DNA from: a bacterium
GTDB taxonomy: Bacteria; SZUA-79; Acidulodesulfobacterales; Acidulodesulfobacteraceae
NCBI GenBank assembly: GCA_021777135.1
Contig: JAJYDX010000001.1
Span: forward strand, 524,947 to 588,946
DNA: 64,000 bases
Direction: 5' to 3'
The notes beneath the pieces were generated by a model. It had not been told where the DNA came from. It did no database searches and saw nothing but the letters and a program-made list of their open reading frames with translations. Position 1 is the first letter of the stretch, and every line of letters starts with the position of its first letter. Below are positions 1 to 64,000 of the stretch, one piece after another. The translations under genes were made by a program, and so were the position numbers.

Positions 1-581
1 AAAACCATAATAGTAGCAATGATTAATGATATTAGTAAAGCAAGGTCTAATATGTAGGAAAATTTTGAACTGAATTTAATTATTTTTGTTTCAAATTTTG
101 TAGCCGCGATATAAAACTTGCCTTCGTTTATATAAGAACTGATTATGATATCAAGATTGATATCTATAATTTTATTAACGGATGCAATTAGTTCATCTCT
201 CTTGTCAGAACTTGAAAAATTCTTAATAATTATGCTGTGTATAAAATTCCTTATATAATTCATAGTCGCGCTTACATAGTGAGAAGGTAATTTTATTTCC
301 GCGTGAACTTCTCCTATCCTCTTTAATTTTCGCAAATATTCGTTATTATAAACTCCGGAAAAAAGCCCCATAAACCAAAATTTTAATTTTTCCTGATGCC
401 TGTTTCTAATTTCTTCGTTAGGCAAAAATTTGCTAAAATCTTCAAAATTAGAAATAAATGAATAAGTGCCGGAAATAAAATCGTTTGCGTTTAAACCCAT
501 TAATTCGTTTAACTGCATTAAGTTTGAAACGTCGTTATCCGTAAATGAATAAATTAGCTTTATTTTATCTAGAGTTTCCAT
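1..581 (-). CDS. Globin-coupled sensor, N-terminal protoglobin domain followed by a hydrophobic segment (truncated at the window edge)
   Basis: Own translation of the minus strand from ATG at 581: METLDKIKLIYSFTDNDVSNLMQLNEL...NRHQEKLKFWFMGLFSGVYNNEYLRKLKRIGEVHAEIKLPSHYVSATMNYIRNFI...FSYILDLALLISLIIATIMV. The 'YLRKLKRIGEVHAEIKLP' stretch matches the proximal-His region of the protoglobin/globin-coupled sensor family. Open to base 1; not in the supplied ORF track. Confidence 0.8.
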   Translation of the reverse strand, partial: METLDKIKLIYSFTDNDVSNLMQLNELMGLNANDFISGTYSFISNFEDFSKFLPNEEIRNRHQEKLKFWFMGLFSGVYNNEYLRKLKRIGEVHAEIKLPSHYVSATMNYIRNFIHSIIIKNFSSSDKRDELIASVNKIIDINLDIIISSYINEGKFYIAATKFETKIIKFSSKFSYILDLALLISLIIATIMV

Positions 582-823
582 ATTTTAAATTATACATTAA
601 AATTATTATGCCGGCAATTTATAAATTTATAAATTGCATTAAAATTTCTTTGAGATTAACCATCAATATGCTATAATACGTATATATTAATATCACAATA
701 TATTATTAAATTTTAATAAATATAAAAATACAATAAAATAAAAAAAAGGAAAAATAATTTAGTTATATATTATATATGTATCTTATAATATTAAATTAAA
801 AGTTAAACTGTCTGGGGGATTAA

Positions 824-2263
824 ATGGCAAGCATAGTGGTTCTAGGAACGGGTTTTGCGGGAAATACTGCAGCATTAAATTTAAAGAAAGAGCTGGGATA
901 TAAACATGACGTTATTGTTATATCGCCCCGCAAAAATTTTTGCTATGTTCCTTCACTTGTATGGGTCGGCGTAGGTTCTATGAAACCGGAACAGACGATT
1001 TTCGATCTTGAGCCAGTTTACAAAAGACACGGAATTATATTTAAGGAAGGGGCGGCTGAGGAGATTCATCCTGATAGTATCGACCAATACGTCGTCGTGA
1101 AATATTCAAACGGAAAAACCGAGCAGGTTAAATATGACTATTTAATAAATGCTACAGGCCCTAAGCTTAATTATGCTGCGACGCCAGGACTTGGACCTGA
1201 TGCCGGTTATTCCGATTCTATATGTACTTTGCCTCATGCCATAAAAACGCGCGATAATTATTTAAAAGCCGTAGAAAACATGAAACACGGAAAAAGGCAA
1301 AAGTTTGTAGTAGGTACAGGACACGGAACTGCTACTTGCCAAGGAGCCGCATTTGAATTTATACATAATTTAGAATTTGACCTGAACAGGCGCGGAGTGC
1401 GCAGCTATGCAGATATAATATGGGTATCAAATGAGCCGGCTCTCGGAGATTTTGGGGTAGGAGGAGTAGTTGTAAAAAAGAACGGAAACTTGGTTTCAGG
1501 TAAGCTTTTTGCTGAATCTACTTTTTTAGAAAAAGGCATAAAATGGGTGGAAAGGGCGCACGTGCGCAAGGTTGAAGAAGGTTCATTGGATTATATAAAC
1601 ATAGAAGGAGAAGAAAATAAGCTGGATTTTGACTTTGCCATGCTTATACCGCCATTTGCCGGTATTCCAATAGCTTATATAGATAAAGACGGAAATGACA
1701 TTAAAAGTCAAATGTGCGTTCCGAGCGGGTTTATGAAAGTCGATGCCGATTATGATTCTGCCGCAAAACCATTCGAAGAATGGAAAAATTCAGATTGGCC
1801 TAAAAAATATAATAATTCTGTTTATAAAAATATATTTGCAGCCGGTATCGCTTTTGCCCCGCCGCACCCAATAAGCAAGCCCTTTAAAACTCCTGATGGA
1901 ACGCTTATAGTTCCTAGTCCGCCAAGGACAGGCATGGCATCTGGAATAATAGGACATACCGTTGCGCTTTCTATTATAGATATGGTAAAAAATGGTTTAG
2001 AGGAACCAACGCAGCATGCATCTATGACTGAATTTGGAGCAATATGCATAACTTCAATGGGCAAATCCATGACGCGGGGTTCTGCTGCACTGCTGACTAT
2101 GGATCCCGTCGTTCCAAACTATGAAAAATATAAATTCGGCAGAAATCTAAATTATACTTTTGGAGATATAGGTCTTGCCGGACACTGGGTTAAATATATG
2201 CTTCACTATTTATTTATGTGGAAGATGAAGGGAAAATTTTTATGGCAGTTTATTCCTGATTAA
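824..2263 (+). CDS. Sulfide:quinone oxidoreductase-like FAD/NAD(P)-dependent oxidoreductase
   Basis: N-terminal Rossmann motif VVLGTGFAGNTAA; ISPRKNFCYVPSLVWVGVG resembles SQR; Cys in SDSICTLPHA, GTATCQGAAFE and SQMCVPSG; C-terminal amphipathic segment HWVKYMLHYLFMWKMKGKFLWQFIPD. Confidence 0.8.
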   Translation: MASIVVLGTGFAGNTAALNLKKELGYKHDVIVISPRKNFCYVPSLVWVGVGSMKPEQTIFDLEPVYKRHGIIFKEGAAEEIHPDSIDQYVVVKYSNGKTEQVKYDYLINATGPKLNYAATPGLGPDAGYSDSICTLPHAIKTRDNYLKAVENMKHGKRQKFVVGTGHGTATCQGAAFEFIHNLEFDLNRRGVRSYADIIWVSNEPALGDFGVGGVVVKKNGNLVSGKLFAESTFLEKGIKWVERAHVRKVEEGSLDYINIEGEENKLDFDFAMLIPPFAGIPIAYIDKDGNDIKSQMCVPSGFMKVDADYDSAAKPFEEWKNSDWPKKYNNSVYKNIFAAGIAFAPPHPISKPFKTPDGTLIVPSPPRTGMASGIIGHTVALSIIDMVKNGLEEPTQHASMTEFGAICITSMGKSMTRGSAALLTMDPVVPNYEKYKFGRNLNYTFGDIGLAGHWVKYMLHYLFMWKMKGKFLWQFIPD

Positions 2264-2335
2264 AATAATATATTATAGTATTTTTATTGTTTAAAATACA
2301 GAAAACAATAACGGGGAGGGAGTAAATAAAATATT

Positions 2336-2530
2336 ATGGAAGATAAAAACATAAAAGACTTAACAGAATACGTTCCTTATTCTAAAGAAGCCAGGTCGTT
2401 TATGGCGCCTACTAAATATACGGTATTTATAAGAACGTTTATTCCATGGCAGTTATTTAAGTTTGCATATTACAATCTGAAGATGTTGAAAGTTTTATCT
2501 AAGGGACACGGCAGGTTTCTTGATGATTAA
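2336..2530 (+). CDS. Small 64-aa protein of unknown function downstream of the SQR-like gene
   Basis: ORF with ATG at 2336 on the same strand, 72 bp after the SQR stop, purine-rich ggggaggga upstream; hydrophobic/amphipathic middle segment. Confidence 0.6.
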   Translation: MEDKNIKDLTEYVPYSKEARSFMAPTKYTVFIRTFIPWQLFKFAYYNLKMLKVLSKGHGRFLDD

Positions 2531-2560
2531 TGTTTTTTTAAAATAGCTGCAAATAAATAC

Positions 2561-2606
2561 GAAAGGCACCCGCTTTGCAAATAAAATTGGATGCCTTTCT
2601 TTTATT
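2561..2606. terminator. Rho-independent-type terminator between convergent genes
   Basis: Inverted arms gaaaggca (2561-2568) and tgcctttc (2592-2599) followed by ttttatt; lies between the convergent stops of the 64-aa ORF and SOD. Confidence 0.6.
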
Positions 2607-2621
2607 GGGCAGGATTAGCTG

Positions 2622-3203
2622 TTAAGAGCCATAATTATCGGATGCGAATTTCCAATTTACAAGGTTCCAAAAATGTTCTATATAGCTAGGTCTGGCATTG
2701 CGATAATCGATATAATAGGCATGTTCCCATACATCGCAGGTAAGAATAGCGGTTTTGCCAGACGTCATAGGCGTGCCGGCATTGTTTGTCGCCATTAACT
2801 CTATCGAACCGTCTTGATTTTTCACAAGCCACGCCCAACCGGACCCAAATAGAGTAGCAGCTGTCTGGCTGAATTGTTTTTTAAAATCTTCAAAAGTACC
2901 AAACTTAGATTCAATTGCTTTTCCGAGGTTTCCTCCGGGATACCCTTCGCTTTTAGGAGACAGGCAATTCCAATAAAAAGTATGATTCCATACCTGCGCA
3001 GCGTTATTAAAAATACCTCCAGACGATTTTTTAACAATGTCTTCCAATGCCTGGTCCTGAAATTCCGTACCTTTAATAAGATTATTTAGATTATTTACGT
3101 ATGCATTATGGTGTTTTCCATAATGATACTCAAGCGTCTCCTTAGAAATATGCGGTTGCAGCGCATCCATAGCATAAGGCAATTCGGGTAATTTGTGTTC
3201 CAT
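2622..3203 (-). CDS. sodB: Superoxide dismutase (Fe/Mn family, Fe-type-like)
   Basis: Translation [40 protein letters not shown]...[18 protein letters not shown]...[28 protein letters not shown], with Fe/Mn-SOD metal ligands. Confidence 0.95.
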
Positions 3204-3358
3204 TTAATACTCCTTATATTAAAAGTTATACTTGTTTTATTAATAATTATATCACAACTTTTTTTATAAAAAGTAAACATCGGAAATATTTATCAATGGC
3301 TTTTAAAACGTAAATTATTAATAAGCGCTACTAATTGCGCAATAACAACAACAGCTAA

Positions 3359-3451
3359 AAATATAATGAGGATAAGATGAAGCTGATTAATAAGGTATAT
3401 TTTGTATTGTCGGACCCGCAAAAAAGAAAAGAGTATAATTTTTTAGGATAA
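3359..3451 (+). pseudogene. Remnant of a DnaJ J-domain (C-terminal half)
   Basis: Frame from 3359 reads KYNEDKMKLINKVYFVLSDPQKRKEYNFLG-stop, closely matching the J-domain helix III-IV consensus (INxAYEVLSDPxKRxxYD); in-frame stop at 3356 and no HPD-containing upstream half visible. Confidence 0.5.
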
Positions 3452-3488
3452 ACCACATTTGTGAAAGCTTAAATGGCTTGTTTTTGAG

Positions 3489-3564
3489 TGGTGAGCCGCG
3501 CGGGAGTCGAACCCACGACCACCTGATTAAAAGTCAGGTGCTCTACCTGCTGAGCTAGCGGCTC
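3489..3564 (-). tRNA. tRNA-Lys (anticodon TTT), CCA encoded
   Basis: Reverse complement GAGCCGCTAGCTCAGCAGGTAGAGCACCTGACTTTTAATCAGGTGGTCGTGGGTTCGACTCCCGCGCGGCTCACCA folds as a cloverleaf; anticodon loop CTTTTAA gives TTT. Confidence 0.95.
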
Positions 3565-3609
3565 TTATATAATTGTAAACTTTTTATTGACTTACTTAAT
3601 AAGTAATAA

Positions 3610-3759
3610 TTATAAAGATAAAGGAAGAATTTTAGTTAAATCTGGAAAATTATAATTAAGACCCGTAGCTGAGTATATGCTGAGTCCAACTATTACTATA
3701 ACGCTGATAACCATAACTATCCACATTACTTTAGTAAAATGCTTGTTATTGTCTTCCAT
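3610..3759 (-). CDS. Small single-pass membrane protein (49 aa)
   Basis: Own translation: MEDNNKHFTKVMWIVMVISVIVIVGLSIYSATGLNYNFPDLTKILPLSL-stop; RBS-like ggagaaa upstream; predicted TM helix. Below the ORF track length cutoff. Confidence 0.5.
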   Translation of the reverse strand: MEDNNKHFTKVMWIVMVISVIVIVGLSIYSATGLNYNFPDLTKILPLSL

Positions 3760-4001
3760 ATAATTTCTCCTTATTTATAGAGTTAAGTTATATTTTAAAC
3801 TTCAATATTTTAACAAAGAAATATTAAAAATGCAAGACATAAATTGCAACTTGTAAAAAGATTCTTTTTTGAACTTTTGCCTTATATTAGAAAATTAATT
3901 TTTTTTATCAGCAATTTTAGGATGCTTGATTCAATTGACAATGTAAAGCCTAAATTATATAATATTTATATTGTTTTACGTTAATGAAGTAAATAAAATA
4001 T

Positions 4002-4613
4002 ATGTTTAATATATATTTAATTGGGGATAAGAATTTTTTTAAAGACGAAGATAGTTATCTAGAGGCATTAGACGTATGTTTTTACAACGGCGTTGAAGCA
4101 TTTCAATTAAGGCAGAAAGATATAAGTATTAACGATTTTATCAAATTAGGCAAAAAAATTAAACTGTTGTTAAAAAAATATAATGGAGTAAAATTTTTTG
4201 TTAACGACAGGATAGATGCGGCACTGGCGCTTGAAGCCGACGGCGTGCATTTAAATGTCAATAGTACTCCGGTTAAGGAAGTTAAGGGAAAGATTAAAAA
4301 TCTCAAAATATTTTATTCTTCCCATTCTATAGAAGAAGCCATAAAAGCGGAAAAAGATGGTGCCGATTTTATCACTTTCAGTCCTGTTTATAAGACAAAA
4401 AACCAAGAATTTCAACAAGGGGCAGATATGCTTGGAAGAGCCGTTCATTCCGTTAATATACCCGTTTTTGCCTTAGGAGGCATCAACGAGAGTAATATAC
4501 TAGAAATTAAGAAAGCCGGAGCGGAGTATATCGCAGTTCAGTCCGGCATATTAAAAAAAACTGATATAGGCGAAGCAGTTAAAGAAATATTTCGGATTCT
4601 CCATTCAAATTAA
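4002..4613 (+). CDS. thiE: Thiamine-phosphate synthase
   Basis: YLIGDKNFF..., FQLRQKD, FFVNDRIDAALALEADGVHL, FITFSPVYKTK, VFALGGINESNI: ThiE/TenI family. Confidence 0.85.
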   Translation: MFNIYLIGDKNFFKDEDSYLEALDVCFYNGVEAFQLRQKDISINDFIKLGKKIKLLLKKYNGVKFFVNDRIDAALALEADGVHLNVNSTPVKEVKGKIKNLKIFYSSHSIEEAIKAEKDGADFITFSPVYKTKNQEFQQGADMLGRAVHSVNIPVFALGGINESNILEIKKAGAEYIAVQSGILKKTDIGEAVKEIFRILHSN

Positions 4614-4694
4614 TTTTTTCGACGAATTATTATATTAGGCAATATAACAGCAACAATAAGAACTAAACATTTTAATTAAATAGGAAACTATATA

Positions 4695-5993
4695 ATGGAA
4701 TACTTAAATCAGATAGAAGCCGCAAGAAAAAATATAATCACCGAAGAAATGAAAATTTGTGCCGAGGCAGAAAGCGTTTCCCCTGAAATGATATGCCACG
4801 ATATAATGAACGGCTGGACGGTTATAACCAAGAACCGTTTAAGGGATATAAGTCCGCTCGCAGTCGGTAAAGGTTTAAAGACTAAGATTAATGCTAATAT
4901 TGGCTCTTCCGGCGACAACCACAGTATTAAAGAAGAATTAGAAAAGTTATTTACCGCCGTAAAAAGCGGAGCGGACGCTGTAATGGACCTTTCTACAGGC
5001 GGTAATATTATTGAATTTAGGCGAGATATTCTTAAAAATTCTACAGTTCCTGTCGGGACAGTTCCGCTTTACGAAGCGTTTCAACCTGCTGTTGAAAGCG
5101 GCGGTATTAATGATTCAAGTTTTATAGATAAATTTGACCCTGAATATCTTTTTGAAGTCATAGAAAGACAGTGCGAAGAAGGAGTAGATTTTATTACCGT
5201 TCACTGTGGATTGACTTTAGATGCCATAAAAACGATGAATTTACAGACCAGAGTTATGGGAATAGTTTCACGGGGCGGATCCTTGATTGCCTCATGGATG
5301 TTAAGGAAAAATAAAGAAAATCCTTTATATGAAGATTTTGGCAGGCTCTTGAAAATAGCAAAGAAAAACGACGTAGTTTTAAGCCTTGGCGACGGGTTAA
5401 GACCTGGTTGCCTTAATGATGCTACCGATAGAGCGCAGGTTACTGAACTTGTTACGCTTGGCGAATTGCAGAAAAAAGCTCTCGAAGAAGGAGTGCAAGT
5501 TATGATAGAAGGTCCCGGACACGTTCCGCTAAATCAGGTTGAAGCAAATATTAAATTGGAAAAAAGTCTCTGCAACGGCGCGCCTTTTTATGTGCTTGGT
5601 CCTTTGGTTACCGATATAGCGCCTGGCTATGACCATATAACAAGCGCTATAGGCGGTGCAATAGCAGCTGGAGCCGGAGCAGATTTTCTCTGTTACGTCA
5701 CCCCTGCGGAGCACTTAAGACTTCCCTCTGTAGCGGATGTTAAAGACGGCGTTATAGCTTCAAAGATTGCTGCCCACGCAGGAGATATAGCAAAAGGCAT
5801 AAAAGGATCGTTAGATATAGATTTAGAAATGAGCAGAAACCGGCGCGCTATGAACTGGGAGAAGCAGTATGAATGTGCGTTAGATCCTGAAAAAGCAAAA
5901 GAAATGAGAGCTTCTCTTCCGTTAAAAGACGATAAGGTCTGCTCTATGTGCTCTTCTTATTGTTCAATTAAATTGAACGCTTCTTTTAAATAA
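4695..5993 (+). CDS. thiC: Phosphomethylpyrimidine synthase (HMP-P synthase)
   Basis: ThiC motifs (NANIGSSGD, VDFITVHCGL, SRGGSLIASWM, EGPGHVPLNQVEANIKLEK) and C-terminal radical SAM cysteines VCSMCSSYCSIK. Confidence 0.97.
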   Translation: MEYLNQIEAARKNIITEEMKICAEAESVSPEMICHDIMNGWTVITKNRLRDISPLAVGKGLKTKINANIGSSGDNHSIKEELEKLFTAVKSGADAVMDLSTGGNIIEFRRDILKNSTVPVGTVPLYEAFQPAVESGGINDSSFIDKFDPEYLFEVIERQCEEGVDFITVHCGLTLDAIKTMNLQTRVMGIVSRGGSLIASWMLRKNKENPLYEDFGRLLKIAKKNDVVLSLGDGLRPGCLNDATDRAQVTELVTLGELQKKALEEGVQVMIEGPGHVPLNQVEANIKLEKSLCNGAPFYVLGPLVTDIAPGYDHITSAIGGAIAAGAGADFLCYVTPAEHLRLPSVADVKDGVIASKIAAHAGDIAKGIKGSLDIDLEMSRNRRAMNWEKQYECALDPEKAKEMRASLPLKDDKVCSMCSSYCSIKLNASFK

Positions 5994-6015
5994 GATTAAT
6001 TTTAAATAAAAAATA

Positions 6016-6957
6016 ATGGAAGAACTTAATAAAGAAGTGCGGAATATAAGCCGTATTATTTCAGAAGTATATGAAGAGTTTAAAAATCTTCGTAAAATCG
6101 ATTATAAAGTCCATAGCGCTATAAAATATGATTTATCCGATTTAGATAGGTTCGGTTCTTTCAAATTTTTTAAAATAAATGGCGGATATCTTTTAAAGCC
6201 CGTAATTGATGAAAATGCTGATGCCAAAGAATCTGGCAGCAACGGTGCAAGCGGTTACCATTTGTCGTTATCAGATTTTATAGGAATAGACAATATAATC
6301 AAAGATGTTTTTAGGAATACCATGAAATTTGCTTCTGGAAAACCAGCCAATAACGTACTTTTATGGGGTGACAGAGGCACTGGCAAATCTTCGCTTATAA
6401 GGTCGATTGCAAAATCGTTCGGCGAGCCGCCTTATTTGAACAGGATTAAATTTATTGAAGTAGTCGAAGATACCGCCGAACTTATATATGAGCTAATAAC
6501 TGTTATCAAGGCTAAACCGTATCGTTTTATACTAATTTTCGACGATATTGCGTTTGACGCTGATTCTCCTTTTTATAAAAAACTTAAGTCTATTCTCGAC
6601 GGCGGAATTGATGAACTCCCTGAAAATATAATAGTTTATGCTACATCTAATAAACGTCATCTTACCACAGAAAAATTTTCCACGGAAAATAAGGATTCAG
6701 ATTTTATACATCCGGAGGAGGAAGCAGAAGAGGGTCTTTCATTAAGCGACAGATTTGGCTTGACTTACGGATTATATAGTTTTAATCAGGAAACATATTT
6801 AAAAATAGTGGAATTGTATTTAAAAAAATATGAAGTTAAAATATCTTCGGTAGATATGGAAGGCGTTAGAAAAAATGCTATAAATTATGCCCTTATCAAG
6901 GGATCAAGGTCCGGAAGAACTGCAAAGCAGTTTGCTATAAGCTTAATTAAAGACTGA
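6016..6957 (+). CDS. DUF815-family AAA ATPase
   Basis: Walker A NVLLWGDRGTGKSSLIRS, Walker B FILIFDDIAF, SILDGGIDELPENIIVYATSNKRHL typical of DUF815. Confidence 0.85.
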   Translation: MEELNKEVRNISRIISEVYEEFKNLRKIDYKVHSAIKYDLSDLDRFGSFKFFKINGGYLLKPVIDENADAKESGSNGASGYHLSLSDFIGIDNIIKDVFRNTMKFASGKPANNVLLWGDRGTGKSSLIRSIAKSFGEPPYLNRIKFIEVVEDTAELIYELITVIKAKPYRFILIFDDIAFDADSPFYKKLKSILDGGIDELPENIIVYATSNKRHLTTEKFSTENKDSDFIHPEEEAEEGLSLSDRFGLTYGLYSFNQETYLKIVELYLKKYEVKISSVDMEGVRKNAINYALIKGSRSGRTAKQFAISLIKD

Positions 6958-7061
6958 AAAATAATTTTTACAAAAAAATTTTAAAAATTATATAATTTTT
7001 AAAATGTGACGATATATTAATAATTTAAATTAACATTAATTAAAAATAAAAAAACAAAAAA

Positions 7062-9383
7062 ATGGCAGAGATTAAGTATTCCGCTGGATATAGACCTAAA
7101 ATTTCTATAAGAGCTAAATTAATACTATCTTTTTCTTTAGCCGTTTTAATCCCGTTAATACTTTTAGCCCTTGCAAACACTTATATATTTAGAAACCAGA
7201 CCAAGAAAGAAAGCCTGAATAAAGTCCATATTACGTTAAGCGGGGCTAAGAGGATTTATTATTCTCAGGCTAATCGCTTAAAAAACGGGTTCTTAGTAAG
7301 TTCTTACAACAGTTATTTGATAAGCGCCGTTGTTAATAAAAATATTTCTTTCCAGAATACTTTAATTAAATCTTATAAAGCCGCTTTTAATTTTGCCGAC
7401 TACATAGGAATTGCAAATAGGGATGGATTGGTTACTGCTTCAACTAGCGGAAGCAGCGGCTTCAAGCCTGCCTTAGGTGGCATTATGTTCGAAGCTTTAA
7501 GGACCGGTTTTCCCGTAGTTAAATCTGCTATTATTAGAAAATCAACTCTTGCAAGAATGGGGATTGAGACATTCGCAGGCTCTTCAAATATGTTTTTGGT
7601 AACTTATGTTCCTCTTTTATACTATGGACATCCGGTAGGAGCTATCTTCGGTCTTATAAACTTAAGCAATAACGGTTATCTTCCGGAAACAATCTATAAC
7701 GAATATCACCTTAAAACCGCTGTTTTTGCGTCTCTTTTCAACAGGCAGGTATGCCTTTCAACATTAAAAATTCCTGGAAACATTTTCGGCCAAGGTTCTA
7801 GGCTTCCAGAGGATATTCACAACCAGGTGATGAATGGAAAGGATTTTATAAGAGAACTTAATTACAACGGGCAAACCGTTTTTGCCGCATTTCATCCCAT
7901 AAAAAACATAGACGGCAGGGTTATAGGCTCTATAGCCGTATTTATTTCAAACAGGCATTACATAAGCTTGTTTAGAAAGACCGCAGAATATGCAATATTT
8001 ATTATCTTAATAGGTTTAATTATATCACTAGTTATTTCGTATTTTGCATCAAAAGATACTTTAAATCCGATATCCGCTATAGGAACTGCCATTAAAGATT
8101 TTACTTCAGGAGATTTAGATACAAAGCTAGTTATCAATACCAACGATGAATTTGAGAACATAGGAAAGGGTTTTACTGAAATGGCTATGAAGGTTAAAGA
8201 CAGAGAAGAAAGAATGCAAAAATATAATTCGTTTTCCGATTTTTTGGTAGGTTCTTTGGATTTCGATAAAATAATAACCTCAACTTTGAATATTTTAGAG
8301 GAACTTCTTAACATATCTTCCGGAATAATTTACGTTTACAGCAAAAGCGGCAAATTTACGGCATCAGACGAAGAAGACAGTAAAAAAAGCAATAATAATC
8401 AAGCTGCCGCGGAAATTAACAATCCTGATGATGAAAATTTAGGTGAATCGTCGAAAAATGAAGAAGGTTTTTTAATACCGTGGCAGTTTTACGGCATAAG
8501 AAAATTTGTAGCTAATAAGATAAATGCTTCGGATGGAATGGCGGGACACTGTCTTAAAGACAGAAAGACTATATGGTTTCACGATATTCCAGAAAACGCC
8601 ATGATTTTAAAAGAAAAACTCTTGGAAAAAGAAGGAGCCGGTACGGCTATGGATTACGGTTTTTGCGAGGTATTTCCAAAAGATATAATATGGCTTCCCA
8701 TGTATGTCGGAGATATAAACATCGGCGTTTTAATGGTTTCTTCTATATATGGTTTTAAAAAAGAGGATATAGTATTTTTAGAGCATGCCGTTAAAGAACT
8801 TTCGGTATCTTTGGATAACGCAAAAATACACAGAAAGGTAAATGAGCTTTCAATAACCGATGAGCTTACAGGTCTTTACAACAGAAGAAAAATGGACGAA
8901 GTTTTAGAATTTGAATTCAATAAAGCTAAAAGATACAGGAGCAGCTTGTCTGTTATGATATTAGATATAGATCATTTTAAACAAATTAACGATTTTTACG
9001 GACATAAAGTAGGCGATATAGTTTTATCGCAAATAGGCTCTATTTTAAAGCACAATATTAGAAATATAGACATAGCCACGAGATATGGAGGAGAAGAGTT
9101 TGTAATAATTCTGCCCCAGACAGATTTTGACGGAGCAGTTCTATCAGCCAAAAAATTAAAAAACCTGATAAAGAATTACAGGTTTACTCAGTTAAAGGGT
9201 GAAGTTACTATTTCTATAGGTATAGCTAATATGCCGGATGAAAGAATAAATACAGTCGACGATATATTAAAAATTGCCGACGATTTCCTTTATGAGGCGA
9301 AAAACAGCGGCAGAAACAGGATAATGGGGGAATATAAGGGGCGAAAAGCAGAGGTATTCGAGGACGACGATATCCCTAAATAA
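7062..9383 (+). CDS. Membrane diguanylate cyclase: dCache-like periplasmic region, HAMP, GAF-like, GGDEF
   Basis: Two TM segments, HAMP-like region, GGDEF domain with DELTGLYNRR...RNIDIATRYGGEEFVIILPQT (active site GGEEF, I-site RxxD five residues upstream). Confidence 0.9.
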   Translation: MAEIKYSAGYRPKISIRAKLILSFSLAVLIPLILLALANTYIFRNQTKKESLNKVHITLSGAKRIYYSQANRLKNGFLVSSYNSYLISAVVNKNISFQNTLIKSYKAAFNFADYIGIANRDGLVTASTSGSSGFKPALGGIMFEALRTGFPVVKSAIIRKSTLARMGIETFAGSSNMFLVTYVPLLYYGHPVGAIFGLINLSNNGYLPETIYNEYHLKTAVFASLFNRQVCLSTLKIPGNIFGQGSRLPEDIHNQVMNGKDFIRELNYNGQTVFAAFHPIKNIDGRVIGSIAVFISNRHYISLFRKTAEYAIFIILIGLIISLVISYFASKDTLNPISAIGTAIKDFTSGDLDTKLVINTNDEFENIGKGFTEMAMKVKDREERMQKYNSFSDFLVGSLDFDKIITSTLNILEELLNISSGIIYVYSKSGKFTASDEEDSKKSNNNQAAAEINNPDDENLGESSKNEEGFLIPWQFYGIRKFVANKINASDGMAGHCLKDRKTIWFHDIPENAMILKEKLLEKEGAGTAMDYGFCEVFPKDIIWLPMYVGDINIGVLMVSSIYGFKKEDIVFLEHAVKELSVSLDNAKIHRKVNELSITDELTGLYNRRKMDEVLEFEFNKAKRYRSSLSVMILDIDHFKQINDFYGHKVGDIVLSQIGSILKHNIRNIDIATRYGGEEFVIILPQTDFDGAVLSAKKLKNLIKNYRFTQLKGEVTISIGIANMPDERINTVDDILKIADDFLYEAKNSGRNRIMGEYKGRKAEVFEDDDIPK

Positions 9384-9396
9384 TTTATAAAAATTT

Positions 9397-10575
9397 CTAA
9401 ATATCTTGTTTTTCGTCTATATTTTGTTTTATTTCTAATATTTCGTCCATGCCTTTTAAAAAAGATTTAAAGCAATCCGGGTCGAAAGCTTTCCCCGGCT
9501 TCATTTCGTCTTTCATAATTGTAATGGTTTCTTTTAGGTTATATGCAGATTTATATATTCTTTTATTAATTAATGCGTCGAAAACGTCTGCTATCTTGGA
9601 TATTCTGCCCATTAGCGGAATTTTTTCGCCAGATAACCCGTAAGGATATCCGCTACCGTCAAAATTTTCATGATGAGACAGAGCTATAATCGACCCATTT
9701 TTAAGGGTTACGGATTCGGAATTTTTTAGTATGTTATAACCTATTTCCGCGTGTGTTTTCATAACTTCAAATTCTTCTTTAGTAAGCCGTCCCGGTTTTA
9801 AAAGAATAACGTCGAGTATTCCAACCTTTCCTATATCGTGCATAGGCGACGCATTTAATACTTCTTCCTGAAATATTTTATCCATTCCAAGTTCATTTGC
9901 TATAACCCTGGCATAATTAGACATTCTAGAAATATGCTTACCGGTATCTTCGTCCCTGTATTCGGCAAGCACTATAAGTCTTTTTAATGAATCCTGCTCC
10001 ATTTTATAAATGTCGTCCTCAGATTTTTGATAATAAGATTCTATCGCAAGAGTGATATCTATGGAGAGTAATTTTTGAACGGAATTTAATATGTTTATAC
10101 ATTCGTCTAAATTAATCCCGTTTTTTTTACAGCATTTAATTATAGCCGACGTTATAAGAGTATTGTAATAACCGTAACTTCCTATATAAATCGACGGCGA
10201 AATTTTATAAATATAATGCGCGAAACCTATCACGACCCTGTTTATAAAATATTTTTCGTCATAGGTTAAACTGAATAGCTGTTTTATATAGTGAGATTGG
10301 GTAAGTTTCAACTGCTCTAAGAGATCCGGTTTTGAAAGGATAATTTTGCGGGTTTCGTCTATTGTCATTAAATAATCGTAAAAGTCGGAAGCGATTTCCA
10401 ATGCAATATCATCCATGCAATATTTAATTTTAGAGACACCTTGCAAATCAGATTCAGTAAAATTAGTCAATTTATGCAAAAGCCTAATATTATTTTCAGA
10501 AAAAAGACCGTGAATGTCCTGTATGCCTTTTCCTGTCATTTTATTTTTTTCGAGTATGTCGTTTAATCTGCCCAT
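9397..10575 (-). CDS. Globin-coupled HD-GYP domain protein (putative oxygen-responsive c-di-GMP phosphodiesterase)
   Basis: N-terminal LEQLKLTQSHYIKQLFSLTYDEKYFINRVVIGFAHYIYKISPSIYIGSYGYYNTLI (protoglobin); C-terminal HDIGKVGILDVILLKPGRLT...HHENFDGSGYPYGL (HD-GYP). Confidence 0.85.
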   Translation of the reverse strand: MGRLNDILEKNKMTGKGIQDIHGLFSENNIRLLHKLTNFTESDLQGVSKIKYCMDDIALEIASDFYDYLMTIDETRKIILSKPDLLEQLKLTQSHYIKQLFSLTYDEKYFINRVVIGFAHYIYKISPSIYIGSYGYYNTLITSAIIKCCKKNGINLDECINILNSVQKLLSIDITLAIESYYQKSEDDIYKMEQDSLKRLIVLAEYRDEDTGKHISRMSNYARVIANELGMDKIFQEEVLNASPMHDIGKVGILDVILLKPGRLTKEEFEVMKTHAEIGYNILKNSESVTLKNGSIIALSHHENFDGSGYPYGLSGEKIPLMGRISKIADVFDALINKRIYKSAYNLKETITIMKDEMKPGKAFDPDCFKSFLKGMDEILEIKQNIDEKQDI

Positions 10576-10699
10576 TTTTTTGTGTCTTATAAACTATATT
10601 TTTAATTAAGATATAATTTATCATAATTCTAATTTATTGACAATACCATTCTTAAATAATAAACTTAAATTATAAAAAGACAAATATAATTTAAAGAAT

Positions 10700-11674
10700 A
10701 TGAGAAAAAATACTGCAGGCATAGATATAGGCGGCACAAATTTAAGATGCGGAATTGTCGGGGAAGATGGAACGGTAAAGAACGATTTGCTTACCGCTTT
10801 GGACAAGTCGTTAACCGGCAAAGAAAAAAAGTTAGACTTTATAATAAGAAATATAAAAGAATTTCTAAAAATAAATAAAAAATATAAAATAAAAGAGTTA
10901 GGCGTAGGCATAGCAGGTCAAATAGAAGATAAATCTGGGAACATCCTGTTTTCTCCAAATTTAAGATTGCGAAATGTTCCTTTAAAAATAATTCTCGAAA
11001 AAGAAACAGGCTTAAACGTTTATATAACAAATGATTTAACGGCTATTACGTACGGGGAATGGAGGTTTGGTTCAGGAAAAGGTTTAGATAATCTTATATG
11101 TATTTTTGTAGGAACCGGGATAGGTTCTGGAATCGTAATATGCGGCACTTTATATACCGGCTGTTCTAACGCCGCCGGTGAAATAGGGCATATAACGGTA
11201 GTTTCTGGAGGCAGAAAATGTGCCTGCGGAAACTACGGCTGTTTAGAGGCGTATGCAGGAGGCTTAGGAATCGCAAAGATAGCGCAAGAAAGAGCGAGTA
11301 TAGACAAAGCCGGTTTTAAAAATATTATAGACAAAGCCGGCGGCAAAAAAAGCCGTATAACTGCGGAAACAATTTTTGCGGCATATAATATGGATGGAGA
11401 TAAAAATGCCGCCGCGTTAATTAAAGAAACCGGGCTTTATCTGTCCGACGGCGTAATAAGCGCAGTTAACCTATTGAATCCGTGCGCAATTATACTAGGC
11501 GGGGGAGTAATAGAAGGCACCCCAGACCTTTTCGATATAGTTAAAAACGAAGTAAATAAACGAGCTATTAAAGCATCTGCGTCAAATCTAATAATATTAA
11601 AATCTGCATTAGGAAAAAATGCGGGCGTTATAGGTGCCGCAGGTTTAGCGGCAACGCTCGGCGGTCAGATATAA
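10700..11674 (+). CDS. ROK family sugar kinase / glucokinase
   Basis: GIDIGGTNLRCGIV, GTGIGSGIV, ROK zinc motif GHITVVSGGRKCACGNYGCLEAYAG. Confidence 0.9.
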   Translation: MRKNTAGIDIGGTNLRCGIVGEDGTVKNDLLTALDKSLTGKEKKLDFIIRNIKEFLKINKKYKIKELGVGIAGQIEDKSGNILFSPNLRLRNVPLKIILEKETGLNVYITNDLTAITYGEWRFGSGKGLDNLICIFVGTGIGSGIVICGTLYTGCSNAAGEIGHITVVSGGRKCACGNYGCLEAYAGGLGIAKIAQERASIDKAGFKNIIDKAGGKKSRITAETIFAAYNMDGDKNAAALIKETGLYLSDGVISAVNLLNPCAIILGGGVIEGTPDLFDIVKNEVNKRAIKASASNLIILKSALGKNAGVIGAAGLAATLGGQI

Positions 11675-13047
11675 GCTTCTCCATCATCGTATGCAAGGTT
11701 TTCGAAAGAAGTGTATTTATCGATGTAAGTAAGCTTGACTATACCGGTAGGACCATTTCTCTGTTTGCCGATTATTAATTCGGCTATGCCTTTATTTTCA
11801 GTATCCTTCTTATAAACCTCTTCCCTGTAAACAAACATAATCAGGTCGGCATCCTGTTCTATTGCTCCAGATTCTCTGAGGTCAGCAAGTTGAGGCTTTC
11901 TATCCTGCCTAGATTCGACCATTCTGTTTAACTGTGAAAGAGCAATTACCGGAATATTAAGTTCTTTCGCGAGACCTTTTAATGAGCGGGAAATATCTGC
12001 TATAGCCTGCTCCCTAGATTCAATGTTATGGGAAGCTTTCATAAGCTGTAGATAATCTATTATGACTATTTCTATATTTTTCTCTCTTTTTAACCGTCGT
12101 GTTTTGGCTCTTAACTCCGTTACCGTTATTCCCGCGCTGTCGTCTATGTATATAGGTATATCTTCAAGGATTTCAAGAGCTTTATGTATATTTTCAATAT
12201 CGGGATTGTGGATTTTACCTCTTCTTAAGAAAGAAGAATCAATCTTAGCCGTCATCGCTAAAAGTCTTGTGGCGAGCTGTTCTTTAGACATTTCAAGTGA
12301 GAAAAATGCTACCGGAATTTTTTTAACGGCAATATTTTTTGCTACGCAAAGAGATAAGGCAGTTTTTCCCATCGAAGGTCTGCCTGCTATAATAATGAGG
12401 TCGGAAGGTTGGAAGCCGTTTGTATATTCGTCGAGATAATTTAAGCCGCTGTGAATGCCAGTAATAACGTCGTCTTCATGTTTTTTTGACGTTAATTTTT
12501 TAAAATAATCGACTATTAACGGGTAAACTTCGACGTAATTTTTAGGAGAATCTTTTTCGGTTGCATCGAATATGGTTTTTTCCGTAAAGTCTATTATGTT
12601 TTCTACGTCGTCATTCTGTTCATAGCATTTCTGCCTGATTTTGTTCGAGGCGTTTATAAGATTTCTAAGAGTAGATTTTTCTTTTACTATTTTTGAATAT
12701 TGCTCTATATTGAAAAGTCCGGCGGGCATTTCAAAAAGTGAAGTAAGATAATTGTTATAATCAAAATCGGATAAGTTTTTAGAAAAGTCGGGATCCTTTT
12801 CCAGGCTGTTTAAGATAGTAATTATATCTACCGGTTCATTTTTTTCGCTTAACTTTGCAATTATTTTATATATTTTTGAATTTACGCTATCGTAAAAATC
12901 TTCAGGAGAGATAATTCCCAATATAGAGTTTATCTGGGAATTATCAATTAATATTCCAGACAGCAAAGCTTTCTCGGCATCTAACGAATTAGGCGGTACA
13001 ATGCTTATAGAATCTTTAAATCCTTTTTTTTGTTTTTCGCTTTGCAT
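11665..13047 (-). CDS. dnaB: Replicative DNA helicase DnaB
   Basis: PNSLDAEKALLSGIL, Walker A IIAGRPSMGKTALSL, FSLEMSKEQL, DYLQLMKA, QLNRMVESRQDRKPQLADLRESGAIEQDADLI. Confidence 0.97.
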   Translation of the reverse strand: MQSEKQKKGFKDSISIVPPNSLDAEKALLSGILIDNSQINSILGIISPEDFYDSVNSKIYKIIAKLSEKNEPVDIITILNSLEKDPDFSKNLSDFDYNNYLTSLFEMPAGLFNIEQYSKIVKEKSTLRNLINASNKIRQKCYEQNDDVENIIDFTEKTIFDATEKDSPKNYVEVYPLIVDYFKKLTSKKHEDDVITGIHSGLNYLDEYTNGFQPSDLIIIAGRPSMGKTALSLCVAKNIAVKKIPVAFFSLEMSKEQLATRLLAMTAKIDSSFLRRGKIHNPDIENIHKALEILEDIPIYIDDSAGITVTELRAKTRRLKREKNIEIVIIDYLQLMKASHNIESREQAIADISRSLKGLAKELNIPVIALSQLNRMVESRQDRKPQLADLRESGAIEQDADLIMFVYREEVYKKDTENKGIAELIIGKQRNGPTGIVKLTYIDKYTSFENLAYDDGEAYI

Positions 13048-13073
13048 AAATACATAAAATAATACTCAAATTC

Positions 13074-13520
13074 CTAAACTTCCGGTATTACGTTAACTTT
13101 AATATCGGCAATAATATCCCTAGAAAGCTTAATTTTGACGGTTTGTATTCCAAGCTCTTTTATGGGAGCGTCAAGATCTATTATTTTTCTGTCGATATTG
13201 AAGCCAGAAGTTTTTAGTTTACTTTCTATATCCATAGATGTGATACTGCCAAATATTTTTTCATTTTCTCCAACTTTAACGGGCATGGTGTATTCGTTCT
13301 TTTCAAGGTTATTCTTGATTTCAGTAAGCTCCAATGCTATTTTGGCTTTTTTCTTTTCTATAATATTTTTTTCATGCATAGTAGTTTTAACGTTTGAATT
13401 TGTTGCCGGTATTGCAAGGTTCTTTGGCATTAGAAAATTTCTTGCGTAACCATCAGCAACATTAACCGTTTCACCCATAAAACCTAAATTTTGAACATCT
13501 TCCTTAAGTATTACTTTCAT
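13074..13520 (-). CDS. rplI: 50S ribosomal protein L9
   Basis: [41 protein letters not shown]9 N-terminal signature. Confidence 0.97.
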
Positions 13521-13555
13521 ATTGCATAGCCTCCCTCGTATTTATATATAGTATA

Positions 13556-14575
13556 TTAGTCTATTTTTTTATTAGTTTCTATTTTTCTAAAATTTAACCA
13601 CATATCGAAAATGCCTGTCATTACAACAAATATAATTAGTGGATTGCTAAAAATAAAAATTATTAAGTACCCCAGTATTTTTAAAAATATATTTATATTT
13701 AATTTGTTAAAAAAAAATGAAATTATAGTTAAACCTTGAACTAAATAAACAGAAGAAGACAATAAAATTATATTATAGCCTATATATTTAAATATGCCAA
13801 CCGAAAAAATCGAAATTATTATTCCTAATATAAGGAATAATAAAAAATAGTCTGAAGACTTCCAATATAAAAGATTTTCTTTTATATTATTAAAAAAATA
13901 ATTATTTTTTTTTGAAATTTTCTTTAAAAATATAAAACTTATCCATATGCTCATCCATGAAAAAATTATAAGTATTGCCGGTAAAAGTAAAAATATAATT
14001 TTTAGCGCTTTAAAAATTAGAATACGCATTTTTACCGTCGTAAAATAGTCCATTCCCATTTTATTGTAGACATTAATAAGCTTTCCGGTCATATCATTTG
14101 TTAAATACTTTAAAGACGGCAGGATATTTATTTTTCCCGCTGATAAGTAAACAGCCGCAGTAAAAAAAACTATCGCAAATATGACCGATACCGGAATATA
14201 AATAGATTTTGTTAATCCAGACCCTTTTGAAATTAAATAGGAAAATACATACGGTATAAAGATAAACACCAAAATTTGAATTATTATAACCGATATAAAA
14301 AAACTTCCGAAAGCAGCGTGATTAAAAAAACCGCTAAAGTTAACCGTATTTACTCCGTTTATTAAAAAAAGGGCTGCAATAACAACGGAAAGCAATATGG
14401 GTATAACCGAAGCGGATCCGATAACAGAAAATAAAATTATTAAAGTAATGTCGTAATAAATGTAAAAAAAAGGGTTAATAAATGAGTATATTCCTTCGTA
14501 TATTGAATTTATAATAAATAAAAACAATAAAAACGTAAAAAACAAACTCAAAAAAACCGTTTTTATTCTGTACAT
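13556..14575 (-). CDS. DUF2232 (YybS-like) multi-pass membrane protein
   Basis: Polytopic hydrophobic ORF between rpsR and rplI, the usual position of DUF2232 proteins. Confidence 0.65.
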   Translation of the reverse strand: MYRIKTVFLSLFFTFLLFLFIINSIYEGIYSFINPFFYIYYDITLIILFSVIGSASVIPILLSVVIAALFLINGVNTVNFSGFFNHAAFGSFFISVIIIQILVFIFIPYVFSYLISKGSGLTKSIYIPVSVIFAIVFFTAAVYLSAGKINILPSLKYLTNDMTGKLINVYNKMGMDYFTTVKMRILIFKALKIIFLLLPAILIIFSWMSIWISFIFLKKISKKNNYFFNNIKENLLYWKSSDYFLLFLILGIIISIFSVGIFKYIGYNIILLSSSVYLVQGLTIISFFFNKLNINIFLKILGYLIIFIFSNPLIIFVVMTGIFDMWLNFRKIETNKKID

Positions 14576-14853
14576 TAAATATTAACGGAAGTATAAGGCA
14601 TTATAGAAACTATCCTTGAAATTTTAACCGCTTTAGACACTCTTCTTTGGTGATAAGCGCAGTTTCCTGTAATCCTTCTCGGCATTATTTTACCTCTTTC
14701 GGAAACAAAGTTTCTCATAAGCCTCGAATCTTTATAATCTATTTTTAAGTTTTCGTCGGCACAGAACCTACATACTTTCTTTCTGGTATATGTCCGGCGT
14801 ATAAAGCCGGTTCCTCCGGGCTTAGCGGTTTTCTTATGTTGATAGTTATTCAT
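14575..14853 (-). CDS. rpsR: 30S ribosomal protein S18
   Basis: [62 protein letters not shown]. Confidence 0.97.
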
Positions 14854-15220
14854 TAACTGCCTCCTCCTTATTTTCCTTTTTTGGCTCTATGTCTTTTGTA
14901 AATAATAAAGTTTGAAACCTAATGCAGTCGTCAGAAATCCTTAGGTTTCTTTCAAGTTCCTGTATAAAAGAACCTTTTGCTGAAAAATGTACTAATATAA
15001 ATTTTCCCCTGTTTAATTTTTTAATATCGTAGGAAAGTTTTCTAGCACCCCAGTCTTCAAAGTCTAAAAAATCTGCACCATTTTTAGACATGATATCTTT
15101 TATTTTATCGAGAAATTGATTAAGCCTATTTTCCTCAATATCGGGATTAAGGATAATCAAAGTTTCGTATTTTTTTGGGAATTGATGTTCAATTTTTTTT
15201 AAAAAATTTTTCTTAACCAA
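14846..15220 (-). CDS. rpsF: 30S ribosomal protein S6
   Basis: [13 protein letters not shown]..., [41 protein letters not shown]. Confidence 0.95.
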
Positions 15221-15302
15221 TTACAAAGCCCTCCTTAAAAGTATGCTTATTCTTAATATATGAAATTTATATTATAATATTTGAAAAATAAATTTGCAAT
15301 AA

Positions 15303-16730
15303 TTAATTTTTGTTTTCTAAAAGTAAAGAGTTAATATATGTTTCTGGTGTCGAAATAGATCTCATTGATTTTTTAAGCTTAAACATATGGTTTAACGGCA
15401 TTTTTCCAGAAAGCATATATCCTATTATAAACAGAATATCGTTTGCTCTCAAGTTAAGGGTCTTATATGACGTTTTGTAAAGATTAGAAAATTCTTTAAA
15501 AAAATCGTTCTTTGACAAAAATGTTTCTAAAACGGGATGAAATAAATCGTAATAAGAATAATTCTTGACCGTTAATTTATCTTTCAGTTCATTATAAAGT
15601 TTAGTTCCCGGAAGAGGAGTTAAAACAGAAAAAACCGGAACGCTTATCTTGAGCCTTTTTACAAAATCTATTAATTTTTTAAAATCTAATTTTGTAAAAT
15701 CTGGTGATACTATAAATGATGCCGTAACGGCAATATTATTTTTTTTGGCTATGTAGTATGCTTTTTCGTTGTTAATAGACGAGTTGCTTTTATTTATGCT
15801 GCTTAGTTTTTCGTCGTCTATACTTTCGAACCCTATAAAAATATTCGATAATCCGAGCTCTTTCCATTGGGAAATAAGTTCAGGATGCTTTACTATAGTG
15901 TCGCTTCTTGCTTGTATAGTGTATAATTTGTAAATTCTTTCTTTCTTTAGGAGTTCTCCTATTTTTTTTGCCCTTTTTACATCGCTAAAAAAATTATCGT
16001 CGGTAACAAGGACATAATCTTCTTTGATTTCTTTGAGTTCTGCTACCACCCTCTCCGGAGTTTTAGATCTGTAAGATCCTCCATAAAAATTCCATACGCT
16101 GCAAAAATCGCATTTAAACGGGCAGCCTCTGGCAGTTTCAAGACAAGCTAGAGAAGTTCTTATTCCTAAATAATACTTTTTTCTAAATTCTTCGGTAAGA
16201 TGCCGCGCGAAAAATGGAAGGTCGTTTATATTTTTAAGTAAAACCCTGGGCTGATTTTTTATCTGAATTCCGTTATCGTTGTATATAATACCTTTTACGT
16301 TTGAAAGCGGCGAATTTGAAGAAAATGCTCCGATAAGTTCTCTTACTGTATATTCGCCCTCGCCTACAACTATTGCGTCGATCTCTTTAATGTTAAAATC
16401 TAAAGGGTATACTGAAACATGATGTCCGCCGATAAAAACATAGCGAACGCCAAATTCATTCTTAGCTTTTTTTGCGAGTTCGATGGTTCTGTAAACATCA
16501 GGCGTAAAAGAACATGAAAAGCCTATGACGTCCGGTTTAAATTCTTTTATCGCGTATTCTAAATATTTGTCCGGGTCGGAATCCACTGCTCTAAGGTCGG
16601 CTATTTTTACATCATGTTCATCCCTTAACAAGCTTCCGGCTATTGCTTCAAGACCGGTAGGTTCTATTAAAGATACGTTATTGAGCCCTATTACGCTCGT
16701 ATTATTTGGTTGAACCAGTAAAATTTTCAT
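15303..16730 (-). CDS. B12-binding-domain radical SAM protein (possible class B methyltransferase, HpnR-like)
   Basis: N-terminal MKILLVQPN... cobalamin-binding-like fold; CLETARGCPFKCDFCSVWNFYGGSYRSKTPERVVAEL (CxxxCxxC); TPLPGTKLYNEL. Confidence 0.8.
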   Translation of the reverse strand: MKILLVQPNNTSVIGLNNVSLIEPTGLEAIAGSLLRDEHDVKIADLRAVDSDPDKYLEYAIKEFKPDVIGFSCSFTPDVYRTIELAKKAKNEFGVRYVFIGGHHVSVYPLDFNIKEIDAIVVGEGEYTVRELIGAFSSNSPLSNVKGIIYNDNGIQIKNQPRVLLKNINDLPFFARHLTEEFRKKYYLGIRTSLACLETARGCPFKCDFCSVWNFYGGSYRSKTPERVVAELKEIKEDYVLVTDDNFFSDVKRAKKIGELLKKERIYKLYTIQARSDTIVKHPELISQWKELGLSNIFIGFESIDDEKLSSINKSNSSINNEKAYYIAKKNNIAVTASFIVSPDFTKLDFKKLIDFVKRLKISVPVFSVLTPLPGTKLYNELKDKLTVKNYSYYDLFHPVLETFLSKNDFFKEFSNLYKTSYKTLNLRANDILFIIGYMLSGKMPLNHMFKLKKSMRSISTPETYINSLLLENKN

Positions 16731-16890
16731 GGTTATTTTACGTACGGTGAAGCTAAGTTTTATTTAAGCAAAATATTTGTTATATATTTATATTAAGGAA
16801 ACTTGACTAAGTATATCACAATAAATATCAATAACAAACATTTTTATTGTTAAATTTAAGCTGAAATAATATATTTATATATCGAAATGC

Positions 16891-17568
16891 CTAAAGTGTA
16901 AATTTATTAGTATCTCCGAGAAGTTCTTCTATATTTTTTTCTTCAGGCTGTTCGTTTTTTTCGTCTTTGCTCCCGTTTTTTAAAAAATCGGCTAAATCGT
17001 AATTTGCGTTAGTCTGATTTTCTTCCTCCATGTTTTTTGAAACAGGTTGTTCCGTTTTATTGTTTGTATAGCTTGATATGTCTATTTTAATGTGTTCGGA
17101 TGGAAAAGAAATTTCCATATTTTTATCAGCCTCCCTGTTTATTAAGTCTGTATTCGTCATAAGGAGGTTTTTTATTGAATTTATCATAACTATTCTTTTA
17201 TTTAATAAGCTGTCTATATCCTTCGTTATTTCTAAATATTTTTTGTTAGCGTCTTTAATAATGTTTTCGGCTTCGTTAATAGCACCTCTTTTGATGGCTT
17301 CCGCTTCCATTATAGCGGCTTTTTTTATATCGTTGGAAACTGATTGCACCATAAGTATAGCTTCGCTTATAGATTTATCTTTTTCTTTGTAATCTGATAT
17401 CTCTTGATTTTTTTTGACGAGTTCTTCTTTAAGCCCGTAATATTCTCCATAAAGTTTTTCCATGTCTTTGGATACTATTTCAAGAAAGTTATCTACTTCG
17501 CTTACGTCATATCCTTTTATTTTTTTTGAAAATTTTTGAGACCTTATTTCTAAAGGAGATAGTTCCAT
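16891..17568 (-). CDS. divIVA: DivIVA-domain protein
   Basis: MELSPLEIRSQKFSKKIKGYDVSEVDNFLEIVSKDMEKLY plus coiled coil. Confidence 0.9.
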   Translation of the reverse strand: MELSPLEIRSQKFSKKIKGYDVSEVDNFLEIVSKDMEKLYGEYYGLKEELVKKNQEISDYKEKDKSISEAILMVQSVSNDIKKAAIMEAEAIKRGAINEAENIIKDANKKYLEITKDIDSLLNKRIVMINSIKNLLMTNTDLINREADKNMEISFPSEHIKIDISSYTNNKTEQPVSKNMEEENQTNANYDLADFLKNGSKDEKNEQPEEKNIEELLGDTNKFTL

Positions 17569-17582
17569 AATTTTACCCCGTT

Positions 17583-17894
17583 TTATGAAATCATGAAAGG
17601 CACAATGTAATTAAATTCAATAAATTTTAATAATATTATAATTATCCAGATTGCTATAATAACTATTATGGGTGACAAATCAAATGCAAGCGCATTTCCA
17701 AGAGGTAATATAATCCTTACTTTGTTCAAAACCGGTTCGGTAATATCGTTTATAAAGCGGACAATAGGATTATAAGGGTCCGGGCTTACCCATGACAGAA
17801 GGGCTTTTATAATAATTATCCACATATATACATTTAAGATAGTATATAAAATATCAAAGAAATATTGGATAAAGTTAATAAATAAAAGATTCAT
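17583..17894 (-). CDS. YggT family membrane protein
   Basis: IIKALLSWVSPDPYNPIVRFINDITEPVLNKVRIILPLG: YggT signature; directly upstream of divIVA. Confidence 0.9.
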   Translation of the reverse strand: MNLLFINFIQYFFDILYTILNVYMWIIIIKALLSWVSPDPYNPIVRFINDITEPVLNKVRIILPLGNALAFDLSPIIVIIAIWIIIILLKFIEFNYIVPFMIS

Positions 17895-17956
17895 CGTTAG
17901 TTTTTTAAAAATATATTATATAATATAACATAATTATCAATTAATATTCAATAATT

Positions 17957-19711
17957 ATGACAAACAGCGAAATTGCCGAAATTTTTCAACAAATAGCGGA
18001 AATACTTGAAATAAAAGGAGAAAATCCATTTAAAATAAGGGCTTATTTAAATGCTGCCGCCGCTATAAGCGGGCTCGGAGAAAAATTATCAGATATGGTT
18101 TCAGACGGAGACCATACAAATATTCCGGGTATAGGCAAAGACCTTTACCTAAAAATAAAAGAACTTGAGAATACGGGTAAGCTTGATTATTACGATGAAT
18201 TAGTTAAATCAGTTCCAAAAGGACTGCTTGAACTTTTAAAACTGCGGGGATTAGGTCCAAAAAAAGCAAATCTTTTATATAAAGATTTTAATATAAAAGG
18301 GATAGAAGAACTGGAATACGCGATTAAATTTAATAAGCTCAACGGAATAAGGGGGTTAGGACAAAAAACGCTTGAAAATTTAAAAAAATCAATAGAAGAT
18401 TATAAAGTTTTCAAACAAAGATTTTTATATATAGATGCTTTCAATCAGGCGTTTCTTCTAGAGGCGTATCTAAAAAATACTGCTCAAAAACTTGCAGACG
18501 AAATTAGGACTGCAGGCTCTTTAAGAAGAAAAATGGAAACCGTAGGGGATATCGATATTTTAGCTTCGGTTTTAACTGGCAAGGAAGACAAATTTTTAGA
18601 AAGGTTTTTAAGTTATCCTGAAATTTTAAGAGTAGAATCTTCTGGTGCAACTAAAATAAGCGTTGTTCTAAAGAGCGGCATACATGTCGATTTAAGAATA
18701 GTCTCGCAAGAGGATTTTGTTTACGCCCTTCATCATTTTACTGGTTCTAAACTGCACAACGAAGAACTTAGGTCCAGAGAAAAAAAACGCGGTTACAAGA
18801 TTAACGAATATGGAATTTTTATAAGCGACGATAATAAAATAACCGTTAATAACGAAACCGAGTTTTACGGCGTATTCGGGATGCAGTATATTCCGCCAGA
18901 ATTAAGAGAAGGAACCGGCGAAATAGATGAGGCGTTAAGCGGCAAAATTCCTGTATTAGTGGAAGAAAGTGATTTAAAGGGTGTATTTCATATTCACACT
19001 TCATATACTGACGGAAAAGAAAGCATTGAAGAAATGATAGAATCCTGTATAAAGCAGGGGTATAAATATGCTGGAATTTCCGACCATTCTGTTTCGGCGC
19101 ACTACGCAAAAGGGCTTTCCGCTTCGGAACTTGAGTCGCAGATGGAATATATAGATAGGCTTAACAAAACATATGATGGCAAAATTAAAATTTTTAAGGG
19201 CGTAGAATCAGATATACTTCCAGATGGCAGTTTGGATTACGATGAAAAAATACTTGCCAAGCTTGATTTTGTGATAGCATCCGTTCACTCTAGGTTTAAC
19301 ATGACCGAAAATCTTATGACCGAAAGGATTATTAGTGCCATTAAAAATCCATATACTACTATGATAGGGCATCTTACCGGAAGACTTCTTTTAGAAAGAA
19401 AAGGTTACGGCGTCGACGTTTCTAAAATTCTGGATTTTGCTTCTAAATATAAAACCATTATAGAACTCAATGCTAATCCTAAAAGGCTAGATATAGATTG
19501 GAGGCACATTAAAGAAGCGATTTCTAAGAATGTTATGCTTTCCATAAATCCGGATGCACATAATTCATCCTCTATATATTTTGTTAATTACGGCGTTAAC
19601 ATAGCAAGAAAAGGATGGGCTAAAAAATCTGATATTTTAAACACGAAAGACGTTTTGGAAGTATCCGATATTTTAGCAAAAATAAGAGATTATAAAAAGA
19701 AATTGTTATAA
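17957..19711 (+). CDS. polX: DNA polymerase/3'-5' exonuclease PolX
   Basis: HhH and PolX domain (AGSLRRKMETVGDIDILAS) and PHP domain (HIHTSYTDGKESIEEM, ISDHS, GVESDILPDGSLDY, HLTGRLLLER). Confidence 0.95.
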   Translation: MTNSEIAEIFQQIAEILEIKGENPFKIRAYLNAAAAISGLGEKLSDMVSDGDHTNIPGIGKDLYLKIKELENTGKLDYYDELVKSVPKGLLELLKLRGLGPKKANLLYKDFNIKGIEELEYAIKFNKLNGIRGLGQKTLENLKKSIEDYKVFKQRFLYIDAFNQAFLLEAYLKNTAQKLADEIRTAGSLRRKMETVGDIDILASVLTGKEDKFLERFLSYPEILRVESSGATKISVVLKSGIHVDLRIVSQEDFVYALHHFTGSKLHNEELRSREKKRGYKINEYGIFISDDNKITVNNETEFYGVFGMQYIPPELREGTGEIDEALSGKIPVLVEESDLKGVFHIHTSYTDGKESIEEMIESCIKQGYKYAGISDHSVSAHYAKGLSASELESQMEYIDRLNKTYDGKIKIFKGVESDILPDGSLDYDEKILAKLDFVIASVHSRFNMTENLMTERIISAIKNPYTTMIGHLTGRLLLERKGYGVDVSKILDFASKYKTIIELNANPKRLDIDWRHIKEAISKNVMLSINPDAHNSSSIYFVNYGVNIARKGWAKKSDILNTKDVLEVSDILAKIRDYKKKLL

Positions 19712-19733
19712 TAATAAAAAAAATAAGGATTAT

Positions 19734-20549
19734 ATGACGTTAAAAGTATTATCAGTTGCCGGTTTCGATGGTTCTGGGGGAGCTGGAATAACTTCCGATG
19801 TTAAAATATTTTCTAAAATAAAACATATCGGATTATCTGCTATTACGGTAATGACTGCTCAAAATCCTGACATGGTTTATAAAATAGAACCAGTTTCAGA
19901 AGATTTTTTTTCAGCACAGTTGAAAGCCGTATTCGATTATTTTTTGATAGACGCCGTAAAAATTGGCTTGGTATTTGACGGAGTTCAGAGTTCCATATTA
20001 TGCGGGTTTCTTAAAAAATACAAGCCAAGGACAGTGGTTTTAGATCCCGTTTATATTTCCACTTCTGAAAAGATGTTGACGGCTAAATCTGGATATCCTG
20101 ATTTTTTATTTCCTTTATTTAAGCATACTACCGTTATTACTCCAAATATAAAAGAAGCTGAACTTATAGCCGGTATTAATATTAACTGCTTAAATGAAAT
20201 GGAAGATGCCGCAAAAATAATTAAAAAAAGGTTCCCTGAAATTAAAAACATAATAATTAAAGGCTCACATATTTTTGAAAAAAATAATGAAGCCGCAATA
20301 AAAAATATAGTTCTTAATTCAAAAGGTGAATTTTCTGTATTTAAAAGCAAAATATTACATTCCGGCAAACAAATTCACGGAACCGGCTGTGCTTTTTCGG
20401 CTTGTATAGTTTCGTATCTCGCCGCGGGGTTTTCTATAGAAGACGCAGTAGGGAAAACTGAAAAATTTGTATCTAGAATTATAAGGGATTTTAAAAAAAT
20501 ACCTGATAATACATCTGAAAAGAATATATATATTACCGGAAATATTTAG
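19734..20549 (+). CDS. thiD: Hydroxymethylpyrimidine/phosphomethylpyrimidine kinase
   Basis: VLSVAGFDGSGGAGITSDVKIFSKI, VMTAQN, KIGLVFD, VLDPVYIS, HGTGCAFSACIVSYLAAG. Confidence 0.92.
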   Translation: MTLKVLSVAGFDGSGGAGITSDVKIFSKIKHIGLSAITVMTAQNPDMVYKIEPVSEDFFSAQLKAVFDYFLIDAVKIGLVFDGVQSSILCGFLKKYKPRTVVLDPVYISTSEKMLTAKSGYPDFLFPLFKHTTVITPNIKEAELIAGININCLNEMEDAAKIIKKRFPEIKNIIIKGSHIFEKNNEAAIKNIVLNSKGEFSVFKSKILHSGKQIHGTGCAFSACIVSYLAAGFSIEDAVGKTEKFVSRIIRDFKKIPDNTSEKNIYITGNI

Positions 20550-20561
20550 ATTAAACCTTAT

Positions 20562-21209
20562 TTATCTAAGAGATCCTTGCAGGATTGTATTTAAAAAAGG
20601 AAAAGGTTTGTATCCGGTAACTTTTTTATAAAGAATAATCCCGCGATATATAAACAGCGTAGGAGTTCCGCTTACTTTTGCTTCCATACCGGACGACATA
20701 TTGCTTTTTATAAGTTTTTTAGCTAATCCGCTTTTCACGCACGATTCTTCTTTTTCAAGATTTATCATTCTTTTTGCGCGGGTTTTAAGAAAATAATATA
20801 AATCGCCAATAGTGCTCCAATCTTTTTGATATTTGTAAAGCAGGCTTCTTACAGGCAAATATTTACCTTGATATGCGGCGCAATCAGCATATTCAGCGCC
20901 CTTAAAAGCGTATTTATGTATCAGCGTAAGCGGAAAATCCCTAAATTGTATAAAAATTTTCCCTGTTCTGACATAATTTTTTATAATGAGCGGCAGGTCG
21001 TTTTCTTCAAATTTTCTACACCAGTAGCATTGAAAATCAGTATATATTATAATCGTAACTGCGGCGTCGGGATTTCCTGTTTGTCTGTAATGATTTACGG
21101 TCTGCGCAAAACTGGCGTAAGAAACTGCTTCTGCTTTATGAGTTGTGAAAACCCCGGCTATAATTAAAGCTAATAAAAAAAACCAAACAAACAATTTTAA
21201 CTGTTTCAT
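20562..21209 (-). CDS. Exported DsbA-like thioredoxin-fold protein
   Basis: N-terminal signal sequence; TIIIYTDFQCYWCRKFEEN (CYWC active site); GTPTLFIYRG cis-Pro motif. Confidence 0.8.
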   Translation of the reverse strand: MKQLKLFVWFFLLALIIAGVFTTHKAEAVSYASFAQTVNHYRQTGNPDAAVTIIIYTDFQCYWCRKFEENDLPLIIKNYVRTGKIFIQFRDFPLTLIHKYAFKGAEYADCAAYQGKYLPVRSLLYKYQKDWSTIGDLYYFLKTRAKRMINLEKEESCVKSGLAKKLIKSNMSSGMEAKVSGTPTLFIYRGIILYKKVTGYKPFPFLNTILQGSLR

Positions 21210-21349
21210 ATTACAATATTATCATATAGGTTTATAAAGTCAAGGCGAAAACGGGGCAATAAAAGCAAATAAAAAGTCCAAAAGCTTTACTATTAGCTTT
21301 ACATTAAAAAATATCTATATGCTTAATAATTCCTATAGCGTAGTATATT

Positions 21350-21538
21350 TTACCCTTCGAAATGGCTAAAATGAGTTTTGTCTGCTCCGCATATAGGGCA
21401 TACCCAGTCATCAGGTATTTTTTCGAAAGTCGTTCCGGCTTCTATGCCTCCTATGGAATCACCAATTTCCGGATCGTAAATATACCCGCAAACATCGCAT
21501 TGATATTTCGGTAATGCAAGTTCTTCAGCCGCAGTCAT
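21350..21538 (-). CDS. Rubredoxin
   Basis: [47 protein letters not shown]: canonical CxxCG...CPxCG. Confidence 0.97.
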
Positions 21539-21568
21539 TAATTATCTCCTTAGCTTACAATGTTTTGT

Positions 21569-21766
21569 TTAGATTTTTTTAAAATGAGTCTTATCTACTT
21601 TGCAAATAGGACACATCCAGTCGTCCGGTATATCTTCAAAAGGAGTTCCTGGCAATATGCCGCTTTCAGGATCGCCTTTTTCTGGATCATAAATATATGG
21701 ACATGCTTCGCATAGAAATTTATCTTTGCCGATATTTGTTTCAGTATTTTTATTTTCGTCGTTCAA
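21569..21766 (-). CDS. Rubredoxin (variant motif)
   Basis: [46 protein letters not shown]: four Cys present, but Gly after the 2nd and 4th Cys is replaced by P and K. Confidence 0.92.
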
Positions 21767-21903
21767 GATTAATTTTATCTCCTTGTTGCATATATTATTT
21801 TAATTATATCAAATTTATTATTTTTTTAAAATCGTTTAATTGGTATAATTGAACGAACGGATGAATTTTAAACTAAAAATAAATATTAACAATACGGATA
21901 GTT

Positions 21904-23925
21904 ATGGATATATTCAAAGAAAAACTTGTTTCATATATAAAAGCCGAAATTAAAGATAAAAAAAATATAGACATTTCAAATAAAGAATCCGAGAAGCTTA
22001 TAAAAAATCCACCGGACGATTCTTTCGGCGATTATTCTATAGCATCTTATTATGCTGCAAAATATGGGTTCAAAGGAAAACCGGAACAAATAGCCGAAGA
22101 AATTTATAATATTTTAATATCTAATTTTGATAAGATAAACGATTCTTTTAATAAGATAGAAATAAAAGGGGCTTACGTTAATTTTTTTCTGAATAAAGTT
22201 AAATTTGCTTCGCATACCATAAGAAAAGCTGCTCTTTCCAAAGGCGAATATGGCAGGGGTGTTCAGGAAAAACCGCTAAAAGTTATAATAGATTTTTCAT
22301 CGCCTAATATCGCAAAACCTTTTGGAGTGGGGCATTTACGTTCTACGGTTATCGGAATGAGCCTGTCTAAAATTTATGAATTTTGCGGTCATGATGTTAC
22401 TAAAATAAATTATTTAGGAGATTTTGGAACACAGTTCGGTAAGCTCATAACCGCTTTTTGCCGTTATAACGATATAGATTTTACAGAATTTGAAAAAGAC
22501 CCTGTAAAAATACTATACGGTCTTTACGTCAGGATTCACAAAGACGAACTTGCAGACGCAGCTATAGAAGAAGAAGCAAAGAACAGGTTTAAAACGCTCG
22601 AGGATTTTATATCAATAAACAAGCGAAAATTAGATGATTATTTAGGCAGTGTAAATAATACAAAAATTGAAAACAACGAACATGTTTCAAGCAAAACAAC
22701 CGGCGAAGTTTGTGCCTCGCAAGAAATAAAACTATCGGAAATAAATAAAAACTCTCTTTGTGGAACACAGGAAGGTCAGTATTATTTGTGGAAATTGTTT
22801 AGAAAACTTAGTATTGACGAATTCAAAAGGATTTATAAATCTATCGGCATAGAGTTCGACGCATATGAAGGCGAGGCATCCAGCGCGGAATTTTCAAACG
22901 ATATCAAAGAAATTTTACTAGAAAGCGGAATAGCGGAAACCAGCGAGGGCGCCGCAATAATTCATATTAAAGGTATAAATACTCCTGCTTTAATTGCAAA
23001 GAGCGACGGAACGTCTCTCTATCTTTCAAGGGATATCGTTACCGCGGTTTCAAGAATGGCAAAATATAATTTCGATAAAATGATTTACGTCGTAGGTTCG
23101 GAACAGGCTCTTCATTTTAACCAGCTTTTAGGCATTTTCGGGATACTGAAAGAAAATATAAATAAAATAAAAGACAGTTCAAATTTTAAAAATTACGCTT
23201 CTCTTATAGACGGCAAGTTAGTTCACGTAAAGTTTGGAAGAATTATAGGTATGTCAACTAGAAAAGGCAATCTAGTATTTTTGGAGGATTATTTGGAAGA
23301 AGCGCGTCTTAAGGCTAAGGAAAAACTAGAGGAAAGGCTAAAAAATTTAGAAGATTCATTTTTTGGCACTGGAAGCGTGACAAGTCTTAAACCAGAAAAA
23401 GAACTTACCGAAAGCGAAAAAGAACAGCTTTACTCCACGTCTTTAAATGTCGGCATTGGAGCGGTTATATTTAACGATTTAAAAACAAGGCGGACTACCG
23501 ACGTAAATTTTAATTGGGATAACGTTTTATCTTTTGAAGGGCAGACCGGTCCTTATCTTCAATATACCGTTTCCAGGATAAACAGTCTTTTGTCTAAATT
23601 AGGCGAATTTGATCTAAATAACCTAAATAAATATTTTTCATTTTCTCAAGAAGATGTTGATTTTAACGATATTTTTTTAATATCGAAGCATATTTCGTAT
23701 TTTAACGATATGCTAAACGAAGCAATGGAACAGAATGAACCTTCCGTTTTAAGTACTTACGCTTTAGAACTCGCCTCTCTTTTTAATAAGTATTATCAAA
23801 ATTACAGGCTTATCGGTAAAGATTTTGAATATATAGAACCTCGTATTTTTATGCTGTCTGCCGTAAGGAGTTTATTAGCCGCGGTTTTAAATTTACTCTG
23901 TATTCCTGTTCTTGAAAGAATGTAG
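21904..23925 (+). CDS. argS: Arginyl-tRNA synthetase
   Basis: DFSSPNIAKPFGVGHLRSTVIG (HIGH-like HVGHLRST region), MSTRKGN, GQTGPYLQYTVSRI, C-terminal LLCIPVLERM. Confidence 0.95.
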   Translation: MDIFKEKLVSYIKAEIKDKKNIDISNKESEKLIKNPPDDSFGDYSIASYYAAKYGFKGKPEQIAEEIYNILISNFDKINDSFNKIEIKGAYVNFFLNKVKFASHTIRKAALSKGEYGRGVQEKPLKVIIDFSSPNIAKPFGVGHLRSTVIGMSLSKIYEFCGHDVTKINYLGDFGTQFGKLITAFCRYNDIDFTEFEKDPVKILYGLYVRIHKDELADAAIEEEAKNRFKTLEDFISINKRKLDDYLGSVNNTKIENNEHVSSKTTGEVCASQEIKLSEINKNSLCGTQEGQYYLWKLFRKLSIDEFKRIYKSIGIEFDAYEGEASSAEFSNDIKEILLESGIAETSEGAAIIHIKGINTPALIAKSDGTSLYLSRDIVTAVSRMAKYNFDKMIYVVGSEQALHFNQLLGIFGILKENINKIKDSSNFKNYASLIDGKLVHVKFGRIIGMSTRKGNLVFLEDYLEEARLKAKEKLEERLKNLEDSFFGTGSVTSLKPEKELTESEKEQLYSTSLNVGIGAVIFNDLKTRRTTDVNFNWDNVLSFEGQTGPYLQYTVSRINSLLSKLGEFDLNNLNKYFSFSQEDVDFNDIFLISKHISYFNDMLNEAMEQNEPSVLSTYALELASLFNKYYQNYRLIGKDFEYIEPRIFMLSAVRSLLAAVLNLLCIPVLERM

Positions 23926-23934
23926 TTATTTATT

Positions 23935-23955
23935 AAAATAAAAAATAAAAAATAA
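23935..23955. repeat. Heptanucleotide tandem repeat (AAAATAA)x3 in the dppD-like 5' region
   Basis: Sequence aaaataa-aaaataa-aaaataa-aaaag immediately upstream of ttttaATG at 23966. Confidence 0.7.
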
Positions 23956-23965
23956 AAAGATTTTA

Positions 23966-24967
23966 ATGAGCCTAGAGATTAAAAATTTTACAGTGGAACT
24001 TCGCAAGGATAATGCTAGTTCTATTAACGTAACTGATGATTTATATTTAAAGGTTGATGAAGGAGAGGTAGTTTCGGTAGTAGGGGAGTCCGGAAGCGGT
24101 AAATCTTTTTTGGGACTGTCTATTTTAAGGCTTAATCCTTCGCATATTTCAAATATTATTTCCGGTGAAGTTAAAATAAGATGCAAATCGCAGAATGAAG
24201 AAATAGACATTATGAAACTTGAGCCTGAAAAACTCATTGGAGTCAGAGGCAGGCTAATATCCATGATATTTCAGGATCCGAATACGTCTTTAAATCCAGT
24301 TATGAAAATAGGAGAACAGATAACTGAAGCTATACTGGCGCATAAAAAAATCCCTAAAAAAGAAGCTAAAGATATAGCTATTTCATATCTGGACTCTATG
24401 AATATAGACGGAAAATCAAGATTTGCTTCTTATCCATATGAATTATCAGGAGGAATGAGACAGAGGGTTATGATTGCTATGGCAATGGTTTTAAACCCTT
24501 GTTTTTTGATAGCCGACGAGCCTACGACCGCTTTAGACGTTACGACCTCTCTTCAGGTTTTAAAACTCATAGGAAATATAAGGAAAAAATCTAATATAGG
24601 TGTGATTTTCATAACCCATGATCTCACCATAGCGAAAAGCATATCCGACAGAACCTATGTATTTTATGCCGGACATGTTATGGAATCAGGAAACACAGAG
24701 GATTTAATAAATAATCCTATGCATCCTTATACTTTTTCTTTAATTAAAAGCGTTCCATCTTTGTCTGCGGATTATGTTCCGAAACAAAAACTTTTTACTA
24801 TACCAGGTTTTCTCAAAAAAGACGATTTTAGCAAAGGTAAGTGCAGGTTTTATTCCAGATGCTTTAAAAGAGACGATGAATGTTTAAGAGATATACCGCT
24901 TAAAAGCTTTACGGATTCAGGACAAGAAGCAAGATACGTAAGATGTATAAAAGTAAACAATGTGTAA
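23966..24967 (+). CDS. Oligopeptide/dipeptide-type ABC transporter ATP-binding protein (DppD/OppD-like)
   Basis: Walker A GESGSGKSFL, MIFQDPNTSLNPVMKIGEQI, ELSGGMRQRVMIAMA, ADEPTTALDVT, C-terminal CRFYSRCFKRDDECL. Confidence 0.92.
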   Translation: MSLEIKNFTVELRKDNASSINVTDDLYLKVDEGEVVSVVGESGSGKSFLGLSILRLNPSHISNIISGEVKIRCKSQNEEIDIMKLEPEKLIGVRGRLISMIFQDPNTSLNPVMKIGEQITEAILAHKKIPKKEAKDIAISYLDSMNIDGKSRFASYPYELSGGMRQRVMIAMAMVLNPCFLIADEPTTALDVTTSLQVLKLIGNIRKKSNIGVIFITHDLTIAKSISDRTYVFYAGHVMESGNTEDLINNPMHPYTFSLIKSVPSLSADYVPKQKLFTIPGFLKKDDFSKGKCRFYSRCFKRDDECLRDIPLKSFTDSGQEARYVRCIKVNNV

Positions 24968-24982
24968 TTTATTAATAAAAAT

Positions 24983-25795
24983 ATGGACAAAAATATAATT
25001 TTATCCGTCTCTAATCTTTCCAAACACTATAAATATTACAAAACATTATTCGATATTAAAAAAAACGTAGTTAAAGCCGTTGACGAGGTATCTTTTGACA
25101 TATTTAAAAATGAAATATTTGCGGTAGTAGGGGAAACCGGATGCGGTAAATCTACGCTATCAAAGTTGCTTTTGGGGCTGACCGAAAAAACATCAGGAGA
25201 GATATATTTCAAAGGCGAGATTCTTGATTATGGAATTAAAAAAAAGGATTTTAGAAAACAAATACAGATACTTTTTCAGGATCCATATTCATCGCTTAAT
25301 CCTAAAAAAAAGATTTATAAATTAATATCTTACCAGGCGGTTAAGAACGGCATTATTAAAAACAGGCACAAGGACAGAGTAGATTTTTCTGCAGAACAGC
25401 TTAAAAAAGTAGGGTTGCCTGAGAGTACCGCTTTAGATTACCCTCATATGCTTTCGGGCGGACAAAGGCAGAGGGTTGGAATAGCAAGATGTCTTTCGGT
25501 AAATCCGGAACTACTTATTCTAGACGAACCTGTTTCCGCTTTAGACGTCTCAATATCCGCACAAATTTTAAATCTTTTGATGGATTTACAGAAGAAAAAC
25601 GGTATAAGTTATATATTTATTACACACGATTTAAAATTAGTCAGACATCTTGCTGACAGGGTTTGTGTAATGTTCGGCGGAAAAATAATGGAGATTGCTA
25701 AAACAGAAGATTTTTTTAACTCTCCCATGCACCCGTATTCAAAAACCCTTTTAGAATCTATGAATTATATGTCATTTACTCGTCGGAATCTTTAA
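24983..25795 (+). CDS. Oligopeptide/dipeptide-type ABC transporter ATP-binding protein (DppF/OppF-like)
   Basis: GETGCGKSTLSKLLLGL, LFQDPYSSLNPKKKI, MLSGGQRQRVGIARCL, LDEPVSALDVSISAQILNLL. Confidence 0.92.
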   Translation: MDKNIILSVSNLSKHYKYYKTLFDIKKNVVKAVDEVSFDIFKNEIFAVVGETGCGKSTLSKLLLGLTEKTSGEIYFKGEILDYGIKKKDFRKQIQILFQDPYSSLNPKKKIYKLISYQAVKNGIIKNRHKDRVDFSAEQLKKVGLPESTALDYPHMLSGGQRQRVGIARCLSVNPELLILDEPVSALDVSISAQILNLLMDLQKKNGISYIFITHDLKLVRHLADRVCVMFGGKIMEIAKTEDFFNSPMHPYSKTLLESMNYMSFTRRNL

Positions 25796-26255
25796 ACGCT
25801 TCGTCCCCTTCCATCAATGAAAGCGTACTCAGGTGGTCTATATAGTCTTCGCTCATCTTTTTCTTTTCTTCTTCTTCAACTCTTGACTGACAGTTTATAC
25901 ACAGGTTGGAATAAGGTATAATCTTAAGCCTTTTCTTTGAAATAGGTTCTCCGCATTCATCGCATATTCCATAAGTGCCCTCTTTAATTTTTAAAAGAGC
26001 ATTGTCTATTTCCCTGACTTTTTTTCTTTCCCTGTCTCCAAGCATATAAGACAATTCACGGTCTCTTTCACTTGAAGCTATATCGTAATTATCCCCGCGG
26101 TATTCAGTCGAGTCTTTTGAGGAACCTTCTTTTATGCCTGCGTCGATCTCCTTAAAAATATCTTTTTTCATTTTAACCAGGGTCTGGTTGGCAGATTCTA
26201 TTTCGGCCGGCGAAAATGTATGTTCATCGTTATTTTCTCTATTTTTATTTTTCAT
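25776..26255 (-). CDS. DksA/TraR C4-type zinc-finger protein
   Basis: IKEGTYGICDECGEPISKKRLKIIPYSNLCINCQSRVE with upstream coiled coil. Confidence 0.9.
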   Translation of the reverse strand: MKNKNRENNDEHTFSPAEIESANQTLVKMKKDIFKEIDAGIKEGSSKDSTEYRGDNYDIASSERDRELSYMLGDRERKKVREIDNALLKIKEGTYGICDECGEPISKKRLKIIPYSNLCINCQSRVEEEEKKKMSEDYIDHLSTLSLMEGDEAFKDSDE

Positions 26256-26408
26256 ATTTAAAAGCCTCCGTTATGATATATATTTTTATTTTACAATGGG
26301 GAACATTTCGGATATACCCCTTGTCTTTTTAAAAAATTTTGAATAGTATATATTTAAATAGATTTAAAAGCAAGATTAAAAGTTAGCGGGAATTAAGGAG
26401 ACCTTTTA

Positions 26409-27896
26409 ATGAATAAAAAAAGAGTTTTCGATTACGGATATGCAGGTAAAGAAAAAAAAGAAGAGGGCGTCAGGACTTCTTCTCAGATAGATAGAGACAG
26501 GATAATACATTCTAGCGCATTCAGGAGAATGAGAAATAAAACGCAAGTTTTTGGAGTTTTTACGCTAGATTATTACAGGACCAGGCTTACGCATTCCCTT
26601 GAAGTGTCACAGATTGCAAGGGCAATAACTTCTATTTTAAATAAAAAATACCAATTAAATATAGATATTGACCTCGTTGAAGCGATTTCTCTGGCGCATG
26701 ATATAGGGCATCCCCCGTTTGGGCATCTTGGGGAGTTCATTATAAACGAAGAACTTAAGAAAGCTACGGGTGGAAAATTAGGATTTGAGGCAAACGCACA
26801 GAACATAAGAATACTTGATTTCTTGGAAAAAAAGTTTTACGATCCAAAAAAAAATAAGATATATGGAATCAACCCGTCTCTTAAAACTATTGACGGAATT
26901 TTAAAATATAAAATTCCGTATTCTTTATCAGATAAAAATAAACATTTTATTTACGATAACGATATATTTATTCTTGAGAAACTTCACGGAAAGGATTTTA
27001 TAAATTATTTAAAGAAATATTCGGCATTTTTAAACGACACAAAAAATAAAAAAACAAAAGAGATTTTTTTTGAATTTTCTAGATGTATAGAATGTCAAAT
27101 ATTAAACGCAGCAGATGATATAGCTTATGCTACGCATGACATAGAAGACGGCGTGGAATCCAAACTTATTGACATAGGAGGACATTTTAAAGTAAATAAA
27201 TATCTAAAAGAAAGCGGACGTTTTGGAAAGGATTCTATTAATAAAATAGCCGAGCAGGTAGATAATTTCTTTTTTAATCTTAGGAATATTTTTAAAGTTT
27301 CAGAAAACAAAGAAACGTGGAGTATGAACGATGCTGTCAGCCGCCAAAACTCTATGCGGCATATAAAAGTCAAAACAGACCTGAAAGAATTTTTTTCAAA
27401 TTATATTTCAAAATTTATTTTAAATATAGATTTAGAGAAAAGGTATGAAGGCATTGGAAATCTTGGATTAAGTTTGAGGTCTAAAGATAAAGATTTTATA
27501 TCTGGTATTCCGATAAATTTAGGGGATGATTCATATAAATATGGTATTGTATGGAAAAACGGGGTAAATTTGGAAATTAGCGCGTTAAAGCAAATTTCTT
27601 ACAGACTTGTTATGGAAAATAGGGAAATACTTTTAAACAGATATAAAGCCGAAAATATTATAAGGAAGCTTTTTTGCGTTTTTTCCGATTTTAAAAATAT
27701 CAAACTCTATCCTGACGACTTTCAAGAGCTTTACGAGTTTGGATTTTATGACTGTTTTGGAAAGAATAAAAACGAAAAAACTGGTTTTCTGGTAATGTGC
27801 GCCGATTATATTGGCGGAATGACTGATATGTATGCGATGAAGCTGTATTCATCGCTGTTCAACGAAAGGAATTTTTCAGATATACCGCATGCATAA
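26409..27896 (+). CDS. dgt: Deoxyguanosinetriphosphate triphosphohydrolase-like (dNTPase)
   Basis: RDRIIHSSAFRRMRNKTQVF, TRLTHSLEVSQIARAI, EAISLAHDIGHPPFGHLGE, ADDIAYATHDIEDG. Confidence 0.95.
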   Translation: MNKKRVFDYGYAGKEKKEEGVRTSSQIDRDRIIHSSAFRRMRNKTQVFGVFTLDYYRTRLTHSLEVSQIARAITSILNKKYQLNIDIDLVEAISLAHDIGHPPFGHLGEFIINEELKKATGGKLGFEANAQNIRILDFLEKKFYDPKKNKIYGINPSLKTIDGILKYKIPYSLSDKNKHFIYDNDIFILEKLHGKDFINYLKKYSAFLNDTKNKKTKEIFFEFSRCIECQILNAADDIAYATHDIEDGVESKLIDIGGHFKVNKYLKESGRFGKDSINKIAEQVDNFFFNLRNIFKVSENKETWSMNDAVSRQNSMRHIKVKTDLKEFFSNYISKFILNIDLEKRYEGIGNLGLSLRSKDKDFISGIPINLGDDSYKYGIVWKNGVNLEISALKQISYRLVMENREILLNRYKAENIIRKLFCVFSDFKNIKLYPDDFQELYEFGFYDCFGKNKNEKTGFLVMCADYIGGMTDMYAMKLYSSLFNERNFSDIPHA

Positions 27897-27900
27897 ATTA

Positions 27901-28479
27901 CTAAAACAAACTGTTTTCAACTATTTCGCATATAATATGCGCTATTAAAATGTGATTCTCTTGAATTCTTGGCGTGTCTTCGGATGGAACCCTGATAAGT
28001 AGTTCGCATGTCATAGATTCCGCCATTTTTCCGCCATTTATGCCTGTAAAGCCTATTATTCTCATGCCTATATTTTTCGCAGTATTTATTGCAGATAAAA
28101 TATTTTTAGAATTTCCTGAAGTCGATATTCCCCAGAAAATGTCGCCTTTTTTTGCGTTTGCTTCAAGCTGGCGCGAAAATACATTCGAAAAATCATAATC
28201 GTTTGCTATCGCGGTAAGGTTTGAAGTATTTACAGTAAGGCTCTCTGCCGCAAGCGCTTTTCTCTCTTTGTAAAATCTCGAAACAAGTTCTGCTGCTATA
28301 TGCTGGGCATCTGCCGCCGAGCCGCCGTTTCCAGCAATAAAAACTTTTCCCCCGTTATCGTATGCCGAAATAATAATATTAGATATTTTTTCAATGGTTT
28401 TTAAAATTTCATTGTCGTTAGATGTCAAATCTAATATTTTTTTTGCGTCCGCGAACCTTTTTTCTATTATATTTTTCAT
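27901..28479 (-). CDS. gmhA: Phosphoheptose isomerase (SIS domain)
   Basis: GGKVFIAGNGGSAADAQHIAAELVSRF...LAAESLTVNTSNLTAIANDYDFSNVFSRQ; GISTSGNSKN. Confidence 0.93.
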   Translation of the reverse strand: MKNIIEKRFADAKKILDLTSNDNEILKTIEKISNIIISAYDNGGKVFIAGNGGSAADAQHIAAELVSRFYKERKALAAESLTVNTSNLTAIANDYDFSNVFSRQLEANAKKGDIFWGISTSGNSKNILSAINTAKNIGMRIIGFTGINGGKMAESMTCELLIRVPSEDTPRIQENHILIAHIICEIVENSLF

Positions 28480-28497
28480 TTTAATATATCCCTATGG

Positions 28498-28986
28498 TCA
28501 TTTTTTATTAAGCTCTTCATCTGCTTTTATTACAGATTCGGACATTTCTTTTCTGTATTGTTTAAGTTTTTCCGTCAAAGCTCCATCCGATAATGCGAGA
28601 ATGGATAAGGCTAAAAGGGCGGCGTTAACGCATCCGCTCTTACCTATCGCTGTGGTGGCTACTGGTATTCCTCCGGGCATTTGAACTATTGACATAAGGC
28701 TGTCTAGTCCGTTAAGGGCAGATGCGTTAAGAGGAACGCCTATAACTGGAAGAACTGTCATTGCCGCAATAACCCCCGGAAGATGTGCGCTCATACCAGC
28801 GGCCGCGATTATTACTTTTAATTTTTCTTTCTCTGCGGACTCGACGATTTCCATGGTTCTTTTTAGCGTTCTATGAGCAGATGAAATATGAAGTTCATAA
28901 GAAATTCCAAATTTTTTAAGCGTTTCTGTTGTCCCCTCTATGTCATTTAAATCGTTTTTTGAACCTACAAGTATTAAAACATCCAT
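28498..28986 (-). CDS. purE: 5-(carboxyamino)imidazole ribonucleotide mutase
   Basis: LVGSKNDLNDIEGTTETLKKFGISYELHISSAHRT, AAAGMSAHLPGVIAAMTVLPVIGVP, MPGGIPVATTAIG. Confidence 0.95.
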   Translation of the reverse strand: MDVLILVGSKNDLNDIEGTTETLKKFGISYELHISSAHRTLKRTMEIVESAEKEKLKVIIAAAGMSAHLPGVIAAMTVLPVIGVPLNASALNGLDSLMSIVQMPGGIPVATTAIGKSGCVNAALLALSILALSDGALTEKLKQYRKEMSESVIKADEELNKK

Positions 28987-29030
28987 ATGTTTCCTCCATT
29001 TTATAAACAGTTGATTCTAATATATTCTTA

Positions 29031-29897
29031 TCAGTCGTATAAATCAAATATAGATAATTTTTTCAGCGTTTCTTCTGGAACATCTTTTTTTGCCGTTACC
29101 AATGATTTTTGTAACGACAAGCCGCAAAAACATTCTTTGTTAGAAAAATCAATTTTGCCGGCAGACTCTTTAATTATATTTTTTGCTTTTTCGGCATTTT
29201 CCAGAAGAATCTTTATTATCATATCGGCTGTGACGTTTTCCTCTTCCTCATGCCAACAGTCGTAATCGGTCGCCATAGCTATGGTAGCATAGCAAAGCTC
29301 TGCTTCTCTCGCAAGCTTTGCTTCGGTTGCGTTAGTCATGCCTATTACGTCCATTCCGTTATTTTTATAAAAGAATGATTCGGCTTTTGTTGAAAATTGA
29401 GGACCTTCTATGCAAAGGTAAGATCCTCCATCGTGAAAAGTGATGCCAAGCGCCTTACATGCGTTTATAACAATCTTACGGAGATATGGACATACTGGTT
29501 CAGCCATGGAAACATGGGCTACAATGCCGTTTCCGAAAAAAGTACTTTTTCTGTTCTTAGTAAAGTCGAAAAACTGGTCTGCTATAACCATATCGCCAGG
29601 TTTAATTTCTTTTTTAAGGCTTCCTACCGCACTTACTGAAATTACTTTTTCGACCCCGGAAACTTTTAAAGCATAGATATTTGCGGCGTAATTTATTTCT
29701 GAAGGGGTAATTTTATGACCCTTGCCGTGTCGGGGCAGAAAAACGATATTTCTGCCGTTTATTTCTCCGAATACGAGATTGTCTGAAGGTTTTCCGAAAG
29801 GAGTGTCCACCGATTCTTCTCTGACGTTTTTTAGCCCATCCATTTGATATAATCCGCTCCCACCTATTATCCCCAGAATATCCGGTTTTCCTCTCAT
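29031..29897 (-). CDS. mtnP: S-methyl-5'-thioadenosine phosphorylase
   Basis: [84 protein letters not shown]. Confidence 0.92.
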
Positions 29898-29921
29898 ATA
29901 GTCTCCCCCTTTTTAATTTAT

Positions 29922-30575
29922 TTATCCTTTATTTTTTATGGAACATATAAGTCTTTTTCTGATATTGTTATCCCCCTCGCGGATTATTTCTATATCTTTT
30001 TTTTCTATTTTTATTATAGTCGATGAACCGCCGGCAAGTTCTCCGGCATTTACGGCAAAAATATTTATAACGGATTTGGCAGATAATAATTTTTCATTTA
30101 ATTCGTTAAAATCAGAAAAACTTTCTTTTCCCGATATATTTGCGCTAGTAGATATTATGGGAAAATCTATATCTTCAAATAGTCTGGCGACGAAAGGATG
30201 CGGAGAAATTCTGGCGCCAACTGATTCAGAACCAGCGGTAAATAAATAACCGTCCGCGATTTTCTTAGGTTTTAAATTAAAAATAATCGTAAGAGGTCCG
30301 GGCCAAAATTTTGATATGAAATCTTCTTCGCGCCTGTTAACCATTGCAAAATTTAAAAGCATTTTCATATCTTTAACCAAAAAAGGAAGAGGCTTATCCA
30401 TTGACCTCCCCTTTAATTCGTAAATTTTTCTAACGGCTAAATTATCTATGGCATTAGCGCCAAAGGCATAAGAAGTTTCGGTCGGATAGATTATGATGCC
30501 CGAATTCATTAAATGATATTTTATATCTATATAATCGGCATCGCTTATAGAAGTTAAATTATATATTTTCACCAT
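29922..30575 (-). CDS. Sua5/YciO/YrdC family threonylcarbamoyl-AMP synthase
   Basis: GIIIYPTETSYAFGANAIDNLAVRKIYELKGRSMDKPLPFLV, STSANISGKES. Start placed at ATG 30575 (MVKIYNLTSI); the longer ORF to 30659 overlaps the upstream gene. Confidence 0.88.
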   Translation of the reverse strand: MVKIYNLTSISDADYIDIKYHLMNSGIIIYPTETSYAFGANAIDNLAVRKIYELKGRSMDKPLPFLVKDMKMLLNFAMVNRREEDFISKFWPGPLTIIFNLKPKKIADGYLFTAGSESVGARISPHPFVARLFEDIDFPIISTSANISGKESFSDFNELNEKLLSAKSVINIFAVNAGELAGGSSTIIKIEKKDIEIIREGDNNIRKRLICSIKNKG

Positions 30576-30577
30576 AT

Positions 30578-31036
30578 TTATTTTTTGTTTTGAGGCATTT
30601 CTTCGTGAGAAGAAACTATTACGTAAACTCCGCAAAGAGTCACGAATATTCCAAACCATCTTAACGGAGGAACAAATTCCCTGAGGGTTAAAGCGGCAAG
30701 TATTACGGTCAGTATTATGCCTATGCTTACAAAGGGATATGCGACGGACAGGTCTATTTTTGATAATACTTTTATCCAGAAAAACATCGATATTAAATAT
30801 AAAAATATTCCAACCGCGACGAATTTATCCGTAAAAATAATAAATAAAATTTTTATAATTCTAATGAAAGCGTTGTAATCATGATATCTAGCAGATGGAA
30901 GCAAATGATGAAGGCTTTGACCTAATTTTTTTAATTTGCTCATCCCGTATTTCATTAACAGCTGGGCTAAAACGCCCATAATAACACTTATTAATAGATT
31001 TATTAATACCTGAGGCTTTAATTTATGGGCGGGCAT
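30578..31036 (-). CDS. Small DMT/EamA-like membrane transporter (4 TM, ArnE/F- or SMR-like size)
   Basis: LISVIMGVLAQLLMKYGM ... AVGIFLYLISMFFWIKVLSKIDLSVAYPFVSIGIILTVILAALTLREFVPPLRWFGIFVTLCGVYVIV. Confidence 0.8.
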   Translation of the reverse strand: MPAHKLKPQVLINLLISVIMGVLAQLLMKYGMSKLKKLGQSLHHLLPSARYHDYNAFIRIIKILFIIFTDKFVAVGIFLYLISMFFWIKVLSKIDLSVAYPFVSIGIILTVILAALTLREFVPPLRWFGIFVTLCGVYVIVSSHEEMPQNKK

Positions 31037-32306
31037 AAATTTTCCCTATATCTTTTCTATAGTATTTATTTTCAAAATTAATTTTTTTTGCGATATCATA
31101 AACGGCGCTATTTATTTCCAACTCTTTTCCTCTAGCGCAGATATTTATCACTCTGCCTCCGGTCGTATAATATTTTTCGCCGGTTTTTTTTGTACCCGCG
31201 TGAAAAATAAAATATTCGGCTGATTTCATATGTCCAAGGCATTTAAGTCCGTCGTTAAAAGAAACTTCATATCCTGTTTTGTATTTGTTAGGGTATCCGT
31301 CCGAAGAAAGAACAAGGCAAATAGAATTGCTATTGTCAAAAATTAGTTCGTAATCTTTTAAATTTTCGTTAATTACGCTTAAAAATAAATCCAGAATATC
31401 TGATTCAAGTCTTATAAGTATAGACTGCGTTTCGGGGTCGCCGAATCTTACGTTAAATTCCAAAACGTAAATTTCTTCATTTTGGATCATAAGTCCGGCA
31501 TAAAGTATGCCTTTATATTTTATGCCTTCTTTTTTTAATCCTTCTAGTGTTGGTTCTATAACAGTTTTATTTATTTTATTCGTAAGATTATCGGAAACAT
31601 ATGGGTTTGGGGTTATAGCGCCCATACCCCCGGTATTGTCGCCCGTATCGCCGTCGCCTATTTTTTTATAATCCATGCTGGTAATTAATGGTTTATAAGT
31701 GTTTCCGTCCACGGCTACCATGTAAGACAACTCAAAACCTTCAATAAAGTCTTCTATTATGACCGTTTCTCCGCTATCCCCAAATATTTTCGCGTTAAAA
31801 ATAGAGTCTAACGTGTTTTCGGATTCTTTTATATTTTTAGAAATAAAAACCCCTTTTCCGGCGGCAAGACCGCTTGCCTTGATAACTAACGGATGTTTTT
31901 TGCCGGCAACGAATTTTTGCGCAGTTTGAAAATCTGAAAAGGCTTTATATTCAGCTGTTTTGATGTTATATTTTTTTAGAAAGTCTTTAGAAAATTTTTT
32001 TGAAGATTCTAATAAGGATGCTTTTCTATCCGGTCCGAATATTTTTAACCCTGCCGCTGTAAATTCGTCGACTATACCCATAGAAAGCGGAATTTCCGGA
32101 CCTATAACTGTTAAGTCTATTTTATTTTCCAAAGCGAAAGAAAGAAGTCCTTTTATATCGTCCTGTTTTATGGGAACATTCAAGGCTATTTCAGCAGTTC
32201 CTCCGTTTCCGGGGGCGCAGAATATTTCAGTTTCTTTTTTTGACCTCTTAATGGCAGAGGCTATAGCATTTTCTCTTCCGCCGGAACCTACGATCAATAT
32301 TCTCAT
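31023..32306 (-). CDS. purD: Phosphoribosylamine-glycine ligase
   Basis: MRILIVGSGGRENAIASAIKRS, APGNGGTAEIA, VIGPEIPLSMGIVDEF, KASGLAAGKGVFI, GGMGAITPNPYV, FNVRFGDPETQ. Confidence 0.97.
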   Translation of the reverse strand: MRILIVGSGGRENAIASAIKRSKKETEIFCAPGNGGTAEIALNVPIKQDDIKGLLSFALENKIDLTVIGPEIPLSMGIVDEFTAAGLKIFGPDRKASLLESSKKFSKDFLKKYNIKTAEYKAFSDFQTAQKFVAGKKHPLVIKASGLAAGKGVFISKNIKESENTLDSIFNAKIFGDSGETVIIEDFIEGFELSYMVAVDGNTYKPLITSMDYKKIGDGDTGDNTGGMGAITPNPYVSDNLTNKINKTVIEPTLEGLKKEGIKYKGILYAGLMIQNEEIYVLEFNVRFGDPETQSILIRLESDILDLFLSVINENLKDYELIFDNSNSICLVLSSDGYPNKYKTGYEVSFNDGLKCLGHMKSAEYFIFHAGTKKTGEKYYTTGGRVINICARGKELEINSAVYDIAKKINFENKYYRKDIGKIYARP

Positions 32307-32310
32307 AATT

Positions 32311-33891
32311 TTAATGTTTAAAATGCCTGATATTAGTAAAAATCATCGGTATATTTAATTTATTAGCCGCTTCGATAACCTCGTCGTCCCTTATGGATCC
32401 TCCGGGTTGTATAATACCGTTTACCCCAATTTCGGCTGCGTATTCCACGGAATCTTTGAAAGGAAAAAAGCCGTCTGATGCCATGACGAACCCCTTTAAC
32501 GAGCCGTAAGCGGTTTTCATTTTTTCGGCCGCAAATACAGCGCTGTCTATTCTAGACATCTGTCCGGCGCCTATACCTACTGTAGCCCCATTTTTTGCAT
32601 ATACTATGGCATTAGATTTGACGTGCTTGGCAATTTTCCACGCAAATATAAGGTCGTTTTGAACCGATTCGAGCATTTTAACTTTCGTTACAGTCTTAAA
32701 ATTGGACGTATCGTCCAAAATATCGTCTTTTTCCTGAACGAGAATTCCATCCGAAGCGCTTCTGAATGATGGAAAGTCATTATTTGACCGCAATGAATCA
32801 TTATTAAAGCGGATTATTATAGTATTTTTTTTTGTTGCCAATATTTTCATGGCTTCTTTGGAATATTCGGGAGCTAAAATTATTTCAACGAAAAAAGGTT
32901 TAATTTCAGCTGCTGTTTCTGCGTCCAGTTTATTATTGAAACCTATTATTCCGCCGTAAGAAGATACTTCGTCCGTTTTCCTTGCGTTAATGAAGGCATC
33001 CTTCTGAGAAATACTGCTTGTGGCAGCACCGCAAGGGTTAGTATGTTTGACGATTACTGAAAAAAAACCATCCGATTTATTTTTATTAAAATCTTTGATT
33101 ATGCCAAGGGTTGAATCTATATCTAAAATATTATTATAAGATATATCTTTGCCGGAAAGTTTTTCAAACGGCATAGGTTTGTCAATTCCGTAAAAAGCCG
33201 CTTTTTGATGAGGGTTTTCTCCGTATCTAAGGTTTAATATTTTTTTAAGCTTAATATTTAATTCATTAGTTTTATTTTCATAGAAACCGTAGTCTATGCC
33301 GGGGCTTTCAGGATTTAAAAAATCTGCTATCATTCCGTCGTATTCCGCGGTATGTTTAAAAGCTTCATATGCGTAAAGTTTTTTGACTTCAACAGGAATC
33401 ACTTGTTTATTTTTAAGAAATTGAATTATATTTTGATAAAATGAAGGATTTATAACAACGGTAACGTCTTTAAAATTTTTTGCCGCAGCTCTTAAAAGCG
33501 ATACTCCTCCTATATCTATAAATTCAATCTTTTCGTCGAAAGTTATATCTTTATCTTTCATTTCTTTAAAGGGATAAAGGTTTACTATAACAAAATCTAT
33601 AGGGTTTATGGAGTTTTTTATAAGGTCATCCCTGTGGTTTTCATTTTCCCTTATAGATAAAATTCCGCCAAAAATAGCAGGATGCAAAGTTTTCACTCTT
33701 CCGTCCAAAATTTCGGGAAATCCGGTTATTTCATCTATTTTTTTTAACTTTACAATCCCAGCCGATTTCAAAAATTTATATGTGTTTCCGGTCGCAATTA
33801 CAGTATAACCGGCAATCTCTAAATGCGTAGCCAGTTCAGTTATATCGGTTTTATCATAAACCGATATAAGAGCGTATCTTGTTTTGTTCAT
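32311..33891 (-). CDS. purH: Bifunctional AICAR transformylase/IMP cyclohydrolase
   Basis: DGRVKTLHPAIFGGIL, NLYPFKE, IDIGGVSLLRAAAKNF, LRYGENPHQKAAFY, VKHTNPCGAA, GIGAGQMSRIDS, FPFKDSVEYAAEIGVNGIIQPGGSIRDDEVI. Confidence 0.97.
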   Translation of the reverse strand: MNKTRYALISVYDKTDITELATHLEIAGYTVIATGNTYKFLKSAGIVKLKKIDEITGFPEILDGRVKTLHPAIFGGILSIRENENHRDDLIKNSINPIDFVIVNLYPFKEMKDKDITFDEKIEFIDIGGVSLLRAAAKNFKDVTVVINPSFYQNIIQFLKNKQVIPVEVKKLYAYEAFKHTAEYDGMIADFLNPESPGIDYGFYENKTNELNIKLKKILNLRYGENPHQKAAFYGIDKPMPFEKLSGKDISYNNILDIDSTLGIIKDFNKNKSDGFFSVIVKHTNPCGAATSSISQKDAFINARKTDEVSSYGGIIGFNNKLDAETAAEIKPFFVEIILAPEYSKEAMKILATKKNTIIIRFNNDSLRSNNDFPSFRSASDGILVQEKDDILDDTSNFKTVTKVKMLESVQNDLIFAWKIAKHVKSNAIVYAKNGATVGIGAGQMSRIDSAVFAAEKMKTAYGSLKGFVMASDGFFPFKDSVEYAAEIGVNGIIQPGGSIRDDEVIEAANKLNIPMIFTNIRHFKH

Positions 33892-34040
33892 AATTATAAA
33901 ATCCTTTTTTTGTTTTAATTTGATTTTAAAATATTATATATAGTAAAATATATGAAAATTTATTATATTCTACTAATTTTGGATATTTATTTCAATACCT
34001 CAAGATTTAATAAAACTTTGAAGGAGGAAACTGAAATCTA

Positions 34041-34202
34041 ATGAAAAAAATAAAACTTATAGCTCTTGCGCTTATTTTATTCGGCGCTATAAATTTTTTA
34101 AGCGGATGTGCTCTTATGCTTGTAGGAGGACTTGCCGGCACTACCGGTTATCTAGCCGCGAAACAGGGTTATGGGGTACAGTCTCCTGTCACCAAGAAAT
34201 AA
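34041..34202 (+). CDS. Small lipoprotein (53 aa, DUF3568-like)
   Basis: Own translation: MKKIKLIALALILFGAINFLSGCALMLVGGLAGTTGYLAAKQGYGVQSPVTKK-stop; lipobox LSGC; RBS aaggagga upstream. Not in ORF track. Confidence 0.75.
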   Translation: MKKIKLIALALILFGAINFLSGCALMLVGGLAGTTGYLAAKQGYGVQSPVTKK

Positions 34203-34226
34203 TAAAATAATTATACGGAGGCTAGA

Positions 34227-35135
34227 ATGGCGGTTACGGTTATAGGTTCCATCGCAATAGACAATATTGAAACTCCTTTTGACAAAACCGGAGATATCCT
34301 GGGCGGTTCCGCAACTTATTTTTCTATGGCGGCTTCATTTTTAACAGATGTTAAAATTATAGGCACGGTGGGGAATGATTTTGAACGTAAGCACCTAAAG
34401 GTTTTTGAGAACAAGTCGATAGAGATTAAAGGAATTAAGACTGAGGCGGGTAAGACTTTCAGGTGGAAGGGCAGATACGGATACGATATGTCCGATCCGG
34501 AAACTCTCATGACTGAACTTGGCGTGTTTTCTTCTTTTAAGCCCGTCGTTCCGCATAACTCAAAAAACGATTTGCTTTTTCTTGCAAATATAGACCCTGA
34601 TATCCAGTTCGACGCCTTAAAACAAATGGGCGCTCCTAAATTAGTTGCCCTGGATACTATGAATTTCTGGATAAAAGGAAAAAGAGAAAAACTTATAAAA
34701 GTCATTGAACTGTCCGATATATTTATCATAAATGAGTCGGAAGCAAGACTTTTAACTGAAGAATCATCTATTTTTTTGTGCGCCAAGGCAATTCTTAAAT
34801 ACGGCGCCAAAATATTAATCTTAAAAAGAGGTGCTTACGGCGCCACGATGTTTTTTGAAAATAAATTTTTTATGGTCCCGGCTTATCCGTTAGAGAATGT
34901 AATAGATCCTACCGGCGCAGGTGATTCTTTTGCAGGCGGGTTTCTAGGATATATTGATAATACGGGAGATATGACTTTTGAGAACCTTAAAAAAGCTCTT
35001 GTATTTGGAAATATTATGGCGTCTTTTGCCGTGGAAGGTTTTTCAGTAAACAGGTTTTTATCTATAAATAATGACGAAATTAAAAGCAGGTTTAAAAAAT
35101 TTAGAGAGATGACTTATTTCGAGGAACTTTCTTAA
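34227..35135 (+). CDS. PfkB family carbohydrate/nucleoside kinase
   Basis: GSIAIDNIETPFDK..., GGSATYFSMAASFL, NESEARLLT, VIDPTGAGDSFAGGFLGYI. Confidence 0.9.
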   Translation: MAVTVIGSIAIDNIETPFDKTGDILGGSATYFSMAASFLTDVKIIGTVGNDFERKHLKVFENKSIEIKGIKTEAGKTFRWKGRYGYDMSDPETLMTELGVFSSFKPVVPHNSKNDLLFLANIDPDIQFDALKQMGAPKLVALDTMNFWIKGKREKLIKVIELSDIFIINESEARLLTEESSIFLCAKAILKYGAKILILKRGAYGATMFFENKFFMVPAYPLENVIDPTGAGDSFAGGFLGYIDNTGDMTFENLKKALVFGNIMASFAVEGFSVNRFLSINNDEIKSRFKKFREMTYFEELS

Positions 35136-35153
35136 TAGTCCATTATTATACAA

Positions 35154-35948
35154 ATGCGGATAATTAAACAGAAATATACAAAACTTCTTTTAATATGTTT
35201 TTTAATAACCGTCGTTTTTACGGTGCTGGCAGGTTGCGGTCTTTCGCAGGTTCCCAAAAAAAATAAGCTTAAATCTAACCTATATTACAGGCTTGGTGTA
35301 GGGTTTTACCAGAACGGAAATTTTATAAAAGCAATGCAGGAATTTATAAAAGCCAAGAGATTAAATCCATATTCGGCTAAAAATTATAATGCCATAGGAA
35401 TGGTTTATATGGAAACGGCAAGAAAGGGAAAAGCCGTAAAAAATTTCAAGGAAGCTGTAAGAATAAATCCTAATTTTTCAGATGCCTACTATAATTTAGC
35501 TATAATATATATTAAAAGAAAAGATTATCTGCCGGCAAAATCATATCTGAAAAAGGCTTTAAAAAATCCCTTTTATAACAGACCTTATCAGAGTTATACC
35601 CAGCTTGCAAAAATATATTTTGCAGAAAATAAGCCTGAAAAAGCTAAAAAAATATTAACCGTATCCAAACTGCTCGATAAGAAATATTTTTTAACTTATT
35701 ATTATCTCGGCAAATATTATTTAATTAAAGGCAATTTCGAACAGAGCCTGCGTAATTTTAAGAAAGCAGTAGAATTAAATATGTTTTTTGCACCAGCTAA
35801 ATATTACGAAGGTGTAATATATTTTATACAAAAAAGATACAACAAAGCTAAAGAAATATTTTCTTCCGTATATGAACAAAATAAAACAAATTATTACGGA
35901 AAGAAATCTTTAGACTATTTAAAAAAAATAATGCTATATTCAAAATAG
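35154..35948 (+). CDS. TPR-repeat lipoprotein (PilW/PilF/NlpI-like)
   Basis: Lipobox VLAGC, then tandem TPR motifs (LGVGFYQNGNFIKAMQEFIKAKRLNP; YNLAIIYIKRKDYLPAKSYLKKAL). Confidence 0.85.
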   Translation: MRIIKQKYTKLLLICFLITVVFTVLAGCGLSQVPKKNKLKSNLYYRLGVGFYQNGNFIKAMQEFIKAKRLNPYSAKNYNAIGMVYMETARKGKAVKNFKEAVRINPNFSDAYYNLAIIYIKRKDYLPAKSYLKKALKNPFYNRPYQSYTQLAKIYFAENKPEKAKKILTVSKLLDKKYFLTYYYLGKYYLIKGNFEQSLRNFKKAVELNMFFAPAKYYEGVIYFIQKRYNKAKEIFSSVYEQNKTNYYGKKSLDYLKKIMLYSK

Positions 35949-35958
35949 GGCTTATTTT

Positions 35959-36762
35959 ATGGATTTAGAAACGCCTGAAACATTAGGAGAATATCTTAAA
36001 AATAGCAGGGAATCTATAGGATTAAGCGTAGAAGAAGTTTCTTTTGTTACAAAAATAAGGGCGCAGTATATCGAAGCAATTGAAAGCGGAGATTTTACCA
36101 TATTTTCTTCCCAGCATTTGCTTAAAGGATACGTAAAGCTTATTTCAAAAACAGTTAAAGCAGATTCAAAAAAAACGGCGGAACTGCTCGAAATAGAAAC
36201 TACCGAAAATTTTAAAAACAAGCATATCGAAGATATAGTAGGAAAAAGATTCAAAGAAGAAATAAAAAAGTCCGAAGATTTAAAAAAGAAAATTTTGACA
36301 ATTGTTCTTGGGGTCATAATTTTATTAATATTGTCTTATGGAATAATTAAAGTTATAGAATATATTAAAACCGCGCCTAAAATTCATATAACATTGCCAT
36401 TCCAGTCTTCAATTAAATCTTTAGTTTCGGAAAGACGTTTATCCCTAAATAATAAGCCATTAAAAATCAAAAAAATAATTAATAGTCCTAACGCCGAGAC
36501 TAATTATGCCGAAATCCTAAAAGGAAAGGTAATTAAAAGAACATGGGTTGCAGTTAAAATAGACGGCGGAAGCACTGTAACTTCAATGCTTTATTCAGGA
36601 GATACAGAGGTCTGGAAAGCGCAAAAAAGAATAAAAATTAAAATAGGCAACGCCGGTGGCATTGTTTTAAACTATAATGGAAAAGATATTGGAGAACCCG
36701 GCGCAGAAAAACAGGTGGTAACCTTAAACTTCCCTTCTAAACATAAAACTAAAACGCATTAA
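35959..36762 (+). CDS. RodZ-like protein: N-terminal HTH, single TM, C-terminal DUF4115-like domain
   Basis: LGEYLKNSRESIGLSVEEVSFVTKIRAQYIEAIESGDF, TM KKILTIVLGVIILLILSYGIIKVI, RTWVAVKIDGGSTVTSMLYSGDTEVWKAQKRIKIKIGNAGGIVLNYNGKDIGEPG. Confidence 0.88.
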   Translation: MDLETPETLGEYLKNSRESIGLSVEEVSFVTKIRAQYIEAIESGDFTIFSSQHLLKGYVKLISKTVKADSKKTAELLEIETTENFKNKHIEDIVGKRFKEEIKKSEDLKKKILTIVLGVIILLILSYGIIKVIEYIKTAPKIHITLPFQSSIKSLVSERRLSLNNKPLKIKKIINSPNAETNYAEILKGKVIKRTWVAVKIDGGSTVTSMLYSGDTEVWKAQKRIKIKIGNAGGIVLNYNGKDIGEPGAEKQVVTLNFPSKHKTKTH

Positions 36763-36770
36763 ACAACTGT

Positions 36771-37514
36771 TTAGATTTCTTTCTTATTTTTTATGGCGTA
36801 TCCAATTTTATCGAAAATTAATGATGCAGATAAGAGCAATAAGGCTATTGCAGGTATGATTAAAGCTAAATCGTCGTCTTTTATATTAGTTTTTAATCCT
36901 TGAAGCCCCCAATACATTCCAAAGCTAAGAAGAAGTATTGCCGCTATGCCTTTAATCCAGTGGGAAGGAATTTTTTTGAAATATTTTCTTAAATAAATTG
37001 ATAGTATTAAAACAATAATAGAACTTACGATAAGAGCAGAAATTACGGAAAGCCATTGATTTTCCGTAATAGCAAGTGGAACCGCAACCACGGCGACCTC
37101 GAACGCTTCTATTATTACGGCGTTTAAAGCAACGATAAATGATTTAAAAGAACATTTTTGGTGTTTTACGGAAGCTGTTTCAGCCTTTTTAAAAAGGGGT
37201 TTTTCACCTATTTTCTTCGAAAAAGGAGTGAGATAAAATACAAAACTTATAAGCTTATAGGAGAAATAAAATCCTACTGCCATAAGAATAGTGCCTATTA
37301 TTAATTTAACAGTGAATATAGGCACCGTTTTTATTAAGGCTATGCCTCCGCCGAAAAGAATAAAAAGCGTTCCGATAAAACCTATTAATCCTCCAGCCAA
37401 AGCGCTGGATAGCCCTATATCTTCACCAACTACAAAAACAATTGCGGCAACTTCGCTAAGTTCTACTATAGAAACCGAAAATACGGCGATAAATATAAGT
37501 ATGCTAAAATTCAT
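36771..37514 (-). CDS. Multi-pass membrane protein, COG4280/TMEM165-like
   Basis: Duplicated acidic motifs VELSEVAAIVFVVG and IIEAFEVAVVAVPLAI within a polytopic hydrophobic protein. Confidence 0.55.
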   Translation of the reverse strand: MNFSILIFIAVFSVSIVELSEVAAIVFVVGEDIGLSSALAGGLIGFIGTLFILFGGGIALIKTVPIFTVKLIIGTILMAVGFYFSYKLISFVFYLTPFSKKIGEKPLFKKAETASVKHQKCSFKSFIVALNAVIIEAFEVAVVAVPLAITENQWLSVISALIVSSIIVLILSIYLRKYFKKIPSHWIKGIAAILLLSFGMYWGLQGLKTNIKDDDLALIIPAIALLLLSASLIFDKIGYAIKNKKEI

Positions 37515-37686
37515 ACGCCGTATTATATCAGATAATAATCGTAAGGTACAATAGAAAACGCAAGGTTCTTTTTTCCTATTGACTTTTTGATGGCGAAGTA
37601 ATAAGCTAAAAATAAAGATTTTAAATTTACATCTTCGGTTTAAGTGAAGATATATAACGCTATTTTATTTAAAAGGGGGTAACATT

Positions 37687-37920
37687 ATGGCAGTATCGTC
37701 AAACAAAACATTAGATGCAAGCGGGTTGTCCTGTCCGCTGCCTATCGTTAAAACTAAAAAAGAAATCGACACTATGACTTCAGGTCAGGTTTTAGAGGTA
37801 ATTTCTACAGATCCAGGCTCTAAAAACGATATGACGGCATGGTGCAATAGAACAGGAAATAAGCTTTTAGAGTCTTCGGAAGAGGGCGGAAAGTTCAAAT
37901 TTTACGTCCAGAAAGCTTAA
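37687..37920 (+). CDS. tusA: TusA/SirA-family sulfurtransferase
   Basis: LDASGLSCPLPIVKTKKEIDTMTSGQVLEVISTDPGSKNDMTAWCNRTGN; RBS aaaagggggt upstream. Confidence 0.93.
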   Translation: MAVSSNKTLDASGLSCPLPIVKTKKEIDTMTSGQVLEVISTDPGSKNDMTAWCNRTGNKLLESSEEGGKFKFYVQKA

Positions 37921-37955
37921 TTCTCTTAATTGCAAAATTTGGTAATAATTAAATT

Positions 37956-37986
37956 AACGGGGGCAGATACAAATTCAGTCCCCGTT
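37956..37986. terminator. Stem-loop downstream of tusA (possible terminator/attenuator)
   Basis: Inverted arms aacgggg ... ccccgtt around the loop gcagatacaaattcagt; AT-rich but no clean T-tract on the + side. Confidence 0.4.
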
Positions 37987-38008
37987 ATGAAAAATTAAAA
38001 TTAAGATA

Positions 38009-38368
38009 ATGAAAAGGAAATTTATTTATATATTTATTTCAGCCGCCTTTTTTATTATTTTATCGCAGTTATTATTAAGCGCTTATACTTGTTTTGGATT
38101 GAAAAATCCTTTTATATCCCCTTTTAAAGAGAAGGAGTATAAAAATTTTAAGCCTAACCCATTGAACGGTCTTTATCTTCAGGCTATTGTGAGCGGTTCT
38201 AATCCCGGCAGAAATATTGCAATTATTAATGGAAGTCCTTATTACGTCGGTTCCATGATTATGGAAAAATCAATCGTTGGAATTACCGATAATGCCGTAA
38301 TAATAAAACTTAAAAATGGGAAAATAGTTAAACTTATACTATCCAAATTTGAAGGATTTAAAAAATAA
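38009..38368 (+). CDS. PilP/GspB-like exported pilus or secretion-system protein
   Basis: N-terminal TM/signal; NPFISPFKEKEY...LNGLYLQAIVSGSNPGRNIAIINGSPYYVGSMIMEKSIVGITDNAVIIKLKNGKIVKL; immediately upstream of the secretin. Confidence 0.65.
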   Translation: MKRKFIYIFISAAFFIILSQLLLSAYTCFGLKNPFISPFKEKEYKNFKPNPLNGLYLQAIVSGSNPGRNIAIINGSPYYVGSMIMEKSIVGITDNAVIIKLKNGKIVKLILSKFEGFKK

Positions 38369-38371
38369 TAA

Positions 38372-39751
38372 ATGATACCTAAACTTATGATTTTTAAGTC
38401 CAAATTTTATTTTATTATCATTAGTATCGCTTTTATTTTTCCTTATTTACTTATTTCCTTTGCTTTTAAACCAAATAAAGCCGATGCGGCTGTTGCTTAT
38501 TCTACTTACGGTTATAGTTCTTTTGACGGTATAAGACTGCCGAATAAAAGAATTACTATAGAAGGAAACGATATACCTCTAAGACCTTTAATAGTTGGAA
38601 TTTGCCATGAATTTAAAATTAACTATGTTTTAAGCAGTTCCGTAAAAGGTAGCGCGACTTTACATATAAGAAGCATCCCTTTGCCGGATGCGCTGTCGAT
38701 TATTTTAAAAGCAGGCGATCTTGGCTATAGCGAAGGCAACGGCATTTTATTTATAGGACCTCGTTCGTCGCTAAAAAACAACTATATCTATTATAAGATA
38801 AATCTAAAATACATTCAGGCTAAAAATCTTCTTGCCGACTTAACCCCTGTTTTACCGGCAGGCGCTAAAGCTTATGCTTCTCCGCACGGCAATTCCGTAT
38901 TTGTTTATGATATTCCCTCCAATATTAAAAAAATTAAAAATATTATTAAAAAAATAGACGTAAAAAGAAGAGTTGTTCTTTTAAATGCCAGAATAGTAGA
39001 CGTAACGAATAATTTTGTCAGAAATCTTGGCATTGCCTGGTCTTTTTCGCCTAATAGTCATAATACTATAATATCTACTTCTACTTTTCCTACAGGTTTC
39101 AGCGGCGTTACTACTTCAACTGCCGGTTCAAGCACTATAAACTTAAGCGTAGGAACCGCATGGCAGAATTTTGGCATACTTTCCGCCCAGCTTTCTTTAG
39201 GGCAGCAGTTAGGCTGGGATAAGGTTATAGCATCCCCCAGCGTTTCGGTTATTAGCGGTCAGCCTGCGACTATAAATTCGGGAGTAACTTTATATTATGT
39301 CGCATACACGGCGTCAGGAGGCGCTTCTACTTCGACTCCTTCCAGCGGAACAGGAACGTCGTCCGGAGGTACTACAGTAATAACTCAAGAACCGGTTACG
39401 TCTTCTCTTCAAACTATCACGCTGGGACTAACATTGACCGTTACTCCAATAGTCGAAAGCAAAAATTCTATTATGCTTAATATTAATGTTACAAATTCAC
39501 AGCCTGATTTCGGACAGGAAGTTAACGGGTTTCCTTCAGTAAACAACAAAAGCGTTTCGACTACCGTTATGGTTAAAAACAATTCTACATTAGTTATAGG
39601 AGGTATTTTATATACCGACAAATCGCATTCCAATAATGGAGTTCCTATTTTATCTACGCTTCCGGTAATAGGTTATCTTTTTTCTTCAAGGCAAAGAAGC
39701 GTTTCCAGAGAACAGTTAATGGTTTTTATTTCTCCGAAAATAGTAAACTAG
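38372..39751 (+). CDS. Secretin (type IV pilus / type II secretion, PilQ/MshL/GspD-like)
   Basis: STN-like INYVLSSSVKGSATLHIRSIPLPDALSIILKAG; RRVVLLNARIVDV; GWDKVIASPSVSVISGQPATINSG; VIGGILYTDKS...VPILSTLPVIGYLFSSRQRSVSREQLMVFISPKIV. Confidence 0.92.
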   Translation: MIPKLMIFKSKFYFIIISIAFIFPYLLISFAFKPNKADAAVAYSTYGYSSFDGIRLPNKRITIEGNDIPLRPLIVGICHEFKINYVLSSSVKGSATLHIRSIPLPDALSIILKAGDLGYSEGNGILFIGPRSSLKNNYIYYKINLKYIQAKNLLADLTPVLPAGAKAYASPHGNSVFVYDIPSNIKKIKNIIKKIDVKRRVVLLNARIVDVTNNFVRNLGIAWSFSPNSHNTIISTSTFPTGFSGVTTSTAGSSTINLSVGTAWQNFGILSAQLSLGQQLGWDKVIASPSVSVISGQPATINSGVTLYYVAYTASGGASTSTPSSGTGTSSGGTTVITQEPVTSSLQTITLGLTLTVTPIVESKNSIMLNINVTNSQPDFGQEVNGFPSVNNKSVSTTVMVKNNSTLVIGGILYTDKSHSNNGVPILSTLPVIGYLFSSRQRSVSREQLMVFISPKIVN

Positions 39752-39775
39752 CCGTATTAAAATAAAATAATTTAG

Positions 39776-40657
39776 ATGGGCGCTAAAAAAACAGAGAAAA
39801 AAGAAAAATATGCAAAAACGGAAGGAAGAATGCCGTTTTTAGATCATTTTTCAGAGTTAAGAAAAAGAATATTTTATATATTTATCGTACTTATAGTATG
39901 TATGGGTTTTTCATGGCGGCTTTCCTATAAAGCTATCAATATTATAGAAACTCCTTTAGAACGGCCGACATATATTACATATTTTTCAGGATATGCAAAG
40001 AGCGTAATTAAACAAAAAACACCTTTAATTTATTACGAGTTTAATCTTAATAAAACCCCTAAAAAATTCGTAAAACATATCCTTCATTACTCGAAGCCTT
40101 TGGAACCTTTTTTTATGCAAGTAAAAATATCCCTGATTCTCGGGTTTATGTTTGCCCTGCCTTTTATACTGTTTCAGATTTGGCAGTTTATAAAGCCCGG
40201 TCTTTTAAAAAAAGAGAGAATGTATCTTCTGCCTTTTTTGTTTTTCGGTACATTGTTCTTTATTTCAGGTGTAATTTTTATGGTTTTTTACATATGGCCG
40301 GCAGTTATTAATTTTTCTTTGAGTTATCAGAGCCCGAATTTATCACCGTTAATAAATTTGACCCATTACATTAACTTTGCCTTGCGGCTTGCGCTTATAT
40401 TTGGTTTAATATTTGAACTACCGCTGGTGTCGGCACTTTTTTCATTTGCCGGGATATTAAAACCGCAGTTTTTAAAAAAATACAGAAAGTACGCTCTGAT
40501 AATAAGCCTTATAATCGCTGCTTTTCATGCCGATATAGTTACAATGTTTTTTATAGCCGTGCCTCTTTATTCGATGTATGAGATAAGCATTCTAATATCT
40601 TCTATTATTTGGAAATTTAAAAAAAAGACCGTTAGCGCTGCCCTTCAGAAAAATTAA
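39776..40657 (+). CDS. tatC: Twin-arginine translocase subunit TatC
   Basis: MPFLDHFSELRKRIFYIFI, EPFFMQVKISLILGFMFALPFILFQIWQFIKPGLLKKERMYLLPF, ALRLALIFGLIFELPLVSALFSFAGIL. Confidence 0.9.
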   Translation: MGAKKTEKKEKYAKTEGRMPFLDHFSELRKRIFYIFIVLIVCMGFSWRLSYKAINIIETPLERPTYITYFSGYAKSVIKQKTPLIYYEFNLNKTPKKFVKHILHYSKPLEPFFMQVKISLILGFMFALPFILFQIWQFIKPGLLKKERMYLLPFLFFGTLFFISGVIFMVFYIWPAVINFSLSYQSPNLSPLINLTHYINFALRLALIFGLIFELPLVSALFSFAGILKPQFLKKYRKYALIISLIIAAFHADIVTMFFIAVPLYSMYEISILISSIIWKFKKKTVSAALQKN

Positions 40658-41244
40658 CCGTTCATGGAAAAGACAAACCCTTTTATTTCCGCGTTAATAT
40701 CTGGAAACAATTTTTTGCTTGCCTTGACCGAAACATAATCTATTATAAAAATTCTTTTCATAGAGTTTATATTTTTAATGAATTTTATAGTTTTATTGAA
40801 CCCTCCGGTTATGGAAATATTTACTGGCAAAGCCATTGCCCCTCCATATTTTGCCGGTTTTCCAAAATTTATATTTTCTACCTCAAGATTACTGGCAGGT
40901 TTGTTTAGTGCTATATTTTTAATTAAATCAGCAACCTTAAAGGTTTTAGGAAGCAAAATTTCTTCCTTCTTTAATTTTAATTTTAACTCTGTAATTTGAT
41001 TTTTAAGACTGTTTAGGCTATTTTTTTCCCTTGAAAGGGAACTTGTTGTATTGCTTATAGTGTTTATTCTTTTTTTTAGCTTTAATATAGTTGCATTTTT
41101 ATCGTTTATTCTTTTATTTATGACGTGTAAAAAAACATCACTATTTATTAAATAAATAAATACGAAAACCATTAGCATAACGGCGGCCAATTTATTATTT
41201 CTTAAGTATAAAAATATTTTTTTTATTTCGTTTAAAGGTTTCAT
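40654..41244 (-). CDS. PilO/GspM-like pilus assembly protein
   Basis: N-terminal TM, coiled coil (KLKKRINTISNTTSSLSREKNSLNSLKNQITELKLKLKKEEILLP), small ferredoxin-like C-term; third in a PilM-N-O order. Confidence 0.75.
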   Translation of the reverse strand: MKPLNEIKKIFLYLRNNKLAAVMLMVFVFIYLINSDVFLHVINKRINDKNATILKLKKRINTISNTTSSLSREKNSLNSLKNQITELKLKLKKEEILLPKTFKVADLIKNIALNKPASNLEVENINFGKPAKYGGAMALPVNISITGGFNKTIKFIKNINSMKRIFIIDYVSVKASKKLFPDINAEIKGFVFSMNG

Positions 41245-41846
41245 TTTTTGCTTTTAAAATTAAGATTCTGAATATTTAAAACTGCTTTTAAGCTAAAGGA
41301 ATAAAAGATATTGCCGCCGATGATTTTTCTATTGGCTCCCTCGAGGTTTATTTTAGTGAATAATCCGGTTTTTTTAAGATTATCGATATATGTAGAAATT
41401 CCTGATAAAGATACACTGTTTCCATTTATTACAATAACACCTTTTTGCAGGGTTAATCCGCTCATCCATACGCCGCTTGGAGATGCATCCACAATTTCGC
41501 TTATTTTTCTGTTCCATGCTACCTTAAGGTTTTTAAGTGAATCTATGACCAATATCTTGTTTTTTATAATTTTTAAAAGATTTTTTCTATTATCTATAGC
41601 CGATTCAAATGTTTCGTTTAAAATATTTTTTGTTTTCAAGACGTTTAAACGCTGATTTAATTCTGATATATAAGTTCTTTTTGAATTATTACTTAGGACT
41701 GAAGCTAAATCCAATAAAAAAATAATTATAATATATGCAATAATTATGGAAAAAATCACCATTCTCTTCCTGTTTTTTGCAATGCGATTCTTGTCTTTTG
41801 TCGGCAATAGGTTGATTCTTGTTTTTTCTGTAGTCTTCTTTTTCAT
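41241..41846 (-). CDS. PilN-like pilus assembly protein
   Basis: TRINLLPTKDKNR, TM, then ...ISEIVDASPSGVWMSGLTLQKGVIVINGNSVSLSGISTYIDNLKKTGLFTKINLEG. Confidence 0.8.
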   Translation of the reverse strand: MKKKTTEKTRINLLPTKDKNRIAKNRKRMVIFSIIIAYIIIIFLLDLASVLSNNSKRTYISELNQRLNVLKTKNILNETFESAIDNRKNLLKIIKNKILVIDSLKNLKVAWNRKISEIVDASPSGVWMSGLTLQKGVIVINGNSVSLSGISTYIDNLKKTGLFTKINLEGANRKIIGGNIFYSFSLKAVLNIQNLNFKSKK

Positions 41847-41858
41847 TTATTTCCGCAT

Positions 41859-42812
41859 TCATCTGTTTATAATTAGTCCGAAAGTGGTCCACATTTCTTC
41901 AAGCGGCCTGTAAAACTCATAATCTTGGTCAATATTGCGGTTTTTTAATTTTTTAGATAAATAAAACGAATATTTTCCTGAGCTTATTAAGTTAAGTACC
42001 GAAATAGAATAAGACCTAAAAGCTGTGGCATCTGTAATTTTAGCGTCGAACCCCTTTATTCCCGAAAATATGCCTGTAAGTATAGCGCCATCGATAGGGG
42101 GGAGGGATTTCCCGGCAAAATAAAAGTCCGCGGTTCTTTTTAATTCGTTGGCAACAAGGTCTGAAGCTTCATCATAATTTTGATTTTTTAAGTTTAATCC
42201 GTCGATCACCCTTTCAAAATTTATAATATTGTCGAGAATTATGACTATTTTTATAGTTTTATCGGATATGTCGCAAAGCAGAAGATGACCAGTTTTGTTT
42301 TTATTCAGATATCTTATATTATTATAAATTGACACCGTTTTACACTCTATTGATTTTAATTTTATACCAGCAATGTCGAATATCTCTTTAAAATTATTTA
42401 TATCATCTTCTTTTGAGGCAAAAGCCGTAATGTTTAAGACTGTATTCCCTTGCCCGTCAATTTTTTCAGTATATATATAATCGAATATACATTGCGACAT
42501 AGGGAAAGGAAGTATTTTTTTGAGTTCGTATTCAACAGCGATTTTAAGGTCATGCTCAGGCATATACGGTAGAATAAAATTATAACTGGAAATAAGTCCG
42601 CTATCGATAGACGTTAATATATTATTTCTGGAAATTTTATTTTCATTCATAATTTTACTAAGATTTACGGATATCAAACTTTTATTTCTAAAATCTAAAT
42701 CGTTAACGGTTAAGTTAACGAAATTATTAAGAAAATACCCGCTTCTTTTTTTGTAAACTTCCAATATTTTAAACTGGTTATAATCTATCTCTACCGCGGT
42801 AAAAATTTCCAT
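41859..42812 (-). CDS. PilM/GspL-like actin-fold pilus assembly protein
   Basis: AVEIDYNQFKILEVYK..., YELKKILPFPMSQCIFDYIY, LLCDISDKTIKIVIILDN; first of the PilM-N-O order. Confidence 0.75.
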   Translation of the reverse strand: MEIFTAVEIDYNQFKILEVYKKRSGYFLNNFVNLTVNDLDFRNKSLISVNLSKIMNENKISRNNILTSIDSGLISSYNFILPYMPEHDLKIAVEYELKKILPFPMSQCIFDYIYTEKIDGQGNTVLNITAFASKEDDINNFKEIFDIAGIKLKSIECKTVSIYNNIRYLNKNKTGHLLLCDISDKTIKIVIILDNIINFERVIDGLNLKNQNYDEASDLVANELKRTADFYFAGKSLPPIDGAILTGIFSGIKGFDAKITDATAFRSYSISVLNLISSGKYSFYLSKKLKNRNIDQDYEFYRPLEEMWTTFGLIINR

Positions 42813-42841
42813 AATCTAATAATATATCTATACTAATAAAA

Positions 42842-44788
42842 TTATATAAAATTCAGAATTTTTATGTAACCGTTAAAAAATTCAAATATAATTCCGTCAA
42901 CCGCAATTTTATTTTCCAAAATTTTATTTTTATTTAAATCATTTAGTCCTAAAATATTTTCTATGGTTCCATGCCTGTTAAACATCATAGCTTTATGCTT
43001 TGTTCCGCTATTATTTTCTCCAGACAAGCGAGCTCCTGTTATATTCAGGGTAAAATAACAACTCGCAGCATTATTTTTTTTAGGAATTTTGTTTTTAAAT
43101 TCGCGCCTGTTTATATCCAAAAGGGTGATATTCCTAATTAAAAACTTTGGTTTTTCGTTAAGCGGTCCGCAGGGTGATATTAATTTTATAATTTCAGAAA
43201 GCTCTTTATCCGATACAGAATCTAAATCAATTTCTTCATCATAATCTTGTTCTAAAAGACTTTTTTTAAGGTCGTCCTGTTCGTTTTCATCGGTATTTAT
43301 GTTTTGTCCGGTGGCTTCTAAAATATTAACTTTGCGTCCGCTTAAAACCTCAGAAATAAATTTATCCATATCCGCGCCTTTTTTTACAGTTAATCCGCAA
43401 GCCATTTTATGACCTCCGAATTTAGAAAAAAAAGCTTCAAAATTTTTCAGGTAAGCGTAAATATCTATATTTCCGCATGATCTTGCAGAACCTATATATA
43501 CGTTTTCTTTGAATCCGGTAAGAAGCAAAACCGGTTTTTGCATATAGTCTGATAATCTTGAAGATACGATTCCTATTACGCCCGGATGCCATAACTCTCC
43601 TTTTAATATGACAATAGGCAGTGTTTCTTCGCTCTCACTTTTTTCTTTGATTAAGTCTATTGCATTATTGAAACAGGTATCTTCTAAGAGCTGTCTTTTC
43701 CTGTTAAATGATTCGAGCTCTTGAGCAAGATTAAAAGCTATTTTAGGATCTTTTTGCGTTAAAAGTTCTACCGCTACGGCGGGGTTCCCTACCCTGCCGG
43801 CTGCATTTATTTTAGGGGCAACTTTCCATGCTATATCAGATTCGTTTATATTATCGAAATGTAGTCCGCAGATGCGCCTTAATTCTTTTATTCCCGGACG
43901 TTGGCTGGAATTAAGTATTTGAAGTCCGTAACGGGTAAGCGTTCTGTTATCGCCATACATTGGAACTATGTCAGCTATTATACCAAGACATACGATATCC
44001 AAATAATCCTTAAGATTAGGATATGAAGTAAGCAAACCTTCCTTAACTAAATGCTTTCTAAGCGCAATACCCAGATTGAAAGCAATTCCGACTCCAGGTA
44101 AAAATTTAAAAGGAAATTTATCGCCTTTGCGTTTCGGGTTAAGTATTGCAAGAGCTTCCGGTAAAATCTCTTTTTCTCCGCTTAAAGGGACTTCATGATG
44201 GTCGCATATTATGACGTCGATATTTTTAGAATTTAAATATGAAACCTCTTTTGTTCCGGTTATGCCTAAATCAACAGTTATCATTAAAGAAAGAGGCTTT
44301 TCGCCATTTTTAATAATAAAATCATAAATTTCATTAATAGGCTCGATTCCAAGTCCGTATCCGTCTTTTATTCTGTCTGGCAGTTTATAGAAAATGGAGG
44401 AGTTATCGTTATTTTGGTTAGGTTTTATTATTTTTTTTAATTCCCTTAAGAATGAAACGAGAAAAGATGTCGCAGTGATACCATCGACGTCATAGTCTCC
44501 ATATATACAGATTGATTCATCATCCAAGATGGCCTTGGATATACGGAGTAGAGCTTTTTCCATGTCCGATATAAGCGATGGATCGTTTAAACATTTTAGG
44601 GAGGGATTTAAATAATTATCTATTAAACAGTTCAGAGAAGTTTTATCGCCTTCTTTGAACATACCGGAAAAGAAAGGATCAAAATCTATCTGTGAAAGTA
44701 TCCTTTTTAATATAAGGGATGAAGCTGTATTATTGAAATATATGGGAAGGCGTTCTTTTAAGTATTTGCGAACATATTCTTTTTCCAT
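42842..44788 (-). CDS. recJ: Single-stranded-DNA-specific exonuclease RecJ
   Basis: ICIYGDYDVDGITATSFLVSFL, VDLGITG, VIICDHHEVP, AILNPKR, GVGIAFNLGIAL, GIIADIVPMYGDNRTLTRYGL, KINAAGRVGNP, FGGHKMACGLTV. Confidence 0.97.
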   Translation of the reverse strand: MEKEYVRKYLKERLPIYFNNTASSLILKRILSQIDFDPFFSGMFKEGDKTSLNCLIDNYLNPSLKCLNDPSLISDMEKALLRISKAILDDESICIYGDYDVDGITATSFLVSFLRELKKIIKPNQNNDNSSIFYKLPDRIKDGYGLGIEPINEIYDFIIKNGEKPLSLMITVDLGITGTKEVSYLNSKNIDVIICDHHEVPLSGEKEILPEALAILNPKRKGDKFPFKFLPGVGIAFNLGIALRKHLVKEGLLTSYPNLKDYLDIVCLGIIADIVPMYGDNRTLTRYGLQILNSSQRPGIKELRRICGLHFDNINESDIAWKVAPKINAAGRVGNPAVAVELLTQKDPKIAFNLAQELESFNRKRQLLEDTCFNNAIDLIKEKSESEETLPIVILKGELWHPGVIGIVSSRLSDYMQKPVLLLTGFKENVYIGSARSCGNIDIYAYLKNFEAFFSKFGGHKMACGLTVKKGADMDKFISEVLSGRKVNILEATGQNINTDENEQDDLKKSLLEQDYDEEIDLDSVSDKELSEIIKLISPCGPLNEKPKFLIRNITLLDINRREFKNKIPKKNNAASCYFTLNITGARLSGENNSGTKHKAMMFNRHGTIENILGLNDLNKNKILENKIAVDGIIFEFFNGYIKILNFI

Positions 44789-44833
44789 ATTTTAATTTTA
44801 AATTTATATCCACTTTTTCAAATACTTATTTGT

Positions 44834-45745
44834 TTATTCATAGTGCTTCTCGTTTAAAATGACCATTATAGGACTCGCTATAAATATCGAGGAATAAGTT
44901 CCTATTAATATTCCTAGCAATAAAGTAAATGCAAAATCATGTAAAACTATACCGCCTAAAAAAAATAAAGATAAAACAACAAGTATTACAGTTAGGGAGG
45001 TAACTACGGTTCTTGTTAATACCTCGTTTATACTTGAATTAACGAGCTTTTTTAAATCTATATGCTTTGTTTTTTCAGTTTCAGTTTTTAAATTTTCCCT
45101 AATTCTATCGAAAACTACTACTTTATCAGTAAGGGAGTATCCGGCAACCGTAAGAACCGCAGTAATAACTAAAAGCGTTATTTCTTTCTGGAATATAAAA
45201 ATTATTCCAAGCAGGGCAAGTACGTCGTGTGCAAGACCTATTGCCGCCGCTAGACCAAACCTGAACTCAAAACGCCACGTAATATAAAGCATTATAGCAA
45301 TAATAGATATTATAATAGCAATAACGGCATCCATAGAAAGTTTTTTGCCTACCGAGGGCCCTATCATTTCACTGCTGACCACTTTAGGCGGATTATTTTT
45401 GAAAGATTTTTTAATGACCTGCTTAATTTCAGCGGTATAAGCGTTTAAATCTTTTGCTTCGGCTTTAGTCTGTATTATAATATCGTTTTTACCTTTAATC
45501 TTAACTAATTTTACATCTTTAAATCCAGCCGGTATCAGTATTTTTCTTACTGATGATATAGAGATTTTATGTTTAAATGCCAATTGCATAGAAAGTCCGC
45601 CCGTAAAATCTATTCCTATTTTAGCCGCGCCTAATATCATAGTTAAAATTTCAATAATACCGAATATCGTTAAAACAGATGATAAGACGAAAGAGTATTT
45701 TCTTTTTCCTATAAAATTATAATGCGTGTTTTTAATAAATTCCAA
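44834..45745 (-). CDS. secF: Protein translocase subunit SecF
   Basis: IGIDFTGGLSMQLAF, TWRFEFRFGLAAAIGLAHDVLALLGI, SLTDKVVVFDRIREN, SINEVLTRTVVTSLTVIL. Confidence 0.97.
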   Translation of the reverse strand: MEFIKNTHYNFIGKRKYSFVLSSVLTIFGIIEILTMILGAAKIGIDFTGGLSMQLAFKHKISISSVRKILIPAGFKDVKLVKIKGKNDIIIQTKAEAKDLNAYTAEIKQVIKKSFKNNPPKVVSSEMIGPSVGKKLSMDAVIAIIISIIAIMLYITWRFEFRFGLAAAIGLAHDVLALLGIIFIFQKEITLLVITAVLTVAGYSLTDKVVVFDRIRENLKTETEKTKHIDLKKLVNSSINEVLTRTVVTSLTVILVVLSLFFLGGIVLHDFAFTLLLGILIGTYSSIFIASPIMVILNEKHYE

Positions 45746-45755
45746 TTTTTACTCC

Positions 45756-47333
45756 TTAAATACTTAATTTGTTAAGTTCTTTTTTATTGGATATAATATC
45801 GAATATGACTTTGGTTCCTACTAAAGAAGTAAACAGGTTAATCAGTATTCCAAGGGAAAGCGTAACGGCGAAACCTTTTACGGGACCGGAACCGAAGTAA
45901 AAAAGAACCGCCGCGGTAATAAGAGCGGTAACGTGCGAATCTAAAATAGTAAAAAATGCTTTATTGTATCCGTTTTCTATGGCAATTACGACAGGTTTGC
46001 CGTCCCTAATCTCTTCCCTTATTCTTTCAAAAATAAGGACGTTGGAATCCACAGACATGCCTATAGTTAAAATAATTCCGGCAATACCGGGAAGAGTCAA
46101 TGTAGCCCCAAATAGAGAAAGGGCAGCCATAAGGAACAGGACGTTTTCAATAAGCGCAAAATCGGCAATCAGACCTGATAGCTTATAATAAAATATCATA
46201 AAGCCGACGACTAAAATCGTTCCAACTATTGCAGCAAGTATTCCGTCATGAATAGAGTCTGCACCAAGCGTAGGTCCTACAGTATTATTTTGTATTATTT
46301 TTACCGGAGCCGGCAATGCTCCAGAGCGAAGAGCTATAGCAAGATTATTTGCCTGCGCCATAGTAAATCGTCCTGAAATAGAGGCATTTCCTCCAAGTAT
46401 AGGTTCTTCTATTACCGGGGCAGATATAACGTTGTTATCGAGTATAATAGCTAATCTTTTACCGGTATATTTCGTAGTAATTTGACCAAACTGTTTTGCT
46501 CCTGCAGAGTTTAAGGAAACTCCTACGATAGGCTGATTATATCGGTTCATCTGTACGTTTGCGCTAGAAACCGCGCCTCCATCCATTAATACCGTTTTGT
46601 TTATAAGGTAAGGTCTTTTTGCAGTTTTATGCGTATATTTATTATATGTAACGTGATATAATATTTCGTCGCCTTTTGGAACTTTTCCGTTTAATGCGTT
46701 CATAAGGCTATGTTTATCGTCAACAAGTTTAAACGTAAGTCTTGCAGTTTTTCCTATAAGTTTAATTGCCTGTTTTACGTTTTTCACGCCAGGCATTTCT
46801 ACTACTATTAAGTCTTTTCCCTGACGGGCAATTTTCGGAGCTACCAGCCCAAACTGGTCTATTCTGTTCCGCATTACTTCGACGGCTCCACCTACGGCTT
46901 CTTTTTTATATCTTGAAAGTGCGGACTGTTTAAAACTTATTATTTTGCCGGATAATTTAAGAGAAATATGATGGTTCTTCAGATAATTTTTAAGTGTTGA
47001 AACCGTCGTTTCATTTTTGGTAAGATTGTTATCCAAAAGAATGTACCCTTCTTTAAATGATATATCCTTACCTATTCCGATATTTCTGTTTTTAACGAAT
47101 GATTTTATGTCCGTATAATCTTTATATAATTTTTCTTTTACGGCTTTATCGACCTCTACTTTTTCGACAAGATATACTCCGCCCTGAAGATCAAGCCCTA
47201 AGTGCATCTGTGCGTTTCCGATTATGGTTTTCCACCATCCAGGCGTATTTGGGTAAATAGAAGGTATTATGGAAAAAAAAGATATAAAAATAAATACGGC
47301 TATTAAAATTATTCTAGTTTTAACCGGTTTCAT
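45756..47333 (-). CDS. secD: Protein translocase subunit SecD
   Basis: LGLDLQGGVYLVEKVEV, GGAVEVMRNRIDQFGLVAPKIARQGKDLIVVEMPGV, LPGIAGIILTIGMSVDSNVLIFERIREEIRDGK. Confidence 0.97.
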   Translation of the reverse strand: MKPVKTRIILIAVFIFISFFSIIPSIYPNTPGWWKTIIGNAQMHLGLDLQGGVYLVEKVEVDKAVKEKLYKDYTDIKSFVKNRNIGIGKDISFKEGYILLDNNLTKNETTVSTLKNYLKNHHISLKLSGKIISFKQSALSRYKKEAVGGAVEVMRNRIDQFGLVAPKIARQGKDLIVVEMPGVKNVKQAIKLIGKTARLTFKLVDDKHSLMNALNGKVPKGDEILYHVTYNKYTHKTAKRPYLINKTVLMDGGAVSSANVQMNRYNQPIVGVSLNSAGAKQFGQITTKYTGKRLAIILDNNVISAPVIEEPILGGNASISGRFTMAQANNLAIALRSGALPAPVKIIQNNTVGPTLGADSIHDGILAAIVGTILVVGFMIFYYKLSGLIADFALIENVLFLMAALSLFGATLTLPGIAGIILTIGMSVDSNVLIFERIREEIRDGKPVVIAIENGYNKAFFTILDSHVTALITAAVLFYFGSGPVKGFAVTLSLGILINLFTSLVGTKVIFDIISNKKELNKLSI

Positions 47334-47395
47334 CTAGCTCCACCACGAAAGAAATTAGAGTTGTTAAATTATGATATTAAAAAATAATGTAATTT

Positions 47396-47755
47396 TTATT
47401 GCTTTATCGTTTTAGTGGCAATAGCGCTTTTAGTAATTTTTATTTTAACATCTTTTGCTATTTCAATAGTAAAAAGCTGGTCGGCTATTCCTGTAATAAT
47501 GCCGAATATGCCCCCTGTAGTCAGAACTTCGTCTCCTACTTTGAGTGATTCTATCATCTTTTTATGGTCTTTAGTTCTTTTTTGTTGTGGGAGTATAACT
47601 AAAAGATAGAATATTACAACTATTGCGATAAGCGGGGCAAAATTAATTAAAGTCGATTCCCATCCTCCGGAAGCCGGTGCTCCGCCTCCAGCCGCATAAG
47701 CTGGTTTGACCGCAAAATTATTAAATAAACCTGATAAGCTTGATAAGATTTTCAT
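47396..47755 (-). CDS. yajC: Preprotein translocase subunit YajC
   Basis: IAIVVIFYLLVILPQQKRTKDHKKMIESLKVGDEVLTTGGIFGIITGI. Confidence 0.95.
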   Translation of the reverse strand: MKILSSLSGLFNNFAVKPAYAAGGGAPASGGWESTLINFAPLIAIVVIFYLLVILPQQKRTKDHKKMIESLKVGDEVLTTGGIFGIITGIADQLFTIEIAKDVKIKITKSAIATKTIKQ

Positions 47756-47818
47756 GCCTGCTCCTTTTTCCGTTAAAATTTATTAATTTTAATATATTAT
47801 ATTTATATTTGAAGAAAG

Positions 47819-48958
47819 TCAAAATAAAGATGAATAATTTTTTGAAAAATCATAAAAATCATCGTTTTTAATAGACTGTCTTATTTTTAAAATTAAATCC
47901 TGATAAAAATGGAGATTATGTATAGTCAACAGCCTTTGCGAAAATATTTCTCTGCTTAAAAAAGCATGCCGGACATAAGCGGCGCTGAAATTTTTACAGC
48001 AAAAACAGCCGCATTCTTCGTCTATAGGCAAAATTTCCGATTTATAAGAAGAATTTTTTATATTCAATGTGCCCCGCGATGTAAAGACAAAGCCGTTTCT
48101 GGCATTTCTAGTCGGCAGGACGCAGTCGAACATATCTACTCCAAGTGACACGGCGTTTACAATATCTGCAGGAGTTCCAACGCCCATAAGGTAACGCGGT
48201 TTGCTTTCCGGAAGATTAGAAGCTGAAATTTGCAGCATTTTTAGCATTGTATCTTTTGTTTCTCCAACGGCGAGACCGCCTATAGCGTAGCCGTCGGCAT
48301 CTAATCCCGACATTATTTTAGCCGATTTTTCTCTTAAATCTTCAAAAAAATTTCCCTGAGTTATCAGAAAAAGGAGGTTGTTTTTTTCGTGTTCCTCCGG
48401 TATTTTTGTTTCAGGCTTATTCTCAGCTTGCTTCTTTGCTTTAATTGATCTTTCAGCCCACCTTAAAGTAGTATCTAAATCCTTTTCGGCTTTTTCTCTT
48501 TTTGTGTCCGGTCCGGAAAATACGTCCAACTGCATCATTATATCGGAATCCAAAATTTGCTGTATTTCTATTACTCGTTCCGGAGTAAAGAAATGGGTTT
48601 CTCCATCTATATGTGACATAAATTCAACGCCGTCGTTTTTAATCTTTGCAAATTTCGCAAGACTGAAAATCTGAAATCCACCGGAATCCGTAAGGATAGA
48701 ACCTTTATAGCCAGTAAAGTTTTTAAGTGACCCGAATTTTTTAATTACATCGGTCCCGGGTCTTAAAAAAAGATGATATGTGTTGGACAACATAATCTTG
48801 AAACCCTCGCCGTATATTTCATAAGGAGAAAGCGACTTTACCGTGCCTATTGTTCCAACCGGCATAAAAACAGGAGTTTCTATCGTTCCGTTTTTAGTAT
48901 CGAGCAAGCCTAACCTTGCGGCAGTTCGGGCGTCTTTTTTTATTATCTTAAATGTCAT
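47819..48958 (-). CDS. tgt: Queuine tRNA-ribosyltransferase
   Basis: TPVFMPVGTIGTVKSLSPYEI, MLSNTYHLFLRPG, LTDSGGFQIFSL, YAIGGLAVGE, MGVGTPADIVNAVSLGVDMFDCVLPTRNARNG, CGCFCC. Confidence 0.97.
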   Translation of the reverse strand: MTFKIIKKDARTAARLGLLDTKNGTIETPVFMPVGTIGTVKSLSPYEIYGEGFKIMLSNTYHLFLRPGTDVIKKFGSLKNFTGYKGSILTDSGGFQIFSLAKFAKIKNDGVEFMSHIDGETHFFTPERVIEIQQILDSDIMMQLDVFSGPDTKREKAEKDLDTTLRWAERSIKAKKQAENKPETKIPEEHEKNNLLFLITQGNFFEDLREKSAKIMSGLDADGYAIGGLAVGETKDTMLKMLQISASNLPESKPRYLMGVGTPADIVNAVSLGVDMFDCVLPTRNARNGFVFTSRGTLNIKNSSYKSEILPIDEECGCFCCKNFSAAYVRHAFLSREIFSQRLLTIHNLHFYQDLILKIRQSIKNDDFYDFSKNYSSLF

Positions 48959-48963
48959 ATGAT

Positions 48964-50061
48964 TTATATATTATAAAGGTACATAGCATCGCCGTAACTA
49001 AAAAGCGAATAAGAATTTTTAATAGCTTCTTCGTAAATAGCCCTTGTTTTCTCTATGCCTATAAGAGCGCAAATCATTATATAAAGAGACGATTTAGGCT
49101 GGTGGAAGTTAGTAATAAGATTTTTTGTTATTTTAAATTTATATCCTGGATAAATATACAAAGATGTTTCGATATTATTACCTGGGGCTACCTTGACAAC
49201 TCCGCCTTCTGTTTCCGCTAATGCAGAAGATTCCAGACATCTTACGGTGGAAGTTCCTGTCAATATTATTTTATTGCCAGATTTTACAGCGTCATTTAAA
49301 GCTGTTGCCGTTTCGTTGGAAATAGAGTAAGTTTCCTTATGTATATTGTGATTTCTGATATCGGCCGTTCTTACTGGAAGGAAAGTTCCGAGTCCTATAT
49401 TTAAAGAAACCGTAGCTAGAATGCCGCCCTTTTTCTCTATTTCTTTAATAGTAGTATCGTTAAAATGGAGACCTGCGGTAGGAGCCGCTACTGAAAGTCC
49501 TGCCGAATCATCGGCGTAAACAGTTTGATAATATAAGTCATCTTCTTTTTCAACCGCCCTTTTTATATAAGGCGGAAGTGGAATTAAAGCGCATTTGCCG
49601 AAAATATAATCATAATCATGCTTAGATTTTATTAGTATTTCGTAATTTCCGTCCCCTAAGTTTTTAAAGGCATCAACTGTTATTAAAACTGAATGGGGTT
49701 TTTCGTCGTCCTTATGTTCAATTATGGCAATTTCTTCATTCTCCTTAATTGTTTTGTGTGATTTTAAAAGAGCTTTCAGTTTCAATGGAAATGATATCGT
49801 CATAGGAAACTCGGTTATAAATATTTCAACCTTACCCCCAGAAGCTCTTTTTCCAAATATTCTAGCTTTTTTTACGTAAGAATTATTAACGGCTACGATG
49901 TCGCCATTATTTATATATTTGGTTATTTCATGAAATTTTTTATGTTCTATTTTGAAATTATTGACGTCAACAGCAAGCAACTTTGCTTCGTCGCGTTTAA
50001 CTGTAGGATGCTTGGCAATCTGCTTTTCGTCAAATTTATAATCGAATAAATCTATGTGCAT
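48964..50061 (-). CDS. queA: S-adenosylmethionine:tRNA ribosyltransferase-isomerase
   Basis: LFDYKFDEKQIAKHPTVKRDEAKLL, YQTVYADDSAGLSVAAPTAGLHFN, LNIGLGTFLPVRTADI, TNFHQPKSSLYIMICALIG. Confidence 0.97.
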   Translation of the reverse strand: MHIDLFDYKFDEKQIAKHPTVKRDEAKLLAVDVNNFKIEHKKFHEITKYINNGDIVAVNNSYVKKARIFGKRASGGKVEIFITEFPMTISFPLKLKALLKSHKTIKENEEIAIIEHKDDEKPHSVLITVDAFKNLGDGNYEILIKSKHDYDYIFGKCALIPLPPYIKRAVEKEDDLYYQTVYADDSAGLSVAAPTAGLHFNDTTIKEIEKKGGILATVSLNIGLGTFLPVRTADIRNHNIHKETYSISNETATALNDAVKSGNKIILTGTSTVRCLESSALAETEGGVVKVAPGNNIETSLYIYPGYKFKITKNLITNFHQPKSSLYIMICALIGIEKTRAIYEEAIKNSYSLFSYGDAMYLYNI

Positions 50062-50217
50062 AATAGGAATATATTATAACAAATTTCTTTTTAAAGGTAT
50101 TCATTATTTTATATCTTTGTTAAAGATTTGCAGGTTTTCCTAACAGCTTTTACGGCAGTTATGATAAAATAAAACCTATAAACTGAAATTGATTTTTAAA
50201 ATTTTCGGAGATTAGCT

Positions 50218-50871
50218 TTGGGTATTTTTATTACGCTGGAAGGAATAGACGGTTCAGGCAAAACCACCGTTTCTAATATACTAAAAGAACGTTTAATGAA
50301 AGACGGATATAAAATAACGTCGATAAAGGAGCCGACCGAAACGTCTCTTGGAAAATTAATTAGGAAAGAAGTTTTAGGTTCAGGTTCAGCAGAATTGGCT
50401 TGTAATACTATGGCAGCGCTGTTTCTTTTTTCGGCAGACAGAGCCGTACATATAGATGAAATAAAAGAGAAATTAAAATACTCGGATATTATAATCTGCG
50501 ACAGGTTCATAGATTCAACTTATGCTTATCAGGCGGCGGGACTTAACAATTCTATGGAAGATATAAAATTAAAAGATTTCATATTAAAAGTAAACGAATT
50601 TATACTTGAACAAAAAAAATTTTCTATAGACAGAACTTATCTTTTTGATTTAAAACCGGAAATAGCGTTAAGCAGATTAAGCGGTAGGGCAGATAAAATT
50701 GACGCTTTCGATTCCCTCCCGTCCGTTTTTTTTAAATCCGTCAGAAATAATTATCTTCTGCTTTATGAAAAGTACAGAAACCGTATTAAAATGATAGACG
50801 CTTCTATGTCGCCTGAAGATATGGCTGAAAATATCGAGGCTGATATTTTGAAAATATTGGAAAAAAATTAG
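50218..50871 (+). CDS. tmk: Thymidylate kinase (TTG start)
   Basis: GIFITLEGIDGSGKTTVSNILKERL, KEPTETSLGKLIRKEV, FSADRAVHIDEI, DIIICDRFIDSTYAYQAAG. Confidence 0.97.
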   Translation: MGIFITLEGIDGSGKTTVSNILKERLMKDGYKITSIKEPTETSLGKLIRKEVLGSGSAELACNTMAALFLFSADRAVHIDEIKEKLKYSDIIICDRFIDSTYAYQAAGLNNSMEDIKLKDFILKVNEFILEQKKFSIDRTYLFDLKPEIALSRLSGRADKIDAFDSLPSVFFKSVRNNYLLLYEKYRNRIKMIDASMSPEDMAENIEADILKILEKN

Positions 50872-50928
50872 ACTCAGAAAAAAATAATAGAATAGGTATA
50901 AAGAAAAAATAAGGATTTTGGGGTTAAC

Positions 50929-52068
50929 TTGGCAGATTCAGATTATAAAAATTACGATATTTCCAGCATTGTCGGACATAAAAAACAGCTAGAGTTTTTA
51001 AACGCTATTTTTGCCGGCAATAGAATGCCTTCGGGACTTTTGTTTTTCGGCCAGAAAAATATCGGAAAAAAATTTACGGCAGTTGTTTTTGCGGCTTCCG
51101 TTTTATGCTCCGATTATAAAGCTTTTTCAGGTAAAAACGATGACCGTCTCCTGAATTTCTGCGGAAAATGTCCTTCATGTGTAAGCCTTTTAAACGGGGC
51201 AAGTCAAAACTTTATGACTGTGGAACCATCTGGAAGCGCTATCAAAATAGAAAGCATTCATAAAATAAATTCATTTCTAAGTTTGACCTCCGCTTATCCC
51301 GGATATAGGTTTATTATTATTGACGAAGCATCTTCTATGAATGCGTCCGCGGCAAACGCTTTGTTAAAAATGCTTGAAGAACCAGTGGGAAAAACCATAT
51401 TTATATTAGTAACTTCTAACCCCGGCATCCTTTTGCCTACCGTTGTCTCGAGATGTCTTTTGCTAGGGTTCAGCCCTGTTCCGGATGAATTTTTATTAAA
51501 TGTTTTTAAAACCGAATTTCCAGATATAAAAACGGAAACGTTAGAGCTTTATGCTAAGCTTTCAAGGGGAAGTTATTCCGGTTTCATGGGATTGATAGAG
51601 GGAGGGTATTTAGAAAAAAGAAATTTTTTAATTAGAACTATTTTTAAGGAATTATTCATGGAATATCAAAATAAGAACATCTATAAAAATTTTTATGAAA
51701 TATCCGCTAAATTTAATTTATTTGAAAAAGAAGCCGCGACTGCCCGTAGAAAAGAAAAAAATCTTAACAGCAATGAGAATAGTGCTTCAAAGGCGGAAGA
51801 AAATTACGATAAAGGTTATGTATTCGAGTTAATTTTATTTATTCTAAGGGACATTTATATTTATAAGGTGTCAAAAAATGAAAAATTATTATATAATGAA
51901 GATATTGCGGACGAAATAAAAGAGTTTGCCTTAGATTCTGCCTTGTCTTCAAAAGATATAGGACATATGATAGAATTGACCGTGGAGTATTTAGAAAAAA
52001 TAAACAGCTATAATTTAAACAAATCTATAGCGGCAGATTCCTATTTCTCCAACCTTTTGTCTTTATAA
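50929..52068 (+). CDS. holB: DNA polymerase III delta' subunit (TTG start)
   Basis: IVGHKKQLEFLNAIFAGNRMPSGLLFFGQKNIGKKFTAVVFA, CGKCPSCVSL zinc motif, FIIIDEASSMNASAANALLKMLEEP. Confidence 0.92.
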   Translation: MADSDYKNYDISSIVGHKKQLEFLNAIFAGNRMPSGLLFFGQKNIGKKFTAVVFAASVLCSDYKAFSGKNDDRLLNFCGKCPSCVSLLNGASQNFMTVEPSGSAIKIESIHKINSFLSLTSAYPGYRFIIIDEASSMNASAANALLKMLEEPVGKTIFILVTSNPGILLPTVVSRCLLLGFSPVPDEFLLNVFKTEFPDIKTETLELYAKLSRGSYSGFMGLIEGGYLEKRNFLIRTIFKELFMEYQNKNIYKNFYEISAKFNLFEKEAATARRKEKNLNSNENSASKAEENYDKGYVFELILFILRDIYIYKVSKNEKLLYNEDIADEIKEFALDSALSSKDIGHMIELTVEYLEKINSYNLNKSIAADSYFSNLLSL

Positions 52069-52139
52069 AAATAAAAATATCGCACAAACTTTTCAGCATC
52101 TGAAATATAACGATAATAAAAATATCTAAAAATTAAAAA

Positions 52140-52922
52140 ATGAGAACAGCAGAAGTAAAAATACCGGAAATGGGTTGTACTATTGAATGTTTTACTAAAA
52201 TCCCCGAACTTTACGTGAACGACAGAGTACTCGTGGAACAGGATAAAATAATTTATTTAGGAACGGTGTCTAGGGGAATAAAAGTTTTTACGGATGAAAT
52301 TGAAATTAATACTACGCGGCCCTCCTGCTTTATAATAAGAAAACTTTTTCCTTTTGAAACCGGAGAGAAGTTTATACATTACAAGATAGAAGACGAAGGT
52401 TTTGATTTTTGCAAAAAAAATGCCGAAGAGCTTAATCTTTCAATGAAATTATTAAAAGTTAAGCATATGCCATTGGAGAATAAGCTTGTTTTTTATTACA
52501 GCGCGGAAGAAAGAGTCGATTTCAGGGAGCTTGTAAAAATACTTGCCGCTAGATTTCATCTAAGAATAGAAATGCGCCAGATTAACATACGCGACGAGTG
52601 TAAAATATTAGGGGGAATTGGCGTTTGCGGAAGAATTTGCTGCTGCTCTTCTATAGTCGGCGAAATGAATGCTGTTACTTCTAAAATTACAAAACTGCAA
52701 TGCCAGAATACAAGCAAATTTGTAGGCTATTGCGGCAGGCTTTTATGTTGCCTTGCTTTTGATCCGCCGGCGCATGGCGAGGATATATGTAAAGATAAAT
52801 ATGCGTCCGATGATCATAGCCACGAAGAATCTCAAGCAAAAACTAAAATATCGGACGAGGCAGGAATGGGGGCGGAAGAAATACATCCCGCCACTGTTAA
52901 AGATGACGGTTATGGAAAATAA
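52140..52922 (+). CDS. PSP1 domain protein (RicT-like)
   Basis: RVDFRELVKILAARFHLRIEMRQINIRDECKILGGIGVCGRICCCSS...KLQCQNTSKFVGYCGRLLCCL: PSP1 with conserved Cys cluster. Confidence 0.9.
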   Translation: MRTAEVKIPEMGCTIECFTKIPELYVNDRVLVEQDKIIYLGTVSRGIKVFTDEIEINTTRPSCFIIRKLFPFETGEKFIHYKIEDEGFDFCKKNAEELNLSMKLLKVKHMPLENKLVFYYSAEERVDFRELVKILAARFHLRIEMRQINIRDECKILGGIGVCGRICCCSSIVGEMNAVTSKITKLQCQNTSKFVGYCGRLLCCLAFDPPAHGEDICKDKYASDDHSHEESQAKTKISDEAGMGAEEIHPATVKDDGYGK

Positions 52923-54522
52923 TAATTTGAATAACGGCAACGATACTCTATGTGGTGATAAAGATTATTTTTACGTTACGACGCCTATTTATTATGTAAA
53001 TGATAAACCGCATATAGGCCATGCTTATTCTACGGTTATAGCCGATTCAATCGCAAGATTTAAAAGAATTTCCGGCTACAGGGTTTTTTTTCTTACCGGA
53101 ACCGACGAACACGGCTTAAAAATAGAAAAAGAAGCCAATTTAAGAGGAATAGCGCCTAAGGAACTTGCTGATTCCGTACATATTAAATTCAAGGAGCTTT
53201 TTTCTGAGCTCAATATTTCTTATGACAGGTTTATAAGGACTACGGATGCCGATCATATTAACACCGTCCGGTCCGCTTTCGAAAAATTATTAAAGAGCGG
53301 CGACATATATTTGTCTGAATTCGAAGGGTGGTACTGCACCCCCTGTGAAACTTTCCTTACCGAGAAATCTCTCATGGAAGGTAAATGCCCGCAATGCGGA
53401 AGACAGGCAGTCAAAATTAAAGAAGAAAGTTATTTTCTAAAACTAGACAAATATGAGAAAAAACTTTTAGATTATATAGCCGGAAATCCTTCTTTTATAA
53501 AACCTGATTTTAGAAAAAACGAGGTTTTGTCTTTTGTAAACGAAGGTCTTAAAAATTTAAGCATATCCAGAACTTCTTTTAAATGGGGAATCCCCGTGCC
53601 CGGCAACGATAAACATGTTATATACGTCTGGTTCGACGCTCTTTTGAACTATTTGACCGGACTTGGATATAATGATTTTAATAACGGTAAAAATCCTGAT
53701 TTTATTCCTTTTTTTAAATCGGCTAATCATATAGTGGGAAAAGATATTCTTAGATTTCACGCCGTTTACTGGCCCATTATGCTTTTTGCTTTAGGACTGG
53801 AGCCTCCTAAAGTTGTAATGGCTCACGGCTGGTGGCTTACGGACGGCAAAAAGATGTCCAAGTCCTTGGGGAATGTCGTAGATCCATTGTCATTAATTAA
53901 TAAATTTGGTGCGGATGCTCTCCGTTATTATCTTTTAAGCGAGATAACCCTTGGTTTGGACGGCGATTTTAATATAGATAATTTCGTATTAAGATACAAT
54001 TCGGGACTCGCGAATGACCTTGGAAACTTAGTTTCCAGAACTTCAGCGATGTTAAATAAATACAACCGCGGAATTATCCCGGGAGCAGTTATTTCTGAAG
54101 ATGAGGTTATTTTGGAATCAGCGCGCACTATTTTAAAAAGTCTTAGCGACAGATACGACGATTACAATTTTGCAAAGATTTTAGAAGAAATATTCGCGTT
54201 TATCAATATCATTAATAAATATATAAACGATTCTGCTCCGTGGAAATTAAATATAGATGAACCAGATGAAAAAGAGAATTTGTTGAAAATATTAAAAACT
54301 GCCGCCGTTTCCATCTATTATATATCTTATCTTATATATCCTTTTATGCCTGAAACGTCTGGAAAGATAAACGTTACGTTAAATGTAATTCCTTTTGATT
54401 CAGTAGGGTTTTTAGCAAATCCCAAAGATATGGCAGATGAATGCAAGGAATTATTTAAAGACGAACGCCGGATATCTGAAAAAAGCGAAATTTTGTTTCC
54501 AAGAATAAAGCTTGAAGAATAA
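52912..54522 (+). CDS. metG: Methionyl-tRNA synthetase
   Basis: YVTTPIYYVNDKPHIGHAYSTVIADSIARF, FLTGTDEHGLKI, WYCTPCETFLTEKS...CPQCGR, DGKKMSKSLGNVVDPL. Start set to ATG 52912 overlapping the psp1 stop; the longer ORF to 52753 runs through psp1 out of frame. Confidence 0.95.
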   Translation: MENNNLNNGNDTLCGDKDYFYVTTPIYYVNDKPHIGHAYSTVIADSIARFKRISGYRVFFLTGTDEHGLKIEKEANLRGIAPKELADSVHIKFKELFSELNISYDRFIRTTDADHINTVRSAFEKLLKSGDIYLSEFEGWYCTPCETFLTEKSLMEGKCPQCGRQAVKIKEESYFLKLDKYEKKLLDYIAGNPSFIKPDFRKNEVLSFVNEGLKNLSISRTSFKWGIPVPGNDKHVIYVWFDALLNYLTGLGYNDFNNGKNPDFIPFFKSANHIVGKDILRFHAVYWPIMLFALGLEPPKVVMAHGWWLTDGKKMSKSLGNVVDPLSLINKFGADALRYYLLSEITLGLDGDFNIDNFVLRYNSGLANDLGNLVSRTSAMLNKYNRGIIPGAVISEDEVILESARTILKSLSDRYDDYNFAKILEEIFAFINIINKYINDSAPWKLNIDEPDEKENLLKILKTAAVSIYYISYLIYPFMPETSGKINVTLNVIPFDSVGFLANPKDMADECKELFKDERRISEKSEILFPRIKLEE

Positions 54523-54524
54523 AG

Positions 54525-55967
54525 ATGATTGATTCGCATTGCCATCTTGAAATGACGGATTTTGATAACGACCTTAAAGATATTCTTAAGAGAATGTCCG
54601 AAAATGGAGTTACGCATGCCGTTTCCATAGGTTCATTAGCTCAAAATGAAAGAATAGAAAAAACTATGGAAATAACCGGATTATATGATAATATTTATAC
54701 CACGCTAGGAGTTCATCCAAAAAGTCCTTATAAAGACCTTGAAAACATTTCGGAATTATTCTCCAGATATTATTCTTTGAATAAAAAAAATATTGTTGCC
54801 GTCGGAGAAATCGGTTTAGATTATTTTCTATCTGATATTCCAAAAGAAAAATTAGAAAATGTCAAAACAAAACAAAAGGAATTATTTAAATTTCAACTTA
54901 GGCTTGCATCTGCGAAAAAACTTCCTGTTATTGTACATATAAGGGATGCCTACGAAGATGCTATAGATATTTTAAAAGAATACTCAAGAAACGAAGACGG
55001 TTTTTTCGGCGGCGTTATTCATTGTTTTTCCTCTGCCGAAAGTGCTATAGCCGAAGAATTTTTAAAAATGGGTTTCTTTATATCTTTTTCAGGAAACATA
55101 ACTTATAAAAAAAATGATGGATTACGAAATGCGGCTAAAGAGATTCCCGATGAAAAACTTCTAATAGAGACCGATAGCCCATATCTTGCCCCCCAATCTT
55201 TTAGGGGTAAGAGGAATGAACCTTCATACGTAAGATTTATACTTGATGCTATAGCAGGAGAAAAAGGGGTTGAAAGAAAAAAATTAGACGGTTTAACCGT
55301 TCAAAATACAGTTAATCTTTTTTCACTTGATGACGTCTCAGGCTTTTATCCAGGTGTTGCCTACAAAATCAGGAATTCAGTATATATAAATCTTACTAAT
55401 AAATGTACCAATAGGTGTTCGTTCTGCCCTAAATATCAAGGCGGAAAAAGTTATTTTTGCGTAAAAGGTTATAATCTCGAATTAAAAAAAGAGCCATCGG
55501 CTGCAGAAGTAATATCTTCGGTTTTCCGGTATTATAATTTTAAAGAAATAGTATTTTGCGGACTTGGTGAGCCAACCTTAAGGATAGAAACCCTTAAGGA
55601 AGTTGCCGTTTCAGTAAAAAAAATTGCAGGAGAAATAAAAGTTCGTCTTGATACCGACGGTCTTGCAAACGCGGTTTACGGACGTAATATTGCCGCGGAA
55701 CTTCAAGGCATAATAGACAGCGTAAGTATAAGCCTTAATGCTCAAAATAGCACGCTTTATAACGATCTTTGCGCCCCACAGATAAAAACAAAGAGTGTAG
55801 ACGCCTATTCTTCGATTATCGAATTTATTAAAGAATCTAGAAAATATATAAAAAACGTTGCAGTGTCCGCCATAGATTTACCCGGTGTAGATATAGTATA
55901 TATAGAAAATATTGCAAAAAGTTTAGGAGTTGATTTTAAACTCAGGCATTATAACGATGTGGGATAA
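54525..55967 (+). CDS. TatD-family metal-dependent hydrolase fused to a radical SAM domain
   Basis: N-term MIDSHCHLEMTDFD...LGVHPKSPYKD...VAVGEIGLDYF...VIVHIRDA...GVIHCFSS...LLIETDSPYLAPQ (TatD); C-term IRNSVYINLTNKCTNRCSFCPKYQG...IVFCGLGEPTLRIE (radical SAM CxxxCxxC). Confidence 0.95.
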   Translation: MIDSHCHLEMTDFDNDLKDILKRMSENGVTHAVSIGSLAQNERIEKTMEITGLYDNIYTTLGVHPKSPYKDLENISELFSRYYSLNKKNIVAVGEIGLDYFLSDIPKEKLENVKTKQKELFKFQLRLASAKKLPVIVHIRDAYEDAIDILKEYSRNEDGFFGGVIHCFSSAESAIAEEFLKMGFFISFSGNITYKKNDGLRNAAKEIPDEKLLIETDSPYLAPQSFRGKRNEPSYVRFILDAIAGEKGVERKKLDGLTVQNTVNLFSLDDVSGFYPGVAYKIRNSVYINLTNKCTNRCSFCPKYQGGKSYFCVKGYNLELKKEPSAAEVISSVFRYYNFKEIVFCGLGEPTLRIETLKEVAVSVKKIAGEIKVRLDTDGLANAVYGRNIAAELQGIIDSVSISLNAQNSTLYNDLCAPQIKTKSVDAYSSIIEFIKESRKYIKNVAVSAIDLPGVDIVYIENIAKSLGVDFKLRHYNDVG

Positions 55968-56087
55968 TAATTCATACATTAGGCAATAAATACTTTGCTC
56001 TATACTTTAAAAATCTTTATCTGAGGCGGAAATTTCAAAATATAATATAATTGATTTTTAAACACTGTTTTGCTAATATTAACCGAT

Positions 56088-57074
56088 ATGGAAAAAATTT
56101 TAGTTTCCGATATAAAAGAAAATCAAAAGGTAGATTCTGTATTTCTGGTTAAAAGCAAATCGCAGGCTACTGGAAAAACTGGAAAGCCTTACATTTATGT
56201 TAAATTATCCGATAAAACCGGTGAAATTAAGGGCTATATCTGGGATAACGTAGAAAAATTAGCACCGTTGTTTGATGTAGGAGACCTCGTCAGGATAAAA
56301 TCTAAAACTTCCATATTTCAAAACGAATTACAGCTTGGAATATCTGAAGTAGAAAAAATAGTTTTAGATGCGGCTGATGCCGATGAAATGGTGTTGTTTC
56401 TCAAATCTTCCAAAAATGACATAGAATTTATGTTTCAAGAGCTTAAGTCTATTCTTGAAGAAAATTTAACAGATGAAAATATTATAAAACTTATTAATAA
56501 ATTTTTTGAAGATGAAAATTATATAAAACTATTAAAAGTTCTGCCCGCCGCAAAAACGATACATCACGCATACGTGGGCGGTTTGCTGGAACATACGCTT
56601 AGCATGCTTAAAATAGGCGTTTTTCTGGCGGAGCATTACAAGCGTTATGTAATAAAAGATATTCTTTTAGCGTCGATATTTCTTCACGACGTTGGAAAGG
56701 CTGAGGAACTTAAGGTTAAAAATAACGTAACCGAATATTCCGATGAGGGCAGACTTCTCGGGCATATAGTTCTCGGAGTAGATACTTTAAATAAAAAAAT
56801 TTCCGAAATACAGGGGTTTCCAGAAAAATTAAAATTACTCCTTCTCCATTCTATTGTTTCACATCATGGAGAGATTGAATACGGCTCTCCTAAAAGGCCT
56901 AAGACGCTGGAAGCTTTTTTATTGCATTATATCGATAATATGGATTCAAAAGAAAACCAGTTTACCGATTTTACGGATAATAATAATACCGCATGGAGCC
57001 AGTATTCTAAGTCGTTAGATAGATACTTGCTAAATTCTAAGATGTTTTTAGGTATTGCGGCGGCGCAGGAATAA
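56088..57074 (+). CDS. YhaM-like 3'-5' exoribonuclease: OB-fold plus HD domain
   Basis: MEKILVSDIKENQKVDSVFLVKSKSQATGKTGKPYIYVKLSDKTGEIKGYIWD (OB) and AKTIHHAYVGGLLEHTLSMLKI...FLHDVGKAEEL...SHHGEIEYGSPKRPKTLEAFLLHYIDNMDSK (HD). ORF track start is 56070; start at ATG 56088 judged more likely. Confidence 0.88.
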   Translation: MEKILVSDIKENQKVDSVFLVKSKSQATGKTGKPYIYVKLSDKTGEIKGYIWDNVEKLAPLFDVGDLVRIKSKTSIFQNELQLGISEVEKIVLDAADADEMVLFLKSSKNDIEFMFQELKSILEENLTDENIIKLINKFFEDENYIKLLKVLPAAKTIHHAYVGGLLEHTLSMLKIGVFLAEHYKRYVIKDILLASIFLHDVGKAEELKVKNNVTEYSDEGRLLGHIVLGVDTLNKKISEIQGFPEKLKLLLLHSIVSHHGEIEYGSPKRPKTLEAFLLHYIDNMDSKENQFTDFTDNNNTAWSQYSKSLDRYLLNSKMFLGIAAAQE

Positions 57075-57183
57075 AAGTCGTCTAAATTAATAATGCCTGA
57101 TTTATCGATAAAGTTTAGGTTGCTAAATTAATTAATATATTATAACATTTTATTAGAATTATATTTTAAGGAGATATTTTATT

Positions 57184-58221
57184 ATGTTCGTCGATAGTTT
57201 AATAGGTTTATTTAGCAACGATCTTGCCGTAGATCTTGGAACGGCAAACACCCTTATTTACGTCAAAGATAAGGGCATAGTATCAAACGAGCCTTCGGTA
57301 GTCGCGGTTCATATAGATTTGCGTGGAGATAAAAAAATTCTTGCCGTAGGAAAAGATGCAAAAAAAATGCTTGGAAGGACTCCTGGCAATATATCGGCGA
57401 TAAGGCCTATGAAAGACGGCGTTATAGCCGACTTCGAAGTAGTAGAGGCTATGCTTAAATATTTTATCAGGAAAATCCACAATAGAAAAACCATGATAAG
57501 ACCCCGTATTATCGTTGCGATTCCATCCGGCATTACTGCCGTAGAAAGAAGAGCGGTTAGAGAATCTGCGGAAGCCGCAGGAGCTAGGGTTGTTTACCTC
57601 ATAGAAGAACCGGTGGCCGCGGCTATTGGCGCCGGATTACCTATAACTGAAGCTGCCGGAAATATGATAGTAGATATTGGCGGCGGAACTACGGAAGTAG
57701 CGGTAATTTCTATGTCAGGCATAGTTTTTGCTAAATCATTAAGGGTCGGCGGCGATAAAATAGACGATGCTATTATTCAATATATAAAGAAAAAGTACAA
57801 TCTTCTCATAGGCGACAGGACTGCGGAACTTGTTAAAATGACCATAGGTACCGTTTATCCCGTTGAGGAAGAATCCAAAATGAATATTAAAGGCAGGGAT
57901 CTTGTTAGCGGAATACCAAAAATAATCGAAATAACTTCTTCAGAAGTATTAGAGGCTATATCAGAGCCTGCATCACAGATAGTAGATGCCATTAAGACTA
58001 CTTTGGAAAAAATTCCGCCAGAACTTTCATCGGATATTGTCGATAGGGGAATCGTGCTCGCGGGCGGCGGCGCACTTTTGAAAAATATAGACGTTCTTAT
58101 AAGAGAGAATACTGAACTGCCGGTTATAATAGCCGACGATCCATTAACCTGCGTCGTTCGAGGAGCAGGTAAAGCGTTGAGCGAAATTAATATATTAAAA
58201 GATATAATGCTAGAGAACTAA
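57184..58221 (+). CDS. mreB: Rod-shape-determining protein MreB
   Basis: [94 protein letters not shown]. Confidence 0.98.
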
Positions 58222-58226
58222 TCGTT

Positions 58227-59051
58227 GTGAGTAAATTTATTAAAAGTTTAAAGCTAAAAAAACACAAAGACGCAATAGTTCTTCTGGCAATAATAATAAT
58301 ATCCGCTTCGATTTATATACTTTCTTTAAACGGAATTAATTTTAGCGGTTTATTTTCTAATTTTATAAGCAATTCCGTATATTCGATATATAAGGTCGTA
58401 GATTATCCCGTAAAGATTTCAGAAAAGTTTTATAATAATTATATTGATGTTTTATCTGTTAAGGAACAAAATATAAAGCTTCAGTCGGAATTAAGGAAGA
58501 TAAAGTTTAAGCTAAACCTTTACAAAGGCTATAGCATAGAAAATAAAAACTTAAAAGCGCTCTTGTTTTTAAAAAATTCTATAAACAAAAAATCTGTTCC
58601 GGCAGTTGTAATGCTTCACGGAATAGAAGGATGGTTTTACAGTCTCTATATAAATAAAGGAACTAGAGACGGTATTAAAAACGGAGACGGAGTCATTTCT
58701 TACGATGGAGCAATAGGGCGCGTTGTTTACGCAGGCCGCCGCCATTCAAGAGTTATACCTATTACCAATCCAAAATGCGTTTTTTCGGTTATAGACGCAG
58801 ATACCGGAACTATGGGTATAGCGCAGGGAACAGGCAACGGTTATCTCAAGATGAGGTTTGTGTTTAATTCTAAAAAAGTAAATAAAGGGGATAAAATTTT
58901 AACTTCAGGGCTGGGAGGAGTTTTTACGCCCGGCGTATATGTAGGCAATGTAATTATTATAAAGAAAAAAAGTTACAACATATTTCAACGCATAACTATA
59001 ATTCCATCTAAAAATTTATTTAACAGCCGATATGTTCTCGTCGAAAAATGA
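58227..59051 (+). CDS. mreC: Rod-shape-determining protein MreC (GTG start)
   Basis: LYINKGTRDGIKNGDGVISYDGAIGRVVYAGRRHSRVIPITNPKCVFSVIDADTGTMGIAQGTGNGYLKMRFV...GDKILTSGLGGVFTPGVYVG. Confidence 0.95.
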   Translation: MSKFIKSLKLKKHKDAIVLLAIIIISASIYILSLNGINFSGLFSNFISNSVYSIYKVVDYPVKISEKFYNNYIDVLSVKEQNIKLQSELRKIKFKLNLYKGYSIENKNLKALLFLKNSINKKSVPAVVMLHGIEGWFYSLYINKGTRDGIKNGDGVISYDGAIGRVVYAGRRHSRVIPITNPKCVFSVIDADTGTMGIAQGTGNGYLKMRFVFNSKKVNKGDKILTSGLGGVFTPGVYVGNVIIIKKKSYNIFQRITIIPSKNLFNSRYVLVEK

Positions 59052-59574
59052 TATTTATAAATATATTTATATAATATGTTTATTTTTGTTTTTGATGACT
59101 CTTTCCCTTATTTTTAACGATAATTTTTATTCCGGCGGATTATATGTTTTTCCAAATTTAGCTATTGCAGGTTTAGTTTATATATCTGCATATTTAGGGA
59201 TATATCCCGGATGGCTTATGTCTTATATTTTATTTTATATATACGGTTCTATGACGCCTTTGAACCCGGCAGTTTTTGGATTTATAGGAACGCTTTCCTA
59301 TACCGTTTCATATATATTATGGCGCAAAATTCCATATGACAATGCGGTGACTGAAATACTGATAGTTTTTATAACCTCTTGCATTTATTACATAACGCTT
59401 TTTTTTATTGTTTTTTATTTTTACGGCATACATTTTTTATACTGGGATTTTTTTATTTCCTATAGCTTTCCAGTATCTGTTTCTACAGCTCTTTTTGCCC
59501 CTGCCGTATTTTTCTTTTTTAAGAAGGCGGGATACAAGAATTTTTTAAAGAAGAATAAATTAATATATTTATAG
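59032..59574 (+). CDS. mreD: Rod-shape-determining protein MreD
   Basis: Polytopic ~180-aa ORF overlapping the mreC 3' end by 20 nt, in the position expected for mreD. Confidence 0.8.
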   Translation: MFSSKNDIYKYIYIICLFLFLMTLSLIFNDNFYSGGLYVFPNLAIAGLVYISAYLGIYPGWLMSYILFYIYGSMTPLNPAVFGFIGTLSYTVSYILWRKIPYDNAVTEILIVFITSCIYYITLFFIVFYFYGIHFLYWDFFISYSFPVSVSTALFAPAVFFFFKKAGYKNFLKKNKLIYL

Positions 59575-59667
59575 ATTAAAAGAAAATATTTGCATAAATT
59601 TCGGCCTGAATATAAAATATAAAACAATAAAAAAATTTAAAAATTCTTTAAGGAGCTTTAAATAATT

Positions 59668-60714
59668 ATGCTTGATTTTTTGAGGAGATTTTATGCTCAT
59701 ACAGCCGGTAAAATAATTACTGTGCTGGTTGGTCTTTTATTTATAGTCGGATTTAGTTTCCTTCCGTATATTATGGGCGTTGGAAGAGGCGTTTCGCCGC
59801 GTGACGCTGCCGTTGTTGCTGGAAAAAGAATATCACTTAATGAGTTAAGCAGATATTACGGAAAACTCGAAAACGAATATGAGAAACTTTACGGAAAAAA
59901 ATTAACGCAAAAGGAATTAAGCGAATTGAATTTAACCGGTGCCGCCCTATCTTCTCTTATTGCTGACAGAGTTTTAGAATCCAGTAAAGATGTGTTCGGA
60001 ATAAATGTTTCTAACCGATTTATAGCACGAAATATCGCATCCTTTAATGAATTTCAAAAAAACGGTAAATTCAGCGACAAATTATTTAAAGATGTTCTTC
60101 TTGCCAATCATACCACCCCGGCAAATTTTGAAAAAAAATATAGAGCCGAGATAACCAGGGCATATATAAGAAGAATAATAAGCGAGTCATTTAGCGTAGC
60201 CGATATCCAATTTTTAAACGACTATAAAATTAAAAACAAATCTGTTTCGTTTAAAATAGCAGTTTTCGGCTCAAAAAACAAAGCTGACGATTTTCTAAAA
60301 AAAGCGGCGCTGTATAATAAAAACTTTAATCTGCAAGCAAAACAATACGGTGGGACAGTTAGCGATGTTCCGCTTTTTTCAGAGATAAATCTGGTAAAAT
60401 CGCCATATTTTAAAAAATACTCCCTGAACGGAAGCATACTTAAATCATTATTTTCTACAGGACCAAATTCGGTCATAGATACTATTTTTCATGTAAAATC
60501 AGGCTATGCAGCTATTAAAATATTAAAGGTTTACTTTCCGGAATATGTATCGGATTCAAAGACTTCAGACAAAGGAAAAGCATTATTAAAAGAAAAAGAA
60601 TTATATGGTTTTCAAAAAGAACAAGAGTTTCTTGATAATTATGTCAACTATTTAGAATCTAAGTCAAACGTTAAAATTAACAGAAGCGCCTTGTCGGCGT
60701 TTCATCCTTATTGA
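59668..60714 (+). CDS. SurA/PpiD N-terminal-like membrane-anchored chaperone
   Basis: MLDFLRRFYAHTAGKIITVLVGLLFIVGFSFLPY...VAGKRISLNELSRYYGKLENEYEKLYGKKLTQKELSELNLTGAALSSLIADRVL: SurA_N_3/PpiD-like. Confidence 0.8.
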   Translation: MLDFLRRFYAHTAGKIITVLVGLLFIVGFSFLPYIMGVGRGVSPRDAAVVAGKRISLNELSRYYGKLENEYEKLYGKKLTQKELSELNLTGAALSSLIADRVLESSKDVFGINVSNRFIARNIASFNEFQKNGKFSDKLFKDVLLANHTTPANFEKKYRAEITRAYIRRIISESFSVADIQFLNDYKIKNKSVSFKIAVFGSKNKADDFLKKAALYNKNFNLQAKQYGGTVSDVPLFSEINLVKSPYFKKYSLNGSILKSLFSTGPNSVIDTIFHVKSGYAAIKILKVYFPEYVSDSKTSDKGKALLKEKELYGFQKEQEFLDNYVNYLESKSNVKINRSALSAFHPY

Positions 60715-60735
60715 TAAATTAATATCCAAATACTA

Positions 60736-61530
60736 ATGCCCGCTTACGATGAAGAATTTATAAATTACTTAGATTTTGCTGAAGGACTTGCCAAAGACTG
60801 CGGGAAAATTATCTCTAAAAATTTCAGAAAAAATCATACCGTAAAATATAAGGGTCCGGTAGATATAGTTACTGAAGCGGATGCGGCTTCACAGGATTAC
60901 GCGGTTGCCAGTATAAAAAAAGCATTCCCTTCCCATTCTATACTTGCCGAAGAAGATAATTTAAATGTTTCTAACGATTCGCCATTTAAATGGATTATAG
61001 ACCCTTTGGACGGTACGACGAATTATGCCCACGGACTCCCGATATTTTGTTTTTCAGCGGCTTTGGAAAAAGACTCGGAAATAATTATGGGATGCGCGTA
61101 TAATCCTATATCTAAAGAAATGTTTTGTGCGGTTAAAAACGGCGGCGCATATTTAAACGGCAAAAAAATAAGCGTTTCTAAAACAACATCTTTCGAAAGA
61201 AGCTTATTGTCAACCGGTTTTCCATACGATAAGAAAGTTAATCCAGACAATAACTTAGACCATTTCAGGGATATTTCCATCGAAGTAAGAGGCATAAGAC
61301 GTTTAGGCTCTGCGGTTTTAGATATTTGTTACGTTGCCGCCGGATTTTTAGATGGATATTGGGAATTAAACCTTAACCCATGGGATATGGCATCTGGAAG
61401 CATAATAATAAAAGAAGCAGGAGGAGTAGTTAGTGATTTTTGCAAAGGTCCTTTAAATATTTATAAAAAAAGAATACTTGCTTCAAACGGTTTGATTCAT
61501 GACCGGATGTCAAAAATTTTATGCAAATGA
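60736..61530 (+). CDS. Inositol monophosphatase family protein
   Basis: VTEADAASQDYAV, FPSHSILAEED, WIIDPLDGTTNYAHGLPIFCFSAAL, LNPWDMASGSIIIKEAGG. Confidence 0.93.
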   Translation: MPAYDEEFINYLDFAEGLAKDCGKIISKNFRKNHTVKYKGPVDIVTEADAASQDYAVASIKKAFPSHSILAEEDNLNVSNDSPFKWIIDPLDGTTNYAHGLPIFCFSAALEKDSEIIMGCAYNPISKEMFCAVKNGGAYLNGKKISVSKTTSFERSLLSTGFPYDKKVNPDNNLDHFRDISIEVRGIRRLGSAVLDICYVAAGFLDGYWELNLNPWDMASGSIIIKEAGGVVSDFCKGPLNIYKKRILASNGLIHDRMSKILCK

Positions 61531-61533
61531 AAT

Positions 61534-63450
61534 ATGTCTTCGCTATATAAAGAAAACGGAATATTAAGGGAACAAAAAAACAGGATTAACATACTTGCGA
61601 TTGCCTTTACGATACTTCTTTTAATCTTGATATGCAGGCTTTTTTACCTTCAGGTTTTACAGGGCGGCTATTATTACAAATTAGCAAAAGATAACGCCAC
61701 CAGGGTAATATATCTAACAGCGCCTAGGGGCGACATACTTTCCAGCAATGGAAAAATTTTTGTGGATAACGAATCATCGTTTAATATTGCGGTAACTTTA
61801 TCCCGTGTAAAAAACAAGAAAAAGGAGTTTAAGTTTCTTGCCAATTTAATGCATAAAAGCTATAGAAAACTTCTGGAAAAAACAAAAAAAGAAGAATTTT
61901 TACCTCCATACGAGCCTATTATTTTAATCAGAAATATTCCTATTAAAGAATTATCCAAATTTGAAGTAAACAAGCTTTTTCTAAAAGGTTTTTTTATAGC
62001 AAAAATTCCTATAAGGCATTATCCTTATAAAAAGATGGGAGCTCAGATTTTCGGCTATGTCGGTCCTGTATCTTCGTCTGAGCTAAAGGAAAAAAAATAC
62101 AGTTATCTTAACTCGTCGGATATAATAGGCGAAACAGGACTGGAATATTACTATCAACAATATCTACACGGTAAAGACGGAGAAAAAAGAATAGTTGTTA
62201 ATTCTAAGGGCGAACCTATAGGGAATGTTGTTATTAAAAAGCCATTTATGGGTGCCAATATATATACTACGCTTGATTTTTCCCTGCAGAAACTTGCGTA
62301 CAGGCTTATGAAAAAAAGAGAGGGAGCGGTTATTGCAGTAGACCCTAACAATGGAAGAGTTCTTGCTATGGTTTCGACCCCGTCTTTTAACCCTTTTTAT
62401 TTCTCCGAAGGCATTGACAGTAAACATTGGAATGCTATTATAAACAACGACGAACATCCTTTACAGAACAAAGGAATTCAAAATGCGCTTGCTCCGGGTT
62501 CGACTTTTAAGGCTGTAGCTTCTCTGGCGGCGCTATCTTTACACCTTATTACTCCTGAAGAAAAAATTTATTCAGGTCCTACTTTTAAGCTTGGCAATGC
62601 CGTATTTTACAACTGGAATCCCTATCAAAATTCTAAGGTAAACTTATACAGGGCAATCGCTGAGTCCGTCGATACATATTTTTATTCGATAGGCGTAAGG
62701 ATAGGTATTGACCAGCTGGCTGAGTATGCTCGCAGGTTAGGTTTAGGAGAGAAAACAGGAATTGATCTTCCGGATGAAAATCCCGGATTTATACCTACTA
62801 AAAATCTTGTTTACAAAAGGTATCATAGCCGGTGGTACAAAGGTTCAACGCTTTCGGCTATCATAGGGCAGAGTTACGATCTCGTATCTCCAATTCAGCT
62901 TCTAATGGCGTATAGCGCCATTGCAAACGGCGGAAATTTATACAGGCCTTTCCTGTTAAAAAAAATAGTATCATGGAATGGAAAAACATTAAAAGAAATG
63001 AAGCCTAAATTTATAAGGAGCATAAATATAAAACAAAGATATCTTAAAGCCGTTAGAAAGGGGCTTTGCGACGTCGTGAGCAAAGATTACGGAACGGCGA
63101 TAAACGCCAGAATAAAAGGCATAAAATTTTGTGGAAAAACTGGAACCGCCCAGATTATTTCAAAAACATATTCCATTTACGATATAAAATATATACCCAG
63201 AAAATATCGTGACAACGCATGGTTTGTCGGATTCGCACCTCTTAAAAATCCTAAAATAGCCGTAGTAGTATTAGATATGCATGCAAAGTTTCTTGGAGCA
63301 AATGCGGCGGTTATCGCTAAAAAAATAGTTGAGAAATATTTAGAACAAAAAGGACTATGGAAACCGCCTATACATAAAAACGTTAAAAAAGGCAAAAAAG
63401 GCAAAAACAAACCGCCTAAACTGCCAAGTTTTATATACACGAGTTTTTGA
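61534..63450 (+). CDS. mrdA: Penicillin-binding protein 2
   Basis: APRGDILSSNGKIF, GLEYYYQQYLHGKDGEKRIVVNSKG, APGSTFKAVASL (SxxK), AESVDTYFYSIG (SxD), FCGKTGTAQ (KTG). Confidence 0.97.
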   Translation: MSSLYKENGILREQKNRINILAIAFTILLLILICRLFYLQVLQGGYYYKLAKDNATRVIYLTAPRGDILSSNGKIFVDNESSFNIAVTLSRVKNKKKEFKFLANLMHKSYRKLLEKTKKEEFLPPYEPIILIRNIPIKELSKFEVNKLFLKGFFIAKIPIRHYPYKKMGAQIFGYVGPVSSSELKEKKYSYLNSSDIIGETGLEYYYQQYLHGKDGEKRIVVNSKGEPIGNVVIKKPFMGANIYTTLDFSLQKLAYRLMKKREGAVIAVDPNNGRVLAMVSTPSFNPFYFSEGIDSKHWNAIINNDEHPLQNKGIQNALAPGSTFKAVASLAALSLHLITPEEKIYSGPTFKLGNAVFYNWNPYQNSKVNLYRAIAESVDTYFYSIGVRIGIDQLAEYARRLGLGEKTGIDLPDENPGFIPTKNLVYKRYHSRWYKGSTLSAIIGQSYDLVSPIQLLMAYSAIANGGNLYRPFLLKKIVSWNGKTLKEMKPKFIRSINIKQRYLKAVRKGLCDVVSKDYGTAINARIKGIKFCGKTGTAQIISKTYSIYDIKYIPRKYRDNAWFVGFAPLKNPKIAVVVLDMHAKFLGANAAVIAKKIVEKYLEQKGLWKPPIHKNVKKGKKGKNKPPKLPSFIYTSF

Positions 63451-63451
63451 T

Positions 63452-64000
63452 ATGAAAATACTAGACAATCAATACGCAAAGAATTTCGATTTTATAATGT
63501 TTTTTACAGTTATTATAATATCGGCTATAGGTATCGTCAACCTATACGGTTCGCTGAGCGTAAACCATAAGGATTTTTTTGACCCATATGTAATAAAACA
63601 GATTATATGGTTTTTAATAGCATTCTTTATTATGTTCGTTATAATAACGATTGATTATAATACGCTTATAGAAGTCGCTCATTATATTTACGGCTTTATC
63701 TTGATATTAATTACCGTAGTTCTCGTAAAAGGCAGGATTACGCATGGGGCTTCAAGATGGATTTCCCTGGGAATGTTTTCTTTCCAGCCGTCAGAACTTA
63801 TGAAGATAGCTTTAATATTTACGCTTACGAAATATTTTGTTTCTTATGAAAATAAAAAGGGTTATTCTATATTGGGACTTACCGTTCCTTTTTTGACAAT
63901 TCTTCTGCCTGTGCTTTTAATAGCCAAGGAGCCTGACCTTGGAACCGCCCTTATAGTTTTATTTATCGGTATTATCATGATTTTTCTTGCAGGGATAAAA
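63452..64000 (+). CDS. rodA: Rod-shape-determining protein RodA (truncated at window end)
   Basis: Own translation from ATG 63452: MKILDNQYAKNFDFIMFFTVIIISAIGIVNLYGS...GRITHGASRWISLGMFSFQPSELMKIALIFTLTKYF...AKEPDLGTALIVLFIGIIMIFLAGIK; SEDS family. Not in ORF track. Confidence 0.95.
   Translation, partial: MKILDNQYAKNFDFIMFFTVIIISAIGIVNLYGSLSVNHKDFFDPYVIKQIIWFLIAFFIMFVIITIDYNTLIEVAHYIYGFILILITVVLVKGRITHGASRWISLGMFSFQPSELMKIALIFTLTKYFVSYENKKGYSILGLTVPFLTILLPVLLIAKEPDLGTALIVLFIGIIMIFLAGIK

Follow-up and report, generated by a model that had tools for sequence, protein, structure and literature searches.

Does a minus-strand gene in a 64,000-nucleotide stretch of bacterial DNA (the window) encode an enzyme that breaks down c-di-GMP in response to oxygen? 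The first-pass annotation had read the N-terminal half of its product as a protoglobin and the C-terminal half as an HD-GYP phosphodiesterase with an intact core.

The gene and its two domains

The open reading frame is intact, with an ATG start and without an internal stop; the start residue is common to its orthologues, and every peptide quoted in the first-pass annotation was found within it (Table 1). The domain search proposed there recovered both Protoglobin and HD-GYP, each far above the Pfam cut-off. A PDB sequence search matched residues 39 to 183 to the globin of the Geobacter globin-coupled sensor (GCS) 2w31 (E = 1.1e-7) and residues 155 to 387 to PmGH of Persephonella marina (4mcw). 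The protein has the layout of a globin-coupled sensor, that is, an N-terminal protoglobin upstream of a signalling output domain, and no middle domain lies between globin and HD-GYP (Pfam, AlphaFold). Both domains are under purifying selection: in closely related pairs, dN/dS (Nei-Gojobori) was 0.09 to 0.14 over the gene and similar in the globin and HD-GYP halves, pairs with dS near or above 1 being saturated and indicative only. A chance or frameshift artefact is ruled out by the domain scores, conservation and dN/dS, and the matches lie far beyond chance.

The structure prediction that had likewise been proposed gave an AlphaFold model (input, a 20-sequence alignment; mean pLDDT 79, pTM 0.54) that resembles known structures in both halves. 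In Foldseek comparisons it matched the GCS globins 8h17, 5ohe/5ohf and 2w31 and HemAT (1or4/1or6) with a TM to target of 0.78 to 0.89 and an rmsd of about 2 to 2.6, and the HD-GYP structures 4mcw, 4r8z and 9rbz, with a TM to target of 0.77 for 4r8z. In the model, a single long helix, putatively the signalling helix, leads from the globin into the HD-GYP domain. Because pLDDT drops to 61 to 67 over residues 181 to 210, the domain junction is uncertain, and in a model with this pTM the relative placing of globin and HD-GYP is poorly determined.

Table 1. Features of the globin-coupled HD-GYP gene and its convergent neighbour (window positions)
Feature	Position	Strand	Evidence
Globin-coupled HD-GYP gene, 392 aa	9397..10575	-	ORF, Pfam, orthologue start, dN/dS
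Globin sensor domain, residues 27-185	10021..10497	-	Pfam Protoglobin PF11563, E = 2.9e-25, 89.6 bits (cut-off 25); Foldseek to AfGcHK, HemAT, Tlr1989 and Geobacter GCS globins
HD-GYP phosphodiesterase domain, residues 203-366	9478..9969	-	Pfam HD_5 PF13487, E = 8e-32, 110.8 bits (cut-off 27.2); 4mcw, E = 5e-51; Foldseek 4mcw, 4r8z, 9rbz
Single long helix, residues 156-207, putative signalling helix	9955..10110	-	AlphaFold/DSSP H156-207
Predicted proximal heme ligand His120 (F8), on HemAT His123	10216..10218	-	Profile alignment to 1or4; 20/20 relatives
Distal Tyr66 (B10), on HemAT Tyr70	10378..10380	-	Profile alignment to 1or4; 18/20 relatives, remaining two Cys and His
HD dyad His246-Asp247	9835..9840	-	20/20 relatives
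HHENFDGSGYP, residues 301-311	9643..9675	-	HH and GYP invariant, 20/20
R339-I-Y-K342, RxxK guanine-recognition motif	9550..9561	-	R339 and K342 in 20/20; motif defined in PMC10882959
Asp210 at the place of PmGH Glu185 (third-metal ligand)	9946..9948	-	Alignment to PmGH; Asp in 17, Asn in 2, Ala in 1 of 20 relatives
Convergent neighbour, Cache-HAMP-GAF-GGDEF diguanylate cyclase, 773 aa, GGEEF and RxxD site	7062..9383	+	Pfam; 13-bp gap; same neighbour in G024

Heme pocket and HD-GYP active site

Heme-pocket positions were assigned by profile alignment to HemAT (1or4), with residue numbers counted from the printed alignment, and conservation was counted in 20 full-length relatives, the window protein among them. 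The histidine of the peptide GFAHYI, put forward in the first-pass annotation as a heme-ligand candidate, falls on the proximal histidine of HemAT and does not vary among the relatives. Leu89 and Thr92 align with HemAT Leu92 and Thr95; the leucine is kept throughout (20/20), and the threonine is found in 12 relatives and otherwise replaced by V, M, I, S, N or A. The window protein retains the full HemAT-type set of Tyr, Leu, Thr and His. Since Thr92, and Tyr66 in two relatives, vary, gas affinity may differ between subtypes.

The nearest solved HD-GYP domain is that of PmGH. This protein differs in its N-terminal input, which is a GAF domain and not a globin, and in its trinuclear iron centre with Glu185. 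PmGH residue numbers follow Bellini et al. 2014, and the register was checked on the alignment. The absence of metal-binding residues had been named in the first-pass annotation as grounds for refuting the assignment; all seven aligned ligands (H214, H246, D247, H275, H301, H302 and D330) are there, each in 20/20 relatives, as are Lys250 and G309-Y310-P311. A Glu matching PmGH Glu185 marks the trinuclear HD-GYP class, and the Rxx(R/K) motif has been linked to the c-di-GMP specificity of HD-GYP domains (PMC10882959). Membership of the trinuclear subgroup is ruled out for the window protein by Asp210 at the glutamate site, where its relatives have D, N or A. With Asp210 in place of the trinuclear-type Glu, a two-metal enzyme stopping at pGpG would be expected; this is a weak inference because the enzyme of Vibrio fluvialis, which has the Glu, likewise stops at pGpG.

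Oxygen-gated hydrolysis of c-di-GMP as the proposed function

The globin-HD-GYP architecture is already known, and what is added here is its spread through a phylum, its paralogues and its tandem arrangement with globin-GGDEF. Globin sensors that break down c-di-GMP were first characterised in 2024, with the V. fluvialis protein, in a paper whose own bioinformatics found GCS-HD-GYP in V. fluvialis and V. furnissii only (PMC10882959), which rules out a wholly new architecture. In the open-licence literature searched, the name GCS-HD-GYP occurred only in that paper, and earlier listings may exist elsewhere; a 2022 review describes GCS domains in several cyclases and phosphodiesterases. Like the window protein, the Vibrio proteins consist of a globin (residues 1 to 166) followed so closely by HD-GYP (169 to 366) that no middle domain fits between the two; the V. 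fluvialis enzyme, compared by its published description, also shares the proximal His and distal Tyr, the metal ligands and RxxK (PMC10882959). This enzyme converts c-di-GMP to pGpG in its Fe(II)-O2 and Fe(III) forms but not in the Fe(II), CO and NO forms (PMC10882959). Unlike the window protein with Asp210, it has a glutamate of the trinuclear type, Glu190. Furthermore, the present proteins belong to a different phylum and occur as several paralogues per genome, whereas biochemistry is available only for Vibrio. The fusion may have arisen independently of that in Vibrio.

Two further systems are related in part. In the globin-coupled diguanylate cyclases DosC/YddV and BpeGReg, a GCS globin is likewise the heme-based O2 input to c-di-GMP; their output is synthesis, and they have a middle domain, which is absent here (PMC5549716). 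Bhr-HD-GYP of Ferrovum is also an O2- or redox-related metal sensor driving HD-GYP in an acidophile, with a hemerythrin (non-heme diiron) in place of the globin (cited in PMC8846402 and PMC10882959).

The best explanation, and a probable one judging from sequence, model and analogy, is that the window gene encodes a heme O2 sensor that would gate the hydrolysis of c-di-GMP to pGpG. The protein would be a cytoplasmic one-component gas sensor, in which the N-terminal globin would bind heme via His120 and a diatomic gas, most likely O2, would bind to the distal side of the heme, steadied by Tyr66. The ligand state may then shift the long helix that follows the globin (the protein probably being a dimer), and this shift would switch the HD-GYP domain, which would linearise c-di-GMP to pGpG with the help of two metal ions. 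If the protein behaves like the V. fluvialis enzyme, binding of O2 would turn the phosphodiesterase on; c-di-GMP would fall under oxygen and the cell would go from an attached to a motile state. In a biofilm-dwelling facultative anaerobe, c-di-GMP may thus be lowered when oxygen reaches the cell, and motility would be favoured. For the window protein we infer heme binding, the identity of the gas, the direction of the response, the product and the physiology by analogy, and the direction is not readable from the sequence.

Alternatively, the globin may sense NO, CO or the redox state of the heme, or O2 may inhibit the phosphodiesterase, so that c-di-GMP would rise with oxygen. Consistent with this, the distal residues vary among the relatives (Thr92 in eight, Tyr66 in two), the water inhabited by the organisms is rich in iron and sulfide, and the Fe(III) form of the V. 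fluvialis enzyme is also active, which makes redox a possible input. However, the window protein itself has the complete HemAT-type pocket and the V. fluvialis enzyme is O2-selective (PMC10882959), and we consider this alternative unlikely. Still less probable is an HD-GYP domain that has another cyclic dinucleotide (3'3'-cGAMP) as its substrate or serves mainly for c-di-GMP-dependent interaction. V-cGAP3, a 3'3'-cGAMP phosphodiesterase, is the second match in the PDB sequence search, and cGAMP signalling occurs in some formerly deltaproteobacterial lineages (PMC6456294, for Geobacter); yet the best match, PmGH, is a c-di-GMP enzyme, and the RxxK motif tied to c-di-GMP specificity is invariant. 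A globin that has lost heme binding, in a protein that acts as a scaffold free of heme or as a constitutive phosphodiesterase, would fit the decay and recombination seen in the family (a clear paralogue pseudogene in genome G007 and a chimeric copy in G001), but is very improbable given the invariant His120 and purifying selection that acts alike on the globin and enzyme halves.

Distribution, subtypes and gene neighbourhood

Relatives of the protein include that of Candidatus Acididesulfobacter diazotrophicus, which NCBI places in Candidatus Acidulodesulfobacteriota. Members of this phylum are described as facultative anaerobes from the water, biofilm and sediment of acid mine drainage; they have cytochrome bd and express flagellar genes at a high level (PMC6776010). 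Cytochrome bd and flagellin are also encoded in the window genome, together with a single PilZ protein; six matches to EAL and 24 to GGDEF were found there, and as two of the GGDEF matches share one frame, these amount to some 23 genes. Full-length globin-HD-GYP is found in 16 of the 30 genomes of the phylum examined. The window genome has two full copies, the second (contig C70, 393 aa) being 53% identical to the window protein, and a fragment at the end of contig C89 (L052 9392-9721, G000) that covers the first 110 aa of a third. This fragment is more similar to the gene of genome G009 (98/110 identical) than to the window gene (89/110) and may therefore represent a paralogue or a congener's contig that contaminates the assembly. 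In this uncultivated phylum of acid-mine-drainage oxygen gradients, an architecture known from two Vibrio species is frequent, has been duplicated and is kept by purifying selection; natural variants (Asp, Asn or Ala for the third-metal Glu; varied distal pockets) are on hand to test the gating of HD-GYP by a globin.

The first-pass annotation had called a globin that drives HD-GYP rarer than globin-GGDEF, and this holds: no sampled globin protein of other phyla carries HD-GYP. An HD-GYP output was never found among the globin-domain proteins of about 356 other genomes, nor GCS-HD-GYP among the best matches listed in a 291-genome set of another phylum; this rarity is a low-sensitivity estimate because the searches score only few candidates per genome. 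Globin outputs in the sampled genomes of other families were MCP, histidine kinase, GGDEF, GGDEF-EAL, STAS, PsiE, others or none. A tblastn search for plasmid-borne relatives gave no record with one place covering 80% of the query, the best ones matching the HD-GYP half only.

In the globin tree, the globin-HD-GYP proteins form three sets: the window type (genera g1, g2, g3 and g5), the type of the C70 paralogue, which nests next to it, and a third type in G016, G011, G029, G002 and G013. In G016 and G011, the third-type gene directly adjoins a globin-GGDEF gene (GGDEF and RxxD intact), followed by a PAS-GGDEF gene. The globins of these tandem cyclases are placed with those of the phosphodiesterases and apart from most globins of other phyla (moderate support, 90/85; fork drawn open). 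The window genome has no globin-GGDEF. In E. coli, DosC and DosP are an O2-responsive make/break pair for c-di-GMP, DosP being a PAS-heme-EAL protein. G016 and G011 likewise have a make/break pair side by side; unlike DosC/DosP, this pair relies on globins in both members and on HD-GYP for the breaking step. It is conceivable, though doubtful, that both the making and the breaking of c-di-GMP in this phylum respond to oxygen through globins that apparently share one origin, and that the two adjacent proteins, with different oxygen set-points, are a version of DosC/DosP built from globins alone. In such a system, the window protein would be the breaker arm in a genome that lost or never had the globin-based maker. 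In any case, the tandem loci let one ask whether one sensor fold drives opposite outputs.

The tandem loci themselves (L046 7286-10158 and L043 3602-6289) are nearly identical in two genera, which points to a recent transfer or to one of the MAGs being contaminated. Other loci of the family are altered. In G029, what remains of a globin-GGDEF beside an intact globin-HD-GYP lacks the globin N-terminus (L048 1253-1700), and in G007 a decayed C70-type globin-HD-GYP (L068, about 8270-8800) lies between genes also present at the intact locus. The G001 gene (L063 2396-3598), which comes after an MshEN/T2SSE ATPase gene, is an apparent chimera whose globin groups with the C70 type and whose HD-GYP groups with the window type in the trees.

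The window gene converges with a Cache-HAMP-GAF-GGDEF cyclase gene, and the pair is therefore not one operon. The cyclase, a separate protein, is likely a counterpart of the globin-HD-GYP. G024, which belongs to another genus, retains the order ThiC, cyclase, globin-HD-GYP, ROK, DnaB, rplI, and G017 has it without the cyclase. Other GGDEF genes adjoin elsewhere, CHASE3-GAF-GGDEF (convergent) in G007 and GAF-GGDEF-EAL in G009 and G010. By hand count, a GGDEF gene is adjacent in 4 of about 13 distinct contexts, against about 0.3 expected from 24 GGDEF genes in roughly 2100 (binomial P about 2e-4), which is only suggestive because the contexts had been inspected before they were counted and the number of genes is estimated.

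A second globin fusion lies at the edge of the window: a 298-aa protoglobin-PsiE protein (window 3-581, minus strand) extends past it (L001 1069-1965), and its PsiE-type membrane domain makes it a membrane-bound globin. No paper with both "protoglobin" and "PsiE" was found in the open-licence literature searched. Most genomes of the phylum and several of the other families sampled have the fusion, which, being widespread, was dropped as a candidate for an unusual one.
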